A stretch of 64,000 nucleotides of DNA from Parapedobacter defluvii (GTDB lineage: Bacteria; Bacteroidota; Bacteroidia; Sphingobacteriales; Sphingobacteriaceae), in assembly GCF_014642075.1 (NCBI RefSeq), contig NZ_BMIK01000014.1, positions 62,001-126,000 on the forward strand, given 5' to 3'. This document shows positions 1-64,000 of the stretch, piece by piece. The notes under the pieces are model-generated. The model worked only from the letters and a program-made list of their open reading frames with translations, searched no databases and was not told the DNA's origin. Position 1 is the first letter of the stretch. Each line of letters starts with the position of its first letter. A program made the translations under genes and the position numbers.

Positions 1-3000
1 TTTGCACCGTCCAGTTCTCTCCATCGGCACTGGTCATGATGTAATTGGACCCGAAAGTAGATAACGCAACGAACTGACCCGCACCGTACGTAACGGACAG
101 CCAATAGCCTTTATGCCCCAGCACCGAGGTCCAGTCCGTTCCGTTCTCACTGATCATCACGTGATTGCCCTCGCCTCCCTCAAAGGCAACAGCCACAAAC
201 TTGCCGTTGCCATAGGTTACCGATCGCCAGCTTCTATCTTCGGCTGCAGCATGAGCCTCCCAATGGATACCATCTGTACTGGTCATCACGCGGTTTGTTC
301 CATCCTGTGCAACCGCAACAAACTTCCCATCCGCAAACGTGATATCTTGCCAAGCGTTGTTCTCCGGAACGACCTGTGCCGTCCAGTTCACCCCATCCGG
401 ACTGGTCATGATCCGGTTTGTACCTCCATAAGATGCAGCCACGAACAAACCATTTCCATAAGCTACCGAATTCCATAGGCCTTCCGGGGCCGGTGTTCGC
501 AATGCCCATTCACTGCCGGGAATGGGGCCTGCCTCTCCGATCGGTCCTTGGATATCGCTCTCCACCGAAGGTCCATCAACCGATCCATCGTTCGGGGTTA
601 CTTCAAAGCTGATGTATTTACCTTTGTCTTCCGCCTGTAATGCATAGGTCTTTGCTATGGCGCCATCAATGGCAGTTTTATTGGTTCCCGCCGCGTCATC
701 CGAACGGTACCATTTAAATGTCGATTTATCTTCGTCCCCATCGGGGTCATCGAAGGTGTAGCTGCCGGTGAGCATCAATCTTACGTTTAAGGTACCCGTA
801 AAGGACACATCGATGGCCTCAGGGGCACGGTTGATTACCCCGAACTCGCTTTCGTACGCACCTAAGTCAATGATGCCTCCTAACGAGTGGTTATACACCC
901 GGGTGTTCCCGTCCAAATCAAGGTCGTCAGCCAGTTTCCCTCCGGCAGTGGTATACGCCACATTGCTCCCGGCATTGACGGCCTTGCTGGTTTCTGTAAG
1001 GCGTAGGTTACCATGTATGGTGGGCAGGTCCGTCAAGTCAACATCTTCCTCAAATAGCGGATCTGCATCCATATTGTTGCCATCGTTGACCCCAATAGTT
1101 CCAACCCAGTTATCGCTGTCGTCGAAACTGTTGGCAACAGCGCTGTAGGAAATAGACGGATTGTAAGGATAGCTATTGGTATAGTTATAAATGGATGCCG
1201 AAGCTGTTTCAGTACCCCCACCTGCACGGTTATTCCAAACAATTGAATTAGCCAACTTAAAATAGGCATTGTGGCTGTATATCCCGCCACCGTTAGCACC
1301 CGCTGAATTACCGCTGATGGTCACATTGGTGAAGTTGGAAGTGCCTGCATTAAATACTCCGCCACCCTGGTTTGCTGCAGTATTACCACTGACGACCACA
1401 TTGGCAAAGGTCGACGTACCTGAATTATAGATGCCGCCCCCCTGATTTGTAGCTGAATTACCGCTGACGATAACATTCGTAAATACAGCGCTCGGACTTA
1501 TGTTAGCTATTCCACCACCAATCCCCGACACATTGCCTGTGAAGGATACATCGGTAAAGACCGCGGCAACGTTGCCCGAATTATACAGCCCTCCACCTGA
1601 CGTGACTGAGGAATTACCGCTGATAACCACATTCGTAAAAACCGGCTTTTGCGTGGCATTGCTAACGGCTATTCCACCGGCTTGGCCCGTGGTTGCCGTG
1701 TTGTCACGGATCGTCACATTGTTAAATTCCGCATTGGCATCGCCGAGCATAACTCCTCCGGCGTAAGCCGATGAATTATCACTGATTACCACATCTGTCA
1801 ACTTTGGCGTACCATTCTGGACATATAGTCCCCCACCTGAGTTAACAGCTGTGTTGTTACGGATAGTGACATCTGTCAATGTTGGACGCGAATTGTCCTG
1901 ACTATTCATTCCACCCCCATTATTTGCCGCCCAGTTGTTCTCGATGACGACGTGTGTCAACACAGGATGGGAACCGTAACTATAAATGCCTCCCCCCTCA
2001 CCGTTCGTAGCATTAACCGTATGATTATTGCTGATCGTCACATCGGTCAATGTTGGAGATGCAGATGTAGAACTGTACATTCCCGCTCCAAGGTAAGCTC
2101 TGTTGCCCGTAATGGCCAGGTTAGTGAGTACGGGGTTACCACCGATGATGCGGACCCCACCGCCCCATAAGTACGCTGTTCCTTGGTTTGCATTGCCTCC
2201 GGTGATAATAAAACCATCCAGAACGGCTGTATTGGTTATACCCACACCGATTACTACGTGAAAACTATTGTTTCCCTTTATCTGCACAGTAGGATCGTTG
2301 ATGATATCTTCGTCATCATTGGCGTCGATGTCTCCGCTGAGGATTGTAGCATTGGCTTTCCAATCGCGGTCATCCATCGTAGGTGTTCCCTGATCGGGGA
2401 AGCCACCGTATATTTCCACGCCCCTGACCAATTGAAAGGAAGCCACACGGTCGGAGGTACTATTCGTAGGCAAATATTTTCCTTTTGCTACCCATATTTG
2501 CAGCGTTCCATCTGTTGTTGTGTTCCAGTTTTCGTTTGCCCATTGCAAAGCCTCGGACAATTGGGGAATGGCATTTTCCCAGCTATCCCCGGATCTATTG
2601 CCGCCTGCGACATTTTTATTAACATACAGAATCCCGGCTGCATCCGGGCTGATTTCCACGGTGGCGGGTTCGTCACGTAAATAGGGATAAGATAATCCTT
2701 CATCAACCGCCCAATCGTTGATAAAATCAAATCCACTAAATGATGCGGCAAGCTTAAATTGACTGTCTGAAAGCCCTGTTGCACCAGCTGATGAACCGCT
2801 ACCGACAGCGTTGACCCGCCCCGAGGTTGTAGTGTTCCAATAACCATGGGTAATCGTCCCCTGAGCGTTGCCTACCAAACCGCCGACTTCGGTGGAGCCC
2901 GATAGACTGCCCATGGCATAACTGGATGTAATGGTAGAACCTATATTGTGCAGACCGGCCAAACCGCCAACGACGCTACCGCCTGAAACACTGCCCGTAG

Positions 3001-3724
3001 CGTAACAGGAGACGAGAGGGCCAGCATTAAATCCCACTAAACCACCTATCGTCGTACCCGTACCCGAGACACTAGCCGTTGCATAACTGTGGATAATAGA
3101 GCCACTGCTGGTAAAACCAACTAAACCACCGACATAAGAACTTCCCGATACACTACCCGTGACGTAACATTCTTCAACCGTACTACCCGGTTGAATACTG
3201 CCTGCTAAGCCTCCAACATTATTATATCCGTTAACGTTTACCCCTTCCAATGCCACATTGATAATCTCAGCCGGATCACTGATTGTACCGACCACGCCGA
3301 ACAGACCGGTATATGAAAACGGATCAGCCGTAGGGCGGTTTATTTTCAAACCTGTTATCTTTTTACCATTTCCATCAAACGAGCCAACAAACTGGGTATT
3401 CGTACCCAGCTTGCCCACCGGTTCGAAGCCGGCACCGCTGTTCCATCCGGCCGTAGCCGAAGCATCGATGTCGGCGATAAGGATGAAATAGCTATCCAGA
3501 TAATCCTTCATTGCCTGGAGCTGATCTACGTTTGCGATCTGGTACGGATCATTCTCGGTACCGGTGCCACCTACGAAGGGCAACGGTACGCGGTATGTCC
3601 CTGATACCGAATTAACCGCAAATGCGTTTCCCACCAAACTGGTGGTTACCAACCCCATAAATAATGTGCTAAGCAGCACCTGTCCCCATAACCTCGGACG
3701 TCCTGAACGGGTAAAAACATGCAT
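1..3724 (-). CDS. Giant secreted beta-helix/GLUG surface protein, 5' part (runs off left edge)
   Basis: The reading frame is open from 3724 to position 1, so the C-terminus, presumably with a T9SS sorting domain, lies outside the window. The N-terminus is a signal peptide (MHVFTRSGRPRLWGQ, then a hydrophobic core ending ..GNAFA). Next come GLUG-type repeats of the form 'GGLVG...YATGSVSG' (about residues 60-330), then a right-handed beta-helix of many 'NSGGGIYN...TNVTISGN' rungs (about 350-850), an Ig/cadherin-like stretch, and repeats of 'MTSPDGVNWT' near the window edge. The family is adhesin-like and cell-surface; no ligand can be assigned. An in-frame ATG at 3781 is possible, but it lies inside a GACATGG/CCATGTC hairpin and would give an unusually long n-region, so 3724 is preferred. 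The gene is read towards the left edge, downstream of eno. Confidence 0.85.
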   Translation of the reverse strand, partial: MHVFTRSGRPRLWGQVLLSTLFMGLVTTSLVGNAFAVNSVSGTYRVPLPFVGGTGTENDPYQIANVDQLQAMKDYLDSYFILIADIDASATAGWNSGAGFEPVGKLGTNTQFVGSFDGNGKKITGLKINRPTADPFSYTGLFGVVGTISDPAEIINVALEGVNVNGYNNVGGLAGSIQPGSTVEECYVTGSVSGSSYVGGLVGFTSSGSIIHSYATASVSGTGTTIGGLVGFNAGPLVSCYATGSVSGGSVVGGLAGLHNIGSTITSSYAMGSLSGSTEVGGLVGNAQGTITHGYWNTTTSGRVNAVGSGSSAGATGLSDSQFKLAASFSGFDFINDWAVDEGLSYPYLRDEPATVEISPDAAGILYVNKNVAGGNRSGDSWENAIPQLSEALQWANENWNTTTDGTLQIWVAKGKYLPTNSTSDRVASFQLVRGVEIYGGFPDQGTPTMDDRDWKANATILSGDIDANDDEDIINDPTVQIKGNNSFHVVIGVGITNTAVLDGFIITGGNANQGTAYLWGGGVRIIGGNPVLTNLAITGNRAYLGAGMYSSTSASPTLTDVTISNNHTVNATNGEGGGIYSYGSHPVLTHVVIENNWAANNGGGMNSQDNSRPTLTDVTIRNNTAVNSGGGLYVQNGTPKLTDVVISDNSSAYAGGVMLGDANAEFNNVTIRDNTATTGQAGGIAVSNATQKPVFTNVVISGNSSVTSGGGLYNSGNVAAVFTDVSFTGNVSGIGGGIANISPSAVFTNVIVSGNSATNQGGGIYNSGTSTFANVVVSGNTAANQGGGVFNAGTSNFTNVTISGNSAGANGGGIYSHNAYFKLANSIVWNNRAGGGTETASASIYNYTNSYPYNPSISYSAVANSFDDSDNWVGTIGVNDGNNMDADPLFEEDVDLTDLPTIHGNLRLTETSKAVNAGSNVAYTTAGGKLADDLDLDGNTRVYNHSLGGIIDLGAYESEFGVINRAPEAIDVSFTGTLNVRLMLTGSYTFDDPDGDEDKSTFKWYRSDDAAGTNKTAIDGAIAKTYALQAEDKGKYISFEVTPNDGSVDGPSVESDIQGPIGEAGPIPGSEWALRTPAPEGLWNSVAYGNGLFVAASYGGTNRIMTSPDGVNWTAQVVPENNAWQDITFADGKFVAVAQDGTNRVMTSTDGIHWEAHAAAEDRSWRSVTYGNGKFVAVAFEGGEGNHVMISENGTDWTSVLGHKGYWLSVTYGAGQFVALSTFGSNYIMTSADGENWTVQ

Positions 3725-3776
3725 AGATATACGTTCTGAATTAAGCGATGAAAATAAGATTGCTTTTAATCGTTGC

Positions 3777-3794
3777 GACATGGCTACCCATGTC
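3777..3794. promoter_or_regulatory. Hairpin around upstream ATG of the beta-helix protein gene
   Basis: A 7-bp perfect inverted repeat, GACATGG and CCATGTC with a 4-nt loop, encloses the alternative start codon at 3779-3781. In mRNA it would bury that ATG. This is why the downstream start at 3724 is favoured. Confidence 0.3.
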
Positions 3795-3842
3795 AAGGTA
3801 AGTTCTCATAGTAGTGTAGTAGATGTTTGGCTGCGAAAATAG

Positions 3843-3857
3843 CTATCCGCCGGATAG
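3843..3857. promoter_or_regulatory. 15-bp palindrome upstream of the beta-helix protein gene
   Basis: CTATCCG-C-CGGATAG is a perfect odd-length palindrome between the eno terminator and the adhesin start. Its position suits an operator, but no regulator can be named. Confidence 0.3.
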
Positions 3858-3863
3858 ATTTCC

Positions 3864-3889
3864 CCACCCAAAAGGGTGGTTTTATTTTT
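3864..3889 (+). terminator. Terminator-like hairpin on the plus strand
   Basis: CCACCC-AAAA-GGGTGG followed by TTTATTTTT has the shape of an intrinsic terminator read on the plus strand. No plus-strand gene precedes it, so it may block antisense transcription running out of the adhesin region, or may simply be structure in the adhesin leader. Confidence 0.35.
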
Positions 3890-3928
3890 AGTGAGATGGG
3901 GTACAGGATTAATCAGGCATAAGTCAAC

Positions 3929-3959
3929 AAAAAAGGGAAGCCAATTACCTTAGCTTCCC
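3929..3959 (-). terminator. Intrinsic terminator after eno
   Basis: On the minus strand, a GGGAAGCTAA / TTGGCTTCCC stem (9 of 10 pairs, 5-nt loop) is followed directly by TTTTTT. It starts 32 bp after the enolase stop codon and so closes the eno transcript before the adhesin gene. Confidence 0.85.
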
Positions 3960-3990
3960 CTTTTGGGTCAAAATGATGTTTGACGGTGCG

Positions 3991-5292
<1,302 letters not shown>

Positions 5293-5363
5293 CTATTTAA
5301 TGGTTACTATTTGCAAAAACAATTCAATGGTTAGTGTAATTTATACACATTATTTCTTCCGGT

Positions 5364-5394
5364 CAAAACTAACGAAAAACTTTCAACGTTCCAA
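5364..5394 (-). promoter_or_regulatory. Bacteroidota-type promoter for eno
   Basis: TAGTTTTG (5364-5371 on the minus strand) matches the TAnnTTTG -7 consensus. A TTG lies 20 bp further upstream, inside the 3' end of carA. It would give a 5' UTR of about 75 nt and let eno be transcribed independently of carA. Confidence 0.5.
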
Positions 5395-6504
5395 GCTAAG
5401 TTCGCCTTCTTCCATCAGCTGCACAAAGTCGTCAAACAAGTAGCGTGAATCGTGCGGGCCGGGTGATGATTCGGGGTGATACTGCACCGAAAAGGCTTTC
5501 TTTCCTTTCACCCGGATGCCTTCAATGGATTGATCGTTCAGATTCACGTGCGTGATCTCTACCTTATCTGATTGCTTGATGTCTTCGGCCACAACTCCGA
5601 AACCATGGTTTTGGCTGGTAATCTCACAGCGGTCGGCTATGATGTTTTTAACGGGATGATTGATGCCTCGGTGACCATTGAACATTTTGCTTGTACGTAT
5701 TCCATTGGCCAGCGCCAACAGCTGATGGCCTAAACAGATTCCAAAAAAAGGTTTATCAGCCGCCAGTATTTCTTTTACGGTCTGTATGGCATAATCCATG
5801 GCTGCCGGATCACCGGGACCGTTTGAGATGAAATAACCATCTGCACCCCAAGCGTCCATCTCAGCAAACGAAGTTTTTGCCGGAAACACCTTAACATATA
5901 CTTTCCGCGCATCAAAGTTACGCAGAATGTTTTTCTTAATTCCCAGATCCAGTACCGCTACGCGGAATGGTGCATCCTCATTGCCGTAATAATAAGGGGT
6001 TTTGGTGGTTACTACCGACGACAGCTCCAAGCCTTCCATGGAAGGTACCTTCGCCAGCTCTTCCTTCAGTGTGTCGACATCCAGTATTTCGGAGGAAATG
6101 ATGGCGTTCATGGCTCCTTTGTTGCGGATATGACGCACCAGCGAGCGCGTATCTATATCGGAAATACCTACCAGATTTCCGTCTTCGAAGTACGTTTGGA
6201 TAGACGAATCGGCCATTTTACGGCTGTAGTTGACACTGTAATTTTTGCACACTAGCCCTGCAATCTGAATCTCATTTGACTCAGACTCTTCTCCGCGTAT
6301 ACCATAATTACCAATGTGGGCGTTGGTCGTAACCATGATCTGCCCGTAGTAAGACGGATCTGTGAAAATCTCCTGGTAACCGGTAGTTCCTGTGTTGAAA
6401 CAGATCTCGCCCGTCGTCGTGCCAATCTTTCCAGCAGCTTTGCCATGGTAGACGGTTCCGTCTTCCAGTAACAGAATCGCAGGAAGTTTACTGTAGTTAG
6501 TCAT
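5383..6504 (-). CDS. carA: Carbamoyl-phosphate synthase small (glutaminase) subunit
   Basis: Hydrolyses glutamine to feed ammonia to CarB for carbamoyl phosphate, a precursor of pyrimidines and arginine. The 373-residue length is normal. The N-terminal half has the CarA fold (LLLEDGTVYHGKA, FNTGTTGYQEIFTDPSY, YSRKMADSSIQTYFEDGNLVG). The C-terminal class I amidotransferase domain carries the nucleophile in GICLGHQLLALANG and the His/Glu pair in QYHPESSPGPHDS. No carB is next to it; the downstream gene is eno. A long leader with a terminator-like hairpin precedes it, suggesting attenuation. Confidence 0.97.
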   Translation of the reverse strand: MTNYSKLPAILLLEDGTVYHGKAAGKIGTTTGEICFNTGTTGYQEIFTDPSYYGQIMVTTNAHIGNYGIRGEESESNEIQIAGLVCKNYSVNYSRKMADSSIQTYFEDGNLVGISDIDTRSLVRHIRNKGAMNAIISSEILDVDTLKEELAKVPSMEGLELSSVVTTKTPYYYGNEDAPFRVAVLDLGIKKNILRNFDARKVYVKVFPAKTSFAEMDAWGADGYFISNGPGDPAAMDYAIQTVKEILAADKPFFGICLGHQLLALANGIRTSKMFNGHRGINHPVKNIIADRCEITSQNHGFGVVAEDIKQSDKVEITHVNLNDQSIEGIRVKGKKAFSVQYHPESSPGPHDSRYLFDDFVQLMEEGELSLER

Positions 6505-6564
6505 TCTTTATTCCTATTGTTGATGGTTTGCCGTGTTGATGAAATCCGTACGTATGTTCATAAA

Positions 6565-6582
6565 AAAAGCCCTCTCGGGGCC
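6565..6582 (-). terminator. Terminator-like hairpin in the carA leader (possible attenuator)
   Basis: On the minus strand GCCC-CGAGA-GGGC is followed by a T run (6562-6568). It lies about 60 bp upstream of the carA ATG and downstream of the apparent carA promoter, with no gene between. A terminator in that position is typical of transcription attenuation. A second hairpin (GCCGGAAA-GA-TTTCCGGC, near 6608-6625) precedes it in the same leader and could be part of the switch. Confidence 0.5.
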
Positions 6583-6673
6583 AAAAACGGTTAAAAACGT
6601 AAGAAATGCCGGAAAGATTTCCGGGCTTGGGGCATTTCGTCATGAAGCAATGTACTCCAAATTTCACGAGGGA

Positions 6674-6681
6674 CAAAGATA
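6674..6681 (-). promoter_or_regulatory. Promoter -7 box for carA
   Basis: TATCTTTG on the minus strand is an exact TAnnTTTG match, with an AT-rich stretch upstream. It implies a leader of about 160 nt before carA. No clear -33 TTTG was seen at the ideal distance. Confidence 0.5.
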
Positions 6682-6689
6682 GAGATTTT

Positions 6690-6975
6690 TTGCGGGTTTA
6701 TAAAAATTTTTTACATCAGGCTACACCGGAAACCTACCCGCTTCCAGACTGCTCCTAGACTGCTGCGCTAAACCCCGCTGTCAGCCCACGGTCCGCCTGC
6801 GCTCCGATAGGTGTATCAGTGCGGATAGTAGCTCGCCGACCGCACGTTGATAGCAAGATGAGTGCCGGATAGGTACAAGGTAATGCATAGCGGTCTGGCA
6901 TCAGATAAAACGCAGGAAGGTCTACAACTAAAAGGAATATGAACAAGATGAACGAAGCTCCCGCATAGCCAAGGC
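6690..6975. other. Intergenic region without recognisable gene
   Basis: Between the carA promoter and the promoter of the Ig-like cluster. The only open frame (minus, 63 codons) has no recognisable features and no start context, and I see no tRNA-like cloverleaf. A short direct repeat, AGACTGCT twice near 6745-6765, is the only structure noted. Confidence 0.4.
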
Positions 6976-6977
6976 GC

Positions 6978-6985
6978 TACCTTTG
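6978..6985 (+). promoter_or_regulatory. Promoter -7 box for the Ig-like surface protein cluster
   Basis: TACCTTTG is an exact TAnnTTTG match, giving a 5' UTR of about 100 nt ahead of the start at 7091. No convincing -33 element was found at 19 bp. Confidence 0.4.
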
Positions 6986-7090
6986 TGGTGCAGATACTGA
7001 ATACATTTACATGAATTGAAAAACACGACTGACCAATATCCCGATTAACACCGATTCTACTTCTTGTTGCACACTTGCCTATGAATTGAT

Positions 7091-8821
7091 ATGTACCCTC
7101 CCGTCCTATCCATATGTTTTCGTTCGCTCCGACTTTTTGCGGTGATGGTGCTGCTGTTGGGGGTGGTGAATGAGGGGCGGGGGCAGGATAAAGTACGGCG
7201 ATATGCAACCAGGCAGCACGATTTTTCCATAGCATTATTAGGTTTTGGGGGTAGCATTGATAATGCTTCCAATGCAGTTAATGGGAATCCCCGTGATGCG
7301 TCTACTTTGCGATTTTTGCTTGGAGCCGCAGGGCTTACTTATGCCGAGCAAGTAGTTGATTTTAATCCCAACCCCGCAGCAACTAATGCATCCGGTTCTC
7401 CCACGTTTCCGGCCGGCACCCCTGTCTTCATAAAGCTATCCTTGCCCGCCAATTTATTGGGTGTGCTAACGGGCATTGTCATACAGCCCATTACAAATCT
7501 CCGCAATGCCGGGGGACTTACCGGATGGACCTACACGAATGTCGGCAGTCAGGTTACGAGTGGAGGATTATTGGCGCTGTTAAATGGTGCCGGAGAATCG
7601 GAGATAATCATAACGCCAAACGCTTCTTTCCAAGGCGTCCGTATCCGGTTAACATCTGCATTAGGCGTTTCAGCAACTTCGCAATTTTTTCATGCTTATG
7701 TAATGGAAGACGCATCGGTCACATTAAACTGCGAAGAACGAAACGCACCGATTGATGTGTTATCCGGTGTGCGGGCCGGCTCCGTTGAAGGTGGAATTGT
7801 CAATGCTACAGGAACGGTAACAAATCCGTGGAATGCTAGGGATGATAATACGACCAGCTATGCATTGATCAGCACCGGAGTTCAGTTACTAAGTGAGGTA
7901 TTCCATACGACGATTTTTGCCAGCCCCTCGACTCCCAATCAGGTAGTTCGTGTGCTGTTGCAAGATCCTGGAGCGAACTTGCTGGATCTGAATTTATTGT
8001 CAACGTTCCAAATACAGCCTTATTTGAGAAACACAGTTGCTGGCAGTCCCATTTCAGGAAATGCCAGTACCGTTTCATTAAGACTATTGCCAAGCTCCTC
8101 TAATAAGTATGAATTAACTATTCCGGTTACCAGCTCATTTGATCGAATTGAAATCAAAATGGGAGGTGTTGCAGAAGCTCTTACCCAACTGCGCATATAC
8201 GAAGTAAGCCGTTTACCCCGTGTACTGGTGATTGATGATCCAACTGAATTAGCTACCGCACTTACCCGTTGCGGTTCCGTAGATTTAATCGGTGCAATTG
8301 CTAATTACCAACCAGATTACTACAATTACCAATATTATACCGCTTCGACAGGGGGATCTCCCCTACCGTCATCAGTTGTAACCGCAAACGGCAACTATTA
8401 CATTGAGGCAATAGATAAAATCACGGGCTGCGTGTCTCCGCGTGTGGTTGTTACAGCTACCGTATTACCCACACCGACCATCACAATTCCCCAATTGACA
8501 ACTGCATGCCAAGAGGATTCACAGATACATATTGTTTACAGCGCTACAACGGCGGCTCCGATTACATACAGTATTGATTGGAATACCGAAGCGGAATCTA
8601 TGGGATTTGTGGATATCGAAAATTCATCTCACAATTTCTCACCAACCGGTGGGACTATCTTAATTAACAAGCCTTCGGCGGCCATACCCGGCGACTATCA
8701 AGGTATCCTTATTGTAAAAAATGCGAGTGGGTGTGCCAGTGAGAACCTAAATCTAACAATAAAAATCCAACCTAAACCGCCACCACCTCTATTGAATATA
8801 AACCCTCATTCTCAATATTAA
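7091..8821 (+). CDS. Secreted Ig-like domain protein, first gene of an adhesin trio
   Basis: A 576-residue exported protein. It has a signal peptide (MYPPVLSICFRSLRLFAVMVLLLG), a long beta-rich middle full of S/T/N/V, and a C-terminal Ig-like stretch with the spaced Cys and aromatic residues common in Bacteroidota surface proteins ('ITGCVSPRVVV', 'KNASGCASENLNLTI'). It has no recognisable T9SS C-terminal domain. It ends at a proline-rich linker of the kind that normally introduces the next Ig module ('IQPKPPPP' then a short tail). It probably acts with the next two genes at the cell surface; the ligand is unknown. I do not recognise a named family for the N-terminal 400 residues. Confidence 0.75.
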   Translation: MYPPVLSICFRSLRLFAVMVLLLGVVNEGRGQDKVRRYATRQHDFSIALLGFGGSIDNASNAVNGNPRDASTLRFLLGAAGLTYAEQVVDFNPNPAATNASGSPTFPAGTPVFIKLSLPANLLGVLTGIVIQPITNLRNAGGLTGWTYTNVGSQVTSGGLLALLNGAGESEIIITPNASFQGVRIRLTSALGVSATSQFFHAYVMEDASVTLNCEERNAPIDVLSGVRAGSVEGGIVNATGTVTNPWNARDDNTTSYALISTGVQLLSEVFHTTIFASPSTPNQVVRVLLQDPGANLLDLNLLSTFQIQPYLRNTVAGSPISGNASTVSLRLLPSSSNKYELTIPVTSSFDRIEIKMGGVAEALTQLRIYEVSRLPRVLVIDDPTELATALTRCGSVDLIGAIANYQPDYYNYQYYTASTGGSPLPSSVVTANGNYYIEAIDKITGCVSPRVVVTATVLPTPTITIPQLTTACQEDSQIHIVYSATTAAPITYSIDWNTEAESMGFVDIENSSHNFSPTGGTILINKPSAAIPGDYQGILIVKNASGCASENLNLTIKIQPKPPPPLLNINPHSQY

Positions 8822-8847
8822 ATTAAATGCAATCAAAAATTACACGT

Positions 8848-9537
8848 ATGAAAAAGACCATCAAACACACCATCGCAGCCAGTTCTCTGTTACTCATGTT
8901 AAATGTGTTACAGACCAATGCCCAAGTCGTGCCGACAACCTCTGGCGTCAATCTGTTTTGTCAAGGTTCAGATCTTGATCTCGGTACCCCTCCAGCTAAT
9001 ACGGAATGGATTGTCCGCTACAGTTCGACCGAAACAACAACCCCCACTACAACTTTGGTCTTAACGGATAATTCCATCCCGGCTGCGGACTTAGAAACCG
9101 GATATTATTATATATCAACCGTGGGAAATGCAGCTAACCCTGAAATCTGCGAATCGGATATGGCTACAGTTCCTGTCTATGTATTCGCCCCACTAACCGT
9201 TGACTTTGACGCCGAAGATTACTGTATCGAAGATGCCGGTGATCAAACTTTTACAGCCGATCTGACAACCACAGATGCTTATACGACTTATGCCTATCAG
9301 TGGTTTACGGTTAACGGCGGTGTAGAAACAGCAATCGTTGGAGCAACGTCTGCTACCTATACACCGGACCCGGACATAAATCCAAATACAACAACGACCT
9401 ATCGATTGAAAGCAGGGTATTCAGTTGGTAGTCTGACCTATTGCTCATCTGCTGAAGATCATGAGGTAACTGTGTTACCAAAACCAAGCACGCCAACGAT
9501 AACAATTGGCGGGGGTGCAACTGGAGAAACATTGTAA
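8848..9537 (+). CDS. Secreted Ig-like protein, second gene of the trio
   Basis: 229 residues. The start at 8848 (MKKTIKHTIAASSLLLMLNVLQTNAQ) gives a clean signal peptide; an in-frame ATG at 8827 would only add seven residues. Two Ig-like modules follow, rich in T/Y/D, with 'YAYQWFTVNGG' and 'YRLKAGY', as in PKD/Ig-like T9SS cargo. The protein stops straight after the linker 'VLPKPSTPTITI', which usually leads into another Ig module, so it looks cut at a module boundary. It lies 26 bp after the first gene and is followed by a strong hairpin. Confidence 0.75.
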   Translation: MKKTIKHTIAASSLLLMLNVLQTNAQVVPTTSGVNLFCQGSDLDLGTPPANTEWIVRYSSTETTTPTTTLVLTDNSIPAADLETGYYYISTVGNAANPEICESDMATVPVYVFAPLTVDFDAEDYCIEDAGDQTFTADLTTTDAYTTYAYQWFTVNGGVETAIVGATSATYTPDPDINPNTTTTYRLKAGYSVGSLTYCSSAEDHEVTVLPKPSTPTITIGGGATGETL

Positions 9538-9553
9538 TTCATTTCAGTACCTT

Positions 9554-9586
9554 ATTTTGCACGCCATAAAATATGGCGTGCAAAAT
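9554..9586. terminator. Perfect 15-bp hairpin between second and third Ig-like genes
   Basis: A perfect 15-bp inverted repeat with a 3-nt AAA loop (arms 9554-9568 and 9572-9586). The arms begin ATTTTGCACG and end CGTGCAAAAT, so each strand has a short T run on its 3' side. It can act as a bidirectional terminator. The first possible ATG of the next gene (9573) lies inside the right arm, so translation from it is unlikely. Confidence 0.6.
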
Positions 9587-9599
9587 TGATAAATCTATC

Positions 9600-10547
9600 A
9601 TGTTGCCGAGGTCATCTCCGTTGCTATTTTGTCTGTTTTTCCTGTCTATACAGGTTATGGCACAGACACAAACTACGCACATTGTACAAGGTAGCTCTGT
9701 TGTGCTCACTGCAAACTCAGAAAATGCCCTTTCCTACCTCTGGTTTCACAACGGTGAGCCAATAAACGGTTTCCACGACCAACAGCTTACTGTAACAGAC
9801 GCGGGTACTTATACCGTGATGGCACTAGGCAATGAATGCAACTCCGACCTCTCAGATCCTGTGGAAGTCATCATCGATCCCGATTCAAACGGAGGCAACG
9901 TAAATGTGGATATGCAAATCCGAAACACGCCCGACCGGCCAACCGTATTGATCGGAGGTCTTTTCACTTACCAGCTTTTTATAACAAACAACGGCACGCA
10001 TACAGCAGAAAGTGTGACTGTTTCGGCCACCATCCCCCAAAATGTCTCCTATGAGGGTATTTTGGGGAACTATGCCGGGCAAGTCTTCTACAACCCCGCC
10101 ACGAGGGAACTTACTTGGTTGCCGGGCGATATGACCGCCGGCCAATCGCAATCACTCACCATCAGCGTACGCGCAACCAGTGAAGGACATGCTGACAAAT
10201 TGGCGATTGTAGCTCATAGCCGAACCGACAGCAACTCGGAAGACAATGAATCCATCGCTTCCATAGAAGTGATCGCAATGAAAATTCCGAATACCTTTAC
10301 ACCCAACGGAGACGGCCTTAATGATTACTTCCGGATTCGCGGGCTGGAATTGTTCCCTGAAAACCGCATGGTCATCTTTAACCGTTGGGGCAACGAAGTA
10401 TACAGGGCCAGTCCCTATAAGGGCGACTGGAATGGCAGCAATCTCAGTGAAGGTACGTATTACTATGTATTTGAAGTCAGGCTTCCCAATAATCATTGGC
10501 AGACTTTCAAAGGGTACATCACGTTAATCCGGAATGTGAATAAGTAA
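9600..10547 (+). CDS. T9SS cargo with Ig-like, DUF11-like and gliding-type C-terminal domain
   Basis: 315 residues, exported and probably surface-anchored by the type IX system. The order is a signal peptide (MLPRSSPLLFCLFFLSIQVMAQ), an Ig-like domain (about 25-105: 'NALSYLWFHNGEPINGF', 'DAGTYTVMALGNECNS'), a DUF11-like domain (about 120-230: 'TYQLFITNNGTHTAESVTVS'), and a C-terminal gliding-motility-associated (type B sorting) domain with the hallmark 'IPNTFTPNGDGLNDYFRI', 'VIFNRWGNEVY' and 'GTYYYVFEV'. The start at 9600 is chosen because ATG 9573 sits in a hairpin stem. It is the only member of the trio with a sorting domain. Confidence 0.85.
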   Translation: MLPRSSPLLFCLFFLSIQVMAQTQTTHIVQGSSVVLTANSENALSYLWFHNGEPINGFHDQQLTVTDAGTYTVMALGNECNSDLSDPVEVIIDPDSNGGNVNVDMQIRNTPDRPTVLIGGLFTYQLFITNNGTHTAESVTVSATIPQNVSYEGILGNYAGQVFYNPATRELTWLPGDMTAGQSQSLTISVRATSEGHADKLAIVAHSRTDSNSEDNESIASIEVIAMKIPNTFTPNGDGLNDYFRIRGLELFPENRMVIFNRWGNEVYRASPYKGDWNGSNLSEGTYYYVFEVRLPNNHWQTFKGYITLIRNVNK

Positions 10548-10586
10548 AACACAACAAGGAATGGAAGCGAAATCCATGGGTAGAAA

Positions 10587-10967
10587 TCACTCCGTATAAA
10601 AATCAATGAGCGATGCGGCGTATACCGTACGCCAGCCATCCACTATGTCATCGTAATCATCATCCGGAATATGGGTATGTCTCACTTCCATAGAGGTTCC
10701 CTGCTTATGCGGATGTAGCTTGATGGTCACGATAGAAGGTTCCGGTTGCTCACCGAAGTACCATTGTTGCTCGATTTTCCTACCGGGTTCAAATGAAAGG
10801 TTTTTACCTACGATTGCCCCATCCCACAGAGAAAACTCGGTGTCCGGCTCGGCAATCATTACCACCTCGTCCCCGGTCCAAAGCCGGATGGTTTCGGGAG
10901 TGGTTAATGCCAAATAAACGAACTCCGGAGCAGCCGGTACGATGAAATAAGCCTTATAGTCTTTCAT
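10587..10967 (-). CDS. SRPBCC/AHSA1-like START-fold protein
   Basis: 126 residues. The AHSA1/SRPBCC fold is a cavity-forming small-ligand-binding domain. Seen here: 'FIVPAAPEFVYLALTTPETIRLWTGDEVVM', 'FSLWDGAIVGKNLSFEPGRKIEQQWYFGE' and the C-terminal helix 'VDGWRTVYAASLIDFY'. The -7 box TAAGTTTG at 10987-10994 places the transcript start near 10980, downstream of the ATG at 10985, so the start at 10967 (MKDYKAYF) is chosen. The ligand is unknown. It is divergent from the MarR gene. Confidence 0.85.
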   Translation of the reverse strand: MKDYKAYFIVPAAPEFVYLALTTPETIRLWTGDEVVMIAEPDTEFSLWDGAIVGKNLSFEPGRKIEQQWYFGEQPEPSIVTIKLHPHKQGTSMEVRHTHIPDDDYDDIVDGWRTVYAASLIDFYTE

Positions 10968-10986
10968 ACATGCTTGTATTATCATG

Positions 10987-10994
10987 CAAACTTA
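10987..10994 (-). promoter_or_regulatory. Promoter -7 box for the SRPBCC gene
   Basis: TAAGTTTG on the minus strand matches TAnnTTTG. It rules out the ATG at 10985 as the start and leaves a UTR of about 13 nt before ATG 10967. Confidence 0.5.
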
Positions 10995-11030
10995 GCATTT
11001 CCCAAGAATTCACCTCTAATTTTTCACAAT

Positions 11031-11054
11031 ATATAAATTAATTATATATCTTTG
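11031..11054 (+). promoter_or_regulatory. MarR gene promoter with overlapping dyad
   Basis: TATCTTTG (11047-11054) matches the -7 consensus. Immediately upstream, 11031-11047 is an AT-rich dyad (ATATAA...TTATAT, 7 of 8 pairs matching) that would overlap polymerase binding. This is the usual layout for MarR autorepression. Confidence 0.5.
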
Positions 11055-11086
11055 TTACTAAGATACTTTTAAACAAAAATAATTGT

Positions 11087-11560
11087 ATGGTAAAAAAAAC
11101 AATCCGTATTGAAAAAATCCTGGAAATGCGGGTACTAAGCAGACGCTATTCGGACACTTCCATACGGATGCATGAAGCTATTGCACGGAAAGCGGGCCTC
11201 TCAGGTACTGACCATAAATACCTGGGATTATTAATTGAACGGGGTGCGATGACAGCGGGAGAGCTTTCCAAATTGACAGGCCTTACTACAGGTGCTGTCA
11301 CAGGTTTAGTGGACCGACTGGAGAAAAAAAAGTTAGCCAAGCGGGAATTCGACAGGTACGACCGGCGTAAGGTAATCATTGTTCCCTGTACGGAAAACAC
11401 CATGAAACTTCTCCAGCCTTTGTTTTCAGAACTGGATAAAAAAACCACAGCCCTGGTTACGTCCTTTTCGGATCAGGAGCTCGAAGTACTTGAGAAATAT
11501 TTTCGCTCCGCTGTGCAAATTATGGATGACACGATAAAAGAATTAAATCATGACGATTAA
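11087..11560 (+). CDS. MarR family transcriptional regulator
   Basis: 157 residues, a winged-helix dimeric repressor. The HTH and wing are visible at about residues 50-100: 'LGLLIERGAMTAGELSKLTGLTTGAVTGLVDRLEKKKLAKREFDRYDRRKVIIV'-like order (TAGELSK, TGAVTGLVDRLEKK, then the RYDRRK wing). N- and C-terminal helices form the dimer arms. A dyad at 11031-11047 is a likely self-operator. It overlaps the next gene by 11 bp, so the membrane protein downstream is probably co-expressed. The inducer is unknown. Confidence 0.93.
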   Translation: MVKKTIRIEKILEMRVLSRRYSDTSIRMHEAIARKAGLSGTDHKYLGLLIERGAMTAGELSKLTGLTTGAVTGLVDRLEKKKLAKREFDRYDRRKVIIVPCTENTMKLLQPLFSELDKKTTALVTSFSDQELEVLEKYFRSAVQIMDDTIKELNHDD

Positions 11561-12074
11561 GATGGAACAATTAACAACAAACTATTTAACAAGAGCCGAA
11601 ATGTGGCTACTGATCACCACGCTGGCATATTTCATGATGAATGGCGCACAATTATTTGAAACAGCAGCCGTTGTACCCAAATGGACCGCCTCGCCACCAG
11701 CATCCCTTGCGATGTTGGGAGGAAAATACGGGCTTGACTTCAAAGTATTTTGGATTGTTACGCATTCACTGCACGAGCTTACTTTCTTGCTTGCCCTCGT
11801 CTTCTGCTGGAAGATAGATCCGGTTAGAAATTGGTTACTACTGCTGTTTTTGCTTCATGTCGCCGTACGGATTTGGACACTAATCTATTTTGCTCCGAAT
11901 ATCATCGATTTTCAAAAAATTGCAGCATCCGGCACAACAGACACAGATTTGCTCAACCGTACTTCTCAATGGCGAATTCTCAACTACTTCCGTGTGGGAA
12001 TCTTTGTGGCTATCTCATTCGGACTTATCCCGTTATATGTCATGGTCATGAACCTACGTATCAAACTCCTGTAA
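11550..12074 (+). CDS. Four-TM membrane protein, MarR-linked
   Basis: 174 residues with about four transmembrane helices (near 17-35, 75-95, 100-125 and 145-170). A short polar loop 'VVPKWTASPPASLAMLGGKYG' follows TM1. I do not recognise the family with confidence; the layout resembles small DUF1772-type membrane proteins. The 11-bp overlap with the MarR gene indicates translational coupling, so it is the likely target of MarR control, perhaps in stress or solvent response (inference). A start at 11562 (MEQLTTNYL) is an alternative. Confidence 0.7.
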   Translation: MTIKMEQLTTNYLTRAEMWLLITTLAYFMMNGAQLFETAAVVPKWTASPPASLAMLGGKYGLDFKVFWIVTHSLHELTFLLALVFCWKIDPVRNWLLLLFLLHVAVRIWTLIYFAPNIIDFQKIAASGTTDTDLLNRTSQWRILNYFRVGIFVAISFGLIPLYVMVMNLRIKLL

Positions 12075-12076
12075 AG

Positions 12077-12982
12077 TCAGGAATGCCCCTTGGACACATT
12101 ACCTACAGACAATAGGAATACGGTACTGACAATCAGCAATGCCCCTACCCAATCCAGTGCCTGGAAGGATACACCCAACCATAACACCGCGATCAGCGTG
12201 GCAGACAAGGGTTCAGCCGAGGTAAGGAGACTGGCTGTCTGCCCACCAATCAATTGTACGGCTTTCAGGTATACGTAAAATGGAATCAATGTACCGAACA
12301 GTACCACGAAGACGGTATTTGCATACGTGTACCCATCCCATATAATTTCCTCAACATCCCAGGGTGGTCTGATCAGCGAAATTCCAATACCGCCGATAAA
12401 CAACCCCCAGCCGATGACACTCAACGCGCTATACTTGGCAAGTAGCCTACCCGGCATCAGGGTATATAATGCTAAACTGACTGCCGATGCCATACCCAGG
12501 GCAAAAGCCAAGGGCGATATATTCAACGAACGGATATTTCCGTGGGTTACCAAAAGGAAGGTGCCCAGCACGGCGAGAAAAATAGCCAAATATCCCAACG
12601 CATTGAGGCGTTTGCCATATCGGACCGCCAGATAAACGGCGATCAATACCGGCGCCGAAAATTGCAGGATAGTCGCCGTAGCTGCATTGGAATGTTTTAT
12701 GGCTGCGAAATAGGAATATTGCACGGTAAGCATACCAACGATACCGAAAATGAGTAAACCCCGACGATCACGCCTGTCCTGCCAAATCACCCACACATTA
12801 CTGTCTTTCCGCAGTAGGGCCACAAGCAATAGCAATACACCTGAAGTTAACATGCGTACCGCCATCAACCATTCCACAGGCATCGCCCGCTCTTGAAATA
12901 AAAATTGGCCGCAGGTCCCTGATACGCCCCATAATGTGGCCGCTAGTAGGGCCATGAGTACTCCCTTTAGATGACTATCCAT
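12077..12982 (-). CDS. EamA/DMT-family metabolite exporter
   Basis: 301 residues and ten predicted TM helices as two EamA repeats: first half 'GVLMALLAATLWGVSGTCGQFLF' and 'SNAATATILQFSAPVLIAVY', second half 'GMASAVSLALYTLMPG' and 'LIGGQTASLLTSAEPLSATLIAVLWLG'. These are the duplicated drug/metabolite transporter signatures. Members usually export amino acids or other metabolites through the inner membrane; the substrate here cannot be told. It has its own -7 box at 13000-13007. Confidence 0.93.
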   Translation of the reverse strand: MDSHLKGVLMALLAATLWGVSGTCGQFLFQERAMPVEWLMAVRMLTSGVLLLLVALLRKDSNVWVIWQDRRDRRGLLIFGIVGMLTVQYSYFAAIKHSNAATATILQFSAPVLIAVYLAVRYGKRLNALGYLAIFLAVLGTFLLVTHGNIRSLNISPLAFALGMASAVSLALYTLMPGRLLAKYSALSVIGWGLFIGGIGISLIRPPWDVEEIIWDGYTYANTVFVVLFGTLIPFYVYLKAVQLIGGQTASLLTSAEPLSATLIAVLWLGVSFQALDWVGALLIVSTVFLLSVGNVSKGHS

Positions 12983-12999
12983 GCCTTAAGTAATGTAGG

Positions 13000-13007
13000 C
13001 AAAGATA
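13000..13007 (-). promoter_or_regulatory. Promoter -7 box for the EamA exporter
   Basis: TATCTTTG on the minus strand, an exact TAnnTTTG match, with a short UTR of about 11 nt before ATG 12982. Confidence 0.5.
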
Positions 13008-13042
13008 AATCGAATATCCTGCATTACCGCGCGGTTAGAAAA

Positions 13043-14107
13043 CTATCGTTTGGCACGCTCATACTGCACGGGCCACGCGACATTATCACCCAGTCCAGCG
13101 GCAGCTTTCAACGGGAAATAAGGGTTGCGCAGCAGCTCCCGGGCCATCATCACGGCATCGGCATCACCATTAGCTAATATCGTTTCTGCTTGTACAGCAT
13201 CCGTAATTAAACCCACAGTGGAAGTTAATATGCCGGTCTCCTTTTTGATCTTCGAAGCAAAAGGTAACTGGTAAGCTGGCCCTATGGGAATTTGCTGGTG
13301 GCTTACCAATCCTCCTGTTGATACATCAATCAGGTCGACGCCTGCCATTTTCAGGATTTCGGCCAGCCGTACCGAATCGTCGCCGTTCCATCCCCCCTCA
13401 GCCCAATCGGTTGCAGAAATGCGGACCAACAGCGGTAAATCAGCCGGCCAAACCGTCTTTACCCCCTCAATAACTTCCAGCAACAGCCGGATGCGGTTGC
13501 CAAAACTTCCACCATAATTATCTACCCGCTGATTGCTCAGCGGGGATAGAAACTGATGCAACAGGTAACCGTGTGCTGCATGAATCTCAACCACCTGAAA
13601 ACCTGCCCGGAATGCCCGCTCCGCAGCCTTCGCAAAGTCGGTGACAACGTTGTGGATACCTGCTGTATCCAGTTCTGCCGGCATTGGGTAATTGTCGGCG
13701 AACGCCATTGCCGACGGCGCCACAGGCGCCCACCCTCCCTCCTCCTCGGCCACCTTGCCCCTTCCCTTCCATGGCACGGCCGTACTGGCTTTTCTACCCG
13801 CATGCGCGAGCTGAATACCCGGCACGCACTGCTGGTCTTTGATGAACGCGGTAATTTGCATTAACTTTTCGATGTGTTCATCTTTCCAAATACCCAAATC
13901 CCGTGGTGATATCCGGCCTTCCGGAGAAACTGCCGTAGCTTCGGAAATGACCATCGACGCCCCACCAACCGCCCGGCTACCCAAATGCACCAAGTGCCAA
14001 TCGTTCGCGAATCCATCGGTCGATGAGTATTGGCACATGGGCGATACAATGAGCCGGTTTTTCAACGTGATGCCTTTGATGGTTAAGGGATTGAAAAGCG
14101 TAGACAT
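13043..14107 (-). CDS. NADPH dehydrogenase, old yellow enzyme family (YqjM/NamA type)
   Basis: 354 residues from ATG 14107 (MSTLFNPLTIKGITLKNR); the ATG at 14131 adds eight non-conserved residues. It is an FMN-dependent TIM-barrel ene-reductase of the YqjM class, with 'VSPMCQYSSTDG' (the redox-tuning Cys of this class), 'QLAHAGRKAS', 'EIHAAHGYLLHQFLSPLSNQR', 'DNYGGSFGNRIRLL' and the phosphate-binding 'GLITDAVQAE...ADAVMMARELL'. It reduces activated C=C bonds of enones and related electrophiles. It lies 67 bp downstream of the MerR/TipAS gene on the same strand and may be its target. Confidence 0.95.
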   Translation of the reverse strand: MSTLFNPLTIKGITLKNRLIVSPMCQYSSTDGFANDWHLVHLGSRAVGGASMVISEATAVSPEGRISPRDLGIWKDEHIEKLMQITAFIKDQQCVPGIQLAHAGRKASTAVPWKGRGKVAEEEGGWAPVAPSAMAFADNYPMPAELDTAGIHNVVTDFAKAAERAFRAGFQVVEIHAAHGYLLHQFLSPLSNQRVDNYGGSFGNRIRLLLEVIEGVKTVWPADLPLLVRISATDWAEGGWNGDDSVRLAEILKMAGVDLIDVSTGGLVSHQQIPIGPAYQLPFASKIKKETGILTSTVGLITDAVQAETILANGDADAVMMARELLRNPYFPLKAAAGLGDNVAWPVQYERAKR

Positions 14108-14174
14108 ATGCAATGCGATTATGTATTGCAAACTACGATAAAATAGCTTTTATATGCAAGTTGAAAGAAAGGGA

Positions 14175-14930
14175 TTAGACCTTCCGACCGGTCACATAAT
14201 GGTCGATTGCCTGTTTCAGGAACCGGCCAAAAGCTGCACCACCGATTTCAGTGTAGCGGGGATCGGCCACGTAGAGTTCTCCAAGTCCTTTGTACGCTTC
14301 CTCCTGATCACCCGGTTTACCCCAAAACCGCAGAATATAATGATAGTGCCTATCGATTTCCTGCTGAACCTGTTCGGAAGCGGGATCCGCACCCCGGCCA
14401 CAAAGAGAAGCCAACGTTTCCCAATTTTCTTTAAAGCCGGATTTCAGCATTTCAAATTCTTCCTTGCGCATGCCAGTAAGCACGTTTTCCGATTGCTTCA
14501 CCTGATCCGGCCATTTCTCCAGGGCTTCTTTTCGCCATGCACTGGCCTGCTCCTTCGGGAGACCTTCATACAATTCTTCGTAATTCATCTTGATTTTTCC
14601 TTTGATGTGTAAAATCGTTTTATCCAATGTTTCCATGAGTCGGTCGATACGCTTCCTGCGTTCTTTCAACAGCTGCTTTTGATCCATTAACGCACTTATC
14701 CGGTCAAAGTCCGGGCGGTTGATCAAAGCTGCAATCTCTTTTAGTCCAAAATCCAGTTCCTTATAGAAAAGGATTTGCTGCAACCGCAGCAGTTCGCCTT
14801 CACCGTATAACCGATACCCTACAGCGGTACGGATCGACGGCTTCAGCAGGCCGATCCGATCGTAGTGATGGAGCGTGCGCACACTCACACCAGCGGCCTT
14901 TGCAAGCTTCTTTACCGTGTATTGTGTCAT
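14175..14930 (-). CDS. MerR family regulator with TipAS ligand domain
   Basis: 251 residues from ATG 14930 (MTQYTVKKLAKAAGVSVRTLHHYDRIGLLKP). The MerR winged helix fills residues 1-70, a dimerisation coiled coil about 75-115, and a C-terminal TipAS domain (about 130-250: 'YEGLPKEQASAWRKEALEKWP', 'IDRHYHYILRFWG', 'YVADPRYTEIGG'). TipAS domains bind thiopeptides and other amphipathic compounds. The -7 box ends 9 bp before the ATG at 14942, which leaves almost no leader, so 14930 is the better start. The promoter carries a typical MerR dyad. Confidence 0.92.
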   Translation of the reverse strand: MTQYTVKKLAKAAGVSVRTLHHYDRIGLLKPSIRTAVGYRLYGEGELLRLQQILFYKELDFGLKEIAALINRPDFDRISALMDQKQLLKERRKRIDRLMETLDKTILHIKGKIKMNYEELYEGLPKEQASAWRKEALEKWPDQVKQSENVLTGMRKEEFEMLKSGFKENWETLASLCGRGADPASEQVQQEIDRHYHYILRFWGKPGDQEEAYKGLGELYVADPRYTEIGGAAFGRFLKQAIDHYVTGRKV

Positions 14931-14950
14931 GTTTTTATCCATTGTTCCGA

Positions 14951-14983
14951 CAAAGGTAGGCTATGACGTAAGGTAAGAGTCAA
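14951..14983 (-). promoter_or_regulatory. MerR/TipAS self-regulated promoter
   Basis: On the minus strand, TTGAC (14979-14983) and TACCTTTG (14951-14958) are separated by 20 bp. A TGAC...GTCA dyad sits between the two elements, where MerR proteins bind to twist the promoter. This layout suggests autoregulation. Confidence 0.6.
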
Positions 14984-15115
14984 GAACTTTTTTCATTTTT
15001 TTTTAAGCAGACCTGGAATAGATCCTAAAGGGGTGCCGAATCAGCCCGCACCCAGGACACGGAAAGGCAGGAAATGGACCGCAAAAACCGGTAGCAAAAC
15101 AGCCGGTAGATCGGG

Positions 15116-15580
15116 CTAAAACGATCTGAAATTGGGCCGATTGGTAAACGGCGAAAATATCCACGGGATCGATGTCAATATGATGAGCAAGCCAATCGTA
15201 AACCAAACGGCCATGGTTCTGTACTTTTCAATATCCGTTGGCCTGCGTTTTGCCTTAGCCGAACCGATCGTAATAACCACAACCGCCAACAACATCATCA
15301 AACTATGCTCCATACCGAAAAAACGGGCATCCCGTTGGTGTACCGCCTCCCTGAAATTATGCAGAAAGTAATCAACCAGGGGGCTGATCGCATACAAAGC
15401 GATTCCCAAAAGGAACTGAATATGCACAACCGTAGCAGTCCAATGCCGGATGGAATGATCGAAACGAGAGAATTTCCGGTTAGTAAACCATCCCTGGTAG
15501 GCACGGAACACTGCAAAAAGCAAACCCGCCAATACCACCCAGCGAATCAGCGAATGCAAAGCCAACAAGGTTACATACAT
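15116..15580 (-). CDS. Four-TM cytochrome b561-like membrane protein
   Basis: 154 residues, four TM helices. It starts MYVTLLALHSLIRWVVLAGLLFAVF, with further helices around 45-65, 90-110 and 120-140. Conserved His residues (LHSLIRW, RHWTATVVHIQF, GMEHSLMM) sit at membrane positions that could ligate haem, as in the small b-type cytochrome-like proteins of Sphingobacteriaceae. Haem binding and role are inference. It is convergent with the MerR gene direction and divergent from the rhamnosidase. Confidence 0.7.
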   Translation of the reverse strand: MYVTLLALHSLIRWVVLAGLLFAVFRAYQGWFTNRKFSRFDHSIRHWTATVVHIQFLLGIALYAISPLVDYFLHNFREAVHQRDARFFGMEHSLMMLLAVVVITIGSAKAKRRPTDIEKYRTMAVWFTIGLLIILTSIPWIFSPFTNRPNFRSF

Positions 15581-15729
15581 GCTATAATCAGATACCGTCT
15601 TCGTGTACTTGCAAATAAACGAAAAATTCAGTGCGGCAGCAACCCACTACGGGTTAAGAACGGGTCTATTTATATCAAAAAAGACAAAGAATTGTCATTT
15701 TTCTTCAAAACTAATTCCGTTGTTATGGT

Positions 15730-15737
15730 TAGTTTTG
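15730..15737 (+). promoter_or_regulatory. Promoter -7 box for the rhamnosidase gene
   Basis: TAGTTTTG matches TAnnTTTG, about 40 bp upstream of ATG 15777. A GACAA/TTGTC inverted repeat (near 15683-15696) lies just upstream. Confidence 0.4.
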
Positions 15738-15776
15738 CTCGATTTTTTGCCCATTTATATAACCCGATTGAATCAC

Positions 15777-18296
15777 ATGCCAGACAAAATCCCGCTTTTA
15801 CGTGCTACTGCAAGTCTCATTGTTTCTTTTTTTATCGTTGGCATGCCATCGGTGTCCGTCGGTAAACAGGACTCTACACATACCAAACCGTATCTTCCCG
15901 ACCATCCCGGCATCGCCCCTTATCCGGTAGTATCCGGCGGTGCTTTCACGGGAAAGCCTGTCAGTGCGTCGCCTGACCCATTGGTATCCTATGTTTGGAC
16001 GCGGGAAAGTGAGGAACTGCAGGTATACCATTTAAAACCTGTGAAAGTCTCTACAGAAACTGCGCCAAGCTTCGCAAACGCGGAATCTGCATTGACCGAT
16101 GATTGCTTTATAAAAGTCAACGGTGAAGGGTCTATCCGTTTCGATTTTGGCGTGGAGAGCGCAGCATGGATCGAGTTTGACAGTCCGGACCTGAGCGGGG
16201 AAGTACAGATGAGTGTCAGTGAGTACAATCAGCCTGCGGTCGTCAATTCGGGACCGCAATCTCCCCATAAAACTGGAGTACCGGTTAAACATGGAAATAC
16301 CTACCGGTTGGAGCTGAATGCGGAGCTGTATGAAGGTGTGCGGTTCGGATGGATACACGTAACCAGATTTGACAAGCCCTGGCATATTAAAAATATCCGT
16401 TTGGTCTGCCAGACAAAACCTGTTAACTACGCCGGGCATTTCGAGAGTTCCGATACGTTACTGAACCGGATATGGTACACGGGAGCTTATGCCGTCAAAC
16501 TGAACTTGCTGAAAGACCACATGGGAGCGATCTTGGTGGACCGGGGCGACCGGCATTCGTGGACGGGGGATGCACATATCTCTCAGGGAGTCAGCATGGT
16601 TGCTTTCGGGAATTATGACATGGTAAAACACAACCTGCAGCGGACATCCGTAGATAATAATTCCATCGAAAGTTACTCGCTCCTGTGGATTCATAGTCTT
16701 CTCGACTATTACTATTATTCCGGTGACGAGGCATTCTTACGCTCACACTTGGCCACCCTTAAGCGTAAGATCGATCACGCAGCCCAGGTAACCGTCGACG
16801 AGATTAACCTAGGTTTCTATGGCTGGGATGAACGGCTCGGTGCAGGCTTCGAAACCCCAAACAACCCGGAGAACCGGCATGCTTACCGTTTATTGTATGT
16901 GCAGACCTGCGTAGCCCTTTCCAAGGCTTTGGCCACGTTGGGCGAAAAAGGGTTAAGTGCCGACTACAGACAATTGGCTGATGCCAAGCTGCAGGAGATC
17001 CGGAAAGATCCATCGTGGTTCGGAGCGATTGGATTGCATGCGGCAGCGGAAGCGGTAAACGGCGGTTATTTAACGGAAGATGAGTCGAAAGCACTGGTAA
17101 ACAAGCATTTTCTTGACACGGCTAACATCATCTCTTTTTCACCATTCAACCAGTATTTTATCATCAGGGCATTGGCCAACAGCGGCTTACATCAGGAAGC
17201 ACTCGTGGCAATCAACCGGACCTGGGGCGGACAGCTTCGGCTTGGGGCAACCACGTTTTGGGAATGTTTCAGGCCGGAATGGGCAAATGTGATCCAGCCC
17301 AATGACCCAGTCCCCAATGGGCAGCACGGCTACACAAGCTTATGTCACCCGTGGAGCAGCGGCGCAACCCGATGGCTTTCCGAAGAAATACTGGGCATCA
17401 AACCGGTGTCACCGGGTTTCAAGCGCTTTCAGGTTATCCCCCATCTTTCCAATACGTTGGGTGCCGTACGCGGCGACGTACCAACGCCGTTGGGTACCAT
17501 CCAATTTGACATCGACGTAAATCAGGGCGTTGCACATCTGCAATCACCTTCGGGTAGCCTGGCTACTGTAGGCATACCGAAAATGGGCAAGCAGATACGC
17601 CGTATTTCCGTCAATAAACAGGATGTATACCCCAATCGAGATGGGCAGGACCCGTCCTATGCAAACCCGACGGAAGACGATGGATTTGTATACCTTCCCG
17701 ATCTTCCGCCGGGCACTTACCGCATTGCCATGGAATATGGGGGCCGCGGAACCAAACATCCATCTCCCGACCTAAAAAAACGCATCGATAATGCGGTCCG
17801 ACTGGTTTCGGTCGATAGTACGACCACAACCGATTGGATGGCCCATTACGGGCAGGATGGTTACTTGCTGTTTGATCACCCCGATACTGCCGTCAACGTA
17901 GGGACACTGCCCGGCTACATCGAAAAAATTGCATGGAAAAGCGAAGGGACAGGTGCTCCGCGTTTGGGTAACTGGCAGATGAAGGATGGCCGCTCACTGG
18001 CTATACTGGCCACACAAAATCCCATGGCCTGCTATCAGACTTATTATATCGACATCATGGCCCAACCTGAAAAAGCATACCAGGTGACGCTCCGCACTGC
18101 CGAGCTGGGCACAAATGGCAAATTCGTGATCGATCTATTTGACCAACGGACCAAAAATCTGATACACCCTACGGTGTTGGTGAAAACTTCGGGAAAAGCC
18201 CGTTACTACACGTTCGCGGCTAAGGGCCCCGTCCGGATACGATTGAGCCACTTGGAAGGTGAGGATGCAGGAATCAGCGGTATTTTCTTCCAGTAA
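15777..18296 (+). CDS. Secreted alpha-L-rhamnosidase-like six-hairpin glycosidase (GH78-like)
   Basis: 839 residues from ATG 15777, which begins a signal peptide (MPDKIPLLRATASLIVSFFIVG); the frame is open upstream, but those residues precede the -7 box or are not conserved. It has an N-terminal beta-sandwich (about 50-230), an (alpha/alpha)6 catalytic domain (about 240-560) with 'LVDRGDRHSWTGDAHISQG', matching the family's R-D-R-x-x-W-x-G-D signature, and a C-terminal beta domain introduced by 'HPWSSGATRWLSEEILGI'. The last ~200 residues form an extra beta-rich domain. It removes terminal rhamnose or a similar sugar outside the cytoplasm. It is convergent with a GH5/YdjC pair, and no SusC/SusD pair is nearby. 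Confidence 0.85.
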   Translation: MPDKIPLLRATASLIVSFFIVGMPSVSVGKQDSTHTKPYLPDHPGIAPYPVVSGGAFTGKPVSASPDPLVSYVWTRESEELQVYHLKPVKVSTETAPSFANAESALTDDCFIKVNGEGSIRFDFGVESAAWIEFDSPDLSGEVQMSVSEYNQPAVVNSGPQSPHKTGVPVKHGNTYRLELNAELYEGVRFGWIHVTRFDKPWHIKNIRLVCQTKPVNYAGHFESSDTLLNRIWYTGAYAVKLNLLKDHMGAILVDRGDRHSWTGDAHISQGVSMVAFGNYDMVKHNLQRTSVDNNSIESYSLLWIHSLLDYYYYSGDEAFLRSHLATLKRKIDHAAQVTVDEINLGFYGWDERLGAGFETPNNPENRHAYRLLYVQTCVALSKALATLGEKGLSADYRQLADAKLQEIRKDPSWFGAIGLHAAAEAVNGGYLTEDESKALVNKHFLDTANIISFSPFNQYFIIRALANSGLHQEALVAINRTWGGQLRLGATTFWECFRPEWANVIQPNDPVPNGQHGYTSLCHPWSSGATRWLSEEILGIKPVSPGFKRFQVIPHLSNTLGAVRGDVPTPLGTIQFDIDVNQGVAHLQSPSGSLATVGIPKMGKQIRRISVNKQDVYPNRDGQDPSYANPTEDDGFVYLPDLPPGTYRIAMEYGGRGTKHPSPDLKKRIDNAVRLVSVDSTTTTDWMAHYGQDGYLLFDHPDTAVNVGTLPGYIEKIAWKSEGTGAPRLGNWQMKDGRSLAILATQNPMACYQTYYIDIMAQPEKAYQVTLRTAELGTNGKFVIDLFDQRTKNLIHPTVLVKTSGKARYYTFAAKGPVRIRLSHLEGEDAGISGIFFQ

Positions 18297-18316
18297 CAAA
18301 CGATTAAAAAGCGTAT

Positions 18317-19465
18317 TTACACAAACTTTTTCAATAGCGTAAGCATCTTCTGATCCAGTTTTTGACCGTACCAATCGACGTATTGGACATCGTTTCTCCG
18401 GGAATTCAGGATCCCGAAATCTCCATCAAATTCCCACAGTGCGAACCCGATACCGTGTTCCGTCAAAATGGAAAACATATCGTCCATCCATGCCAGTGCC
18501 ACAGGATGCGGGGTTTCCCGCCATGCACCGCATTCACCGCAGTGTACGCCCGTCCCCTGTTCCACCAACGCAATCCAGGGTGCGAAATGCTTCCGCAGCC
18601 ATGACTTATCCTGCAACTGCCCATTGTCCATACTGGGCCAAGACACTTCGGGCAGGTCATCCGGATGTTGGAAAACCCAGGGTGCTTTATAGTGGGATAC
18701 CAACCCCGGTGCATAACCCCGGCAACTTTGCGCTACATCCAGTTCTGCAATATTATCGATCACCTCGGCACCGATGTTGTTGCCATCGGCAATGACCAGA
18801 TGTTTGGGATTGACCAACCGTATCGCGTCAAATCCTTTCACAATAAGCGACCGGTACAGTGCCGCGGGTACGGCACTTCGGCGTGAGAACTGGTCGTTCA
18901 TATCTTCCCGTAAACAGGGCTCGTTTAACAGGTCAAAGCTAATCTGATCCCGGGTTTTATTTCGAAATACCTTCGCCCAATACGCCCAATGGAAGGTAAA
19001 AGCTTCCTGCGCTTCGGGATCTTTCCACAGGTTGTAGGGTTCCTCAAATCCGGCATTAATGCAAAAACCAGGGGCACGATGCAGGTTTAAGCTCACATGC
19101 AGGCCGTGACGGTTAGCCCGTTCCACCAGTTCCACCACCTCGTGTACCCGCTCTACGTCGATGTGATAAACTTCCTCCTTTGTGATGGGCCTTGTCCGGT
19201 CGAAATCCAGGTAATACGGATACGCCATCGGAACGCGGATAAAATCAAACCCCCAATCGGCCATCCAACGGAAGTATTCCTCCGGTGTGCTTTGCCGTTT
19301 ATTCCCTGAGTCCGGATTGAAAAAGTCCAATACATTGAATCCTTTCCATCGGGGAAGTTTGTTCACCGGCTTTGCCGGCAGCAACCCAGCTTTATGCAAT
19401 AAAGATAAACCCGGGGCACCCAATGCCAGTGCTCCGGCTTTTTTTATCATTTCCCGTCTTTGCAT
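18317..19465 (-). CDS. Exported GH5-family glycoside hydrolase
   Basis: 382 residues. The N-terminus (MQRREMIKKAGALALGAPG) is Tat-like with twin Arg. The TIM-barrel GH5 fold is clear: 'GFDFIRVPMAYPYYLDF', 'HVSLNLHRAPGF', the acid/base in 'ISFDLLNEP' and the nucleophile in 'VHCGECGAW', with 'GIGFALWEFDGDFGILN' near the end. GH5 enzymes cleave beta-1,4-glucans, mannans or related glycans with retention; the substrate here is not predictable. It follows the YdjC gene by 11 bp, so the two form one operon. Confidence 0.92.
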   Translation of the reverse strand: MQRREMIKKAGALALGAPGLSLLHKAGLLPAKPVNKLPRWKGFNVLDFFNPDSGNKRQSTPEEYFRWMADWGFDFIRVPMAYPYYLDFDRTRPITKEEVYHIDVERVHEVVELVERANRHGLHVSLNLHRAPGFCINAGFEEPYNLWKDPEAQEAFTFHWAYWAKVFRNKTRDQISFDLLNEPCLREDMNDQFSRRSAVPAALYRSLIVKGFDAIRLVNPKHLVIADGNNIGAEVIDNIAELDVAQSCRGYAPGLVSHYKAPWVFQHPDDLPEVSWPSMDNGQLQDKSWLRKHFAPWIALVEQGTGVHCGECGAWRETPHPVALAWMDDMFSILTEHGIGFALWEFDGDFGILNSRRNDVQYVDWYGQKLDQKMLTLLKKFV

Positions 19466-19476
19466 GGTTCGTCTTT

Positions 19477-20361
19477 TTATTTATCGGATATTAAATCCCG
19501 GTAATTGATCAATCGGATACCACGCCGGTCAATCTGTCCGGAAACGTCTTTATCTGTCAAGGCTTTAAACACCCCATACCGATCCGCTGCTACATTTTCA
19601 TAGCCGACATGCCCCATCCCCTGTGTCTCCAGGTCGTCGTATGCAGGGTGTTCCACAAGTAGGTAGGTGCCCGGTGTTATCCGCTTGATCCCGCGTTTGA
19701 GGTTGGCTGCTTTCTGTTCGGCAGACACCTCATTTCCGCTCCATGAAGGAAACGGTTTCACATCGTCTGTATGGACAGACAGGCGGTATTCTCGTGCAAG
19801 CTTTTCAACCAGTTGCTTTGTTTCCTCGGAGAAACGCAGGCACCCCATATGCTCCGATAGATGGCTGATATGGGGTATTTTTTTCAGTGCAAGCTCAATC
19901 TGTGCCCGCAACTCGCGTTCAATCTCTTCGATATTCCAATTGCGTTCGGTGATGCTACCTGCATCCGGAAGCTGCTGATTTTTCCACACAAACGGCAGGA
20001 AGTAGCCATCCGCATCGGTGATGCTCGGACAGTGTGTGAGTGGCCTCCATTTTACATGTTTCCATTCACTGGTTAATGTTAGGTGGATGCCCACATCCAA
20101 ATCCGGCCGTTCGTTGAGCAATGCCGCCGCCTCTTCAAACCAGGCACCGGGAACCATCACCTCCACAGATCGTACAATTCCCCGTTCATAGGCTGCTATT
20201 GCCGCGGCATTGATCGATCTGGATACCCCCATGTCATCTCCACGCACCAATAATCGGATATCCTCTTGGGCAGTTAAGGGTAAAATGCTCCATACCAACG
20301 CACCGGCCGCCAGCAGCAGGCGGTGCGTGCTTTTCCTGAAAAATCGGGGTATACTTTTCAC
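19477..20361 (-). CDS. YdjC/ChbG-family carbohydrate deacetylase, exported
   Basis: 294 residues with a GTG start. A signal peptide (KSIPRFFRKSTHRLLLAAGALVW) precedes the YdjC fold: metal-binding 'LLVRGDDMGVSRSINAAAI', 'DVGIHLTLTSEWKHVKWRP', and 'HISHLSEHMGCLRF'. Family members (ChbG) deacetylate N-acetylated oligosaccharides such as chitobiose. The signal peptide suggests periplasmic action. It is the first gene of an operon with GH5. The -7 box TATGTTTG at 20369-20376 leaves almost no leader, so the true start may be slightly downstream. Confidence 0.9.
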   Translation of the reverse strand: MKSIPRFFRKSTHRLLLAAGALVWSILPLTAQEDIRLLVRGDDMGVSRSINAAAIAAYERGIVRSVEVMVPGAWFEEAAALLNERPDLDVGIHLTLTSEWKHVKWRPLTHCPSITDADGYFLPFVWKNQQLPDAGSITERNWNIEEIERELRAQIELALKKIPHISHLSEHMGCLRFSEETKQLVEKLAREYRLSVHTDDVKPFPSWSGNEVSAEQKAANLKRGIKRITPGTYLLVEHPAYDDLETQGMGHVGYENVAADRYGVFKALTDKDVSGQIDRRGIRLINYRDLISDK

Positions 20362-20368
20362 AACCTAA

Positions 20369-20376
20369 CAAACATA
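20369..20376 (-). promoter_or_regulatory. Promoter -7 box for the YdjC-GH5 operon
   Basis: TATGTTTG on the minus strand, an exact TAnnTTTG match. It is only 8 bp from the GTG start, implying a near-leaderless transcript or a later start. Confidence 0.4.
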
Positions 20377-20559
20377 CATAAATAGCCTATTATATGCAAT
20401 TTAAGATGAAACCATACGGGATGGAGGTACCGGTCCTATCAACTTCTACGATGCAAGGGGGATGATAATATTTCTCTTGCCGGATAATTAGTTTGCTGAA
20501 TCCGCGTTTTAATAAATAGTTACACAATTATAGATCGGCTTTTCCGCAACGCATCGGCT

Positions 20560-21237
20560 ATGGCTGGCACAAAAGCTACAGACAAAATAAAATTACTGAT
20601 TGTCGATGATCAGCAGATCATTATCGACGGCCTTACGTCCCTTTTAGCGAGCAGTAACACCATTGAGGTAGCAGGCGGGTGCTCAAACACGCACGAATTG
20701 CTTCAAACGATCGAAGACCTGGTTCCTGATGTGATATTAATGGACCTGAACATGCCCGGGATGGATGGAATCGAATGTGTGAAGAATATACTGGCAAACG
20801 ATCCCGGACAGAAAATATTGATGCTCACCGGATACGACGACACGGAACTCATCCGTGAGGCACTCGCCCGGGGAGCCATGGGCTATGTGCTCAAAAATGT
20901 GGCGAAAGACGAACTGATAACCGCCATTGAGCGCGTGTACGAAGGCAGGCGTTACCTAGATCAACAGGTACAGAACCGGGTGATCGATGTGTTCCTGGAA
21001 GGTGCAGGAACCTCCAAGGACCACAACGGTTCAGCAGCCGAATCATTCAACCTTTCCCAGCGCGAAATCGAAGTACTGAAATTGATTGCCGAAGGAAAAA
21101 CGAGCGGCATGATAGCCGAAACATTGTTTATCAGCACGAACACGGTTGACACACACCGCAAAAACATCATGGCCAAGTGTGCGGTCAGAAACATCGCAGA
21201 ACTGGTGTCATTTGCCAATAAGAACGGGTTACTATGA
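20560..21237 (+). CDS. NarL/FixJ-type response regulator
   Basis: 225 residues. The receiver domain (1-125) has the acidic pair in LIVDDQQ (16-17), the phospho-acceptor D62 in 'VILMDLNMPGMDG', and the switch Thr and Lys in 'KILMLTGYDD' and 'GYVLKNV'. A LuxR-type HTH lies at about 163-222 ('LSQREIEVLKLIAEG', 'ISTNTVDTHRKNI'). Its cognate kinase is almost certainly the convergent gene that ends 6 bp inside it. The targets are unknown. Confidence 0.96.
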   Translation: MAGTKATDKIKLLIVDDQQIIIDGLTSLLASSNTIEVAGGCSNTHELLQTIEDLVPDVILMDLNMPGMDGIECVKNILANDPGQKILMLTGYDDTELIREALARGAMGYVLKNVAKDELITAIERVYEGRRYLDQQVQNRVIDVFLEGAGTSKDHNGSAAESFNLSQREIEVLKLIAEGKTSGMIAETLFISTNTVDTHRKNIMAKCAVRNIAELVSFANKNGLL

Positions 21238-23157
21238 AAGATTGGTAATCCAATCTAATGGCAGTGAAACAGTAATAAAGGTGCCGTGTCCCTTGTCCGA
21301 GTCGATCGTGAGCTGCCCGCCCATCACCGCTGCGCGCGACCGGATGTTCTGCAACCCGATGCCGTGTTCATCCATCGTCCCATTCGGGTCAAAGCCCTTT
21401 CCGTCGTCTTCAATGGATATCACCAGGGTTTTCTCATGGCTGATCAATTGAAGCGTGATCGACGTGGCCGAAGCATGCTTAATCGCATTGCCCAACAGCT
21501 CCTGCACAATCCGGTATATATTCACGCGTGCCGTTTCCGAAAACAACTGTTCCTCCAGTTTTTTGAAGAACTTAATGTGTATCGATGGATAGGCTGTTTT
21601 TAATTTGTTCACCAGCTCTTCAATGGCCGGAATCAACCCAAGCTTACTGAGGGTAATGGGCATCAGATTATGGGATACGGTACGGATTTCCTGTTGGGTA
21701 TGGTCCAGGTCCGTCATAATCATTGCCAGCTTTTCCGGCGACTCGGGATGATGGAGCTGCTCGCCCAATAACGTCAGCTTCATGCGGATAGCTGCCAGTT
21801 GAACACCGCTGCCGTCATGTAGTTCCTGTGCAATCCGCTGCCGTTCCCGCTCGATACCGGTGAGCAGCACGCGGGTACTGCGCTCGCGTTCATCCGCCAA
21901 TTCGACCAACATACGGTTGTTATCTTCATAAAGTGCCTTAAAGCGGTAAAGCATCAGCGAGAAAACCACCAACACTTCCCAAAGCATCGCCCAAAACATC
22001 ATGTTGAGGGTATGGGTTGTCCAGATAAATAGCGGATAGTATTCGGCAAATCCAAAAGCCAAGCCGTTATTATACAGGCCCATCTGCCGGAGGCAGGCGA
22101 TTACGATACTTACGGCGTGCAAGCTGAATCCGATCAGGAACCAACTGGTTTCTGTTTTCCGCCGGAGGCGGAACAGCAAGATAAGCAATACATAAACAAC
22201 GGTGGTCCCCGCAAGGGTGAAGAGCAGGGCATTGGCCCCGATTGCCCAGGCGGTAAAACGTGGGGGCAGCCAGCGGTAGCTCAAGGCCACAGCAACAAAA
22301 AACACCGCTGCAATCATAAACCACCGGAATATCCGGTCAATGCGCGGTATCAATCGCCACGTCGAGAAATATTCGCGGAAGAAGGAAAGGCCGGCGATCA
22401 GGTAGGCGTTGGTCAATAAGAAGCCTGCTATGCGTTGGATGCCCGGGTTATCCGGCCATACGTTTTTAAATCCCAGCCCGATATCACTGTAGATGTAAAG
22501 GATACCAATCAATACGTATCCAAAAAAAGACCATTGCCGCCGTTGCCGGGTAATCCAGAGTACAATACCGAGGAAAACAAGGAACGTCGTATTCAGGAAA
22601 AAGAAATAGTTGATATACCGCGATTCGTACAGGGAATAATCCATCCGGGCCTGCGCATCCCATAGCAGCAGATTGAAATGCAGGGAATACATGGGAGACG
22701 CTACCCGGATGTAACACGTGACTTCACCATTCGGAGGCATGGCTAACGGGTACAGCAGGTTCTGATGCGGGATGCGGCGATGGGAAAAAGAGTAAGCAGT
22801 GCCCGATTGCAGGGTGTCAGTGACCCTTCCATCCGTCACGCTATAAAAAGAAACCTCGTGGATATTCGGATTAATGAGTTCGACCAGCAGCGATCTATCG
22901 GTACTGTCTGTATGCTGGAAAGGAATTTTTAGCCAGAAAGCGCCCTGTTTGAGTCCAAAGTTGAATCCCGCTTGATCGTGGCGCTCAAAGCCCGCCACAT
23001 GCCCGTCCAGGATATCGCTTAGCTGAATCCTGCCCGTCCGATCGTGAAACACTTCAGCACGCTGTCCAAGAGGTAGGTGGATAACACTGTCGGGCAACGG
23101 GGCCGCCTGCGCGTAGGCAACGGGTAGTAGAGCGAAGTACAAAAGCAGCCGAATCAT
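21232..23157 (-). CDS. 7TMR-DISM sensor histidine kinase (HisKA_3)
   Basis: 641 residues. A signal peptide (MIRLLLYFALLPVAYAQA) precedes a periplasmic 7TMR-DISMED2 beta domain (about 25-170: 'FNFGLKQGAFWLKIPFQH', 'LVELINPNIHEVSFYSV'), seven TM helices (about 185-395), a short coiled coil, a NarX-type dimerisation domain with the phospho-acceptor His in 'RIAQELHDGSG' (near 446), and an HATPase domain ('ELLGNAIKHASA', 'IEDDGKGFD', 'GIGLQNIRSRA'). DISMED2 domains often bind carbohydrates. It is convergent with the response regulator, with a 6-bp overlap of stop regions. Confidence 0.95.
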   Translation of the reverse strand: MIRLLLYFALLPVAYAQAAPLPDSVIHLPLGQRAEVFHDRTGRIQLSDILDGHVAGFERHDQAGFNFGLKQGAFWLKIPFQHTDSTDRSLLVELINPNIHEVSFYSVTDGRVTDTLQSGTAYSFSHRRIPHQNLLYPLAMPPNGEVTCYIRVASPMYSLHFNLLLWDAQARMDYSLYESRYINYFFFLNTTFLVFLGIVLWITRQRRQWSFFGYVLIGILYIYSDIGLGFKNVWPDNPGIQRIAGFLLTNAYLIAGLSFFREYFSTWRLIPRIDRIFRWFMIAAVFFVAVALSYRWLPPRFTAWAIGANALLFTLAGTTVVYVLLILLFRLRRKTETSWFLIGFSLHAVSIVIACLRQMGLYNNGLAFGFAEYYPLFIWTTHTLNMMFWAMLWEVLVVFSLMLYRFKALYEDNNRMLVELADERERSTRVLLTGIERERQRIAQELHDGSGVQLAAIRMKLTLLGEQLHHPESPEKLAMIMTDLDHTQQEIRTVSHNLMPITLSKLGLIPAIEELVNKLKTAYPSIHIKFFKKLEEQLFSETARVNIYRIVQELLGNAIKHASATSITLQLISHEKTLVISIEDDGKGFDPNGTMDEHGIGLQNIRSRAAVMGGQLTIDSDKGHGTFITVSLPLDWITNLS

Positions 23158-23214
23158 ACCCTAAGTTACAAGAATACACTCGGAAAATACAAATACATCA
23201 GATCAATGGGAGAA

Positions 23215-23302
23215 AAATACCCGATTCAGGGGATCGGGCAGTCACCGGTTTAGGTGACTGCTCACCCCATCCGGTGATTTCCACCAAATACCCGATTCGG
23301 GT
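23215..23302. repeat. Direct repeats and dyads upstream of the lipoprotein pair
   Basis: The 13-bp word AAATACCCGATTC occurs at 23215-23227 and 23286-23298. The second copy extends into the palindrome ACCCGA-T-TCGGGT (23290-23302). Between them, GCAGTCACC and GGTGACTGC form a perfect 9-bp stem with a 6-nt loop (23238-23261). The cluster lies between the kinase start and the plus-strand lipoprotein gene and looks like a set of operator sites. Confidence 0.6.
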
Positions 23303-23364
23303 GTTGGGCGAGCCGGATGCATGTCGTTGTTTTGCATCAGTCATCATCAAATAAGGAGGACAAT

Positions 23365-24168
23365 ATGAAAACGTTATTAATAAGCCTGACCCTCGGAGGA
23401 TGTATTTCTTTACTGTCTTGTAAAGACGATTTTTTTAGTCCGGACGATCGCCAATCCGATGATATCCATTCCCGCATTGAACTGGATATGCCCAAGCCGG
23501 ATGGCACAGGCAAAAATACGGTTTTGGAAACAGACGAATCGTTAACAGTGGCTTCCAACCGGCCCATCACGTTGCGTGTGGATAATCCGTTTGAAACCGT
23601 AAGCCATGTTGAATGGATGGTAAACGGTGAAAAAATCGGTGAAGGAAACAATCTGGAAACCACACTGACCGAAATCGGCGTACATAAACTCACGGTAAAT
23701 TACCGGATCGGCAAAGGACGTTACCATCGGGAGGTAGACGTATATACTTACGTCACCAAGCGCCTTTCGTTTCACATTACCCCGGAGCAGAATCTATGTG
23801 GCCGGGTGGCCATCGGCATCACTCAACACCTGCCTAATGGCGGAAAGATCGGTCCCGGCTATTCCAAAGCGACCGTTCAGGAAATCTGCACTGCCGACGG
23901 ACGCAAAACCGCAACAGCCGCTAATATCGAGGTCAACTTTTTCAGCCAAACACCCAAGCTCGAAGTAGAGCTGATCGAACCGCGTGAGGTGAAAGATGAC
24001 AGCCGTACCCGTTTCTGCGTGCTGATTTTTTTCTGCATAGGCGGTTCTCCCGGTTCACAGATTGCAGCTGCCCAATTGTATGAAACCTATACGTATGAAG
24101 GAGAAGCGCTGAATCAGCTTAAGGCTGGCACGTATCGCAGCGGTGCCTGCGAAATCACCATCCATTAA
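23365..24168 (+). CDS. Lipoprotein with Ig/PKD-like domain
   Basis: 267 residues from ATG 23365, chosen because a strong Shine-Dalgarno (AAGGAGGA, 23353-23360) precedes it and it begins a lipoprotein signal (MKTLLISLTLGGCISLLSC). The middle has an Ig/PKD-like strand pattern ('ITLRVDNPFETVSHVEWMVNGEKIGEG', 'GVHKLTVNYRIGKG'). The C-terminal half has four Cys and is unassigned. It lies 29 bp before a beta-barrel-like lipoprotein, so the two probably form an envelope pair. Confidence 0.75.
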   Translation: MKTLLISLTLGGCISLLSCKDDFFSPDDRQSDDIHSRIELDMPKPDGTGKNTVLETDESLTVASNRPITLRVDNPFETVSHVEWMVNGEKIGEGNNLETTLTEIGVHKLTVNYRIGKGRYHREVDVYTYVTKRLSFHITPEQNLCGRVAIGITQHLPNGGKIGPGYSKATVQEICTADGRKTATAANIEVNFFSQTPKLEVELIEPREVKDDSRTRFCVLIFFCIGGSPGSQIAAAQLYETYTYEGEALNQLKAGTYRSGACEITIH

Positions 24169-24197
24169 ACAAATCGTAAAACGCAACGAACACAACC

Positions 24198-24980
24198 ATG
24201 AAGAAACTAACAACGGCCAGATTACCCCTCAAGGCGGGGGTTTATGGCATACTCGGCTTATGGCTTACCGTACTTTCGTCGTGCAGCCGGTACTATTACC
24301 AAGCCAATCCAGTCAATGCACCCATGCTGAGCAAACAACACGACGCCAACGTCACAGCTTCCGTGGATGATTGGTCGGAATCCAGGGCGTTTAACCTGCA
24401 AGCGGCGTATTCTCCGGTAAACTACGTAGGCATTATCGGAGGGTGGTCTAATTTCAACTACCGCACCACCTCTCCCGAACCGGAGAAGGGAGATGTCAAC
24501 GCACACGCACGCCTGTTAGAAATCGGGGCCGGAGGGTATTATCCCGTTTTTAACAATGGACGCGGATTGGAACTCATTGCCGATACGTATGTAGGCTATG
24601 GCGGTGGCGCGTTGAACAGCGATGTCAACATGGATTTTTCGCGCACCTTCATTCAGCCGGGTTTCAATCTTTCCACTCCGTACTTCGATGCGGGCGTCCA
24701 TGCGCGTTTTTCAGGAATCAAGTACCGGAATTTCGACAGCAACGGCCGTGATGAGGAATACATCCGTCGGCAAGGTCTCGAAGGGATTACCGATACCCGG
24801 CATTATTTTTTCGAGCCGACATTGACGCTCCGCGGTGGCTATAAATTTGTCAAACTGCAGGCGCAGTTGGTAGGCGTAGTTCCCTTAGGCCAGGTTGATT
24901 GGCATTACAACGAAAGCCAATTTACCTTAGGACTTTATTTCTCCATAGACGACTTAATGGACTTCGTGCGTAGTAGATAA
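24198..24980 (+). CDS. Outer-membrane beta-barrel-like lipoprotein
   Basis: 260 residues. The lipobox is in 'LWLTVLSSCSRYYY' (Cys near residue 29). The rest is made of alternating amphipathic strands with aromatic girdles ('VNYVGIIGGWSNFNYRT', 'LLEIGAGGYYPVF', 'DTYVGYGGGALNS', 'AGVHARFSGIKYRNF', 'KLQAQLVGVVPLG'), typical of small outer-membrane barrels. It ends '..LYFSIDDLMDFVRSR'. It is cotranscribed with the preceding lipoprotein. The function is unknown. Confidence 0.7.
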   Translation: MKKLTTARLPLKAGVYGILGLWLTVLSSCSRYYYQANPVNAPMLSKQHDANVTASVDDWSESRAFNLQAAYSPVNYVGIIGGWSNFNYRTTSPEPEKGDVNAHARLLEIGAGGYYPVFNNGRGLELIADTYVGYGGGALNSDVNMDFSRTFIQPGFNLSTPYFDAGVHARFSGIKYRNFDSNGRDEEYIRRQGLEGITDTRHYFFEPTLTLRGGYKFVKLQAQLVGVVPLGQVDWHYNESQFTLGLYFSIDDLMDFVRSR

Positions 24981-25004
24981 ACATTGCGTTTAACCGGTCG
25001 TAGC

Positions 25005-25802
25005 TTAACCCGCGTTGGAATTATTCTCCAGTTCAACGACCCGCTTCTCCACAGATTCCATGATTTCGGTCAAACTGGTGATGGCCTCATCCCTGATGGG
25101 GCTATCAGCCATTTTCTGTTCCAGGCGTTTCATCCGCAAGGCTAATTCATCCAGGCGCTCTTGTAACCCGTAGAAATCAGCAGCAGGTTCCTGCTCTTTT
25201 TTCTTGAATAGCGGCAGTGCGACAACGACCAGCGCAATGATGGCAAGGGTAATAGCGAGGTAAGCAATCATGGTGTCTTCTTTTTCTGGGTTTTTATTCT
25301 CTTCATTTGTTTGTTCTGGATAAATAATAGCTGATTGGGCGGGATGCTGCGGCGGCTCCTCGGCAGAATCTATGGCTATTTGCTCCATCGGTGCTTCATC
25401 CACCGATAGGTGTATCAGGTCTTCGGTACGCGCGACGTATGCCTTATAACCTGCAAGTTGCTTTCGGTATCCCTTCCCTGGCCTTTCGAATATATCCGCA
25501 AATACCTGTTTACGCAAGGCAGCAAGCCCCGCTTCATCCGTTGCTTTCATAGACCGCCAAGCATTGTACCACCGCTCAATGCCATTTACAGGATTGCTGG
25601 ATAACTGTTGTTTGAAACAGTCGTAATCCAACGTCTCACAGGATATCCTAAAAGTAGTATCCGGCGAAACCGCCTTATCTGTTGCCAAAAAATTTATGGT
25701 TTCCCGGATGATTTCAAATTTCGCACGGTCTGCCTGCCCCTGCGCAAGGGTACTCCAAACCATTGCGGTTGTACATATTAACGTCAACAAACCTCTCCGC
25801 AT
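25005..25802 (-). CDS. Exported protein with internal TM helix and C-terminal coiled coil
   Basis: 265 residues. A signal peptide (MRRGLLTLICTTAMVWSTLAQG) precedes an alpha-rich periplasmic part with a Cys pair ('ISCETLDYDCF'), a TM helix at about 175-197 ('MIAYLAITLAIIALVVVALPLF') and a cytoplasmic heptad-like tail ('LQERLDELALRMKRLEQKM', 'ESVEKRVVELENN'). I do not recognise the family. Its topology, periplasmic domain plus cytosolic coiled coil, would suit a signalling or scaffolding role (inference). Confidence 0.65.
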   Translation of the reverse strand: MRRGLLTLICTTAMVWSTLAQGQADRAKFEIIRETINFLATDKAVSPDTTFRISCETLDYDCFKQQLSSNPVNGIERWYNAWRSMKATDEAGLAALRKQVFADIFERPGKGYRKQLAGYKAYVARTEDLIHLSVDEAPMEQIAIDSAEEPPQHPAQSAIIYPEQTNEENKNPEKEDTMIAYLAITLAIIALVVVALPLFKKKEQEPAADFYGLQERLDELALRMKRLEQKMADSPIRDEAITSLTEIMESVEKRVVELENNSNAG

Positions 25803-25873
25803 ATTTTAAATTAATTACAAAACTTAATTTCCCATACTTTTCTCGTGGGCTAAAATACTCTTTTTTTCAAATA

Positions 25874-26329
25874 TCAATCCAGAAATGCGATAAGCTGCTC
25901 CAACAGGGAGATCTGCCGTTCATTGATCAGCTGCTTGGCCTCCGGCAGCGTAAACCAGCCCGATTTGTCTATTTCCGGAAATGAAACCCGCTTGCCCGAA
26001 CGGGGTGGCCATTCCAATTCGAAGGTATTGCTTACCACTTTTTCCGGATCCAGATCCCCTTCCATGGCCCAGCAAAACACATATTTGCCGCCTTTCTGAA
26101 CGATGGCATCCAATGGAATAAAAGGACCGGGTAGACATAGCCCTGTTTCCTCTTCAAACTCACGGATAGCTGTATCCAGTGGATTTTCAGGCGGGATAAT
26201 CTCGCCTTTGGGAATAGTCCAAGCTCCGGCATCTTTTCGTACAAAAAAGGGACCACCGGGATGCACCAGAAAGAATTGGATACCCCGATCGATTCGGCGG
26301 AACAGTAAGATGCCGGCACTTTGTTTCAT
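25874..26329 (-). CDS. NUDIX hydrolase
   Basis: 151 residues. The Nudix box G-x5-E-x7-R-E-U-x-E-E-x-G-U is complete (from 'GEIIPPE' to 'REFEEETGL', about residues 42-64). Start 'MKQSAGILLFRR' and 'FFLVHPGGPFFVRKDAGAWTIPKG' match the ADP-ribose/diadenosine polyphosphate-type pyrophosphatases that act as housecleaning enzymes. The exact substrate is not predictable. Confidence 0.93.
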   Translation of the reverse strand: MKQSAGILLFRRIDRGIQFFLVHPGGPFFVRKDAGAWTIPKGEIIPPENPLDTAIREFEEETGLCLPGPFIPLDAIVQKGGKYVFCWAMEGDLDPEKVVSNTFELEWPPRSGKRVSFPEIDKSGWFTLPEAKQLINERQISLLEQLIAFLD

Positions 26330-26400
26330 GGTGGTTACTTATGCAATTTTACTAAATTCGTGACATGAAAACAAACTTCACCGCAAGTCTTAAATAACCG

Positions 26401-27549
26401 ATGTTTTACCCATCGTTAGTTGCTGTTTTGGGTATGGCCTGCCTCACCGGAAGGGAGCCGCAATTCTCCGCTGAAACCATTGACGACCGGATCGAGGTGG
26501 GACATGACCTGACAATTGGCGACGTAGATGGCGACGGCAAACCGGACATTATACTTGCGGACTCTCATCGGGTGGTCTGGTATCGCAACGGGGACTGGAA
26601 ACGATTCGTCATGGTGGAGAACCTAACGAATTACGACGGTGCGTGCGTTGCTGCCCGTGATATCGATGGAGATGGAAAAGCCGAGATAGCCGTGGCATCG
26701 GATTCGGTATACTATTTGATCCGCCCTGAAAATCCAACCCACTTATGGACACCGATATCGCTCCGCCAAGCCCCTACTGCCCACCGGGTACAATGGGTAA
26801 AAGTGAGTGACAGCACCTACCAATTGGTGGTGTTACCGAAACACCGCATGGAAAATCGGGACGGCCAAGCGCAGGCCGCAAACATACGGATGTATGAAAA
26901 GCCTGCAGAGCTAACCCTACTGTGGAAGGAGCGCTTTGTCGAGCTTCCTCTTCCTCTAGCACACGATCTGGACGTGTACGACTACGGCGACCGAGAAGTC
27001 CTTTATATCAGCGGCGAGGGCGGTATCATGGGATTCTATTTTAAAGATGAACGTTGGGTCCGTAATACAGCCGATTGGCTGGCCAGGGGGCGTCGGCTCG
27101 GCAAGGCAAGCATCGGTACCGTGGTCAGCCGGAACGCACATGTTTTTGCGGCTATCGAACCGCATCACGGCAATATGGTATCGATCTATACACCCGGACT
27201 CACTGATAGCGCATTGGTGTACGACAAAATCAAAAGGAAGGTACTTGAACGGAAGATGGAAATGGGATATGGACTGGGAATGGCTGATTTTTTGAATTTA
27301 GGACGGGATCAGGTGGTCGCCGGATGGAAAAAGCCCAACGAAGATGGTCATTTTGGAATCAAATTGTACGTACCGTTTAACCCATATTGGGAAGCGATTG
27401 ACGTTTATTGGTTAGATCGTGGAACCATTGCCTGCGAAGATCTCGATATTGAAGACTTGGATGGCGATGGCAAACCCGACATCGTCGCATACGGCAACGC
27501 AACCCATAACTTGAAAATCTACTGGAACCGAACGGAATGGCAGCTTTAG
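26401..27549 (+). CDS. VCBS/FG-GAP repeat beta-propeller protein
   Basis: 382 residues. Calcium-binding FG-GAP/VCBS motifs are evident at the N-terminus ('IGDVDGDGKPDIILAD', 'ARDIDGDGKAEIAVAS') and again at the C-terminus ('EDLDGDGKPDIVAYGNA'), suggesting a seven-bladed propeller closed by the two ends. The N-terminus is hydrophobic (MFYPSLVAVLGMACLTG) and probably an export signal. Similar proteins are extracellular or periplasmic and often accompany carbohydrate loci; no enzymatic residues were seen. Confidence 0.8.
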   Translation: MFYPSLVAVLGMACLTGREPQFSAETIDDRIEVGHDLTIGDVDGDGKPDIILADSHRVVWYRNGDWKRFVMVENLTNYDGACVAARDIDGDGKAEIAVASDSVYYLIRPENPTHLWTPISLRQAPTAHRVQWVKVSDSTYQLVVLPKHRMENRDGQAQAANIRMYEKPAELTLLWKERFVELPLPLAHDLDVYDYGDREVLYISGEGGIMGFYFKDERWVRNTADWLARGRRLGKASIGTVVSRNAHVFAAIEPHHGNMVSIYTPGLTDSALVYDKIKRKVLERKMEMGYGLGMADFLNLGRDQVVAGWKKPNEDGHFGIKLYVPFNPYWEAIDVYWLDRGTIACEDLDIEDLDGDGKPDIVAYGNATHNLKIYWNRTEWQL

Positions 27550-27551
27550 CT

Positions 27552-28013
27552 TCAACGCTTTTCATCATTGATTTCCAGCCAATAACCGTCAGGATCCTGG
27601 ATATAGAGCTGTTTGACACCATCCACGCGTGTCCCGACTTTACCCGGCTCATTCTGCACGTTGTAGTAGGTAATGCCGAATTTTTCAAGCTGATCCACAA
27701 ACGCATCGATAGACGCCACACTGAAGCAAATGTGGGTATTCCGGCTATGTTCTTTGCGCTCGGTTGCATCTGCAACAAGATGCAGGGAAAACCCTGGAGC
27801 GATCTCCAACCACACATGCTTTCCTATTTTAAAAGGTTCGGGAAGGGTATCCAATTGCAATACTTCCCGGTAAAATGAAGCACTCTTCTTGAGGTCCAAC
27901 ACGGACAATGCCATGTGATTAAAGCTCCCTTTGTTTGCCTGCGAGTAACTTTTCAAGGAAATTCCGAGAAAACACATCCCCAACAAGGTGTATAAAATCA
28001 ACGATTTTTTCAT
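27552..28013 (-). CDS. Exported VOC/glyoxalase-fold protein
   Basis: 153 residues. A signal peptide (MKKSLILYTLLGMCFLGISLKSYSQ) precedes a VOC domain: 'FNHMALSVLDLKKSASFYREVLQLD', 'KHVWLEIAPGFSLHLVAD', 'HICFSVASIDAFVDQLEKFGI', 'KQLYIQDPDGYWLEIND'. The metal-type positions (His in NHMA, His in SLHLV, His in THICF, Glu in WLEIND) are present. Export of a VOC protein is uncommon. It starts 8 bp from an 80-bp repeat that fills the gap to the upstream gene. Confidence 0.85.
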   Translation of the reverse strand: MKKSLILYTLLGMCFLGISLKSYSQANKGSFNHMALSVLDLKKSASFYREVLQLDTLPEPFKIGKHVWLEIAPGFSLHLVADATERKEHSRNTHICFSVASIDAFVDQLEKFGITYYNVQNEPGKVGTRVDGVKQLYIQDPDGYWLEINDEKR

Positions 28014-28021
28014 CTATGTAT

Positions 28022-28101
28022 AATTTGCTTTTTATCGGCGATGAAGCTGTCATGATTTAATTATTTCACTGTGTGATTTTTGAAAATCATGACGGTTTCA
28101 T
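28022..28101 (+). repeat. 80-bp intergenic repeat, copy 1
   Basis: 79 of 80 positions are identical to 36887-36966. The arms at 28041-28058 and 28084-28101 form an 18-bp stem in which two pairs are G-U when read as plus-strand RNA, with a 25-nt loop. It fills the 92-bp gap between two minus-strand genes, so its RNA-like strand is antisense to them here. It is a candidate REP/MITE-like or structured-RNA element. Confidence 0.85.
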
Positions 28102-28105
28102 AACA

Positions 28106-29326
28106 TTATGGATATAACAGATATTGTTTACGCATTTCTTTGTAGTCGCTCAACCCCGGCTCCCAGGATTTTCGTATTTCTGCTTCACTCAGGCCATCCA
28201 TCACTTGCTTTTTAAATACATCGTTTCCGATCAGTGCTTCAATCCGGCCCATGGCCGGGCTTTGCGAAGCGTCGAAAAATCGTTCTTTCTCGGGGAAGGC
28301 CTTATAAAGCTCAAGCATCCATTGCAGGTTAATGCGCCCCGAGGCATGCAATTCCTTTATATCATAATCCCTCAGATCTATTCCATAGCAGATTTTATCC
28401 CGGTGTAACGGTGCCTCAGACATGCCGGGTATGCTTACCGGCTTAAAGGAAAATTCATATTGCCCTTTCAACTCAGGTGCGCCCAAGACCGTAAAGGGCA
28501 TATACGTGCCCCTCCCTTGGCTGATAATCGTACCTTCAAACAAACACAAGGATGGATAAAGAATAATGGATGCCTGCGAGTTAAGATTTGGGGATGGGTT
28601 TACAGGCAATTCATAATATAGGTCGTGGGTATAGTTCTCCATTCGGACGACTTTGATGTCGCATTTGACACCGTTGGCAAGCCATCCCTCCCCGTTCAGC
28701 ATGTGGGCAAACTCTCCCATGGTCATCCCGTGTGCTATCGGTATCGGAAATTTCCCGATACCCGATTTAAACCGCATATCCAACACCGGTCCATCCACAA
28801 ATCCATTGGGATTGGGGCGGTCTAAAATGATGAGTTGCTTGCCGTATTCCGCGCAAGCCTCCATGATATCCGCCAAGGTATTAATGTAGGTGTAAAACCT
28901 GCAACCCACATCCTGAATATCAAAAATAAGGACATCCAGTGCGTCCATCTGTGCCTTGGATGGCTTTCTGTTTTTGCCGTACAACGAGACGATGGGTATC
29001 CCGGTCTGCGGATCGACTTCATCCCTGACGATGGCCCCATTGCTCGCATTTTGGCGGAATCCATGTTCGGGCCCGAAAATCATCTTGATATCAACCCCCA
29101 GTGCAAGCAGACTATCCACGCTCAACGTATTCCCGATGATGGACGTTTGGTTAATTACCATTCCCACCCGTTTGCCTTCCAAACCGGGCACGTAGCTTTC
29201 TACCTGATCGGCACCGGTAACGATGCCTTCCTGTTCTTCACGTTGCCCCGGGTTTCCGCCCGAGCGCTCGGCCGCCCCGCTGCATGAAGTCAATAATATC
29301 AACGCTAGTATCAATTTACATATCAT
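28106..29326 (-). CDS. NamZ-like (DUF1343) exo-beta-N-acetylmuramidase lipoprotein
   Basis: 406 residues from ATG 29326, which gives a lipoprotein signal (MICKLILALILLTSCSG); the ATG at 29380 adds an unlikely n-region. DUF1343 features are 'GKRVGMVINQTSI', 'FGPEHGFRQNASNG', 'SLYGKNRKPS', 'LIFDIQDVGCRFYTYI', 'ILDRPNPNG' and 'PSLCLFEGTIISQGRGTYMPF'. NamZ releases terminal MurNAc from peptidoglycan fragments, so a role in cell-wall recycling in the periplasm is likely. It is followed directly by the 80-bp repeat. Confidence 0.92.
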   Translation of the reverse strand: MICKLILALILLTSCSGAAERSGGNPGQREEQEGIVTGADQVESYVPGLEGKRVGMVINQTSIIGNTLSVDSLLALGVDIKMIFGPEHGFRQNASNGAIVRDEVDPQTGIPIVSLYGKNRKPSKAQMDALDVLIFDIQDVGCRFYTYINTLADIMEACAEYGKQLIILDRPNPNGFVDGPVLDMRFKSGIGKFPIPIAHGMTMGEFAHMLNGEGWLANGVKCDIKVVRMENYTHDLYYELPVNPSPNLNSQASIILYPSLCLFEGTIISQGRGTYMPFTVLGAPELKGQYEFSFKPVSIPGMSEAPLHRDKICYGIDLRDYDIKELHASGRINLQWMLELYKAFPEKERFFDASQSPAMGRIEALIGNDVFKKQVMDGLSEAEIRKSWEPGLSDYKEMRKQYLLYP

Positions 29327-29508
29327 GTCAGGTACTTTGAAAAGTATGGAAGCAAGTCTCTGCTTTAACAATAGCCGCAATCTAAGTAAAAGTTATTTCT
29401 AATGCAAAAGAACAGAGAAAGAAGCTGGGTACCGCCACCAACGTCTTCTTGTAGATACTTTGTAGACATGGAACGGATTGTCCGTAGATAATGTGTATGT
29501 AGTGAAAT

Positions 29509-29540
29509 ATTGGGCAGCCTTTATACACACATTAATTTTG
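29509..29540 (+). promoter_or_regulatory. Promoter for the 1605-residue T9SS adhesin
   Basis: ATTG (29509-29512) and TAATTTTG (29533-29540) are 20 bp apart, close to the Bacteroidota TTTG-N19-TAnnTTTG consensus. The implied 5' UTR is about 100 nt. Nothing else was recognised in the 317-bp gap 29327-29643. Confidence 0.5.
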
Positions 29541-29643
29541 CACGATGTTTTTGCTGGTGAAAGCACGGGTATCAGCAGTCTCTACCAACAGATGCCCCCT
29601 ATAAGGTGTAACAACGCCAAAGCAGACAAATATTCGATCAAAA

Positions 29644-32600
29644 ATGCAGCATCTTGTATCCGTCCTTTTTTTCTTGTGGCTTGTTACCGGCACGATAGCA
29701 CAAGCGCAAACGATTTGGCATGTATCGCCGGATGGCAGTGGCGATGGCACGTCATGGGCTGCGGCCAGCAGTTTGACCGATGCGGTGGATAATGCTGTTG
29801 CAGGCGACGAACTCTGGTTGAAACAGGGAACTTATCCGATATCATCGACAATCTCGATCGATAAAACACTGGAAATCCTCGGGGGATTTTCAGGATTGGG
29901 AAACCAAAGAGATCCCGCCCTTTATCCCAGTATCATCGATGGTCAGCATGCTGTAAGCATCATAAGAACCGGATTGAACTCAAACGATATGCTTTTTGAA
30001 GGCATCTCTTTCATTAATGGCTATGCAGACATCGGCACCGACGTTAATGACATAAAGGGGGGAGCATTATACATATCGGGAAATGGTACACGCATTAACA
30101 ACTGTATTTTCAGGGATAATACATCGGAAAACAGAATAGGTTCTGGCGCCATCTACCTATGGAATACAGATAATATCGTAATTGAAAATTCCCATTTTGA
30201 AAACAATCGCGTCATTCAAAATGACGGGTGGGCAGCAGGAAATATCGGCGGCGGTGCCATCCATATACGGTTTGGCACCAACAATCGAATTGAAAACTGC
30301 AGGTTTGTAAATAACTTCTCGTACTATAGTGGCGGAGCTATCGACGCTTGGGGGGAGGATGCCCAAATTATAAATTGTCATTTTGAAGACAATCGAAGCG
30401 GTGATAACGGGGGTGCAATTCTCGTCCGTTTTGAGCGTGCAATTATTTCCAATTCCGTTTTTAGGAACAATAGCTCAGAAAAAAGCGGTGGGGCTATTTA
30501 CCTTAATGCGGATCCCTCGACCATAACAAACTCCATTTTTAGCGAAAATTCTTCTTTGGATAACGGCGGCGCTATTTTCAATAGCAGTGAACTTTCCATA
30601 TTCAATTCATCATTCACTCAAAATACTTCCTCAGACAAAGGTGGTGCGCTATATAATGGCCAAAAACTCTCCGTATCCAATTCGCTGTTTAATCAAAACA
30701 AAACAACAACCCTAGGCGGTGCCATTTACAGCAGGGAGGAACTATATGTTACCAATTCAACCTTCGTTTTCAATGAAAAAACAGCGATTGCCCATCCGTA
30801 TCGGGAAAGTTCAGAATATTACACTTATCAGACCCATATTTTTAATTCCATTTTCTTCGGTAATACAGCCGGAAACCTAGCGGATGTCGATTTATGGCCC
30901 GATGTGGATAGAGACGGTGAATACCCCGACCAAAGTGAAAAAGATTTCAGAAGAAATATATTTCAGGAAAACACGTACGGTTCCAATAATTTAATGGGAA
31001 TAGACCCCTTGTTTCAGGATTTTTCCGGCGACGATTTTAGCTTGCGGAGCAATAGTCCGGCTATTGAATATGGAAGAAACCCGCTTTATACCGCGGTTGC
31101 AGGAACCGGACCGGAAACGGATAATGATTTAGGTGGAAACGACAGACTGTTTGGTGATCATGTTGATGCCGGGGCTTACGAACATCAATCGGCTTCGACG
31201 TTGACACCTCCGGGTTGTGTAACGAATGTAACACCCACCGATAATGCCACGGACGTCCCTATAGATGCCAACATCACCTGGGATGCCGTGGTCGATGCCA
31301 CAGGCTACCGCATCTCCATCGGGACGACGTCGGGCGGAACGGACATCGCCGAAAACGTCGAGGTAACAACGGGTACAAGCTTTAATCCACCAGCCGATTT
31401 TCCCGAAAACGAGACCGTTTATGTTACCGTGGTTCCATACAACGCTGTGGGCAAAGCCACGGGATGCCCTGAAATCCGTTTTACCACGGAAATTTTACCC
31501 ACCGTCCCCGGCTGTGCGACTAACATAGCGCCTTCGGACAACGCCATCGATGTTCCGGTGGATGCTACGATCACTTGGGATGCCGTGGTCAATGCAGACG
31601 GATATTACCTAACTATCGGCACGACTTCGGGCGGAACAGACATCGCCGATAACGAAGAGGTAACAGGCACAAGCTTTAATCTCGCGATGACCTTTGATGA
31701 AAACACGACTTATTACGTTTCCGTCATTCCTTTCAATGCTGTGGGGGAAGCAGAGGGCTGCACCGAAATCAATTTTACGACCGAAACTGTATTAAAGATT
31801 CCAGAATGTACGATCATCACAGCCCCTATTGACGACGCTACGGACGTTGCCATCGATGCCAGCATCAGTTGGACTTCTATTGACGACGCGGATGGTTACC
31901 GCATCTCCATCGGTACTACTGCGGGCGGTACAGACATTGCGGACAGCGAAGAAGTAACCGGGACATCGTATGCCCTGACCGGCGGTTTTGATGAGAACAC
32001 AACCTATTATGTATCTGTCATTTCTTTCAACAATGCAGGGGAAGCAGAGGGCTGTACCGAAATTAGCTTTGTGACCGAGACCGTACTAAAGGCTCCAGAA
32101 TGTACAACCATCACCGCGCCGGAAGATGAAGCGACTGATGTCGGGCTGGGTGCGGGGATTACATGGTCAACGGTGGACAGAGCCGATGGTTACCGTATCT
32201 TTATCGGTACCACAGCCGGTGGAACTGACATCCTGGACGGTGAAGAGGTAACCGGAACATCCTATACCCCCGCAACCGATTGGGAAGAAAACACTACCTA
32301 CCATGTGACCGTTGTACCATTCAACGCAGCCGGGGAAGCCGAAGGGTGCACGGAGATCAGCTTCACCACCACTACGCTTTTGGTTGCACCCGAATGTACA
32401 ACCATCACCGCGCCGGAAGATGAAGCGACTGATGTCGGGCTGGGTGCGGGGATTACGTGGTCAACGGTGGACAGAGCCGATGGTTACCGTATCTTTATCG
32501 GTACCACAGCCGGTGGAACTGACATCCTGGACGGTGAAGAGGTAACCGGAACTTCCTATACCCCCGCAACCGATTGGGAAGAAAACACTACCTACCATGT

Positions 32601-34461
32601 GACCGTTGTACCATTCAACGCAGCCGGGGAAGCCGAAGGGTGCACGGAGATCAGCTTCACCACCACTACGCTTTTGGTTGCACCCGAATGTACAACCATC
32701 ACCGCGCCGGAAGATGAAGCGACTGATGTCGGGCTGGGTGCGGGGATTACGTGGTCAACGGTGGACAGAGCCGATGGTTACCGTATCTTTATCGGTACCA
32801 CAGCCGGTGGAACTGACATCCTGGACGGTGAAGAGGTAACCGGAACTGCCTATACCACGGCAACCGATTGGGAAGGGAACACCACGTACTACGTAACCGT
32901 TGTTCCGTACAATGCTGCCGGAGAAGCCGAGGGATGTACGGAGATCAGCTTTACGACTGCTACCCTGCTCCGGGCACCCGAATGCACACCCATTACCTTT
33001 CCGGAAAATGAAGCGACCGATATCGGACTGGGTGCGGGGATTACGTGGCCGGTGGCCAACGGAGCCGATGGTTATCGTATTTACGTCGGCACCACCGCAG
33101 GCGGTACAGACATCATAGATGGCGAAGAAGTGACTGGAACCACCCATATCCCTACAACCGATTGGGAAGAAAACACTACCTACTATGTGACCGTTGTACC
33201 ATTCAACGCAGCCGGGGAAGCCGAAGGGTGCACGGAGATCAGCTTTACGACCGCTACCCTGCTTCGGGCACCCGATTGCACAGCCATTACCAGCCCCGAA
33301 GACAGCGACACCGATATCGGACTGGGTGCAGGGATCACCTGGTCAGAAGCTGATGGTGCCGATGGCTATCGTATCTATATCGGCACCACCGCAGGCGGGA
33401 TAGACATCGTGGACGGCGAAGAGATAACCGGAACCACCTATACCCCAACGACTGATTGGGAAGAAAACACTACCTACTATGTGACCGTTGTACCATTCAA
33501 CGCCGCCGGGGAAGCAGAAGGGTGTGCGGAAATCCGCTTCACCACCACTACCCTGCTCCGGGCACCCGAATGCACACCCATTACCTTTCCGGAAAATGAA
33601 GCGACCGATATCGGACTGGGTGCGGGGATTACGTGGCCGGTGGCCAACGGAGCCGATGGTTATCGTATTTACGTCGGCACCACCGCAGGCGGTACAGACA
33701 TCATAGATGGCGAAGAAGTGACTGGAACCACCCATATCCCTACAACCGATTGGGAAGAAAACACTACCTACTATGTGACCGTTGTACCATTCAACGCAGC
33801 CGGGGAAGCCGAAGGGTGCACGGAGATCAGCTTTACGACCGCTACCCTGCTTCGAGCTCCCGATTGTACCACCGTAACGAGTCCGATAGATGGAGCGGGC
33901 AGTACTTCGCTGGATGCGGACATTACATGGACACCGGTTGAAGGAGCCGAGGGATACCGCATCTCCATTGGTACCACACCCGGCGGAACGGAAATCGCAG
34001 ACAACGAAACGGTAATGGGAACCGTGTTCCATCCTGCATTTGATTTTGCAGAAAACACCCCCTATTACCTGTCGGTCGTGCCCTTCAACGCTGCCGGCGA
34101 AGCAACCGGATGCTCCCAGACCCGCTTTGTTATCATCCCTGATGAAAACCAAACCGGCAAAGATGTCAGCCGGACCAAATATGGCTTTTCTCCTAATGGC
34201 GATGGAATCAACGATTTTTGGGAAATCGATGGAATTGAGCAATATCCCGATAATACGGTATCCATTTACAATCGATGGGGCGATAGGATTTTTGAAATCA
34301 GACAGTACGATAATCAATCCCGCGTATTTAAGGGGGTTGCCAACCAATTGACACGGCTGGGTGCAGGCATATTACCTGCCGGTACGTATTTTTTCATCAT
34401 CCAATATCGCGACAATCAAGAAACGAAAAAAGTCGAAGGCTTTTTGGTACTTAAGCGCTAA
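29644..34461 (+). CDS. T9SS adhesin: beta-helix, ten FN3-like modules, gliding-type C-terminal domain
   Basis: 1605 residues. A signal peptide (MQHLVSVLFFLWLVTGTIAQAQ) precedes a right-handed beta-helix (about 25-515) with 'NSGGAIY..NNCIFRDN' rungs, as in choice-of-anchor Q proteins. Ten FN3-like modules of about 98 residues follow (about 523-1500; each 'P.CT.IT.P.DEATDV' to 'AAGEAEGCTEI.FTT'), then a gliding-motility-associated type B sorting domain (about 1515-1605: 'KYGFSPNGDGINDFWEID', 'SIYNRWGDRIFE'). It should be exported by T9SS and displayed on the surface. Its stop overlaps the ATG of the PorP/SprF gene by 1 nt. Modules 4-9 are nearly identical in DNA. Confidence 0.95.
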   Translation: MQHLVSVLFFLWLVTGTIAQAQTIWHVSPDGSGDGTSWAAASSLTDAVDNAVAGDELWLKQGTYPISSTISIDKTLEILGGFSGLGNQRDPALYPSIIDGQHAVSIIRTGLNSNDMLFEGISFINGYADIGTDVNDIKGGALYISGNGTRINNCIFRDNTSENRIGSGAIYLWNTDNIVIENSHFENNRVIQNDGWAAGNIGGGAIHIRFGTNNRIENCRFVNNFSYYSGGAIDAWGEDAQIINCHFEDNRSGDNGGAILVRFERAIISNSVFRNNSSEKSGGAIYLNADPSTITNSIFSENSSLDNGGAIFNSSELSIFNSSFTQNTSSDKGGALYNGQKLSVSNSLFNQNKTTTLGGAIYSREELYVTNSTFVFNEKTAIAHPYRESSEYYTYQTHIFNSIFFGNTAGNLADVDLWPDVDRDGEYPDQSEKDFRRNIFQENTYGSNNLMGIDPLFQDFSGDDFSLRSNSPAIEYGRNPLYTAVAGTGPETDNDLGGNDRLFGDHVDAGAYEHQSASTLTPPGCVTNVTPTDNATDVPIDANITWDAVVDATGYRISIGTTSGGTDIAENVEVTTGTSFNPPADFPENETVYVTVVPYNAVGKATGCPEIRFTTEILPTVPGCATNIAPSDNAIDVPVDATITWDAVVNADGYYLTIGTTSGGTDIADNEEVTGTSFNLAMTFDENTTYYVSVIPFNAVGEAEGCTEINFTTETVLKIPECTIITAPIDDATDVAIDASISWTSIDDADGYRISIGTTAGGTDIADSEEVTGTSYALTGGFDENTTYYVSVISFNNAGEAEGCTEISFVTETVLKAPECTTITAPEDEATDVGLGAGITWSTVDRADGYRIFIGTTAGGTDILDGEEVTGTSYTPATDWEENTTYHVTVVPFNAAGEAEGCTEISFTTTTLLVAPECTTITAPEDEATDVGLGAGITWSTVDRADGYRIFIGTTAGGTDILDGEEVTGTSYTPATDWEENTTYHVTVVPFNAAGEAEGCTEISFTTTTLLVAPECTTITAPEDEATDVGLGAGITWSTVDRADGYRIFIGTTAGGTDILDGEEVTGTAYTTATDWEGNTTYYVTVVPYNAAGEAEGCTEISFTTATLLRAPECTPITFPENEATDIGLGAGITWPVANGADGYRIYVGTTAGGTDIIDGEEVTGTTHIPTTDWEENTTYYVTVVPFNAAGEAEGCTEISFTTATLLRAPDCTAITSPEDSDTDIGLGAGITWSEADGADGYRIYIGTTAGGIDIVDGEEITGTTYTPTTDWEENTTYYVTVVPFNAAGEAEGCAEIRFTTTTLLRAPECTPITFPENEATDIGLGAGITWPVANGADGYRIYVGTTAGGTDIIDGEEVTGTTHIPTTDWEENTTYYVTVVPFNAAGEAEGCTEISFTTATLLRAPDCTTVTSPIDGAGSTSLDADITWTPVEGAEGYRISIGTTPGGTEIADNETVMGTVFHPAFDFAENTPYYLSVVPFNAAGEATGCSQTRFVIIPDENQTGKDVSRTKYGFSPNGDGINDFWEIDGIEQYPDNTVSIYNRWGDRIFEIRQYDNQSRVFKGVANQLTRLGAGILPAGTYFFIIQYRDNQETKKVEGFLVLKR
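32092..33855 (+). repeat. Six tandem 294-bp repeats inside the adhesin gene
   Basis: Units begin at 32092, 32386, 32680, 32974, 33268 and 33562, an exact 294-bp period (98 codons). Units 1-3 are almost identical to each other. Units 4 and 6 are almost identical although unit 5 differs, which points to duplication of a two-unit (588-bp) block. The period keeps the frame, so unit number can change without loss of the sorting domain. Confidence 0.95.
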
Positions 34462-35372
34462 TGAAAAATAGGAAGAACTATATTGTGGCTATATGGGCAG
34501 TTTTATTCAGCCAAGGAATTGCTTTTTCTCAGCAAACTCCGCTGTTTCCGGCGTATAACTACAATCCGTTCATCATCAATCCTGCCTACGCGGGTATGAC
34601 CCCCGGATCGGTAGTCAGTCTCAGTCATGACCGACATACCCGGAAAGTCGAAGGTACACCCACTAGCTCGTCGTTAAGTTTCCAATCCCCCCTATCGAAC
34701 GGTCGGATGGGCCTAGGCGCCGCAGTTATCGATGACAGAATCGGTGTAACCTCGGCAACCACTGCCACCGTGGCATATTCCTATCAGCTCCTGTTTGACT
34801 TAAAACCCGGCCGACACGTTTGGGGGGATTATGATAAACACGTATTTTCCTTCGGGATGACCGCTGGAATTCAGCGGCTCCATGAAAACTTACTTGAATT
34901 GGGTATAGCGGACGATCCGGTGTTTGCGGAAAACCTGTCTGAAACCATTCCGGTCATCGGTGCGGGTATCCTCTACAATAAAGTAGGTTATTATGTTGGG
35001 GTATCGGTTCCCAATCTGCTCGGAGGCAAACTCGCTTCCCGACATCATGTGGAAGTTGTCGTACCGGTTTATGTATACCTTGGATATCGCTTCTTCGCCG
35101 ATTTCTATAAAGAAATCATGGTAACCCCCAATGCATTGGTCAAATACGAGAAAGGTGCACCTCTGCAAGTCGATGTGAACCTTTCGGCAAACCTAAGGGA
35201 CCGGTTTGAAATCGGTGCGGGTTACCGAAGCAGTTCCTCGCTGAACCTGCTCGTCGGTTTTTACGCCGTCGAACAACTCCGTTTCGTCTATCACTATACG
35301 GTCGGATTCCGGAGGCCCACCTTGGGAAACAACCACGGCATCGCCTTGTCTTATGCATTTGGTTACAACTGA
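34461..35372 (+). CDS. PorP/SprF family outer-membrane protein of type IX secretion
   Basis: 303 residues. A signal peptide (MKNRKNYIVAIWAVLFSQGIAFSQ) precedes the PorP/SprF barrel: 'PLFPAYNYNPFIINPAYAGMTPGSVVSLSHD', 'LGAAVIDDRIGVTS', 'DKHVFSFGMTAGIQ', 'IPVIGAGILYNKVGYYVGVSVPNL' and the C-terminal 'NNHGIALSYAFGYN'. SprF-type proteins are dedicated partners that attach or export type B cargo. The TAATG overlap with the adhesin stop codon couples their translation, so this is the adhesin's own partner. Confidence 0.95.
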   Translation: MKNRKNYIVAIWAVLFSQGIAFSQQTPLFPAYNYNPFIINPAYAGMTPGSVVSLSHDRHTRKVEGTPTSSSLSFQSPLSNGRMGLGAAVIDDRIGVTSATTATVAYSYQLLFDLKPGRHVWGDYDKHVFSFGMTAGIQRLHENLLELGIADDPVFAENLSETIPVIGAGILYNKVGYYVGVSVPNLLGGKLASRHHVEVVVPVYVYLGYRFFADFYKEIMVTPNALVKYEKGAPLQVDVNLSANLRDRFEIGAGYRSSSSLNLLVGFYAVEQLRFVYHYTVGFRRPTLGNNHGIALSYAFGYN

Positions 35373-35384
35373 ACCACAAAACCG

Positions 35385-35392
35385 TATCTTTG
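35385..35392 (+). promoter_or_regulatory. Promoter -7 box for the propeller-like gene
   Basis: TATCTTTG, an exact TAnnTTTG match. It predicts a transcript start near 35399 and an 18-nt UTR before ATG 35417, supporting that ATG as the true start of the frameshifted gene. Confidence 0.5.
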
Positions 35393-35416
35393 CCCCCACC
35401 AATTACCAACACGGAT

Positions 35417-36813
35417 ATGAATAGATCGTTCAAGCTAGTTTTTCTTGCGTTTCAGATACTGCTTATATTAACATCCATTCCAATGGAAAGCTGCAGATCA
35501 CCGCTGATACCGAAACGGAAACGTCTATCTGGTTTGGTGGGTTCAATCCGTTTGCCACATACACACTTGATCTGGCTTCCTGCGAAGGAGAAGGGGCCAT
35601 CGGATTTGAATTTTCGGATGCTGAAAAAACGGAACGCTTCGTAATCGCCATCGACTATCAGGAAAAATATATCACGGATGTACATCAAACAATAATGAGA
35701 GGCAATGAGGTAATCTCGCACGAATCGATTGCCACCGCTACACAGTCAAGTAAATTAGCTGCCGAAGGGAAACTGATCTTGCAAATGTTGGGCAGTGGGC
35801 TGACTTTATATAGCCAAAACAGCGGTCTTCCCCTGCCGATTGCTCAGTCGGATTTCAGTCAGCACATGGACCTACGCAAAAAACAGTATCTACACACGTT
35901 CCAGTCGAACCTGTTTGCACAGATTAAACAGGGATCTGTTCAGGTAAATAAGGCAACATCAGCACTTAGCAGTGGCATGGGCCTCGCAGACATCCGGACC
36001 ATCACTTATGAGGATGGCACGCCGATGCTGGACCAGGGCCGGATTTGGTACACCATGACGATCCGGGGACGTGCATTGCCGCATCACGTACAGGGTGTTT
36101 TCAGCATGGATCCCGCTGTATTTGATCTCCGATTTGAAGGAGTTATCCTGTTCGACCGGCAGGATGAAATACTTCGGAACGAAGTGGCTTCCCATATTTT
36201 CTATGATCGAAACGACAAGATGTGGCGTGGTATTACCACCGGATTCAGCGCGTATGCCGATCCTAACGAGCAAAAGCAGCTATTGGCCGTGCAAAGCGTA
36301 AAAGACCCGCGTTTTGGTTTCTCCGTTATGCAGGCCCTTCCTTTCGGAATCGTGGGTGATATCGAAGATCCACACATTTTATACGACGCTGAGGCAGATA
36401 AATGGCGGATATTGACCTGCGAAAACAACGATGGCTATAAAGCAATCCTATTGGGATCAAGTACGTGGAACAAAGGCTATCAACGCATCGCCGGCCCGGT
36501 AACCCACAATTCCACAGGAACATCGATTCAGCGTATCGGCGGAAAACGCTATTGCTTTTCCGGAAGCCAGGAACGGAAAATATTTATCTACTCATATCCC
36601 CAACTTCACGAAGTGGGCACATTGAAAATGGATCTTCCCCCATGGGATGAAAACTCCGGCACCCGGGTTTGGCCCAATGTAGTGGAATTGCCAGACGGCT
36701 ACCCTTTCCGCTATGTCGCGCTAATGATGGACCGATTCAATTATCCCGGATTGGAGGGACCGAACTGGACGTATGGAGCTTTGTATTTATACCATGGTTA
36801 CGACGAGCCTTAG
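35417..36813 (+). CDS. Exported five-bladed-propeller-like (GH43-like) protein, frameshifted near its start
   Basis: The signal peptide (MNRSFKLVFLAFQILLILTS) is read from ATG 35417, but the mature protein ('YINIHSNGKLQITADTETE', 'IWFGGFNPFATYTL' and on to residue ~370) is in the frame one base earlier. The first ATG of that frame is 35695. Frames swap around 35440-35470, near a TTTTT run, consistent with loss of one base. From 35695 the frame is intact (372 codons). The repeated 'DIEDPHILYDAEADKWRILTC' and 'GVILFDRQDEILRNEVASHIFYDRNDKMW' pattern resembles the GH43/GH32-like propeller fold. It may be a pseudogene, a sequencing error, or recoded. Confidence 0.6.
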
Positions 36814-36886
36814 CTAGTCGTTTCACAACGCATACCTGTGGCTGATAGGTGCAAAATTCTACATTGGGATTTTTTTCATCCTATTA

Positions 36887-36966
36887 AATTTGCTTTTTAT
36901 CGGCGATGAAGCTGTCATGATTTAATTATTTCGCTGTGTGATTTTTGAAAATCATGACGGTTTCAT
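36887..36966 (+). repeat. 80-bp intergenic repeat, copy 2
   Basis: Second copy of 28022-28101 with a single A/G difference. The arms at 36906-36923 and 36949-36966 form the same 18-bp stem with two G-U pairs. Here the RNA-like strand is the sense strand of the upstream untranslated region of the TPR-HTH gene, ending 29 bp before its ATG. Confidence 0.85.
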
Positions 36967-36995
36967 TAATTTGTTCGTTCAGATAGCGAAGTTAT

Positions 36996-38804
36996 ATGAA
37001 GTTAATCCGTATCGTACCGTTGCTGTTTTTCCTTTTGCAGTGTTCATTGGCATGGGCACAATATATTTCACAAGCGACCCACGCAACGCTTGAAAAAATA
37101 GAGCAACTGCAAACACGGAATAAATCACAGGAAGCGTTATCTACGCTGCAAGAAGCCATCGGGGAGACTGATTCACCCGACGATCTCGCGTATTTATATG
37201 CCTATCAAAGTGGACTATATACCTCCATGGATAGCCTCTTAGCCGGAAAAAGAACGCTCGACCTCAGCCTGGAGCATGCACAGCATACTTCAAAGAAAAC
37301 CTCAAAAGCCGTTGCCTACCGGGCCAAAGCATATCTCAACAATCGGTTGAACCTTCCGGATGAAGCAGTGAAAGACGCACTGATCGGACTGCGGTATGTA
37401 GACGGAAACGACGAAGATCCCATCACAAAATACCACCTTAATTACCTGCTGTACAGCGTGTATAGTAAATGGAACGATGAGGAAAAGATGGAAAAATATA
37501 TCCGGACGTGTGGACAATACGCCCTCCGGGCCAACAGCGCCAACCTACAGGCGAATGTAAATAACGGTCTTTCCAGCATGTACCTGGCGCGCTATCGAAA
37601 AAAAAATAGAAAAGACCTGTTGGATAGCTCTTACCATTATTTAGGCGAAGCTTTTTCCCTTTATCAAAATTACCCTGAAAAAATAAGCGGGAACACCTTC
37701 GTCATTACCTGCATCAATCTCGCCAATTATTACCTGGATTTTTCTTCGGAAGATTTGGCTGTGCGCAAGAATAAAGCGTTTGATTACCTCGGCCTTGCTG
37801 AAGAAAAGCTCAATAACAAAGTCGCTTTTGCCTACATGTGGATCAACGTGTTCGGTATCAAAAGCGGCTTCGCCAAATTGGAGGGGAATCTTTCACTGGC
37901 GGAGCAGTACCTGTTGCAGGGGCTGGGCCAACTGATGCGTGGCGATGGAAATTATTTCAAACTCGAATATTTAGTTAATAAAGACCTGGCTGAGATTGCC
38001 CAAAAGAAAAATGATCTAAAATCAGCGATCACCTATCAGCAGCAAGCAGAAGAACTATTGAAGAAGTCGTTTGATGAACAACAACTGCTGAATGCCCAAA
38101 AACTGGAAATACAGTACGAAACCGAAAAGAAAGACCAGCAACTGAAATTGCTGAATGAACGCGCCGAATTCCGTAAACGTAAAAATTACCTGTATGGTGG
38201 AATTGCTGTAGCATTGCTTTTCGGACTCGTTTTCATGTTCTCATCGTATCGTTTTAAACTGCGGTATTCCATGGAGCGTGAAAAAAAACTCCAGCAGGAA
38301 AAGGAAGACGCTGAACGCACGATGGCCATTCAAATACGGCTGGAGAAAGAAGAACAAGCGCGGTTAAAAGCAGAACAGGAACTACTGGACCTGAAACGCC
38401 AGCAACTTGAAAAAGAGGCGCTGACCAACTCGTTGATTATCGAGCATAAAAACGAAACGCTAAAACAAATCCAAAACAGAATACAGGAAGGCGATGCCGG
38501 GCATATACAGAAGCTATTGAAAGAAGAAATGCTGCTGCGCGCCGATTTTGAAGATATTAAGATGCAGATACAGGACCTGCATCCTAATTTCTTCAGCCGC
38601 CTGTCTGAAAAATCCGTGCAGAAACTGACACCGCTCGACTTGCGGTACTGTGCTTACCTGCACCTGAAGATGACAACGAAGCAAATTGCACAGGTGCTTC
38701 ATGTGGCTCCTCAGAGTGTACGGATGTTTAAATATCGATTAAAGCAGAAATTCGGGTTGGATAAAGATTCGGATTTCGAAGAATTCCTACAGGAAATCTT
38801 TTGA
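36996..38804 (+). CDS. TPR-TM-coiled-coil regulator with C-terminal LuxR-like HTH
   Basis: 602 residues. A signal peptide (MKLIRIVPLLFFLLQCSLAWAQ) precedes periplasmic TPR helices (about 25-380: 'HEALSTLQEAIGE'-like pairs), one TM helix at about 395-412 ('YLYGGIAVALLFGLVFMFSSY'), a long cytoplasmic coiled coil (about 420-500, E/K/Q-rich) and an HTH at about 545-600 ('LTPLDLRYCAYLHLKMTTKQIAQVLHVAPQSVRMFKYRLKQK'). This one-component membrane regulator type is common in Bacteroidota. Signal and targets are unknown. It follows the T9SS adhesin cluster and the 80-bp repeat. Confidence 0.88.
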   Translation: MKLIRIVPLLFFLLQCSLAWAQYISQATHATLEKIEQLQTRNKSQEALSTLQEAIGETDSPDDLAYLYAYQSGLYTSMDSLLAGKRTLDLSLEHAQHTSKKTSKAVAYRAKAYLNNRLNLPDEAVKDALIGLRYVDGNDEDPITKYHLNYLLYSVYSKWNDEEKMEKYIRTCGQYALRANSANLQANVNNGLSSMYLARYRKKNRKDLLDSSYHYLGEAFSLYQNYPEKISGNTFVITCINLANYYLDFSSEDLAVRKNKAFDYLGLAEEKLNNKVAFAYMWINVFGIKSGFAKLEGNLSLAEQYLLQGLGQLMRGDGNYFKLEYLVNKDLAEIAQKKNDLKSAITYQQQAEELLKKSFDEQQLLNAQKLEIQYETEKKDQQLKLLNERAEFRKRKNYLYGGIAVALLFGLVFMFSSYRFKLRYSMEREKKLQQEKEDAERTMAIQIRLEKEEQARLKAEQELLDLKRQQLEKEALTNSLIIEHKNETLKQIQNRIQEGDAGHIQKLLKEEMLLRADFEDIKMQIQDLHPNFFSRLSEKSVQKLTPLDLRYCAYLHLKMTTKQIAQVLHVAPQSVRMFKYRLKQKFGLDKDSDFEEFLQEIF

Positions 38805-38820
38805 CACACGGTCATTCCGA

Positions 38821-39264
38821 TTATCCGGCAACCTCCATTCGGGTACTCACGGCAATCCGGTTCCATGCATTGATGGTAACGACGGTCATGATGATTTCAG
38901 CAACCTTATTTTCACCGAAAACAGTTATGGCTTTTTGATACGTCTCATCGCTCAATCCGTTCTTGCTGATATGCGTGATTTCTTCGGTCATAGCCAATGT
39001 GATCCGTTCCTCTTCGGTGAAAAATCCGGATACTTCGCGCCATGCATCCAATAAAAAGATGCGTTGATTGGTTTCTCCGTTCTTTAACGCATCTTTGGTA
39101 TGCATATCGATACAAAAGGCGCAGCCGTTGATTTGGGAAGCCCGGATTTTGATAAGCTCTTTCAGTGTCCTCGAAATTTCGGATTTTGCCAAATACTTCT
39201 CTAAGGCAAGCACAGCGTCGTATGCTTGCGGGGCAATGGCATGGATGTTAATGCGTTTTTCCAT
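38821..39264 (-). CDS. Carboxymuconolactone decarboxylase/AhpD-like protein
   Basis: 147 residues from ATG 39264 (MEKRINIHAIAPQAYDAVLAL); ATG 39267 is equally possible, while the frame's first ATG at 39294 lies upstream of the predicted transcript start. The AhpD-type C-x-x-C is present: 'IRASQINGCAFCIDMHTKDA' carries the redox Cys pair and the His. The rest ('LDAWREVSGFFTEEERITLAMTEEIT', 'ITVFGENKVAEIIMTVVTINAWNRIAVST') matches the family. Such proteins reduce peroxides or act as thiol-based antioxidants. It is preceded by a Crp/Fnr gene and a palindromic site near -42. Confidence 0.93.
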   Translation of the reverse strand: MEKRINIHAIAPQAYDAVLALEKYLAKSEISRTLKELIKIRASQINGCAFCIDMHTKDALKNGETNQRIFLLDAWREVSGFFTEEERITLAMTEEITHISKNGLSDETYQKAITVFGENKVAEIIMTVVTINAWNRIAVSTRMEVAG

Positions 39265-39291
39265 CATTTTGTTTCGTAAGCTTTGAGAACA

Positions 39292-39336
39292 CAAAATTAA
39301 GGAACAGCAACCAGCAAAAACTTAAACGGGTTTAAG
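39292..39336 (-). promoter_or_regulatory. AhpD-like gene promoter with palindromic activator site
   Basis: TAATTTTG on the minus strand (39292-39299) is the -7 box, predicting a start near 39286. The perfect palindrome CTTAAAC-GG-GTTTAAG (39321-39336) is centred about 42 bp upstream of that start, where class II Crp/Fnr activators bind. The palindrome overlaps the stop codon of the Crp/Fnr gene. Confidence 0.6.
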
Positions 39337-39907
39337 AAACGCTTTTCTTGCGGATTTCACTCAAATATTCCGGGGTAAAACCCAAATAAGAGGCAATCAG
39401 ATATTGCGGGACACGTTGCAGAAACTCCGGCTGGCTTTTCCGGAAATGATGATACAGCTCTTCCCGGGAAAAATCGTACAGAAATTTCATCCGCATTTGG
39501 GCAGCTCCATATGCTTTCTGATAAACGCATCGGAAATATTTTTCCATCAGCGGATGCCGCTGCAGCATTTCTTCCTGCTTATCACGGCTAATGGCAAGCA
39601 ATTCCGTTGGTTCCACCGCCTGGATATAAAAAGGAGATACCGACCGGGCTTCGAAAGCCAAATGGTCGGTCATCCACCAGTTTTCAATGGCAAATTCAGT
39701 AGTGCGCTCTGACCCTTTGTCAGTGATAAAAAATTTACGAAGGATTCCCTTGTTTACGAAATAATGCCACCCACAAATCTGCCCCCCGGTTAGCAGATTT
39801 TCCTTCTTTCCCGCTCGCCGGTGCTCGAAATAGGATAATATTTCAGCAAACTCATCGTCATTAATGGTAATAAATCTTGCTAAATGGGCTTTTAATACGT
39901 CTGACAT
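39332..39907 (-). CDS. Crp/Fnr family transcriptional regulator
   Basis: 191 residues from ATG 39907 (MSDVLKAHLARFITINDDEF); ATG 39919 adds four residues. A cNMP-binding-like beta-roll ('ICGWHYFVNKGILRKFFITDKGSERTTEFAIENWWMTDHLAF', about 45-90) and a C-terminal helical region ending 'VPQYLIASYLGFTPEYLSEIRKKS' (HTH recognition helix) are seen. This is the short Bacteroidota type with a reduced wing. It probably activates the adjacent AhpD-like gene. Confidence 0.9.
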   Translation of the reverse strand: MSDVLKAHLARFITINDDEFAEILSYFEHRRAGKKENLLTGGQICGWHYFVNKGILRKFFITDKGSERTTEFAIENWWMTDHLAFEARSVSPFYIQAVEPTELLAISRDKQEEMLQRHPLMEKYFRCVYQKAYGAAQMRMKFLYDFSREELYHHFRKSQPEFLQRVPQYLIASYLGFTPEYLSEIRKKSVS

Positions 39908-40102
39908 GGTACGCTGCAAATTAATGGAACAACAAACTTAGCTATTTTAACGAGTGTGACAAAACGACCTGCCATTGTCTGACTGCGGTAAAATTAAATG
40001 ACGTCGAGATGGAAGCAGACAGCTCTATACGATGATACGCAAAAAATGGCCGCATAATTGCCGAGGCCTCTCCACATTCATTGTGCCGCTAATTATTTTC
40101 GA

Positions 40103-41878
40103 ATGAAACTGCTCTTATCTTATCTCAGTAAATACAAGGGATTGATTCTGCTAGCGCTTCTGCTAGCGGCCATCAATCAGATATTTTCCCTGTTGAACCC
40201 TTATATCCTTGGTAACCTGATCATCGATCCCTACGCCAATAAAGCGGCCGGCTTCCGCGCAGAAGGTGCCGATACAGCCTTTTTCAGGGGGATAACCATA
40301 GGCCTATTGCTCATCATCGGCGTAGCTATGGTGTCTCGGATTGCCAAGGCTTTCCAGGATTATGTCGTCAATGTGGTGATTCAGAAGTTCGGTGCCAAAC
40401 TCTATACCGATGGCCTTCGGCATGCATTGCAATTGCCCTACCAGGACTTCGAAGACCAACGAAGCGGTGAAACATTGTCTGTGCTGGTAAAAGCGCGGGC
40501 GGATTGTGAGAAGTTTATCACCAATTTCGTAAACGTGTTGTTTGCCACATTGGTGGGTATTGTTTTCGTAGTGATTGTGTCATTCCGATTAAGTCCTTCA
40601 TTGCCGCTGATCTATCTGGCCGGAGCGGTCACACTGGCCTTTCTCACGAGCTACCTGAGCCGGAAAATTAAGCTTATCCAAAAAAATATCCTAAATGAAA
40701 CCAATGCCTTATCCGGTTCCACTACCGAATCACTGCGCAATATCGAACTCGTCAAGAGCCTGGGGTTAACCCAACAGGAGATCGGGCGGTTGAACAGCAC
40801 AACCTTAAAAATCCTCAAGCTGGAACTGCGTAAAGTAAAAAGCATCCGGGCGGTAAGTTTTGTTCAGGGAACATTCGTTAACTTCCTGCAGCAGTGTATT
40901 ATGTTTGCCCTGCTGTTTTTTGTATATAAAGATCAGATTACCGTGGGACAATTGATGATGATGCAATTCTATTCGTTTTTCATCTTCGGCCCGTTACAGG
41001 AACTGGGCAACATTATCCTCTCCTACCGTGAAGCAGAAGCTTCACTGAATAACCTGCAGGAACTATTCAGACGGAAACCCGAATTTCAACCTGCCAATCC
41101 GGAAAAACTAAATGCCATAACGAGCCTGCGATTTGAAAATGTGCATTTTCAGCATCAGTCGGCTGTCCGGCCTGCACTGGAAGGTATCTCTTTCGAAGTA
41201 AAGCGTGGAGAAACCATCGCCTTTGTGGGGCCCTCCGGTGCTGGTAAAACCACACTTGTGAAGCTGTTGGTTGGCTTGTATCGCCCCAGCAAGGGGCAGA
41301 TTTTCTACAATGACTTTCGCGGCGACCGCATAGACTTTGATGAATTCCGTCATCAGATCGGTTTCGTGACCCAGGATACGCAGCTGTTTTCAGGTACAAT
41401 CAGGGAAAATTTGTTGTTTGTAAATCCCGGTGCAACCGACGAACAGATCATGGATGTGCTGCAGAAAGCAGCCGGACAAAACATCCTTGCGCGGGCAGAT
41501 AACGGATTGGATACCGTGATCGGTGAAGGTGGGCTGAAGTTGTCGGGAGGTGAAAGGCAGCGGCTTTCCATCGCACGCGCCCTGCTACGGCAACCGCACC
41601 TGATAATTTTTGATGAGGCAACCTCCGCATTGGATTCGATTACCGAAGAAGAAATCTCCAATACGATCCGCCGTATCACAGCCGAACGGCAGCACATCAC
41701 GATCATGATTGCCCACCGTCTGTCGACCATCATGCATGCCGACCGTATCTTTGTGTTGGAAAAGGGAAAAATTGCAGAAACTGGAGATCACACAGCACTG
41801 CTTACTATGAAAGGACTTTACTATGCCATGTGGCGGCAACAGATCGGCGAACGCAAAGAAGTACCTATACCGGTGTAA
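40103..41878 (+). CDS. ABC transporter, fused permease/ATPase (MsbA-like exporter)
   Basis: 591 residues from ATG 40103 (MKLLLSYLSKYKGLILLALL); the upstream ATG at 40058 adds an unlikely leader. The TM domain (about 1-320) has six helices. The ATPase domain has Walker A 'GPSGAGKTT', the Q-loop 'GFVTQDTQLFSG', signature 'LSGGERQRLSIARALL', Walker B 'LIIFDEATSALD' and the H-loop 'IAHRLSTI'. It is a homodimeric type IV exporter of lipid, drug or peptide. The substrate is unknown. No accessory gene is adjacent. Confidence 0.95.
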   Translation: MKLLLSYLSKYKGLILLALLLAAINQIFSLLNPYILGNLIIDPYANKAAGFRAEGADTAFFRGITIGLLLIIGVAMVSRIAKAFQDYVVNVVIQKFGAKLYTDGLRHALQLPYQDFEDQRSGETLSVLVKARADCEKFITNFVNVLFATLVGIVFVVIVSFRLSPSLPLIYLAGAVTLAFLTSYLSRKIKLIQKNILNETNALSGSTTESLRNIELVKSLGLTQQEIGRLNSTTLKILKLELRKVKSIRAVSFVQGTFVNFLQQCIMFALLFFVYKDQITVGQLMMMQFYSFFIFGPLQELGNIILSYREAEASLNNLQELFRRKPEFQPANPEKLNAITSLRFENVHFQHQSAVRPALEGISFEVKRGETIAFVGPSGAGKTTLVKLLVGLYRPSKGQIFYNDFRGDRIDFDEFRHQIGFVTQDTQLFSGTIRENLLFVNPGATDEQIMDVLQKAAGQNILARADNGLDTVIGEGGLKLSGGERQRLSIARALLRQPHLIIFDEATSALDSITEEEISNTIRRITAERQHITIMIAHRLSTIMHADRIFVLEKGKIAETGDHTALLTMKGLYYAMWRQQIGERKEVPIPV

Positions 41879-41887
41879 AGAACACGG

Positions 41888-42082
41888 TTAATCTAAGATC
41901 TCTGCCACACGGCCGATCTGCCCGTCCTCCAAACGCACCTTGATTCCCCTGGAATGAAAGGGTGCAGACGTGAGGATGTCTTTTACGACACCCTCCGTTA
42001 GCTTCCCTGTACGTTGGTCCTTTTTGAGAATAATAGCTACCGCCAGCCCCGGATAAATATCCTTGCGATGTTGTCCATCCAT
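41888..42082 (-). CDS. YwbE family protein
   Basis: 64 residues, the family's usual size. It matches the YwbE (DUF2196) pattern: 'GLAVAIILKKDQRTGKLTEGVVKDILTS' and 'HSRGIKVRLEDGQIGRVAEI', a small all-beta fold. The function is unknown in the family. It is the last gene of the dxr-rseP operon by position. Confidence 0.9.
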   Translation of the reverse strand: MDGQHRKDIYPGLAVAIILKKDQRTGKLTEGVVKDILTSAPFHSRGIKVRLEDGQIGRVAEILD

Positions 42083-42126
42083 ATTCAGCTTTCGGTTAAT
42101 CCTTGTTCCTTCTATCCTTACTCAAC

Positions 42127-42603
42127 TCAAACCACTGCTTGCTTCACGACGGAATCATGCACAACCACTTTATTCCAAAATTTGGAATATTTGTCGATAG
42201 CAGCTAAATGGACAGGATGGGTTTCATACGCATTGATTTCGTCCATGCCATCAAAAAACACCAAAAGATTGTAAGTGAAGCTATTGTCGACTACATCCCG
42301 GGGATGTGTAGCTGCGGCACGGCCATAATGAAGCGATTTGATACCAGGAATACCTTTTAATTCTTCAAAAAAACCGGAAAAATCATTAATTTCCTGTTCA
42401 GATAGCCCATCGTTGAGCCAAAAAAGCACATAGTGTGCAATTACTTCGTTGTCTTCCATCGTTGTATTGGTTTCTTGATTTTCAGTAGTTTGATCCTTTT
42501 CTTGCTTGGAAGTCGGTGAGGCACAGGCAGCCAACAAACCGCTTCCCACTCCCGCCACAGCAACCGCGGCTCCAGCTTGTTTGATGAAACGTCTTCTTTC
42601 CAT
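42127..42603 (-). CDS. Tat-exported Dabb-domain lipoprotein
   Basis: 158 residues. The signal MERRRFIKQAGAAVAVAGVGSG carries a twin-Arg motif and is followed by a lipobox ('LLAAC', Cys near 27). The Dabb (stress-responsive alpha/beta barrel) domain occupies about 55-150: 'VIAHYVLFWLNDGLSEQEINDF', 'SLHYGRAAATHPRDVVDNSFTYNLLVFFDGMDEINAYETHPVH' in that order. Dabb proteins are dimeric; a few are enzymes, most unassigned. It starts 10 bp after the rseP stop codon. Confidence 0.9.
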   Translation of the reverse strand: MERRRFIKQAGAAVAVAGVGSGLLAACASPTSKQEKDQTTENQETNTTMEDNEVIAHYVLFWLNDGLSEQEINDFSGFFEELKGIPGIKSLHYGRAAATHPRDVVDNSFTYNLLVFFDGMDEINAYETHPVHLAAIDKYSKFWNKVVVHDSVVKQAVV

Positions 42604-42613
42604 ATTTATTAGT

Positions 42614-43942
42614 TTATTTACTTATAATCTTCATAATGTCATTACCGAAAACAAACACCATCAATGCCAAGAGAATAAAGAACCCTGCGATTTGGGCTTT
42701 TTCCAGAAATTTATCACTCAAAGGTTTACCCTGGATCATTTCCACCAACAGAAACAATACATGCCCGCCGTCAAGTGCGGGAATGGGCAGGAAATTCATC
42801 AACGCCAACGCCATTGACAGCAATCCCACCAACGTCCAGAATTTCACCCAGTTTACTTCTGAACCAAACATGGTAGCAATGCGCACCGGGCCGGAAATTG
42901 CTTTATCTGCCCGCAGCTCACCCTTGGCTATCTTTCCCAATCCCTTGGCATTGTCAATCAACGTACCCCAAGCCTTGGCCGAGCCAATGGGTAATGATTC
43001 GAAAAAGCCGTAATGCGTAGTTACATAAGGGAAATCCGTATCGGCATGGATGTTGAAGCCAAGTGTACCTTCTTCCGGTACAGTAGCCTGCACGATGGCC
43101 GTATCCCCACCACGCAGCACGCTCAGCGTTATCTCTTTGCCTGCACTTTTACCGATCATCCCTCTTACCTGATCCCAAAATGGGACCGGCGTATTATTAA
43201 TCATCAGAATGCTATCACCCGCACGTATTCCCGCCTTCTCGGCCGCACTTCCCGCGACCACGGAATCAACTGACATTGTGCGGGAGCGGAGTCCCACAAA
43301 TTCATTGCGATCGTGATCAGCTACATCGTTAAGAATGTCTCCGGGCACATCGATACTGAGGGCTTTGCCACCCCGTTCTACGGTAAGGGTTGTATTGCCC
43401 ATCAGCACTTTTGAGCTGAGCAGCTCATCAAACCGCAATACCGGCCGCCCGTCGATTTCGGTAATGCGGTCACCTGCCTGCAATCCAATTTTCTGGCCAA
43501 TAACACCTGGAGCAATCCCATTTTCCAGTTTCGTATTATCTACGTAAGTCTCTCCATATTTATACGTCAGCATCCAGAAGATAAACATTCCTAAAATAAC
43601 GTTGACGATAATCCCGCCCATCATCACGATAAGGCGCTGCCAAGCCGGCTTAGAACGGAACTCCCACGGTTGGGGCTCACCCTTGAGCTGCTCCGTATCC
43701 ATGGACTCGTCTATCATTCCGGCAATCTTTACGTATCCACCAAGCGGGAGCCACCCGATGCCGTATTCACATCCCTTGAAATTGAATTTGAATAACTTAA
43801 CTCCCCAGGCATCAAAAAATAAATAAAACTTTTCAACCTTAATCCCGAATGCACGGGCCGCCAAAAAGTGGCCGAACTCGTGCAGTACAACTAAAATGGA
43901 CAAGCCCAATAACACTTGCCCAATCATGATCAATACACCCAT
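42614..43942 (-). CDS. rseP: Site-2 metalloprotease RseP
   Basis: 442 residues, inner membrane. The zinc motif HEFGH sits at about 21-25 in the first TM helix ('LSILVVLHEFGHFLAARA'); the third metal ligand lies in 'LPIPALDGGHVLFL' near the C-terminus. Two PDZ segments ('AGDRITEIDGRPVLRFDE' and 'AGIRAGDSILMINNTPVPFWDQV') lie between. RseP cleaves anti-sigma factors and remnant signal peptides. It follows dxr by 5 bp, an order also found in many other bacteria. Confidence 0.96.
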   Translation of the reverse strand: MGVLIMIGQVLLGLSILVVLHEFGHFLAARAFGIKVEKFYLFFDAWGVKLFKFNFKGCEYGIGWLPLGGYVKIAGMIDESMDTEQLKGEPQPWEFRSKPAWQRLIVMMGGIIVNVILGMFIFWMLTYKYGETYVDNTKLENGIAPGVIGQKIGLQAGDRITEIDGRPVLRFDELLSSKVLMGNTTLTVERGGKALSIDVPGDILNDVADHDRNEFVGLRSRTMSVDSVVAGSAAEKAGIRAGDSILMINNTPVPFWDQVRGMIGKSAGKEITLSVLRGGDTAIVQATVPEEGTLGFNIHADTDFPYVTTHYGFFESLPIGSAKAWGTLIDNAKGLGKIAKGELRADKAISGPVRIATMFGSEVNWVKFWTLVGLLSMALALMNFLPIPALDGGHVLFLLVEMIQGKPLSDKFLEKAQIAGFFILLALMVFVFGNDIMKIISK

Positions 43943-43947
43943 TTAAT

Positions 43948-45183
43948 TTATTTTGCTATTTGATATACTTTTTTGCTTTTTGTAATCAGTGTCCTTGCAA
44001 TTTCGCGACTGCTCCGATCGGTTTCGGTATAATCGTCTAACGATGGTGCCGCATGGTATTGCACAGTCTGCATCGTTTCTTCGATAATATCACTCATCTG
44101 CAGGAATCCAACTTCACTTTTCAAAAATGCTGCCACGACTTCCTCATTGGCAGCGTTTAAGATACAGGGCATGTTACCTTTCGCATCCAATGCATCGTAA
44201 GCCAACGCCAGATTCCGGAATGTTTCCCGATCGGGCTGTTCAAACGTCAATGTGGGAAAATCCATGAAATTGAAGCGTTTTAAGCTGTTTTGTACCCGAA
44301 GCGGATGCGTGAGTGCATATTGGATGGGTAGCTTCATATCGGGTAATCCGAGTTGTGCTTTGATGCTGCCATCTTTAAACTGTACCAGGGAGTGTATAAT
44401 GGATTGCGGATGAACCACCACGTCAATTTGTCGCGTTTCTAACCCGAACAGCCATTTTGCCTCAATGACCTCCAGGCCCTTGTTCATCAACGTGGCAGAA
44501 TCAACTGTGATTTTGGCGCCCATCACCCAGTTGGGATGACGCAGCGCCTGTTCCGGCCTTACGGAAGCTAAATGCTCCCTATTTTTTCCACGGAAGGGAC
44601 CGCCCGACGCCGTGAGGTAAATCTTTTCAATTGGATTCTCGGTTTCCCCCATCAAACATTGGAAAATGGCCGAATGTTCCGAATCAACGGGCAACAAGTT
44701 AATGTTGTGTTTCCGTACCAAATCCATCACCAGCTCACCAGCCACCACGAGGGTCTCCTTGTTGGCCAAAGCCACATCTTTTCCAGCCATGATGGCCGCC
44801 ACCGTTGGTCGTAATCCCACGGATCCAACCAACGCATTAATCACCAGATCGACCGAGGAAAATCCAACGACATCATCGAGCGCCTCTCTTCCTGTCAACA
44901 CGGTGGTAGATACACCCGAAAGCGCATCCTTTACCTGGCGATACCTGCCCTCGTCTGCGATAACTACCATTTTCGGGCGGAACTCCAACGCCTGCTGAAT
45001 CAATAATTCAGCATTCGTTGCAGCGGTAATCACTTGAATATCGAACCTTTCGGGGTATGCACGAACCACCTCCAACGCCTGCGTGCCTATGCTCCCTGTG
45101 GACCCCAGCAGGGCTATTTCTTTCTTTTTTATCAAAATGTGTTTCCGTCTTTCTGTCTTCCGTTTTCCGGACTTCCGACTCAA
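43948..45183 (-). CDS. dxr: 1-deoxy-D-xylulose 5-phosphate reductoisomerase
   Basis: 411 residues. The NADPH site 'IALLGSTGSIGTQALEVV', the active-site regions 'LLPVDSEHSAIFQCL', 'TASGGPFRG' and 'HPNWVMGAKITVDSATLMNKGLEVIEA', and the metal-binding acids in them are all present. It commits carbon to isoprenoid precursors through the MEP pathway. The N-terminal extension (MSRKSGKRKTERRKH) is unusual and may be an artefact; a TTG near 45132 would give the customary start close to KKKEIALLGSTG. It overlaps the upstream gene by 4 bp. Confidence 0.97.
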   Translation of the reverse strand: MSRKSGKRKTERRKHILIKKKEIALLGSTGSIGTQALEVVRAYPERFDIQVITAATNAELLIQQALEFRPKMVVIADEGRYRQVKDALSGVSTTVLTGREALDDVVGFSSVDLVINALVGSVGLRPTVAAIMAGKDVALANKETLVVAGELVMDLVRKHNINLLPVDSEHSAIFQCLMGETENPIEKIYLTASGGPFRGKNREHLASVRPEQALRHPNWVMGAKITVDSATLMNKGLEVIEAKWLFGLETRQIDVVVHPQSIIHSLVQFKDGSIKAQLGLPDMKLPIQYALTHPLRVQNSLKRFNFMDFPTLTFEQPDRETFRNLALAYDALDAKGNMPCILNAANEEVVAAFLKSEVGFLQMSDIIEETMQTVQYHAAPSLDDYTETDRSSREIARTLITKSKKVYQIAK

Positions 45184-45977
45184 ATAATATTTTTCATCAA
45201 CTCGGGATCGTCACCGCCCCGGTAATCCGCCATCATACTGCGATAAGCTACGGCAACCACTACACTGGATAACGGCCCGACCAAAAATGAATTAACCAAA
45301 CTTAACGCTGTTGACACCATCGGATAGCCCGCGTAGTTGAAATATAAATATAAAAGGTGCAAAATGGCAAAAAATGCTAAGATGAGCAATAGTTTGGTCA
45401 CATTTCCCTTTGTGAGTGCAAAACTAAGCCGTATGGCCCGGAAGGGTTCCGCATGCCGATCAATGATAAAAAATGGGTAAAAAGCCACACGGAGTAAAAA
45501 AGCAAAGATAACGACAGCCGAAACGACCCGCGCAATGCTGACCATCAGCGAAACCTCTATGTTTGCGTAGACCAATGGAAATGCAATGACAGAGATCACA
45601 AGGTAAAACACCAACGCGAGCAACGCGATACTGAACATTGCTGTAAAAAAATACAACAGTTCCTTGGTGCTTGGAATGGTTTCGGTAAACTGTATTTTTT
45701 CCCGACGGTCAATCAGGGTAAAAATATATTTGAAGAGCGTAAGTTGCGTACCGAAATATAAGATGGCAAAAAGAAAGGCCATGAACACACTCAGGAAGGT
45801 GTTGACCTCACTGAAATAAAAAGCCAAAATACCCGACGTATTGGATGTGACAAAAAGCAAGAAGCACAGGCCGGCGATCGAAAAATAACGTTGCCTCAGC
45901 AGATCCCATGACCTACTAATCACTTCATTTACCGCAAATGTACTGTCCTTTAAAAATTGAATCATCGGATTGGCCAA
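45180..45977 (-). CDS. Multi-TM membrane protein upstream of dxr
   Basis: 265 residues with about six TM helices; a first amphipathic segment (MANPMIQFLKDSTFAVNEVISRSWDLL) precedes them. The pattern resembles the multi-pass membrane domain of glycerophosphodiester phosphodiesterase-like proteins, but no catalytic domain is present. The function is unknown. The last codons overlap dxr (45180-45183), so translation is probably coupled. The -7 box TAATTTTG at 46008-46015 is the likely operon promoter. Confidence 0.7.
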   Translation of the reverse strand: MANPMIQFLKDSTFAVNEVISRSWDLLRQRYFSIAGLCFLLFVTSNTSGILAFYFSEVNTFLSVFMAFLFAILYFGTQLTLFKYIFTLIDRREKIQFTETIPSTKELLYFFTAMFSIALLALVFYLVISVIAFPLVYANIEVSLMVSIARVVSAVVIFAFLLRVAFYPFFIIDRHAEPFRAIRLSFALTKGNVTKLLLILAFFAILHLLYLYFNYAGYPMVSTALSLVNSFLVGPLSSVVVAVAYRSMMADYRGGDDPELMKNII

Positions 45978-46007
45978 TTATCAGCACAAAGGTGGGATAA
46001 AGTTTGA

Positions 46008-46015
46008 CAAAATTA
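46008..46015 (-). promoter_or_regulatory. Promoter -7 box for the dxr-rseP operon
   Basis: TAATTTTG on the minus strand matches TAnnTTTG, giving a UTR of about 24 nt before ATG 45977. Confidence 0.45.
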
Positions 46016-46049
46016 AAATATCATCACAAAAAAGCAATAAACAACCTCA

Positions 46050-46124
46050 ATAACGCAGCCATGTTGCGTTATATTTTTTTACTGATTTCAAATACATTAT
46101 ATTTGTTGCAACTCAGATGCATCT
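46050..46124 (+). promoter_or_regulatory. Promoter and dyads upstream of the thioredoxin-reductase-like gene
   Basis: TATATTTG (46098-46105) is a -7 box. ATAACGCA (46050-46057) and TGCGTTAT (46065-46072) form a perfect inverted repeat with a 7-bp spacer, about 40 bp above the start. A second palindrome, AGATGCATCT (46115-46124), lies just downstream of the expected transcript start. Activator plus repressor sites would fit a redox- or stress-controlled promoter. Confidence 0.5.
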
Positions 46125-46154
46125 TAACAATAAAGTATTATCAAAATCAACAAT

Positions 46155-47063
46155 ATGGCAACAAATAAAGAATTCGATGTAATCGTTATCGGTGGCAGCT
46201 ACGCCGGCCTTTCAGCGGCGATGGCATTGGGACGCTCCCTGCGCAGCGTGCTGGTCCTTGACAGCGGCCGGCCATGCAACCTCCAAACGCCGCATTCGCA
46301 TAACTTTATCACGCAGGACGGCGAGAAACCTGCGACGATCGCTGAAAAAGCAAAAAAACAGGTATTGGAGTACCGAACCGTACACTTCCTGAACGGCCTC
46401 GCCCTTTCCGGGAAAAAAACAGGGGACGGCTTTGTCATCGCAACGCAGGCCGACGGCCAATTTTATGCAAGAAAACTCATTTTTGCAACGGGAATAAGCG
46501 ATATATTTCCGGATATCAAAGGTTTCGCGGAATGCTGGGGGATATCCGTCATCCACTGCCCCTACTGCCACGGGTATGAGTTCCGCGGTAAACAAACCGG
46601 GATCCTGGCCAACGGTGAACGGGCATTTCACATAACCTCCCTGGTTAATAATCTGACAGACCGAATTACGGTACTGACCTCGGGCAAAGCAGCATTCAAC
46701 ACGGAACAGGTGGCAAAACTGAATAACCGTGGCATCGGGATTATCGAAACACCGGTTTCGGAAATCATACACGAAAACGGACACCTTAAAAAGGTGGTAC
46801 TCGGTGATGGACAGCAGCTGGATTTCGATGCAGTTTATGCAGCCATCCCGTTTACGCAGCATTCAGATATCCCGGTTTCGCTGGGCTGCGAACTGACTGA
46901 AAACGGGCACCTTAAAGTGGATACGATGCAGAAAACGACAGTTAACGGTGTCTTTGCATGCGGGGATAATGCCGGTATGATGCGCTCGGTAGCCTACGCC
47001 GTTGCCACAGGAAACCTCGCGGGTGCCATGGCAAACCATGAACTAACCGCGGAAACATTCTGA
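46155..47063 (+). CDS. Thioredoxin-reductase-like FAD/NAD(P) oxidoreductase
   Basis: 302 residues. FAD-binding 'DVIVIGGSYAGLSAAMALGRS', the redox motif 'VIHCPYCHGYEF' (C-x-x-C followed by HGYE, as in the TrxR-like bacilliredoxin/glutaredoxin-type reductase clade), and the closing 'NGVFACGDNAGMMRSVAYAVATG'. It is shorter than most TrxB proteins and starts MATNKEFDVIV. The partner is unknown; it may reduce a thiol carrier. It is divergent from the dxr operon, with probable operator dyads upstream. Confidence 0.9.
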   Translation: MATNKEFDVIVIGGSYAGLSAAMALGRSLRSVLVLDSGRPCNLQTPHSHNFITQDGEKPATIAEKAKKQVLEYRTVHFLNGLALSGKKTGDGFVIATQADGQFYARKLIFATGISDIFPDIKGFAECWGISVIHCPYCHGYEFRGKQTGILANGERAFHITSLVNNLTDRITVLTSGKAAFNTEQVAKLNNRGIGIIETPVSEIIHENGHLKKVVLGDGQQLDFDAVYAAIPFTQHSDIPVSLGCELTENGHLKVDTMQKTTVNGVFACGDNAGMMRSVAYAVATGNLAGAMANHELTAETF

Positions 47064-47072
47064 GTGCTTCGG

Positions 47073-47648
47073 TTATTGATCGGCTTCAATCAGCTCATTC
47101 AAGGCGTCCATGATCCGCGGATCGGTATAATCCCTTCCGCCCTCCATACGGCCGACCATTTCGCCCTTCTTATCCAAAACGACCGTGGTCGGGATGGCGC
47201 CTCCCAAATAATCAGACGGGATGTCGCTGGCAGGAACGTACACCGGCAAATCGTATTTATTCTCTTTCATAAATGCAGTGGATTGGGCGATCTTGTTGTC
47301 CACATCCACCATCAGAAACACGATGTCCTCATTGCCCTTAAAAGACTGCTTCAGCTGGTTGATGGACGGCATTTCGTGGATACACGGAGGACACCACGTT
47401 GCCCAAAAGTTGATGAATACGACCTTGCCCTTTAAGGATGGCAACGATACAATTTTTCCACTTTCATCTTTAAAGGAAATACCGGAAGCTTCGGGAGCTT
47501 CCACGGCTGTAACTTCTTCTGTCGCTGTACTTTTGCTTTCTACGTTGTTCTGCTTGTTTTTATCCGTGTTTCCACAGGCAGCCAATGTCATGACTGTCAT
47601 CATGAAAAGACCGGAACGGATTGCCAAATTTTTGAATTGCATGTTCAT
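47073..47648 (-). CDS. TlpA-family thiol-disulfide lipoprotein
   Basis: 191 residues. A lipoprotein signal ('LFMMTVMTLAAC', Cys near 26) precedes a spacer of about 35 residues and the TlpA/ResA thioredoxin domain with 'VVFINFWATWCPPCIHEMPSINQL' (C-P-P-C) and the cis-Pro region 'GGAIPTTVVLDKKG'. It acts in the periplasm on thiol reduction. It lies 66 bp downstream of the RND adaptor gene on the same strand. Confidence 0.93.
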   Translation of the reverse strand: MNMQFKNLAIRSGLFMMTVMTLAACGNTDKNKQNNVESKSTATEEVTAVEAPEASGISFKDESGKIVSLPSLKGKVVFINFWATWCPPCIHEMPSINQLKQSFKGNEDIVFLMVDVDNKIAQSTAFMKENKYDLPVYVPASDIPSDYLGGAIPTTVVLDKKGEMVGRMEGGRDYTDPRIMDALNELIEADQ

Positions 47649-47714
47649 GATATGTTCTCAATTAGTTGCTATATACTAAAATCTTTTTATTAATCCATAT
47701 TTCCCAGACTACCG

Positions 47715-48818
47715 CTAATTTTTGAGCGGCCCTTCCGGAATCTCTTCCGATGGTTTCAGCATAACCTGATCCTTCGGTGAGAGTGCGCCGAATACTTCCG
47801 TCAGGGTATCCAAGCGGATACCTTCCTTAATGGGAATGCGCTTGATCTCGTGATCGTTCAGCGTGAGGACATACGTTCCTGACTGGGTATTCAGAACACT
47901 TTTTCCCGGCACCCAATGCGAGGGATTGCTGCGCTGCAATTTCAATTTGACCTGGGCATAGTCGCCCCCCTGCAATTCGCCGGATGAATTGGTTACGTCA
48001 AACTCCAGCGTCAGGGATCGGTCCTGCGGATCGAGCAAACCCGATGTACGCGAAAGCACCGCGTCAAACGTTTTGCCGGGCTGTGAACCTACGGTAAATG
48101 TGGCACGCATACCCTGTTTTACAGATGCCGCGTGTTTTTCGGGCAGGGATAACGTTAAACGCAGTTTATTACCCTGCGCCATCCTAAACAAAGGCGTATT
48201 GGTTGCTGTTCCGGCCAATGCGCCGACCGACACGTTGCGTTCGGTGATCACGCCGTCAAAGGGCGCGGTAATGCGAAGGTATTGCTGCAACTGCGCGGTC
48301 CCGGCCGTGCCCGCTTTCGCGGCATCGTATGCGGATTTTGCACTTTCCATAGCGCTCCGGGCGCGCTCCAGTTCGATGTCTGCCACGGCTCCTGCTGTCT
48401 TGGAAGCATCCACCAGCCGCTCATACGCCTGCTTGGCATAGCGGTAGTCGCTGTATACCTTTTGCTCGGCGGATTTATCGGAAAGGTACTGCTGTTCCAT
48501 TTCCGGGGCTTCCAACACCGCCAGAAGCTGCCCTTTGCGAACGTGGTCACCCCTGTCTACATGCAGCTGCCTGACAAACCCGATGACCTTGGCGTGCACG
48601 GCCACCTGTTCATAGGGTTTCAGTTCTGCCGGAACGGCGATCTCGTATTCGGGATTCAGGACCTGCACCGGAGCCGTGGGATAGGTGATCGGCTTCTCTT
48701 CCTTTTTCTGCGCCTGCTCCTGCTTGTTTTGGGAGCATGCCGTGAAAATCACAGCCAGCGTTGCCACCAGGGCCAGCCGGATGGTTGATGTCCTATTTCT
48801 TGAAATGCGTTGATACAT
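47715..48818 (-). CDS. RND efflux periplasmic adaptor (MFP), lipoprotein
   Basis: 367 residues. The lipid-anchor signal contains 'LVATLAVIFTAC' (Cys near 28). The adaptor layout is barrel-sandwich start 'AHVIGFVRQLHVDRGDHVRKGQLLAVLEAPE'-like (VHAKVIGFVRQL, RGDHVRKGQLLAVLE), a coiled-coil hairpin (about 105-175), then 'ITAPFDGVITERNVSVGALAG' and a beta-barrel with 'GDYAQVKLKL'. It couples the permease to the outer-membrane channel. It is the third gene of a TolC-RND-MFP operon. Confidence 0.95.
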   Translation of the reverse strand: MYQRISRNRTSTIRLALVATLAVIFTACSQNKQEQAQKKEEKPITYPTAPVQVLNPEYEIAVPAELKPYEQVAVHAKVIGFVRQLHVDRGDHVRKGQLLAVLEAPEMEQQYLSDKSAEQKVYSDYRYAKQAYERLVDASKTAGAVADIELERARSAMESAKSAYDAAKAGTAGTAQLQQYLRITAPFDGVITERNVSVGALAGTATNTPLFRMAQGNKLRLTLSLPEKHAASVKQGMRATFTVGSQPGKTFDAVLSRTSGLLDPQDRSLTLEFDVTNSSGELQGGDYAQVKLKLQRSNPSHWVPGKSVLNTQSGTYVLTLNDHEIKRIPIKEGIRLDTLTEVFGALSPKDQVMLKPSEEIPEGPLKN

Positions 48819-48837
48819 GGTTGGATTGTGTTACGTG

Positions 48838-51800
48838 TTATGATATTGTTTGTTTTGCGGATTCTTCGGTATAATACCTGCTGTCGTGATCATCCGGATC
48901 CAATGACGGGCTGACCAGGGTTGTCCGTGACATGAGTGACGAAAAGAAATGCGGAATCAGCAGCAAAATGGTTACCGTGGAGGCGATCAGTCCGCCGATA
49001 ACGGCCCTGCCCAAGGGCGCAACCTGCTCGGCTCCGTCACCCAGGCCCATCGCCATCGGCAGCATGCCGGCGAACATGGCTGCGGCGGTCATCAATACCG
49101 GCCGCAACCGGGATGACGCAGCCAACCGGGCCGCATTGACGGGTTTCAGCGCCAGGTGCCTGCGGTAATACTCGGCTTGGTTGACCAGCAGGACTGCATT
49201 CGACACCGATACTCCCAGCGACATGATGATTCCCATGTACGACTGGAGATTGAGCGTGCTGCCTGTCAGGAAAAGCAGGATCAGACTACCGGCAATGACC
49301 GCGGGTAAAACCGACAGGATGATCAGCGGTACTTTGAAAGACTGGTAGTATGCGGATAGCATTAGGAATATTGCCATAATGGCGACACCCAGGCCCGCCA
49401 GCAAGCTGTCCAGCGTGTCGTCCAGCAGCTGCAACGTGCCCTCGGTCCATACCGTGGTTCCGCGGGGCGGTTCCCCCACCGCTTTAATGGCCTGTTTCAC
49501 TGCCCGGGATGCCGTACCCAGGTCCTTTCCGTAGACGTTGGCGACCACCGTTACATAGCGGTTGGGGCCTTTCCGATTTACCTGCGCGGGGGCGGTCACC
49601 CTGCGTATCGTCGCAACGTCTTCCAGGACGGGGCGCAGGCTTCCTCTTTTTAAGGGCAGTGACCGCAGTTTTTCCTCAGACGACATGATACCCTCCGGTA
49701 TCTGCACCTGTACCTGGAATACCAGGCCCGACCGCGGGTCGATCCAAAGGTTCTTGTCCGTGAAGCGGGTAGATGACGTGGCGGTGACCAGGCTCCGGGT
49801 GATGTCCTGCATGGTCAGTCCGAACTGCCCGGCCAGGTCGCGGTCAACCTCAATCTCCAGGTTGGGGGAGGCAATGGGTTCGGCGATACGGACATCCCTC
49901 AGATAAGGGACTGCTTTCAGGTTGGCTGCAATCTTTGATGCGTGGGCAAAGGCGCCTTTCACTTGGTTTGCACCTACTTTTACTTCAATCGGGGTCATTG
50001 CCCCCTGTCCCATGATCTTCTCGGTCAGCTCCATCGGTTCAAAATTGAAGGCAATTTCGGGATGCTTTTCGGCGATCGCTTTCCGGACCTTTTCTTTCAA
50101 ATCTTCCATGGACCCATCATATACATCCTGATTGACGGATACCTGCAACACCGCCTCATGGGAGGAATTGGTAAAAAGGAAGATGGGATTGATGGGCGAC
50201 CCGGCGGGGTGCATCCCCACAAATGCCGAAGTGATGTGAATGCCCTTTTCGGGAACTAGCGTCCGGATATCGTCGGTGATGCTCCGAACGATCTGCTCCG
50301 TTTTTTCGAGCCTGCTCCCCTGTGTGGCCTGGATGCGGATCTGGAAATCCCCGTTGTTGGAAACCGGCATCACATCGGTGCCGACCACCGTTAGCAGCAG
50401 GGCAGCTATACCGCCGGCAACCAGCACATATACGGCGAAAAGCGGGAGCGACTTCGTGGACCATCTGCGCATCCGGTAGGAATAATTGACCCGGAACTTT
50501 TCAAAGAAAGCCCGCTTTCGCGGCAAATGGGCCGCTTGGTGAGGCTTGTTTTTCATCATCCAGTTGGCCAGTATCGGCACAAAGGTCTGGGAGGCCAAAA
50601 AGGAGGCAACCATGGCGAATGCCACCGCCATCGACAGGGGCATGAACATGTCTTTCGGAATGCCGGTCATGATAAAGGCGGGCGTCAGTACGGCGAGGAT
50701 ACAGAGCAATATCAAGAGTTTGGGAATGGATATCTCCAACAGGGCGTCCACGATGGCCCGCTGTTTGGATTTGCCCATTTCCATGTGCTGGTGGATATTC
50801 TCGATTGTTACCGTGGCCTCGTCCACGAGGATGCCGATGGACAGGGCGAGGCCGCTCAACGTCATGATGTTGATGGTCTGTCCGAACAGGTGCAGCGCCG
50901 TAACGGCCGAAAGAATGGCGATGGGGATGGTCAGGACAACAATGATGGCACCGCGGGTATCACCCAGAAACAGCAAGATCATCAATCCCGTAAAGACGGC
51001 CCCCAGTATTCCCTCGTGGATCAGGTTGGATAGGGAGCGTGAGATATAGGTGGACTGGTCAAATTCATACCGAATGTCCACATCCTCGGGCAGCTGGTTT
51101 TTCAGCATCGGAATGGCCGCTTTCAGGTTCTCGACGGCATCCAATGTGGATGCATCGGCCTTTTTGATGATCGGCAGGTACACCGACCGTTTGCCGTTGA
51201 CGAGTGCATACCCGACGGTCTGATCGGCAGCGTCCTCCACACGTGCCACATCCCCGATGTATACCGTACGGTTGTCACCTGTTTTGACCGGGGTTTTCAG
51301 AAACTCTTCCGGACTTTTGGCGATGGAGTTGATGGGAGCCATCAGGTTTTCTTGCCCGATTCGGATGTTTCCGGCGGGTGACGGAAGACTGTTTTGGGTC
51401 ATGGCCACCGTGATGTCTTCGGGGCTCAGCCCATTGGCCTGCATCGCTTCAGGATCAACATTAATGACGATGGAACGGATGTTGCCGCCAAAGGGTGCGG
51501 GTGACGTGATACCGGGAATCTCTGTAAACATGGGCCGTATGCGGGTGATCGCGAGTGTCTGCAGTTCGTTGACCGACCGCTGGTCGCTCTCAAAAACGAG
51601 TTGTCCGACGGGAAGCGAACTGCCGTCAAACCGCACCACCATCGGGGGGACGGCTCCTGGCGGCAGGAATCCCATCGCCCTGGAGACCGAAGTGGATACC
51701 TCACCGGCGGCCTGTGCCATGTCGGTTCCCGGATAAAAGGTCAGCTTCATGAGGGTCAGGCCCTGCACACTTTTGAAGTCGATGTTCTTCACCCCGCTGA

Positions 51801-52026
51801 CAAACAGCAGCACCTTTTGGAACTCGTTGGCCATAAATCCGTCCATGTAGGCCGGAGAAAGCCCCCCGTAGGGCATGGCGATGTACATGGCCGGTAATTC
51901 CACTTCGGGAAAAATATCGACGTTTATCTTTTTTATCGTGTTGTAGGAAAAGAAGGCGATCGCCAGCACCACGACGAGGATGGCAATCGGCTTCCGTAAC
52001 GCGAATCTGATCAGGTTCATGCGCAA
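48838..52026 (-). CDS. RND efflux permease (AcrB/HAE1-like)
   Basis: 1062 residues. It has twelve TM helices and two periplasmic porter domains. It begins MRMNLIRFALRKPIAILVVVLAIAFF. In TM4 the motif is 'SGLALSIGILVDEATVTIENIHQHME': the paired aspartates of drug-type pumps appear as Asp-Glu here. Further RND signatures are 'PFGGNIRSIVINVD' and 'MGIIMSLGVSVSNAVLLVNQ'. It forms a proton-driven tripartite pump; the substrate is unknown. The gap to the TolC-like gene upstream is 3 bp. Confidence 0.95.
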   Translation of the reverse strand: MRMNLIRFALRKPIAILVVVLAIAFFSYNTIKKINVDIFPEVELPAMYIAMPYGGLSPAYMDGFMANEFQKVLLFVSGVKNIDFKSVQGLTLMKLTFYPGTDMAQAAGEVSTSVSRAMGFLPPGAVPPMVVRFDGSSLPVGQLVFESDQRSVNELQTLAITRIRPMFTEIPGITSPAPFGGNIRSIVINVDPEAMQANGLSPEDITVAMTQNSLPSPAGNIRIGQENLMAPINSIAKSPEEFLKTPVKTGDNRTVYIGDVARVEDAADQTVGYALVNGKRSVYLPIIKKADASTLDAVENLKAAIPMLKNQLPEDVDIRYEFDQSTYISRSLSNLIHEGILGAVFTGLMILLFLGDTRGAIIVVLTIPIAILSAVTALHLFGQTINIMTLSGLALSIGILVDEATVTIENIHQHMEMGKSKQRAIVDALLEISIPKLLILLCILAVLTPAFIMTGIPKDMFMPLSMAVAFAMVASFLASQTFVPILANWMMKNKPHQAAHLPRKRAFFEKFRVNYSYRMRRWSTKSLPLFAVYVLVAGGIAALLLTVVGTDVMPVSNNGDFQIRIQATQGSRLEKTEQIVRSITDDIRTLVPEKGIHITSAFVGMHPAGSPINPIFLFTNSSHEAVLQVSVNQDVYDGSMEDLKEKVRKAIAEKHPEIAFNFEPMELTEKIMGQGAMTPIEVKVGANQVKGAFAHASKIAANLKAVPYLRDVRIAEPIASPNLEIEVDRDLAGQFGLTMQDITRSLVTATSSTRFTDKNLWIDPRSGLVFQVQVQIPEGIMSSEEKLRSLPLKRGSLRPVLEDVATIRRVTAPAQVNRKGPNRYVTVVANVYGKDLGTASRAVKQAIKAVGEPPRGTTVWTEGTLQLLDDTLDSLLAGLGVAIMAIFLMLSAYYQSFKVPLIILSVLPAVIAGSLILLFLTGSTLNLQSYMGIIMSLGVSVSNAVLLVNQAEYYRRHLALKPVNAARLAASSRLRPVLMTAAAMFAGMLPMAMGLGDGAEQVAPLGRAVIGGLIASTVTILLLIPHFFSSLMSRTTLVSPSLDPDDHDSRYYTEESAKQTIS

Positions 52027-52029
52027 GAA

Positions 52030-53415
52030 TTAAAGATTGTTAAACAGAAAATCGAAATCGGCAGTCAGTTCTGCCTCATACACGAGCAGCATCCAATAGT
52101 CGCGCGACGCCTCAATGTGGGCATTCTCCGCCTGTTCCAGCAACGTGCGGATCTGCAGCAGTTCGCTCAGCGCAATCAGGCCGCTTTTGTACCTGGCCAG
52201 GTACATGCCGTAAGCCGCCTGGGATTGCCTGACGGCAAGTCTGGTTTTCTGGAGCTGTTCGTATTGCCGATGAATTTTCGCCTGCGATGCGGAAAGGTCG
52301 GCCTGCATCTCCTGCTCGTATTGTGCATGGAGCCGTGCCGTACGTTCCGCTTCTTTGTAAAGCGCTTCGCCCCTCAACCGACTGATGTGCAGGCTGCTGA
52401 TATTCCAGGTGATGCCGATGCCCGCCAGCATATTGTTGGCGCTGTTCTTGAAGCCGTCTTTCCATGCACCCGATACCGTTCCGTTAGGACCAATGCCCGT
52501 ACCACGATGGGCATAACCGCCCAGCAGGCGGATGGAGGGCCATGCCGACCTTTTTTCTGCTTCACCGCTCAGCCCGTAATACTGGGATTGCTGGTCCAAT
52601 GCATGCAATATGGGGTGAGCGGAGGAGATCGTATTCTCCCCGGTTGGATAGCCTTCCGCCGGACTACTGAAACGACTGGCGGAAGCGGTATAATCGACGG
52701 TATCACCGCCATATAACTCCAACAGTTGAATGAGTGAGGCGATTTTGAAGCCCTGCCATTTATCGTGTTCGCCCATCGCCTGCACGTAGGACGAAGATGC
52801 CAGTAGACTGTCTGCTGCCGGGCGTAAACCGGATGCCGCCAGGCCGGACGTGATTTTGCGGATGTCATCGAGGCGTTTGGCATTCTTCGCTGTCCAGTTC
52901 AATTTGGCATCGGTATACAACAGGGTAATGTACCGTTCGGATACCGCTTTTTTGAGGTGGAGAACGTAGGCATCTTTTTCGCTGACCGCTTTATGGTACA
53001 GGGCACCCGCAGCTTCGCTTTCCTTACGGAGTTTCCCGAACGAAAACAGCTCCCATTCGGCCGTGGCGGAGCCGAAGGTATTGGCCGCCACGGTGCTGCC
53101 ATCTAAAGGTACGGTCGATCCACTTACGTTAAAGAACCCCGCCTGGGGAAAAAATGCACCGGCGCTCCCCTCGTACGTGCCGTAGGTATGCTGGGCCTGC
53201 GCTTTTACCTGCGGGAGCCGGTTGCCTTTTACGGCCTGTTCATGGAGTTTCGCCGCGTCGATTGCCGACAGTTTTGCGCCAACGCCCGGATAGTTCTCTT
53301 CGATTTTGGGCCATAAACTGCCCAGTGTATGTGCTTGTTGCTGCTGTGCGCTTACCGGAAACGCGGCAGCAAGGACAAACAAAAGGACGATGTTTGCCCC
53401 GATCCGTTTGATCAT
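52030..53415 (-). CDS. TolC-family outer-membrane efflux channel
   Basis: 461 residues. A signal peptide (MIKRIGANIVLLFVLAAAFPVSAQ) precedes two TolC repeats, with long helices and small beta segments: 'LPQVKAQAQHTYGTYEGS', 'LFSFGKLRKESEAAG', 'SAWPSIRLLGGYAHRG', 'GITWNISSLHISRLRGEALYKEAE', 'ARYKSGLIALSELLQI'. It is the first gene of the efflux operon, followed by the permease and adaptor. Confidence 0.95.
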   Translation of the reverse strand: MIKRIGANIVLLFVLAAAFPVSAQQQQAHTLGSLWPKIEENYPGVGAKLSAIDAAKLHEQAVKGNRLPQVKAQAQHTYGTYEGSAGAFFPQAGFFNVSGSTVPLDGSTVAANTFGSATAEWELFSFGKLRKESEAAGALYHKAVSEKDAYVLHLKKAVSERYITLLYTDAKLNWTAKNAKRLDDIRKITSGLAASGLRPAADSLLASSSYVQAMGEHDKWQGFKIASLIQLLELYGGDTVDYTASASRFSSPAEGYPTGENTISSAHPILHALDQQSQYYGLSGEAEKRSAWPSIRLLGGYAHRGTGIGPNGTVSGAWKDGFKNSANNMLAGIGITWNISSLHISRLRGEALYKEAERTARLHAQYEQEMQADLSASQAKIHRQYEQLQKTRLAVRQSQAAYGMYLARYKSGLIALSELLQIRTLLEQAENAHIEASRDYWMLLVYEAELTADFDFLFNNL

Positions 53416-53490
53416 AATGCGATATCATTTTTGGCAAGCCGCGGGGCGGCCAGCCACAATTAGTTTAAAAATGAAACAATGGGAATTCGG

Positions 53491-53516
53491 CCTATTGAAG
53501 CCTCGCAGTCAATAGG
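53491..53516. promoter_or_regulatory. Inverted repeat upstream of the efflux operon
   Basis: CCTATTGA (53491-53498) and TCAATAGG (53509-53516) are perfect arms separated by 10 bp, about 80 bp above the TolC start. There is no T-run, so it looks like an operator rather than a terminator. No regulator is adjacent. Confidence 0.35.
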
Positions 53517-53539
53517 AACAGAAAGATTTCGGGAAGGTA

Positions 53540-53941
53540 TTAAATGAGGAGTCTCCGGTATTGGAGAAAGATGGGTATGGAGGCGGCAATTCTTAGGTTA
53601 CCGTAAACCGGATGGGTTTGTTCCCCGATAAGCGTAAAACCAAACCCAAAAATAAAGATCGCCGTAAAAAGAAAGATGGGCAACAAACTGTTCGTATGGG
53701 TAGATGTTGACAAGAAGATTTTTGTATCCGTGCCTTCCGGGTAGGAACATTGCTCCGCGCTGTTTACAACGGTGATGCTGTTTTTCTTGGTCTGTCCTTG
53801 TTCCGTATTCACCGGAATACCCGCCAACGTTTTGATAGCGCTTTTGACCGGACAGGAGGTGAGTAACACAAAAACCACTGCGACGGATACCAAAAGGTTC
53901 CTCCGATGATTTTCAAAAATAATTGATACAATCCTGCTCAT
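53540..53941 (-). CDS. Small exported lipoprotein-like protein with TM helix
   Basis: 133 residues. The N-terminus (NHRRNLLVSVAVVFVLLTSC) is a lipoprotein-like signal; a second hydrophobic stretch lies at about 88-105 ('LLPIFLFTAIFIFGFGFTLIG'). There are Cys in 'TSCPVKS' and 'AEQCSYPEG'. I do not recognise the family. It sits 70 bp after the YeeE/YedE genes and before the efflux operon and may be the tail of the sulfur operon. Confidence 0.5.
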   Translation of the reverse strand: MSRIVSIIFENHRRNLLVSVAVVFVLLTSCPVKSAIKTLAGIPVNTEQGQTKKNSITVVNSAEQCSYPEGTDTKIFLSTSTHTNSLLPIFLFTAIFIFGFGFTLIGEQTHPVYGNLRIAASIPIFLQYRRLLI

Positions 53942-54011
53942 GAAGCTGCTAAATTAGTTTTATTTATTCATGAACGCAAGAAATCGGTCTAAATTAAAAC
54001 GTATGAATGAC

Positions 54012-54512
54012 TTAATGGGGCAATTTTTCCCGTATCCGACCATACACCCAGGTTCCTGCAATGGCACTCAACAGCGTCACCCCGACAACGGTGGCACCGG
54101 TCCCGATCTGTGCAAAAAGCGGTCCGGGGCAGGCACCCGTCATTGCCCAGCCAAGGCCAAACATCAAACCACCGTAGATCTGCCCTTTGTTGAATGCTTT
54201 GGGCGAAATTCTAATAAGTTCGCCATAAATGGTTTTGACGTTAAACTTCTTGATAAGCCAGACGGAAATCATGCCGGTTATCACGGCGCTTCCGATGATA
54301 CCGTACATGTGAAAGGATTGTAAACGGAACATTTCCTGTATGCGATACCAACTGATCACTTCGGCTTTAACGAACACAATCCCGAAGAATATTCCGACAA
54401 CCAGGTATTTCAGGTTATGGTACCACTTGTGTTCTAACCGGCTTTCATTGACACATATTGCATCCAGTGAGCGTACGGCTAAATCGGTATTTGCATCGGT
54501 ATTTTGTAACAT
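54012..54512 (-). CDS. YeeE/YedE-type transporter half (second)
   Basis: 166 residues with about four TM helices. 'YGGLMFGLGWAMTGACPGPLFAQIGTG' is the conserved Cys-containing repeat of the YeeE/YedE (thiosulfate uptake) family, here in the form found in paired half-proteins. The N-terminus (about 1-30) is cytoplasmic and polar. It lies 10 bp after the first half gene; together they would make a full transporter for thiosulfate or a related sulfur species (family-based inference). Confidence 0.85.
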   Translation of the reverse strand: MLQNTDANTDLAVRSLDAICVNESRLEHKWYHNLKYLVVGIFFGIVFVKAEVISWYRIQEMFRLQSFHMYGIIGSAVITGMISVWLIKKFNVKTIYGELIRISPKAFNKGQIYGGLMFGLGWAMTGACPGPLFAQIGTGATVVGVTLLSAIAGTWVYGRIREKLPH

Positions 54513-54522
54513 GTTATGCGGA

Positions 54523-55086
54523 TTATAGTGAAAGGATCAGCGGTAAGATAAGGTTCGCCATGATGAATCCGCCGATCATAAAACAACCGGTAGCGATCAG
54601 GGAAGGTAATTGTAGATTTGATAAACCCATAATGGCGTGTCCGCTTGTGCATCCGCCTGCGTAGCGCGTGCCGAAGCCTACCAAAAAACCGCCGACTACC
54701 ATCAACAGGAAACCTTTGATGGTAAACAGAGATTGCCAGTTGATGATATCCTGGGGAATTAAACTACGGTAATCGGTAATGCCATACCGGGTCAGTTCTC
54801 CGGCTAATTCAGGATTGACCTCCATGGGCGCAGGGTTTGACAGCAGGTTAATAGCGATTGCACCGCCTAAAAATATTCCCAGTACAAAAAACAGGTTCCA
54901 TACCTCTTTTTTCCAGTCGTACTTAAAGAACGGGATGTTTGCGGGCATGCAAGAAGCACAGATGTGCCGCAATGACGAACTGATGCCGAATGATTTGTTG
55001 CCGATGATCAAAAGTATGGGAACGGTCAATCCGATTAACGGCCCTGCTACATACCACGCCCAGGGCTGTTTCAGAAATTCAATCAT
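54523..55086 (-). CDS. YeeE/YedE-type transporter half (first)
   Basis: 187 residues, about five TM helices. 'VGFGTRYAGGCTSGHAIMGLSNLQ' holds the family's conserved Cys, matching the partner's 'TGACPGPLF'. An extra Cys pair, 'RHICASCMPANIPFFKYDW', lies on a loop near residue 45. Splitting of the eight-to-nine-helix protein into two adjacent genes is common in Bacteroidota. It is cotranscribed with upstream rhodanese and MBL genes. Confidence 0.88.
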   Translation of the reverse strand: MIEFLKQPWAWYVAGPLIGLTVPILLIIGNKSFGISSSLRHICASCMPANIPFFKYDWKKEVWNLFFVLGIFLGGAIAINLLSNPAPMEVNPELAGELTRYGITDYRSLIPQDIINWQSLFTIKGFLLMVVGGFLVGFGTRYAGGCTSGHAIMGLSNLQLPSLIATGCFMIGGFIMANLILPLILSL

Positions 55087-55110
55087 TTTTATGTTATCGG
55101 TTTTCGTGAA

Positions 55111-55347
55111 TTAATCTTTCCAATTGATCATTTCTTGAAATGTCATACTGTTTTTTTGTTTTTCTGAACGGTCGAAAATAGAAGTCCTACCAAAAAGGGC
55201 ACCGTATAATGTACTGTTCAAAGGCTTTGAGGTAATCGCACACGTACCTGTACTGCAGCCAATGAATTTCCAATACAGGTAACCCGCTGTCGCACCGATA
55301 GCTACACCGATGATGGTCAGCAAATGTCTTTTAACGGACCTCTTCAT
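55111..55347 (-). CDS. DUF6132-like small membrane protein
   Basis: 78 residues, one TM helix ('HLLTIIGVAIGATAGYLYWKFIG') followed by 'GCSTGTCAITSKPLNSTLYGALFG'. The C-x4-C spacing beside a membrane helix is the most conserved part of the DUF6132 group. The Cys pair suggests handling of persulfide or other sulfane sulfur (inference). It overlaps the neighbouring gene by 17 bp. Confidence 0.7.
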   Translation of the reverse strand: MKRSVKRHLLTIIGVAIGATAGYLYWKFIGCSTGTCAITSKPLNSTLYGALFGRTSIFDRSEKQKNSMTFQEMINWKD

Positions 55348-55564
55348 AAATAGTATCTGTTATCTTCTTATCGCTGCGCGGAATGGGTGTGCTGCAACCC
55401 GAAACACCGCAGCAACCGATATTCAGTAACGGCATCAGTGAAAACATGCCGCCCAATACAACAAGCAGCCACTCCCCTGCCTGGATACCCTGCACAACAA
55501 TGAAAATGCCCAGTGCCAACCGCAGTATTCGCATAACGTTCCAATTTCTCAAATAATTCATCAT
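55331..55564 (-). CDS. Small inner-membrane protein (DUF2892/YgaP-like)
   Basis: 77 residues. A membrane hairpin ('MRILRLALGIFIVVQGIQAGEWLLVVLGGMFSLMPLLNIG' in order) is followed by 'CCGVSGCSTP'. It resembles the membrane part of YgaP-type proteins, whose rhodanese half is here a separate gene just upstream. The Cys cluster next to the membrane recalls the DUF6132-like neighbour. It overlaps that gene by 17 bp. Confidence 0.7.
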   Translation of the reverse strand: MMNYLRNWNVMRILRLALGIFIVVQGIQAGEWLLVVLGGMFSLMPLLNIGCCGVSGCSTPIPRSDKKITDTIYEEVR

Positions 55565-55611
55565 TCCTTATTCTTTTTAGAAGTACTGAAATCAAATGGT
55601 AGGTGTCTTTT

Positions 55612-55938
55612 TCATCGTTGCTGATTTTGATGGATTGCCTGATTGACCTGTTGCCAGCTGCCGCCATTGATTACGTCGTGAAAGCCGTTTTGTTCCAACA
55701 TGCGTTTTGCCTGCCCGCTGCGGCTACCGCTTCTGCAAAAGACAACAATGCTTTTCTTTCCCTTGAATTTGGACAATTCAGACGGTACGCTGTCCAGCGG
55801 AATGTTGACCGCCCCCTCAACGCTTCCCGCCGAAAATTCGGCAGGCGTGCGCACGTCAACCAAAAAAGCACCGTTTTTCAGGACTTCGGTTAATTGACTA
55901 TTATCTGTTCTTCCGAACAAGTCTGAAAAAAATCCCAT
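55612..55938 (-). CDS. Single-domain rhodanese
   Basis: 108 residues from ATG 55938 (MGFFSDLFGRTDNSQLTEVLKNG); upstream codons in the frame are not conserved and overlap the MBL gene. The catalytic loop is 'VVFCRSGSRSGQA' with the persulfide Cys; 'FLVDVRTPAEFSAGSVEGAVNIPL' is the classic entry strand. It transfers sulfane sulfur to an acceptor. It starts 5 bp after the MBL gene stop codon. Confidence 0.94.
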   Translation of the reverse strand: MGFFSDLFGRTDNSQLTEVLKNGAFLVDVRTPAEFSAGSVEGAVNIPLDSVPSELSKFKGKKSIVVFCRSGSRSGQAKRMLEQNGFHDVINGGSWQQVNQAIHQNQQR

Positions 55939-55943
55939 AGTTT

Positions 55944-57368
55944 CTAATTTTGTGTAATCATACAAGATGTCCCGGTACAACCGACCGTTTCGCCATTTGC
56001 CGCTAACCATTCCTTCATTCCACCGGAGAAATTCTTTACGTTTCTGAACCCATTTTTAGCAAGAACGGAATAAGCAATTGCTGCACGGTCGCCCGCCTGG
56101 CAATGAATAACTACCGGTTTGTCCTTGCTGATTTTATCCAGGTTATCGGGCAGCGTTCCTACAAAGACATGATCTGCCCCCTCCACGTGTCCGGCATCAT
56201 ATTCCGTCGACCCCCGAACGTCCACGATCTGCACATCATCCCTGCCGACGTACGTCTTAAACTCATCCAGCGAAATCACCTCCGCGGTCTGGAGTTTGAT
56301 ACCTAAATCGTTTACACCCGAAATGTACCCGTAGCTGTTATCCAGACCGATGCGCATCAGCTTGCGTGTCAGATCTTCCAGTTGGTTATCATCCGCCACC
56401 AGCATAAATTGTTCCTGATAATTCAACAACCAGCCGCACCAGGTTGAAAAAGAATTGTTGCCCTGAATGTTCAGGCTTCCGGGAATAAATCCGTTGGCAA
56501 AATCAGTCCTACTACGGGTGTCAATCACCTGAATGCCCTTTTTGTAAGCAGCAAGAAATTGTTCGTTGGATAATTTCGGAAGTTTGGGAACCTCGATCAG
56601 CAACGGACGATTCACTTTGTTTAAGTGCTTCATCATCGCAAAATATGTTGGCGGCTCGGGCTGGTCTGCCAACAGATAATCCGTAAAGCCCTGCTCGTCA
56701 TCGCCGTATTGGAATGCCCAGTTACGGATTTTCTCGTAACCTACCGTACTGCAATGTACTGCCCCCAACGCCTTGCCGCAAGCGGAGCCTGCGCCATGTG
56801 CCGACCATACCTGAACATACTCCGGAAGCGCGGTAAACTTTTTCAGCGATTGAAACAGCTGTTTGGCCCCGACCTCCTTGGTGCCGATGAGTCCTGCGGC
56901 TTTTTCCAATAAATCCGGGCGGCCTACGTCGCCCACAAATACAAAATCGCCCGTGAATACCATGACGGGGTGATCCGTAGCCGGATGATCGGTCAGCAGA
57001 AAACTGATGCTTTCCGGTGTGTGTCCCGGCGTATGCATCACCGTTAGCGACAAGTTACCAACCTTGATCACATCGCCGTCTTTCAGCCCATTGTGTGGAA
57101 ACTGATATTGCCAGTCGGCACCGCCCTCATCCGAAAGGTACATCGTTGCGCCGGTAACGGCTGCCAGTTCCCTTGAGCCGCAAAGAAAATCGGCGTGGAT
57201 ATGGGTTTCGGTGATGTGCGTAATGCGCAGGTTATTTTGTTCGGCAATTTCCAGGTAAACATCCGTATCCCTTTGGGCATCGATCACGATTGCTTCGCCC
57301 GTTGCCTGACAGCCGATGACGTAGCTGCCCTGTGCTAAACTCTTATCATAAACGTGTTGAAAAAACAT
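55944..57368 (-). CDS. MBL-fold persulfide-dioxygenase-like protein with two rhodanese domains
   Basis: 474 residues. The N-terminal metallo-beta-lactamase fold (about 1-240) has 'ITHITETHIHADFLCGSREL' (H-x-H-x-D), 'VMHTPGHTPESISFLL' and 'GDFVFVGDVGRPDLL', the persulfide dioxygenase/glyoxalase II-like order. A rhodanese domain without an obvious catalytic Cys (about 265-345) and a C-terminal active one with 'KPVVIHCQAGDRAAIAYSVL' (about 370-460) follow, as in CstB-like proteins. It probably oxidises or transfers thiol persulfide sulfur. It heads an operon, with a Crp/Fnr-type site upstream. Confidence 0.93.
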   Translation of the reverse strand: MFFQHVYDKSLAQGSYVIGCQATGEAIVIDAQRDTDVYLEIAEQNNLRITHITETHIHADFLCGSRELAAVTGATMYLSDEGGADWQYQFPHNGLKDGDVIKVGNLSLTVMHTPGHTPESISFLLTDHPATDHPVMVFTGDFVFVGDVGRPDLLEKAAGLIGTKEVGAKQLFQSLKKFTALPEYVQVWSAHGAGSACGKALGAVHCSTVGYEKIRNWAFQYGDDEQGFTDYLLADQPEPPTYFAMMKHLNKVNRPLLIEVPKLPKLSNEQFLAAYKKGIQVIDTRSRTDFANGFIPGSLNIQGNNSFSTWCGWLLNYQEQFMLVADDNQLEDLTRKLMRIGLDNSYGYISGVNDLGIKLQTAEVISLDEFKTYVGRDDVQIVDVRGSTEYDAGHVEGADHVFVGTLPDNLDKISKDKPVVIHCQAGDRAAIAYSVLAKNGFRNVKNFSGGMKEWLAANGETVGCTGTSCMITQN

Positions 57369-57394
57369 AGAAATTTATTTTTTGACACTGCAAA

Positions 57395-57440
57395 TCTGCG
57401 CTAATTTTTTTTCCCGTACAGCTACTTTGGTTACACAAGA
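57395..57440 (-). promoter_or_regulatory. Promoter with Crp/Fnr-like site for the MBL-rhodanese operon
   Basis: On the minus strand CTTGTGTAACCAAAGTAGCTG-type motif (within 57419-57439; core TAACCAAAGTAGCTG), then 20 bp, then CAGATTTGCAGTGTC. The same motif, spacing and box occur upstream of the TauE/SafE gene (19 of 21 motif positions agree). Confidence 0.65.
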
Positions 57441-57490
57441 ACCGAAAGTTATTTTATTTGTTAAACAAGTCGGTTCAGGATCGATCCATT

Positions 57491-58288
57491 TTAGTGTAAC
57501 AGCGTTTCCTTCACGATGATATACATCCCCATAACCAGTACAAACCAGCCAAATGCGGGCTTTAGTTTTTTGCTTGCAATTTTTGTTGAAAGGTAGCTGC
57601 CTATGAGCACTCCCAACGCTGCAATAAGTGCAATGCTTACTAAAAAATTCCATTGGACAGCAATGTGGGATAAGGAAAACAAAAAACCCGATAACGAATT
57701 AATGGAGATAATAACCAACGATGTCCCCACCGCCGTTTTCATGGGCAGTTTCAATAGGTTGACCAATGCGGGGATGATCAGGAAGCCACCGCCCGCCCCA
57801 ATCAATCCGGTGACGATGCCTATGAAGACCCCCTGTACAACTAATAAAGAATATTTCAGCTGATTTTCCTGCGTTACATCCTGGTTTACTCTCTTACCTT
57901 TTTTTAACATGCTGTATGCGGTAAAGATCATCAGCACGGCAAAAAGCAGCATGAGCAACATGCCTTTCGTAACGGTAACGTTTCCGTGGTTGTAAATCTC
58001 CTCTGGAATGGCGGGCAGGAGGTATTCCCTCGTTAGAAATATGGCAGCGATGGATGGGATACCGAAAACAATGGCTGTCCGGATATTTACCAGTCCCTTT
58101 TTGAAATAGGACAGCGATCCAACGACACTCGTTGCGCCAACGATAAATAGCGAGTAGGCGGTCGCCAGCACGGCATCCATACTGAATAGATACACCAGGA
58201 CCGGAACGGTGAGAATGCTGCCGCCCCCGCCGATCAGTCCTAACGAAATACCGATAAAAATTGAAGCTGAATAACCCGCTATATCCAT
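57491..58288 (-). CDS. TauE/SafE-family sulfite/sulfonate exporter
   Basis: 265 residues from ATG 58288 (MDIAGYSASIFIGISLGLIGGGGSILTVPVLVYLF); the upstream ATG at 58312 overlaps the promoter. The duplicated TauE motif appears as 'GLIGGGGSILTVPVL' and 'GLIGAGGGFLIIPALV'. About eight TM helices are seen. Such proteins export sulfite or organosulfonates, which suits removal of sulfite made by persulfide oxidation next door. Confidence 0.94.
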   Translation of the reverse strand: MDIAGYSASIFIGISLGLIGGGGSILTVPVLVYLFSMDAVLATAYSLFIVGATSVVGSLSYFKKGLVNIRTAIVFGIPSIAAIFLTREYLLPAIPEEIYNHGNVTVTKGMLLMLLFAVLMIFTAYSMLKKGKRVNQDVTQENQLKYSLLVVQGVFIGIVTGLIGAGGGFLIIPALVNLLKLPMKTAVGTSLVIISINSLSGFLFSLSHIAVQWNFLVSIALIAALGVLIGSYLSTKIASKKLKPAFGWFVLVMGMYIIVKETLLH

Positions 58289-58300
58289 GGATTTTCGAAA

Positions 58301-58360
58301 TTGACATTGCAAAATTGCATCAATTCAAAAACCTGCACAGTTACTTTGGTTACATAAGGG
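58301..58360 (-). promoter_or_regulatory. Promoter with Crp/Fnr-like site for the TauE/SafE gene
   Basis: On the minus strand: core TAACCAAAGTAACTG, then 20 bp, then CAATTTTGCAATGTC. It overlaps the stop codon of the Crp/Fnr gene. The layout equals that of the MBL operon promoter. Confidence 0.65.
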
Positions 58361-58973
58361 TGATTTTGTTCCTTCCCAACCGGAGGGTCCCGTTCTCTTC
58401 CAACTGTTTTAACAGCCGTGAAACCACCACACGGGCGGTTCCCAGTTCGTTGGCTAACTGTTCGTGGGTAATGTTCAATATGTTGTTCCCCGTTAATTCT
58501 CTTTTTTTCAGTAGCAGGCCCAACAATCGTTCATCTACTTTTTTGAATGTAATGGCATTGATGATTTCCAGCAGTTCTTCAAACCGCTTGTGATACAGCC
58601 GGAAAATATAATCCAGCCATTGCGGGTATTCCTTGATAAACAACGATACCTTTTCCATTGGCAGGAAAAGGATTTCAGCGTCTTCTTCCACCTCGGCCCT
58701 GACCTTGCTGGTTTCATTGTGCATGCCTCCTAAAAAGGACATGATGCAACTTTCACCGGCTTTGATGTAATACAGCAGGATTTCCCTGCCGTCCTCTTCC
58801 ATACGAAGGACTTTCAGCGTTCCCTTGGTAACAATGGGAATGGAACGGATGGAGGCATTTTCATTCAGGATCACACTTCCTGCTTCGTACTTTTTCTTAA
58901 TACTGTATTGATTGAGCTTCTCCACCAGTTCAGGCGAGGATTTAAATTCCGTTATTTGTTCAAGTGCTTCCAT
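58350..58973 (-). CDS. Crp/Fnr family regulator of the sulfur locus
   Basis: 207 residues. It has a cNMP-like beta-roll (about 30-110: 'YEAGSVILNENASIRSIPIVTKGTLKVLRMEEDGREILLYYIKAGESCIMSFLGGMHN' in order), a dimer helix and a winged HTH (about 155-205: 'NILNITHEQLANELGTARVVVSRLLKQLEENGTL'). The single Cys in 'GESCIMSF' might sense thiols (inference). It sits directly upstream of TauE/SafE and the MBL operon, both carrying the same motif, so it is their likely activator. Confidence 0.95.
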   Translation of the reverse strand: MEALEQITEFKSSPELVEKLNQYSIKKKYEAGSVILNENASIRSIPIVTKGTLKVLRMEEDGREILLYYIKAGESCIMSFLGGMHNETSKVRAEVEEDAEILFLPMEKVSLFIKEYPQWLDYIFRLYHKRFEELLEIINAITFKKVDERLLGLLLKKRELTGNNILNITHEQLANELGTARVVVSRLLKQLEENGTLRLGRNKITLM

Positions 58974-59074
58974 TACATCAAATGTTTGCTAAAAATACCG
59001 AAACACTCCTTTGCGAACAACTGTATATGCGCGGTTTATAAAACCCCGGCATATTCAAATAAGATTGCGCCGTC

Positions 59075-59581
59075 TTACCTGACATAATTGCTGATAAAAT
59101 CTGATAATTTTTTTCCGTGCAAATTGATCGCAATTATAGTCCCCTGTTCATCCATCAAAATGTTAAACGGCAACTCCTCAATCCTGTAATCTTTTGCTAC
59201 CGGACTTTTCCAAAACATCAAATCACTCACCTGTATCCAGTCGATTTTAAAACGATCGATAGCCTTTACCCAGTTCTCTTTGCTTTTGTCCAGCGATACA
59301 CCCACTATTTCAAACTTCCCTGGGTTGGCTTTTTGATATTTATCATACAGGACTTTCAGTTCAGGCTGTTCTTCCACGCAAGGGGCACACCACGTCGCCC
59401 AAAAGTCTATTAACACCAGTTTTCCCTGTAAGGAAGAAAGCGAAAATGGGGTACCATCGGGCTGGGGCAACGAAATTTCCGGCGCAGGCTGCCCGATTTC
59501 CAATGGAGTATTTTGTGCAAAAAGATGACTTGCAAACAACGTTGTCAAAAAGAAGCATACGATCCTTCTCATGCTATTCAT
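59075..59581 (-). CDS. TlpA-family thioredoxin, exported
   Basis: 168 residues. A signal peptide (MNSMRRIVCFFLTTLFASHLFAQ) precedes the TlpA fold with 'LVLIDFWATWCAPCVEEQPELKVLYDK' (C-A-P-C) and the cis-Pro segment 'IEELPFNILMDEQG'. It is periplasmic. It overlaps the upstream rhodanese-like gene by 8 bp and is translated from the same message. Confidence 0.93.
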   Translation of the reverse strand: MNSMRRIVCFFLTTLFASHLFAQNTPLEIGQPAPEISLPQPDGTPFSLSSLQGKLVLIDFWATWCAPCVEEQPELKVLYDKYQKANPGKFEIVGVSLDKSKENWVKAIDRFKIDWIQVSDLMFWKSPVAKDYRIEELPFNILMDEQGTIIAINLHGKKLSDFISNYVR

Positions 59582-60008
59582 TTATGGGATAGTCTTTATC
59601 CAGCCAGTCAACCTTGATGTTTTTCCGCAGGTTGAGCAGCTTGGCATTTTTGAACCCCATTTCCTTTAATAGGTTAAATGCGGGCCTGACATTGGGGCAT
59701 CTATCAAAAGGGCAACATCCGCAATAGATAACCACCTCTTTGTCCTTTGGAACCTTTTTGAGGTAGCCCTTCATTTTGTCAATATTCTCCGCCTCCTGCG
59801 CGGGCCCCATATCCACGGAACCCTTTATGAGCGCATCGGGTCCTATCGTTAAAATCAGCAGGTTAGCTGTTTGGTTTTTGTTTATCCGGTTAGCAAGGTT
59901 TTCCGGCTCCATCAATTGGTTGCTGTTCCACGGCTCCTGCTGTTGCTGCGCACGCATTTCGGAACACAACATCAACATCGCGGCAAATAGGAGAATGAAG
60001 TATCGCAT
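59574..60008 (-). CDS. Exported rhodanese-like protein with C-G-C-C loop
   Basis: 144 residues from ATG 60008 (MRYFILLFAAMLMLCSEMRAQ, a signal peptide); the frame's earlier ATG at 60155 lies upstream of the promoter and is not used. A rhodanese-like fold is suggested by 'LLILTIGPDALIKGSVDMG', 'DKEVVIYCGCCPFDRCPNVRPAFNLLKEMGFKNAKLL'. The active-site loop is C-G-C-C-P rather than the usual C-R-x-G. Pairing with a periplasmic TlpA protein suggests a role in periplasmic sulfur transfer or disulfide exchange (inference). Confidence 0.85.
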   Translation of the reverse strand: MRYFILLFAAMLMLCSEMRAQQQQEPWNSNQLMEPENLANRINKNQTANLLILTIGPDALIKGSVDMGPAQEAENIDKMKGYLKKVPKDKEVVIYCGCCPFDRCPNVRPAFNLLKEMGFKNAKLLNLRKNIKVDWLDKDYPINE

Positions 60009-60025
60009 ATCGTCTTTCGTTTTTA

Positions 60026-60033
60026 CAAAGATA
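60026..60033 (-). promoter_or_regulatory. Promoter -7 box for the rhodanese-like/TlpA operon
   Basis: TATCTTTG on the minus strand, an exact TAnnTTTG match. UTR about 12-18 nt before ATG 60008, which supports that start. Confidence 0.55.
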
Positions 60034-60164
60034 CGAATGCCCTCCCACCTATTCAATAACACCATTGAATAAACCTCATTCCGCGTCAAATAGTAAACCG
60101 GGTGAAGGCTTCCCTCCGTTCGCCTAATACCGGAAAATACGAAATAAAAATTCACTCACTCCAT

Positions 60165-60887
60165 TCACTTAATTGCACCAAATGCCGCGAAACACAGGTT
60201 TTTATGCAATATCTCCATGTACCTGAATCCCATCTTTTCCAATAATTTCAGTTGGTAATTGAGGGTTCGCGGACTGTCCTCTTTCTCAATGTAACCAAAG
60301 ACGGTATCCCGATAGGTTTCGCCTTTTAAGTCTACTAAATGCTTTCCGTAACGTTCCTGGAAAATCAACCGTTGAATGGCCGGTGTCTCCTGCGCGATAA
60401 AATCGGAGATCCATAAGCTGCCGCCCGGTTTTAATAAGCGGTACAATTTTGAGAATACCATTTCCCAATCGCGGTCGTCGCGCAAATGATGTAAAACAGC
60501 CGCGGCCATAATGGTGCAGTAACTGCCTTCCGGTAATTGGGCCGTACGGATATCGTCCTGTACAAATTGGTTCTGCCCATCATTTACCCGGGTGATGCGT
60601 TCTTTTGCGCGTGCCAACATGGGACCGCTTAAGTCGAGCAACGTGCAATCCAATGGCTTTTTCTTGGACAATAGCCTGAGCGTATAATTTCCAGCGCCGC
60701 AGCCAATGTCTAAAACGGTTTTTACGTCCGGAGAATGCGCCAGGATGCTATCCACAACGAGCTCCATACTGTAAGAAGCATCGATGGCGGTCGGCTGGCC
60801 CGTTTCCAGGTTGGAATAGAGTTCCACATTCTGGTCAAAGCGTGCAGCAATTTCCGCTAAGGTCGATTTGTTCGAATAATTGTCCAT
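60165..60887 (-). CDS. Class I SAM-dependent methyltransferase
   Basis: 240 residues, Rossmann-like fold. Motif I is 'VKTVLDIGCGAGNYTLRLL' (about 60-78), post-I 'DCTLLDLSGPMLARAKERI' and motif IV 'GSYCTIMAAAVLHHLRDD', 'LLKPGGSLWISDF'. N-terminal 'LAEIAARFDQNVELYSNLETGQ' resembles small-molecule methyltransferases. The substrate is unknown. It is divergent from a LysR gene that may regulate it; its own -7 box TATTTTTG is at 60913-60920. Confidence 0.93.
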   Translation of the reverse strand: MDNYSNKSTLAEIAARFDQNVELYSNLETGQPTAIDASYSMELVVDSILAHSPDVKTVLDIGCGAGNYTLRLLSKKKPLDCTLLDLSGPMLARAKERITRVNDGQNQFVQDDIRTAQLPEGSYCTIMAAAVLHHLRDDRDWEMVFSKLYRLLKPGGSLWISDFIAQETPAIQRLIFQERYGKHLVDLKGETYRDTVFGYIEKEDSPRTLNYQLKLLEKMGFRYMEILHKNLCFAAFGAIK

Positions 60888-60912
60888 TGTGTAGTTTTTT
60901 AATGTATACAGG

Positions 60913-60920
60913 CAAAAATA
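60913..60920 (-). promoter_or_regulatory. Promoter -7 box for the methyltransferase
   Basis: TATTTTTG on the minus strand, an exact TAnnTTTG match, giving a UTR of about 18 nt. Confidence 0.45.
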
Positions 60921-60964
60921 GCGGGATTAACCATATCCTGAAAATACTATTATTTACAATAATT

Positions 60965-60981
60965 AATACCTTTGAGGTATT
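60965..60981 (+). promoter_or_regulatory. LysR self-operator overlapping its -7 box
   Basis: AATACCT-TTG-AGGTATT is a perfect 7-bp dyad of the LysR T-N11-A type, and the -7 box TACCTTTG (60967-60974) lies inside it. The dyad ends directly before ATG 60982, so the transcript would be nearly leaderless. Confidence 0.55.
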
Positions 60982-61854
60982 ATGGAATTACGACATCTCC
61001 TTTATTTTAAAACGGTGGCAGAAGTTTTGCACTTTACGAAAGCAGCCGAAAAGCTTCATATCTCACAACCTCCTTTAACCCGGCAGATCAAAGAATTAGA
61101 AAGTGAATTGGGCGTACAACTATTTATACGGAATAACAAACGCGTAGAATTAACGGATGCCGGACGCTATTTTTTGGAAGCAAGCGAATCACTGATCCGG
61201 CAACTGGAGCGGAGTAAGCAGCTGGTCAGGCAGATTCACGACTCCGTTAGCGGCGAATTCCGAATCGGCTACATCAGTTCTACCTCGCAGGTCTTTTTAG
61301 CCCGTATTTTGCAGAAGTTAAAAGATAAATTCCCGTTGTTAAAGACCCGGTTATACGAACTGGCCACCACCAAACAAATAAAGGCGTTGGAAGAGGGCAA
61401 ATTGGACGTCGGGATTTTGCGGGCCCCGGTCTCTTCCATACAATTGGAGGTAACCTCGCTCTGGCAGGATGAATTTTCACTGGTTTATCCGGCTCACCGG
61501 AAATTGGCATGCACTCCCGATGAGTTGGCGAACCAGGCCTTTATCTCTTATAATCGTACTTACGCCCCGTACTACCATGCGCAATTTTTGGCTTGCTGCC
61601 AGCGCCTGGGTTTTAAACCGGATGTTGTACATGAATGCAATAACATGCATTCCATGCTGCGCTTGGTTGAAAACGGCTTAGGGATCGCCATCGTGCCTAC
61701 TTCCATACAACGGCAATATCCTTTCTTAGCATTGGCATTCAAAAGGCTAACGGATATTCCTGTTCATACAGAAATTGTGATGGCACATCATTCAAACACC
61801 CAGCATCCGGCATTGAATGACTTTAAGTTGTGGTGTAAATCGTATGCTGAGTAG
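60982..61854 (+). CDS. LysR family transcriptional regulator
   Basis: 290 residues. The N-terminal winged HTH (1-60: 'HFTKAAEKLHISQPPLTRQIKELESELGVQLFIR') starts MELRHLLYFKTVAEVL, followed by a linker helix and a periplasmic-binding-like effector domain ('FRIGYISSTSQVFLARIL', 'ALEEGKLDVGIL', 'ENGLGIAIVPTSIQRQ'). It probably controls the divergent methyltransferase and itself. The co-inducer is unknown. Confidence 0.95.
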   Translation: MELRHLLYFKTVAEVLHFTKAAEKLHISQPPLTRQIKELESELGVQLFIRNNKRVELTDAGRYFLEASESLIRQLERSKQLVRQIHDSVSGEFRIGYISSTSQVFLARILQKLKDKFPLLKTRLYELATTKQIKALEEGKLDVGILRAPVSSIQLEVTSLWQDEFSLVYPAHRKLACTPDELANQAFISYNRTYAPYYHAQFLACCQRLGFKPDVVHECNNMHSMLRLVENGLGIAIVPTSIQRQYPFLALAFKRLTDIPVHTEIVMAHHSNTQHPALNDFKLWCKSYAE

Positions 61855-61880
61855 CCGGTAATTTCGTGTGTGACAGCAAC

Positions 61881-62134
61881 TCATACCACACGATAAATCT
61901 TGACGTCAGGCTCTCCCTTTAAGTAAGGCCTCAGCGACGTCACGACATCTTGGTTGAACAGGTCGCTCATCAGGTATTCCTGAGCACTTTCCACGCTATC
62001 AAACCCATGTAACACCTGGACGTCTTCCGTGTGTACCAACAGCTCTTTGGACAACGCTCCTTTAATGGCCCGGCAGCACCCGCCAAGTCAATGCCATCAA
62101 TCCGTAGGGTGATTGCTGAATATGCCTTTGACAT
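61881..62134 (-). pseudogene. Frameshifted small protein gene
   Basis: ATG 62134 reads 'MSKAYSAITLRIDGIDLAGAAGPLKE', and a different frame reads 'LSKELLVHTEDVQVLHGFDSVE' and on to 'SLRPYLKGEPDVKIYRVV' before TGA at 61881. Both stretches look coding and together would give about 84 residues, but they differ by one base near 62058-62066. In the first frame translation continues into low-quality sequence (C-P-K-S-C..). The fold may be a small alpha/beta (ferredoxin-like) domain. The family is not recognised. Inactivation or a one-base sequencing error are both possible. Confidence 0.55.
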
Positions 62135-62348
62135 ACTTACGTAAACTTTACTTACTATCAAGATCTTAGCCACGGCCATGCCAATCAATGGGCAGAACGG
62201 AAAACGATTGCCGAAAAATACCATCTTTTTTCGCATCTGTCCAATAAAGAGTGAAAACTAAAAAGAGAACTTCGTGCCGTGGAATGCTCCGTACATCCGG
62301 TTGTATCACACGTTAATTATTTGGTATTACAGAAGATTTAGAATTTAC

Positions 62349-63620
62349 ATGAGCATGAAAGATGAAACATTGTGCCTCCATGCGGGATATTCGCCGCAGA
62401 ATAGTGAGCCAAGGGTTGTACCGATCATACAGAGCACAACTTATGTGTATAACAACATGGAAGAGGTAGGAGCTGTATTCGATGACCCCACAAAGAGTAT
62501 TATCTATTCAAGGTTTGCCAACCCGACGGTCATGGCGGTTGAACAAAAAATAGCCGCACTGGAGGGCGGACTGGCTGCGATGTGTACCACCTCGGGACAG
62601 GCGGCTGTCCTTATTGCTATCCTCAACCTGTGTAAAGCCGGAGACAGCTTTGTCAGTCCAATACAAATTTATGGCGGAGCGACTAATCTGTTTGCCCATA
62701 CCCTTAACAAACTGGGCATTGAATGTATTTTTGTGGATTGTAATGCGGACGAAGAAACCTTGAACAAAGCTTTTAAACACAACACCAAAGCGGTTTTCGG
62801 AGAAACACTTTCTAACCCGTCATTAGCGGTTTTGGATATAGAAAAATTTGCGGAGGTTGCCCACACGCATCATGTTCCACTTATTATAGACAATACATTT
62901 GCTACCCCGGTATTGTGCAAACCTATCGAATTTGGTGCAGATATCGTTGTACACTCTACTTCAAAATATATGGACGGCCACGCTGTACAGGTTGGTGGCG
63001 TAATCGTTGACAGTGGCAGGTTCAATTGGCAAAACGGTAACTTCCCCGATATGACTAATCCCGATGTTACCTATCACGGCATTTCCTACACTGAAAGCTA
63101 CGGAGCCAGTGCCTACATTATTAAAGCGAGGATGCAACTAATGCGGGATTATGGTGTATACCCTGCTGCGCATTCTGCATTTCTATTGAACTTAGGGCTT
63201 GAAACCTTATCTATCCGAATGGAAAGATATTGTCAGAATGCATTGAAAGTAGCTGAATACCTAAACGCCTCTGACAAGATACAGACGGTAACCTATCCGG
63301 GTTTAGCTTCGGACAAATATTATGAAATGGCGAAGAAATACCTAAAAGGCAGCAGTGGTGTTATCTCCTGCGAGCTAAAGGGTGACAGGGGAAATGCCAT
63401 TAAGTTTATCAATGCGTTGAAACTGGCATCTATCGAGGTACACGTAGCCGATATACGCACTTCGGTCTTGCACCCGGCATCCACCACGCATAGACAATTA
63501 ACTGCGGAGCAACTTGCCGAAGCTGGGATCAGTGATAGTCTGGTGCGGATATCTGTCGGACTTGAACACATAGACGATATCCTGGAAGATATCGGGCAGG
63601 CATTGGAAAGTGTATCCTGA
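62349..63620 (+). CDS. O-acetylhomoserine sulfhydrylase/Cys-Met PLP enzyme
   Basis: 423 residues from ATG 62349 (MSMKDETLCLHAGY), the family's usual start; upstream codons are not conserved. It is a fold-type I PLP enzyme: 'QSTTYVYNNMEEVG', 'SRFANPTVMAVEQKIAALEGG', substrate loop 'IYGGATNLF', PLP-lysine 'DIVVHSTSKYMDGHA', 'SVLHPASTTHRQL' and 'VRISVGLEHIDD'. The 'HAGYSPQNSEPR' start is typical of O-acetylhomoserine sulfhydrylases, which fix sulfide into homocysteine; methionine gamma-lyase or cystathionine gamma-synthase activity cannot be excluded. It lies beside the sulfur locus. Confidence 0.9.
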   Translation: MSMKDETLCLHAGYSPQNSEPRVVPIIQSTTYVYNNMEEVGAVFDDPTKSIIYSRFANPTVMAVEQKIAALEGGLAAMCTTSGQAAVLIAILNLCKAGDSFVSPIQIYGGATNLFAHTLNKLGIECIFVDCNADEETLNKAFKHNTKAVFGETLSNPSLAVLDIEKFAEVAHTHHVPLIIDNTFATPVLCKPIEFGADIVVHSTSKYMDGHAVQVGGVIVDSGRFNWQNGNFPDMTNPDVTYHGISYTESYGASAYIIKARMQLMRDYGVYPAAHSAFLLNLGLETLSIRMERYCQNALKVAEYLNASDKIQTVTYPGLASDKYYEMAKKYLKGSSGVISCELKGDRGNAIKFINALKLASIEVHVADIRTSVLHPASTTHRQLTAEQLAEAGISDSLVRISVGLEHIDDILEDIGQALESVS

Positions 63621-63769
63621 CAAACAACAAGAGGTTGCCCTTTTGACAATACCTTGTTATTAAAAGTGTTAAATCGTATGTCGCCTTTTGCACTCAAATA
63701 CATAATTATCAATAAGTTATAAAATAAACAAGAACAGAATAACGCAGAAAAACGCAACGAAAAGTTAGG

Positions 63770-63880
63770 TTTGTTGTACCAAATGTTGTACCTTTGTATC
63801 AGGTTGCCCGCTTTGAAATAGCTGATTTATAATAGGTTTCATCGTTTTGCACTCGATTGTTTTTTTTTAGTACAACAAAT
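63770..63880. repeat. TTGTTGTAC repeats upstream of the integrase
   Basis: TTTGTTGTACC (from 63770) and TGTTGTACC (from 63784) are direct copies; an inverted copy, GTACAACAAA, lies near 63870-63880. TACCTTTG at 63789-63796, the -7 box candidate, overlaps the second copy. These repeats lie in the 275-bp gap before the integrase, where attachment-site and integrase-binding sites would be expected. The rest of 63621-63769 holds nothing recognised. Confidence 0.5.
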
Positions 63881-63895
63881 ATAATACTTTTTCTT

Positions 63896-64000
63896 ATGGC
63901 TTCAATAAAATTAGTGCTTCGGACAAATCAGGAAGATAAAACAGGTCATAGCCCTTTATACATAAGGGTTATAAAGGATAGGAAAGCCAAATTTGTAGCA
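63896..64000 (+). CDS. Tyrosine recombinase/integrase, N-terminus only (runs off right edge)
   Basis: The first 35 residues are visible: MASIKLVLRTNQEDKTGHSP then LYIRVIKDRKAKFVA. This is the arm-type DNA-binding start of Bacteroidota tyrosine recombinases carried by conjugative transposons and genomic islands ('SPLYIRV..' strand pattern). The SAM-like core-binding and catalytic domains (R-H-R-Y) would be outside the window. It suggests an integrative element begins here. Confidence 0.75.
   Translation, partial: MASIKLVLRTNQEDKTGHSPLYIRVIKDRKAKFVA

Follow-up and report, generated by a model that had tools for sequence, protein, structure and literature searches.

The analysed window is a 64,000-nucleotide stretch of the Parapedobacter defluvii genome. 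It contains two copies of a short intergenic repeat, which an earlier note had described as an 80-bp pair. Both lie where that note placed them and are identical at 79 of 80 positions, differing solely at 28068 (A in copy 1, G in copy 2). The 80-mer was truncated at its left side: the complete unit occupies 28014–28101 in copy 1 (plus strand, 88 bp), as delimited by the family-model match and by its absence from a same-genus genome (G042), and 36880–36966 in copy 2 (plus strand, 87 bp), as delimited by the family model and by a 96%-identical copy in G042. Copy 1 lies between two minus-strand genes. One is a glyoxalase/VOC-family gene (27552–28013; Pfam PF00903, E = 4.2e-12), whose start codon is the insertion point, and the other is a NamZ-type exo-beta-N-acetylmuramidase gene (28106–29380; PF07075/PF20732), the exact start of which is uncertain. 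The repeat had been said to fill the whole gap between them; it takes up 88 of the 92 bases (28014–28105). Its antisense position is limited to copy 1, because copy 2 is located between two plus-strand frames (35695–36813 and 36996–38804). Both copies are preceded on the plus strand by the target motif TTTTTCAT, at 28006–28013 and 36872–36879, respectively. The CAT of the copy 1 target is the reverse complement of the glyoxalase start codon, and the reverse complement of the copy 2 target opens merely a 6-codon frame. Within the window, the family model matched these two copies alone, plus weak opposite-strand echoes of them. The other exact direct repeats of at least 30 bases all fell within the coding frame 29644–34461, a 1605-codon frame with long internal direct repeats at 32098–33854.

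The plus-strand order of the element is TTTCAT target, linker, foot ATGAA, stem, loop, complementary arm and TTTCAT end. In copy 1, the linker runs from TTCAT to the foot (28014–28040) and includes the conserved AATTTGCTTTTTAnCGGC. The foot (28041–28045) is complementary to the left target TTCAT as well as to the TTCAT of its own right end, with which it pairs. Folding and covariation defined a hairpin at 28041–28101 with 18 pairs, including conserved G-T and T-G pairs, and a 25-nt loop; the number of pairs and the loop length are those of the earlier note. The right end TTTCAT (28096–28101) is a direct repeat of the target, according to the sequence and the empty-site comparisons. Across copies, the linker has the conserved sequence AATTTGTTTTTTAAnGGC and the stem reads GCTTGCAT or variants of it. 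The linker measured 23–28 nt in 114 of 118 measured copies (152 rows) and 24–28 nt in the 24 measurable P. defluvii copies, one of 21 nt aside.

Thirty P. defluvii copies were read individually. Their size ranged from 53 to 136 bp, and the element carries no gene. None of the 30 had terminal inverted repeats at 8 of 10 bases, a terminator-like T run 3' of the hairpin, or attC-type boxes (RYYYAAC..GTTRRRY). The tetranucleotide GTAG/GTGG was found within 7 nt of the foot in just two of them, the foot itself being ATGAA. The hairpins of intact copies extended from 29 to 112 nt. Seven long copies (L065, L068, L071, L074, L075, L077 and L079) contain an additional loop domain of about 45–50 nt, which forms a small hairpin by itself (GTTCAAGAGATCGCTTCGCTTAGTTCAT and variants), and the two copies of the window look like internal deletions of this form. 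Copy L063 (C6:86991–87083) bears a 36-nt exact direct repeat, TTTCATTTGAATAAATTGTTTTTTAATGGTAATGAA, on both sides of the hairpin, an arrangement that a second unit might leave behind after loss of its hairpin.

Searching the P. defluvii genome with the 80-mer yielded partial matches elsewhere, in which both ends were conserved and the middle was of variable length. A left-half pattern gave 34 matches (24 + 10) against one for the reversed control; the repeat is therefore not due to chance. A covariance model built from 20 aligned P. defluvii copies detected 32 copies in that genome at E ≤ 0.01 (20 of them in the model) and 29 at E ≤ 0.001 under stricter filters. Copy 1 scored 86.1 bits over 28006–28101 (cmsearch). 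Within the bacterial family, 20 of 41 genomes had matches to the model, as did 14 of 25 genera, and 13 further genome records held 3 to 38 copies each (G387 and G401 being the same genome). When 84,980 species genomes were scanned for exact matches, 82 stretches were reported. By title, all 80 of the stretches listed came from Pedobacter, Parapedobacter, Olivibacter, Sphingobacterium, Daejeonella, Hufsiella, Paradesertivirga and unnamed Sphingobacteriales/Sphingobacteriaceae, genera that we take to belong to Sphingobacteriaceae. As for a phage or plasmid origin, viral contigs gave no exact pattern match and copy 1 had no plasmid match. The P. defluvii copies are dispersed intergenic hairpins numbering in the tens, as in REP-type repeats, and tandem units start directly after a right-end TTTCAT. 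A search of non-subscription literature, judged by titles, returned no published description of the element; in the part of PMC7500135 consulted, CRISPR is the sole repeat type mentioned.

The hairpin is a property of one strand. The plus-strand RNA fold of copy 1 was a single long hairpin (−27.5 kcal/mol, z = −6.0, equalled by 0 of 200 shuffles), and copy 2 behaved similarly (z = −5.3, 0 of 200). The minus-strand folds were weaker (z = −4.0 and −2.5, respectively). Folding was carried out with DNA as well as RNA parameters. Among the 20 aligned copies, the foot was unchanged in all, the eight foot-proximal pairs were nearly invariant, and the higher pairs varied in step. A T-G (U-G) wobble was conserved in 20 of 20 and a G-T (G-U) wobble in 19 of 20. 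Because these wobble pairs become A-C mismatches on the opposite strand, one strand is the structured form. The step from there to the plus-strand RNA as the functional form is not established, as a plus strand that works as single-stranded DNA, as in IS200/REP-type elements, predicts the same wobble asymmetry; action as RNA and action as single-stranded DNA are both possible. Covariation in the P. defluvii copies amounted to 34 cells with both-sided changes against a shuffled mean of 12.6, a value reached by 0 of 500 shuffles; the counts of pairs and pair types did not exceed the shuffles (5 vs. 4.4 and 8 vs. 10.2). For 93 distinct rows from named loci, which were fetched by a pattern fixing the lower stem and aligned to fit the structure, we obtained 78 cells against 20.1 and six pairs against 2.3. 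This covariation supports conservation of the hairpin. The earlier note had named the lack of further copies, of covariation and of a transcript as the refuting outcome; for the first two, the opposite was found, a dispersed family with a covarying hairpin.

The region of copy 1 is collinear with G042 at 81–82% identity, and the element is missing there. G042 has TTCTTCATTTGTATAATAAATATTG in place of TTTTTTCAT, the element and AACATTATGGATATAACAGATATTG in P. defluvii. This empty site retains TTCAT, and the family model found no match in the stretch (L211). In G042, the end of the NamZ gene overlaps the start of the glyoxalase gene as ATGA; in the window the element separates the two genes, and the last NamZ codon differs from that of G042. 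For a broader sample, 13 further P. defluvii flanks were queried and ten were followed; L068 was dropped as it had no match in a relative, and L070 and L076 as they had partial or paralogous matches only. From a larger set of matches, 27 orthologous start regions were fetched from eight same-genus genomes. Of these 27 sequences at ten loci, 23 were without the element. A relative in decayed or variant form was present in three, recognised by eye in L270 and by the model as well (E = 0.002) in L271 and L272, and the remaining one was doubtful (L259, a weak model match at E = 0.063). One of the 23, L269, is also without the target and therefore carries little information on the junction. The cleanest junction was obtained for L065 against G045, with a 91% identical flank: P. 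defluvii reads TTTTTCAT, element, TTTTGGTC, and G045 reads TTTTTCAT followed by TTTTAGTC, which puts the element immediately 3' of TTTTTCAT. One orthologous start codon is occupied by different subfamilies of the element in P. defluvii and Paradesertivirga; in eight genus relatives this start codon was clearly empty in seven cases and doubtful in one.

The 96%-identical relative of copy 2 (G042 C23:401510–401604) sits at a non-homologous locus with the same linker, and the linker therefore moves with the element. Together with the same-genus empty sites and the tandem arrays, this copy bears out the recent movement that the earlier note had considered. The repeat is therefore very probably a recently mobile, non-autonomous element, and not a demonstrated RNA gene.

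Our preferred reading, to which we assign a probability of roughly 0.55, is that of a small non-autonomous element with a strand-specific hairpin that inserts exactly 3' of TTTCAT and moves as folded single-stranded DNA with its foot as the guide. Lying immediately 5' of the hairpin, the foot ATGAA would pair both with the TTCAT of the left flank and with the TTCAT of the right end. An enzyme would cut both TTCAT sites and join the ends, and the excised element would be re-inserted 3' of another TTTCAT. Copies with altered feet bear on the guide role. In two of them the left flank is altered to match (L085, TTCCAT/ATGGA/TTCCAT; L118, TTCAA/TTGAA), although the right end of L118, TTCAG, no longer matches its foot. 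Resting on these two copies, guide–target covariation is suggestive only. Copies L081, L105 and L109 have altered feet and retain TTCAT on the left, which reads as decay. When part of the foot was freed in the search pattern (NNTGNN), 38 of 399 family genomes were matched, against 0 for the reversed control; among the matches listed, one foot differs from ATGAA, and it belongs to a decayed copy in G025. L085 (C8:28471–28541), with flank, foot and right end all altered together, lies in front of a gene starting MEIIKKPV, presumably a ribosomal protein L23-like gene.

Movement could also be due to a conventional recombinase acting on double-stranded DNA, for example a tyrosine recombinase with TTTCAT as the crossover or a transposase duplicating the 6 bp TTTCAT, for which the hairpin would serve only as a binding site. 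In the empty-site comparisons, the insertion lies 3' of a fixed target, with no duplication other than the 6-bp TTTCAT direct repeat, and this repeat is indistinguishable from a right end that the element carries. A 6-bp target duplication explains the TTTCAT at the two ends equally well, and a 6-bp crossover would leave it too. A mobile-element integrase gene of P. defluvii is preceded by AATTGCTTTTTAACGGCGATG, which is nearly identical to the linker. We nevertheless consider a conventional recombinase unlikely: terminal inverted repeats are lacking in the 30 copies read, the target is nearly invariant, unlike most duplications, and the asymmetry of the conserved wobble pairs indicates a single folded strand. 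At 1480–1550 of locus L035 (C3, about 132208–132278), and also in C25 near 448, TTGCATCGGTAAAAAATTGCTTTTTAACGGCGATGCA stands upstream of a tyrosine recombinase gene (Pfam) and shares the linker almost letter for letter, with TGCATCG/CGATGCA replacing TTCATC/GATGAA; further on lies a gene that we take to be relaxase-like.

The target TTTCAT reads as the start codon ATGAAA on the opposite strand. Among the 130 motif-bearing rows of a total of 152, an open frame that had 60 codons or more, or that extended beyond the locus, began at the left motif in 107; these rows were not deduplicated (e.g., L151/L092, L144/L091, L181/L112 and L175/L095 are duplicates) and include three reverse-strand echoes. 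This association speaks for a regulatory leader. The element would then be retained because its hairpin and the A-rich stretch directly upstream of ATGAAA, read in the direction of the gene, control translation or mRNA stability; pairing of the 3' arm TTCAT with the ATGAA of the start could in addition provide a switch. The conservation of some sites between species or genera also speaks for a leader function: L061/L136, L087/L106, and, before one and the same gene, six Pedobacter loci from five genomes. L061/L136 is a case in which element and flanks are kept between P. defluvii and Sphingobacterium paludis, before a gene starting MKNSENKRVSFLVED; this conservation is possibly an exaptation.

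To weigh the start-codon link, elements at non-coding sites were compared with other non-coding TTTTCAT sites of the named loci under the same gene-calling rule. With a 60-aa cut-off, 54 of 63 elements were at starts as compared with 64 of 95 other sites (p = 0.009; 5 and 218 coding sites left out, respectively). With a 90-aa cut-off, the figures were 50 of 67 and 62 of 101 (p = 0.09; 1 and 212 coding sites left out, respectively). Because non-element TTTTCAT sites in non-coding DNA are often starts too, the start-codon habit mostly reflects the target sequence and selection against in-gene insertion, and any extra preference is at most modest. The link thus mostly follows from the target. In addition, the genes downstream of the copies look unrelated by eye, the orthologous genes of close relatives are mostly without the element, and the stem has A-C mismatches in gene orientation. 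A regulatory leader is accordingly improbable. A plus-strand small RNA gene spread by duplication, which the stable, covarying plus-strand hairpin might suggest, is very improbable, given that no Rfam family reached its gathering score across the window, that only two microRNA models appeared around copy 1 at E ≤ 1, far under their cut-offs, that the 30 copies are devoid of a terminator-like T run after the hairpin, and that hairpin length varies so widely among intact copies.

A Y1 transposase was looked for as the mobiliser. Pfam PF01797 gave no hit in the P. defluvii genome at E ≤ 0.001, and a single 55-aa fragment (E = 0.56) at E ≤ 10. None was detected at E ≤ 0.001 in the three genomes scanned out of nine of the genus. 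A RAYT profile (A2, from an alignment of four RAYT proteins) had matches in 0 of 9 genus genomes in a search run without a positive control. Among the 41 genomes, Y1 occurred in 8 of the 20 that carry the element and in 9 of the 21 that do not, which indicates no link. A RAYT/Y1 protein as the mobiliser is therefore not supported by the Pfam, RAYT-profile or co-presence comparisons. RAYT flanks as the source of the hairpin were also rejected, since different hairpins were read by eye at four RAYT loci; the family model yielded one match at 20 Y1 loci, at E = 0.66. No transposase was seen between neighbouring copies at seven loci, where ORF translations were judged by eye. Regarding replication, no strand bias was seen: the structured strand followed the leading-strand direction in 11 of 19 copies listed (6/8, 2/4 and 3/7 by genome), a comparison of low power in which strands were counted by eye, tandem pairs were counted once, and the copies listed made up half or fewer per genome. 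The candidate mobilising enzyme may be an HUH-type nuclease that has diverged strongly, a recombinase of unrelated type, or an enzyme supplied by the host or its neighbours.

The element usually lands at a start codon ATGAAA because, outside coding sequence, the target occurs most commonly in that position; a further reason would be that the element brings an A-rich leader and leaves the start codon intact. A more specific form of the preferred reading is a transposase-less, single-stranded DNA element that homes on start codons. Its 5-base guide ATGAA would recognise the complement of ATGAA-type starts, and the element would insert directly before the gene, provide a ready-made leader that keeps the gene translatable, and depend on an enzyme outside the known Y1/HUH families; we regard this form as tentative and rather doubtful. 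If true, a start-codon-homing element would represent a new mobility system found across Sphingobacteriaceae. REP-type hairpin repeats are usually attributed to a resident RAYT transposase. Recent, site-exact hairpin movement in a genome in which no Y1 enzyme was found would point either to a new enzyme awaiting discovery or to in-trans transfer that is commoner than thought. Since the target is very often a start codon, each insertion there gives the gene a different leader and can separate genes that overlapped, as at copy 1. The element can thus be viewed as a natural experiment on bacterial tolerance of insertions at a very sensitive intergenic point.

Several known systems share part of this architecture. 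MITEs of DDE transposons are short, gene-less, multicopy and intergenic, and so is the element, which differs from them in having no terminal inverted repeats at its true ends. In integron attC sites, which carry the R''/R' box motif RYYYAAC..GTTRRRY, the folded single strand is the active form, as proposed here for the element; unlike attC sites, the 30 copies read have no R-box pair, and the copies are dispersed and not arranged in cassette arrays. The element resembles REP/REPIN sequences with their RAYT (TnpA-REP) proteins in its dispersed intergenic hairpins, its arrangement in tandem or inverted groups and a 3' end closed by the reverse complement of the foot, as far as these are set out in parts of PMC6006769. 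The same parts describe subclass 2.4 'double-foot' REPs, and 'atypical secondary structures' beside subclass 2.6 Y1 genes of Bacteroidetes. The foot of the element is ATGAA and not GT[AG]G, no RAYT was found in the genome, and the four RAYT genes examined in the family are flanked by other hairpins; with the published atypical structures, the comparison is one of description only. From IS200/IS605 elements it differs in using one hairpin for both ends, in a left target that equals the right-end sequence, in the lack of a Y1 gene found in its genome, and in the lack of a strand bias found at low power. With IS200/IS605 (IS608 and ISDra2) it shares insertion exactly 3' of a short fixed target, a one-strand hairpin and a complementary foot 5' of that hairpin. 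In IS200/IS605, the cleavage sites are complemented by a short sequence located 5' of the hairpin foot, and its guide role has been shown by experiment in IS608 and in one group 3 REP from Marinomonas (PMC5934647, PMC8266576). IS608 itself inserts exactly 3' of TTAC through guide pairing, as described in a passage of PMC5934647.
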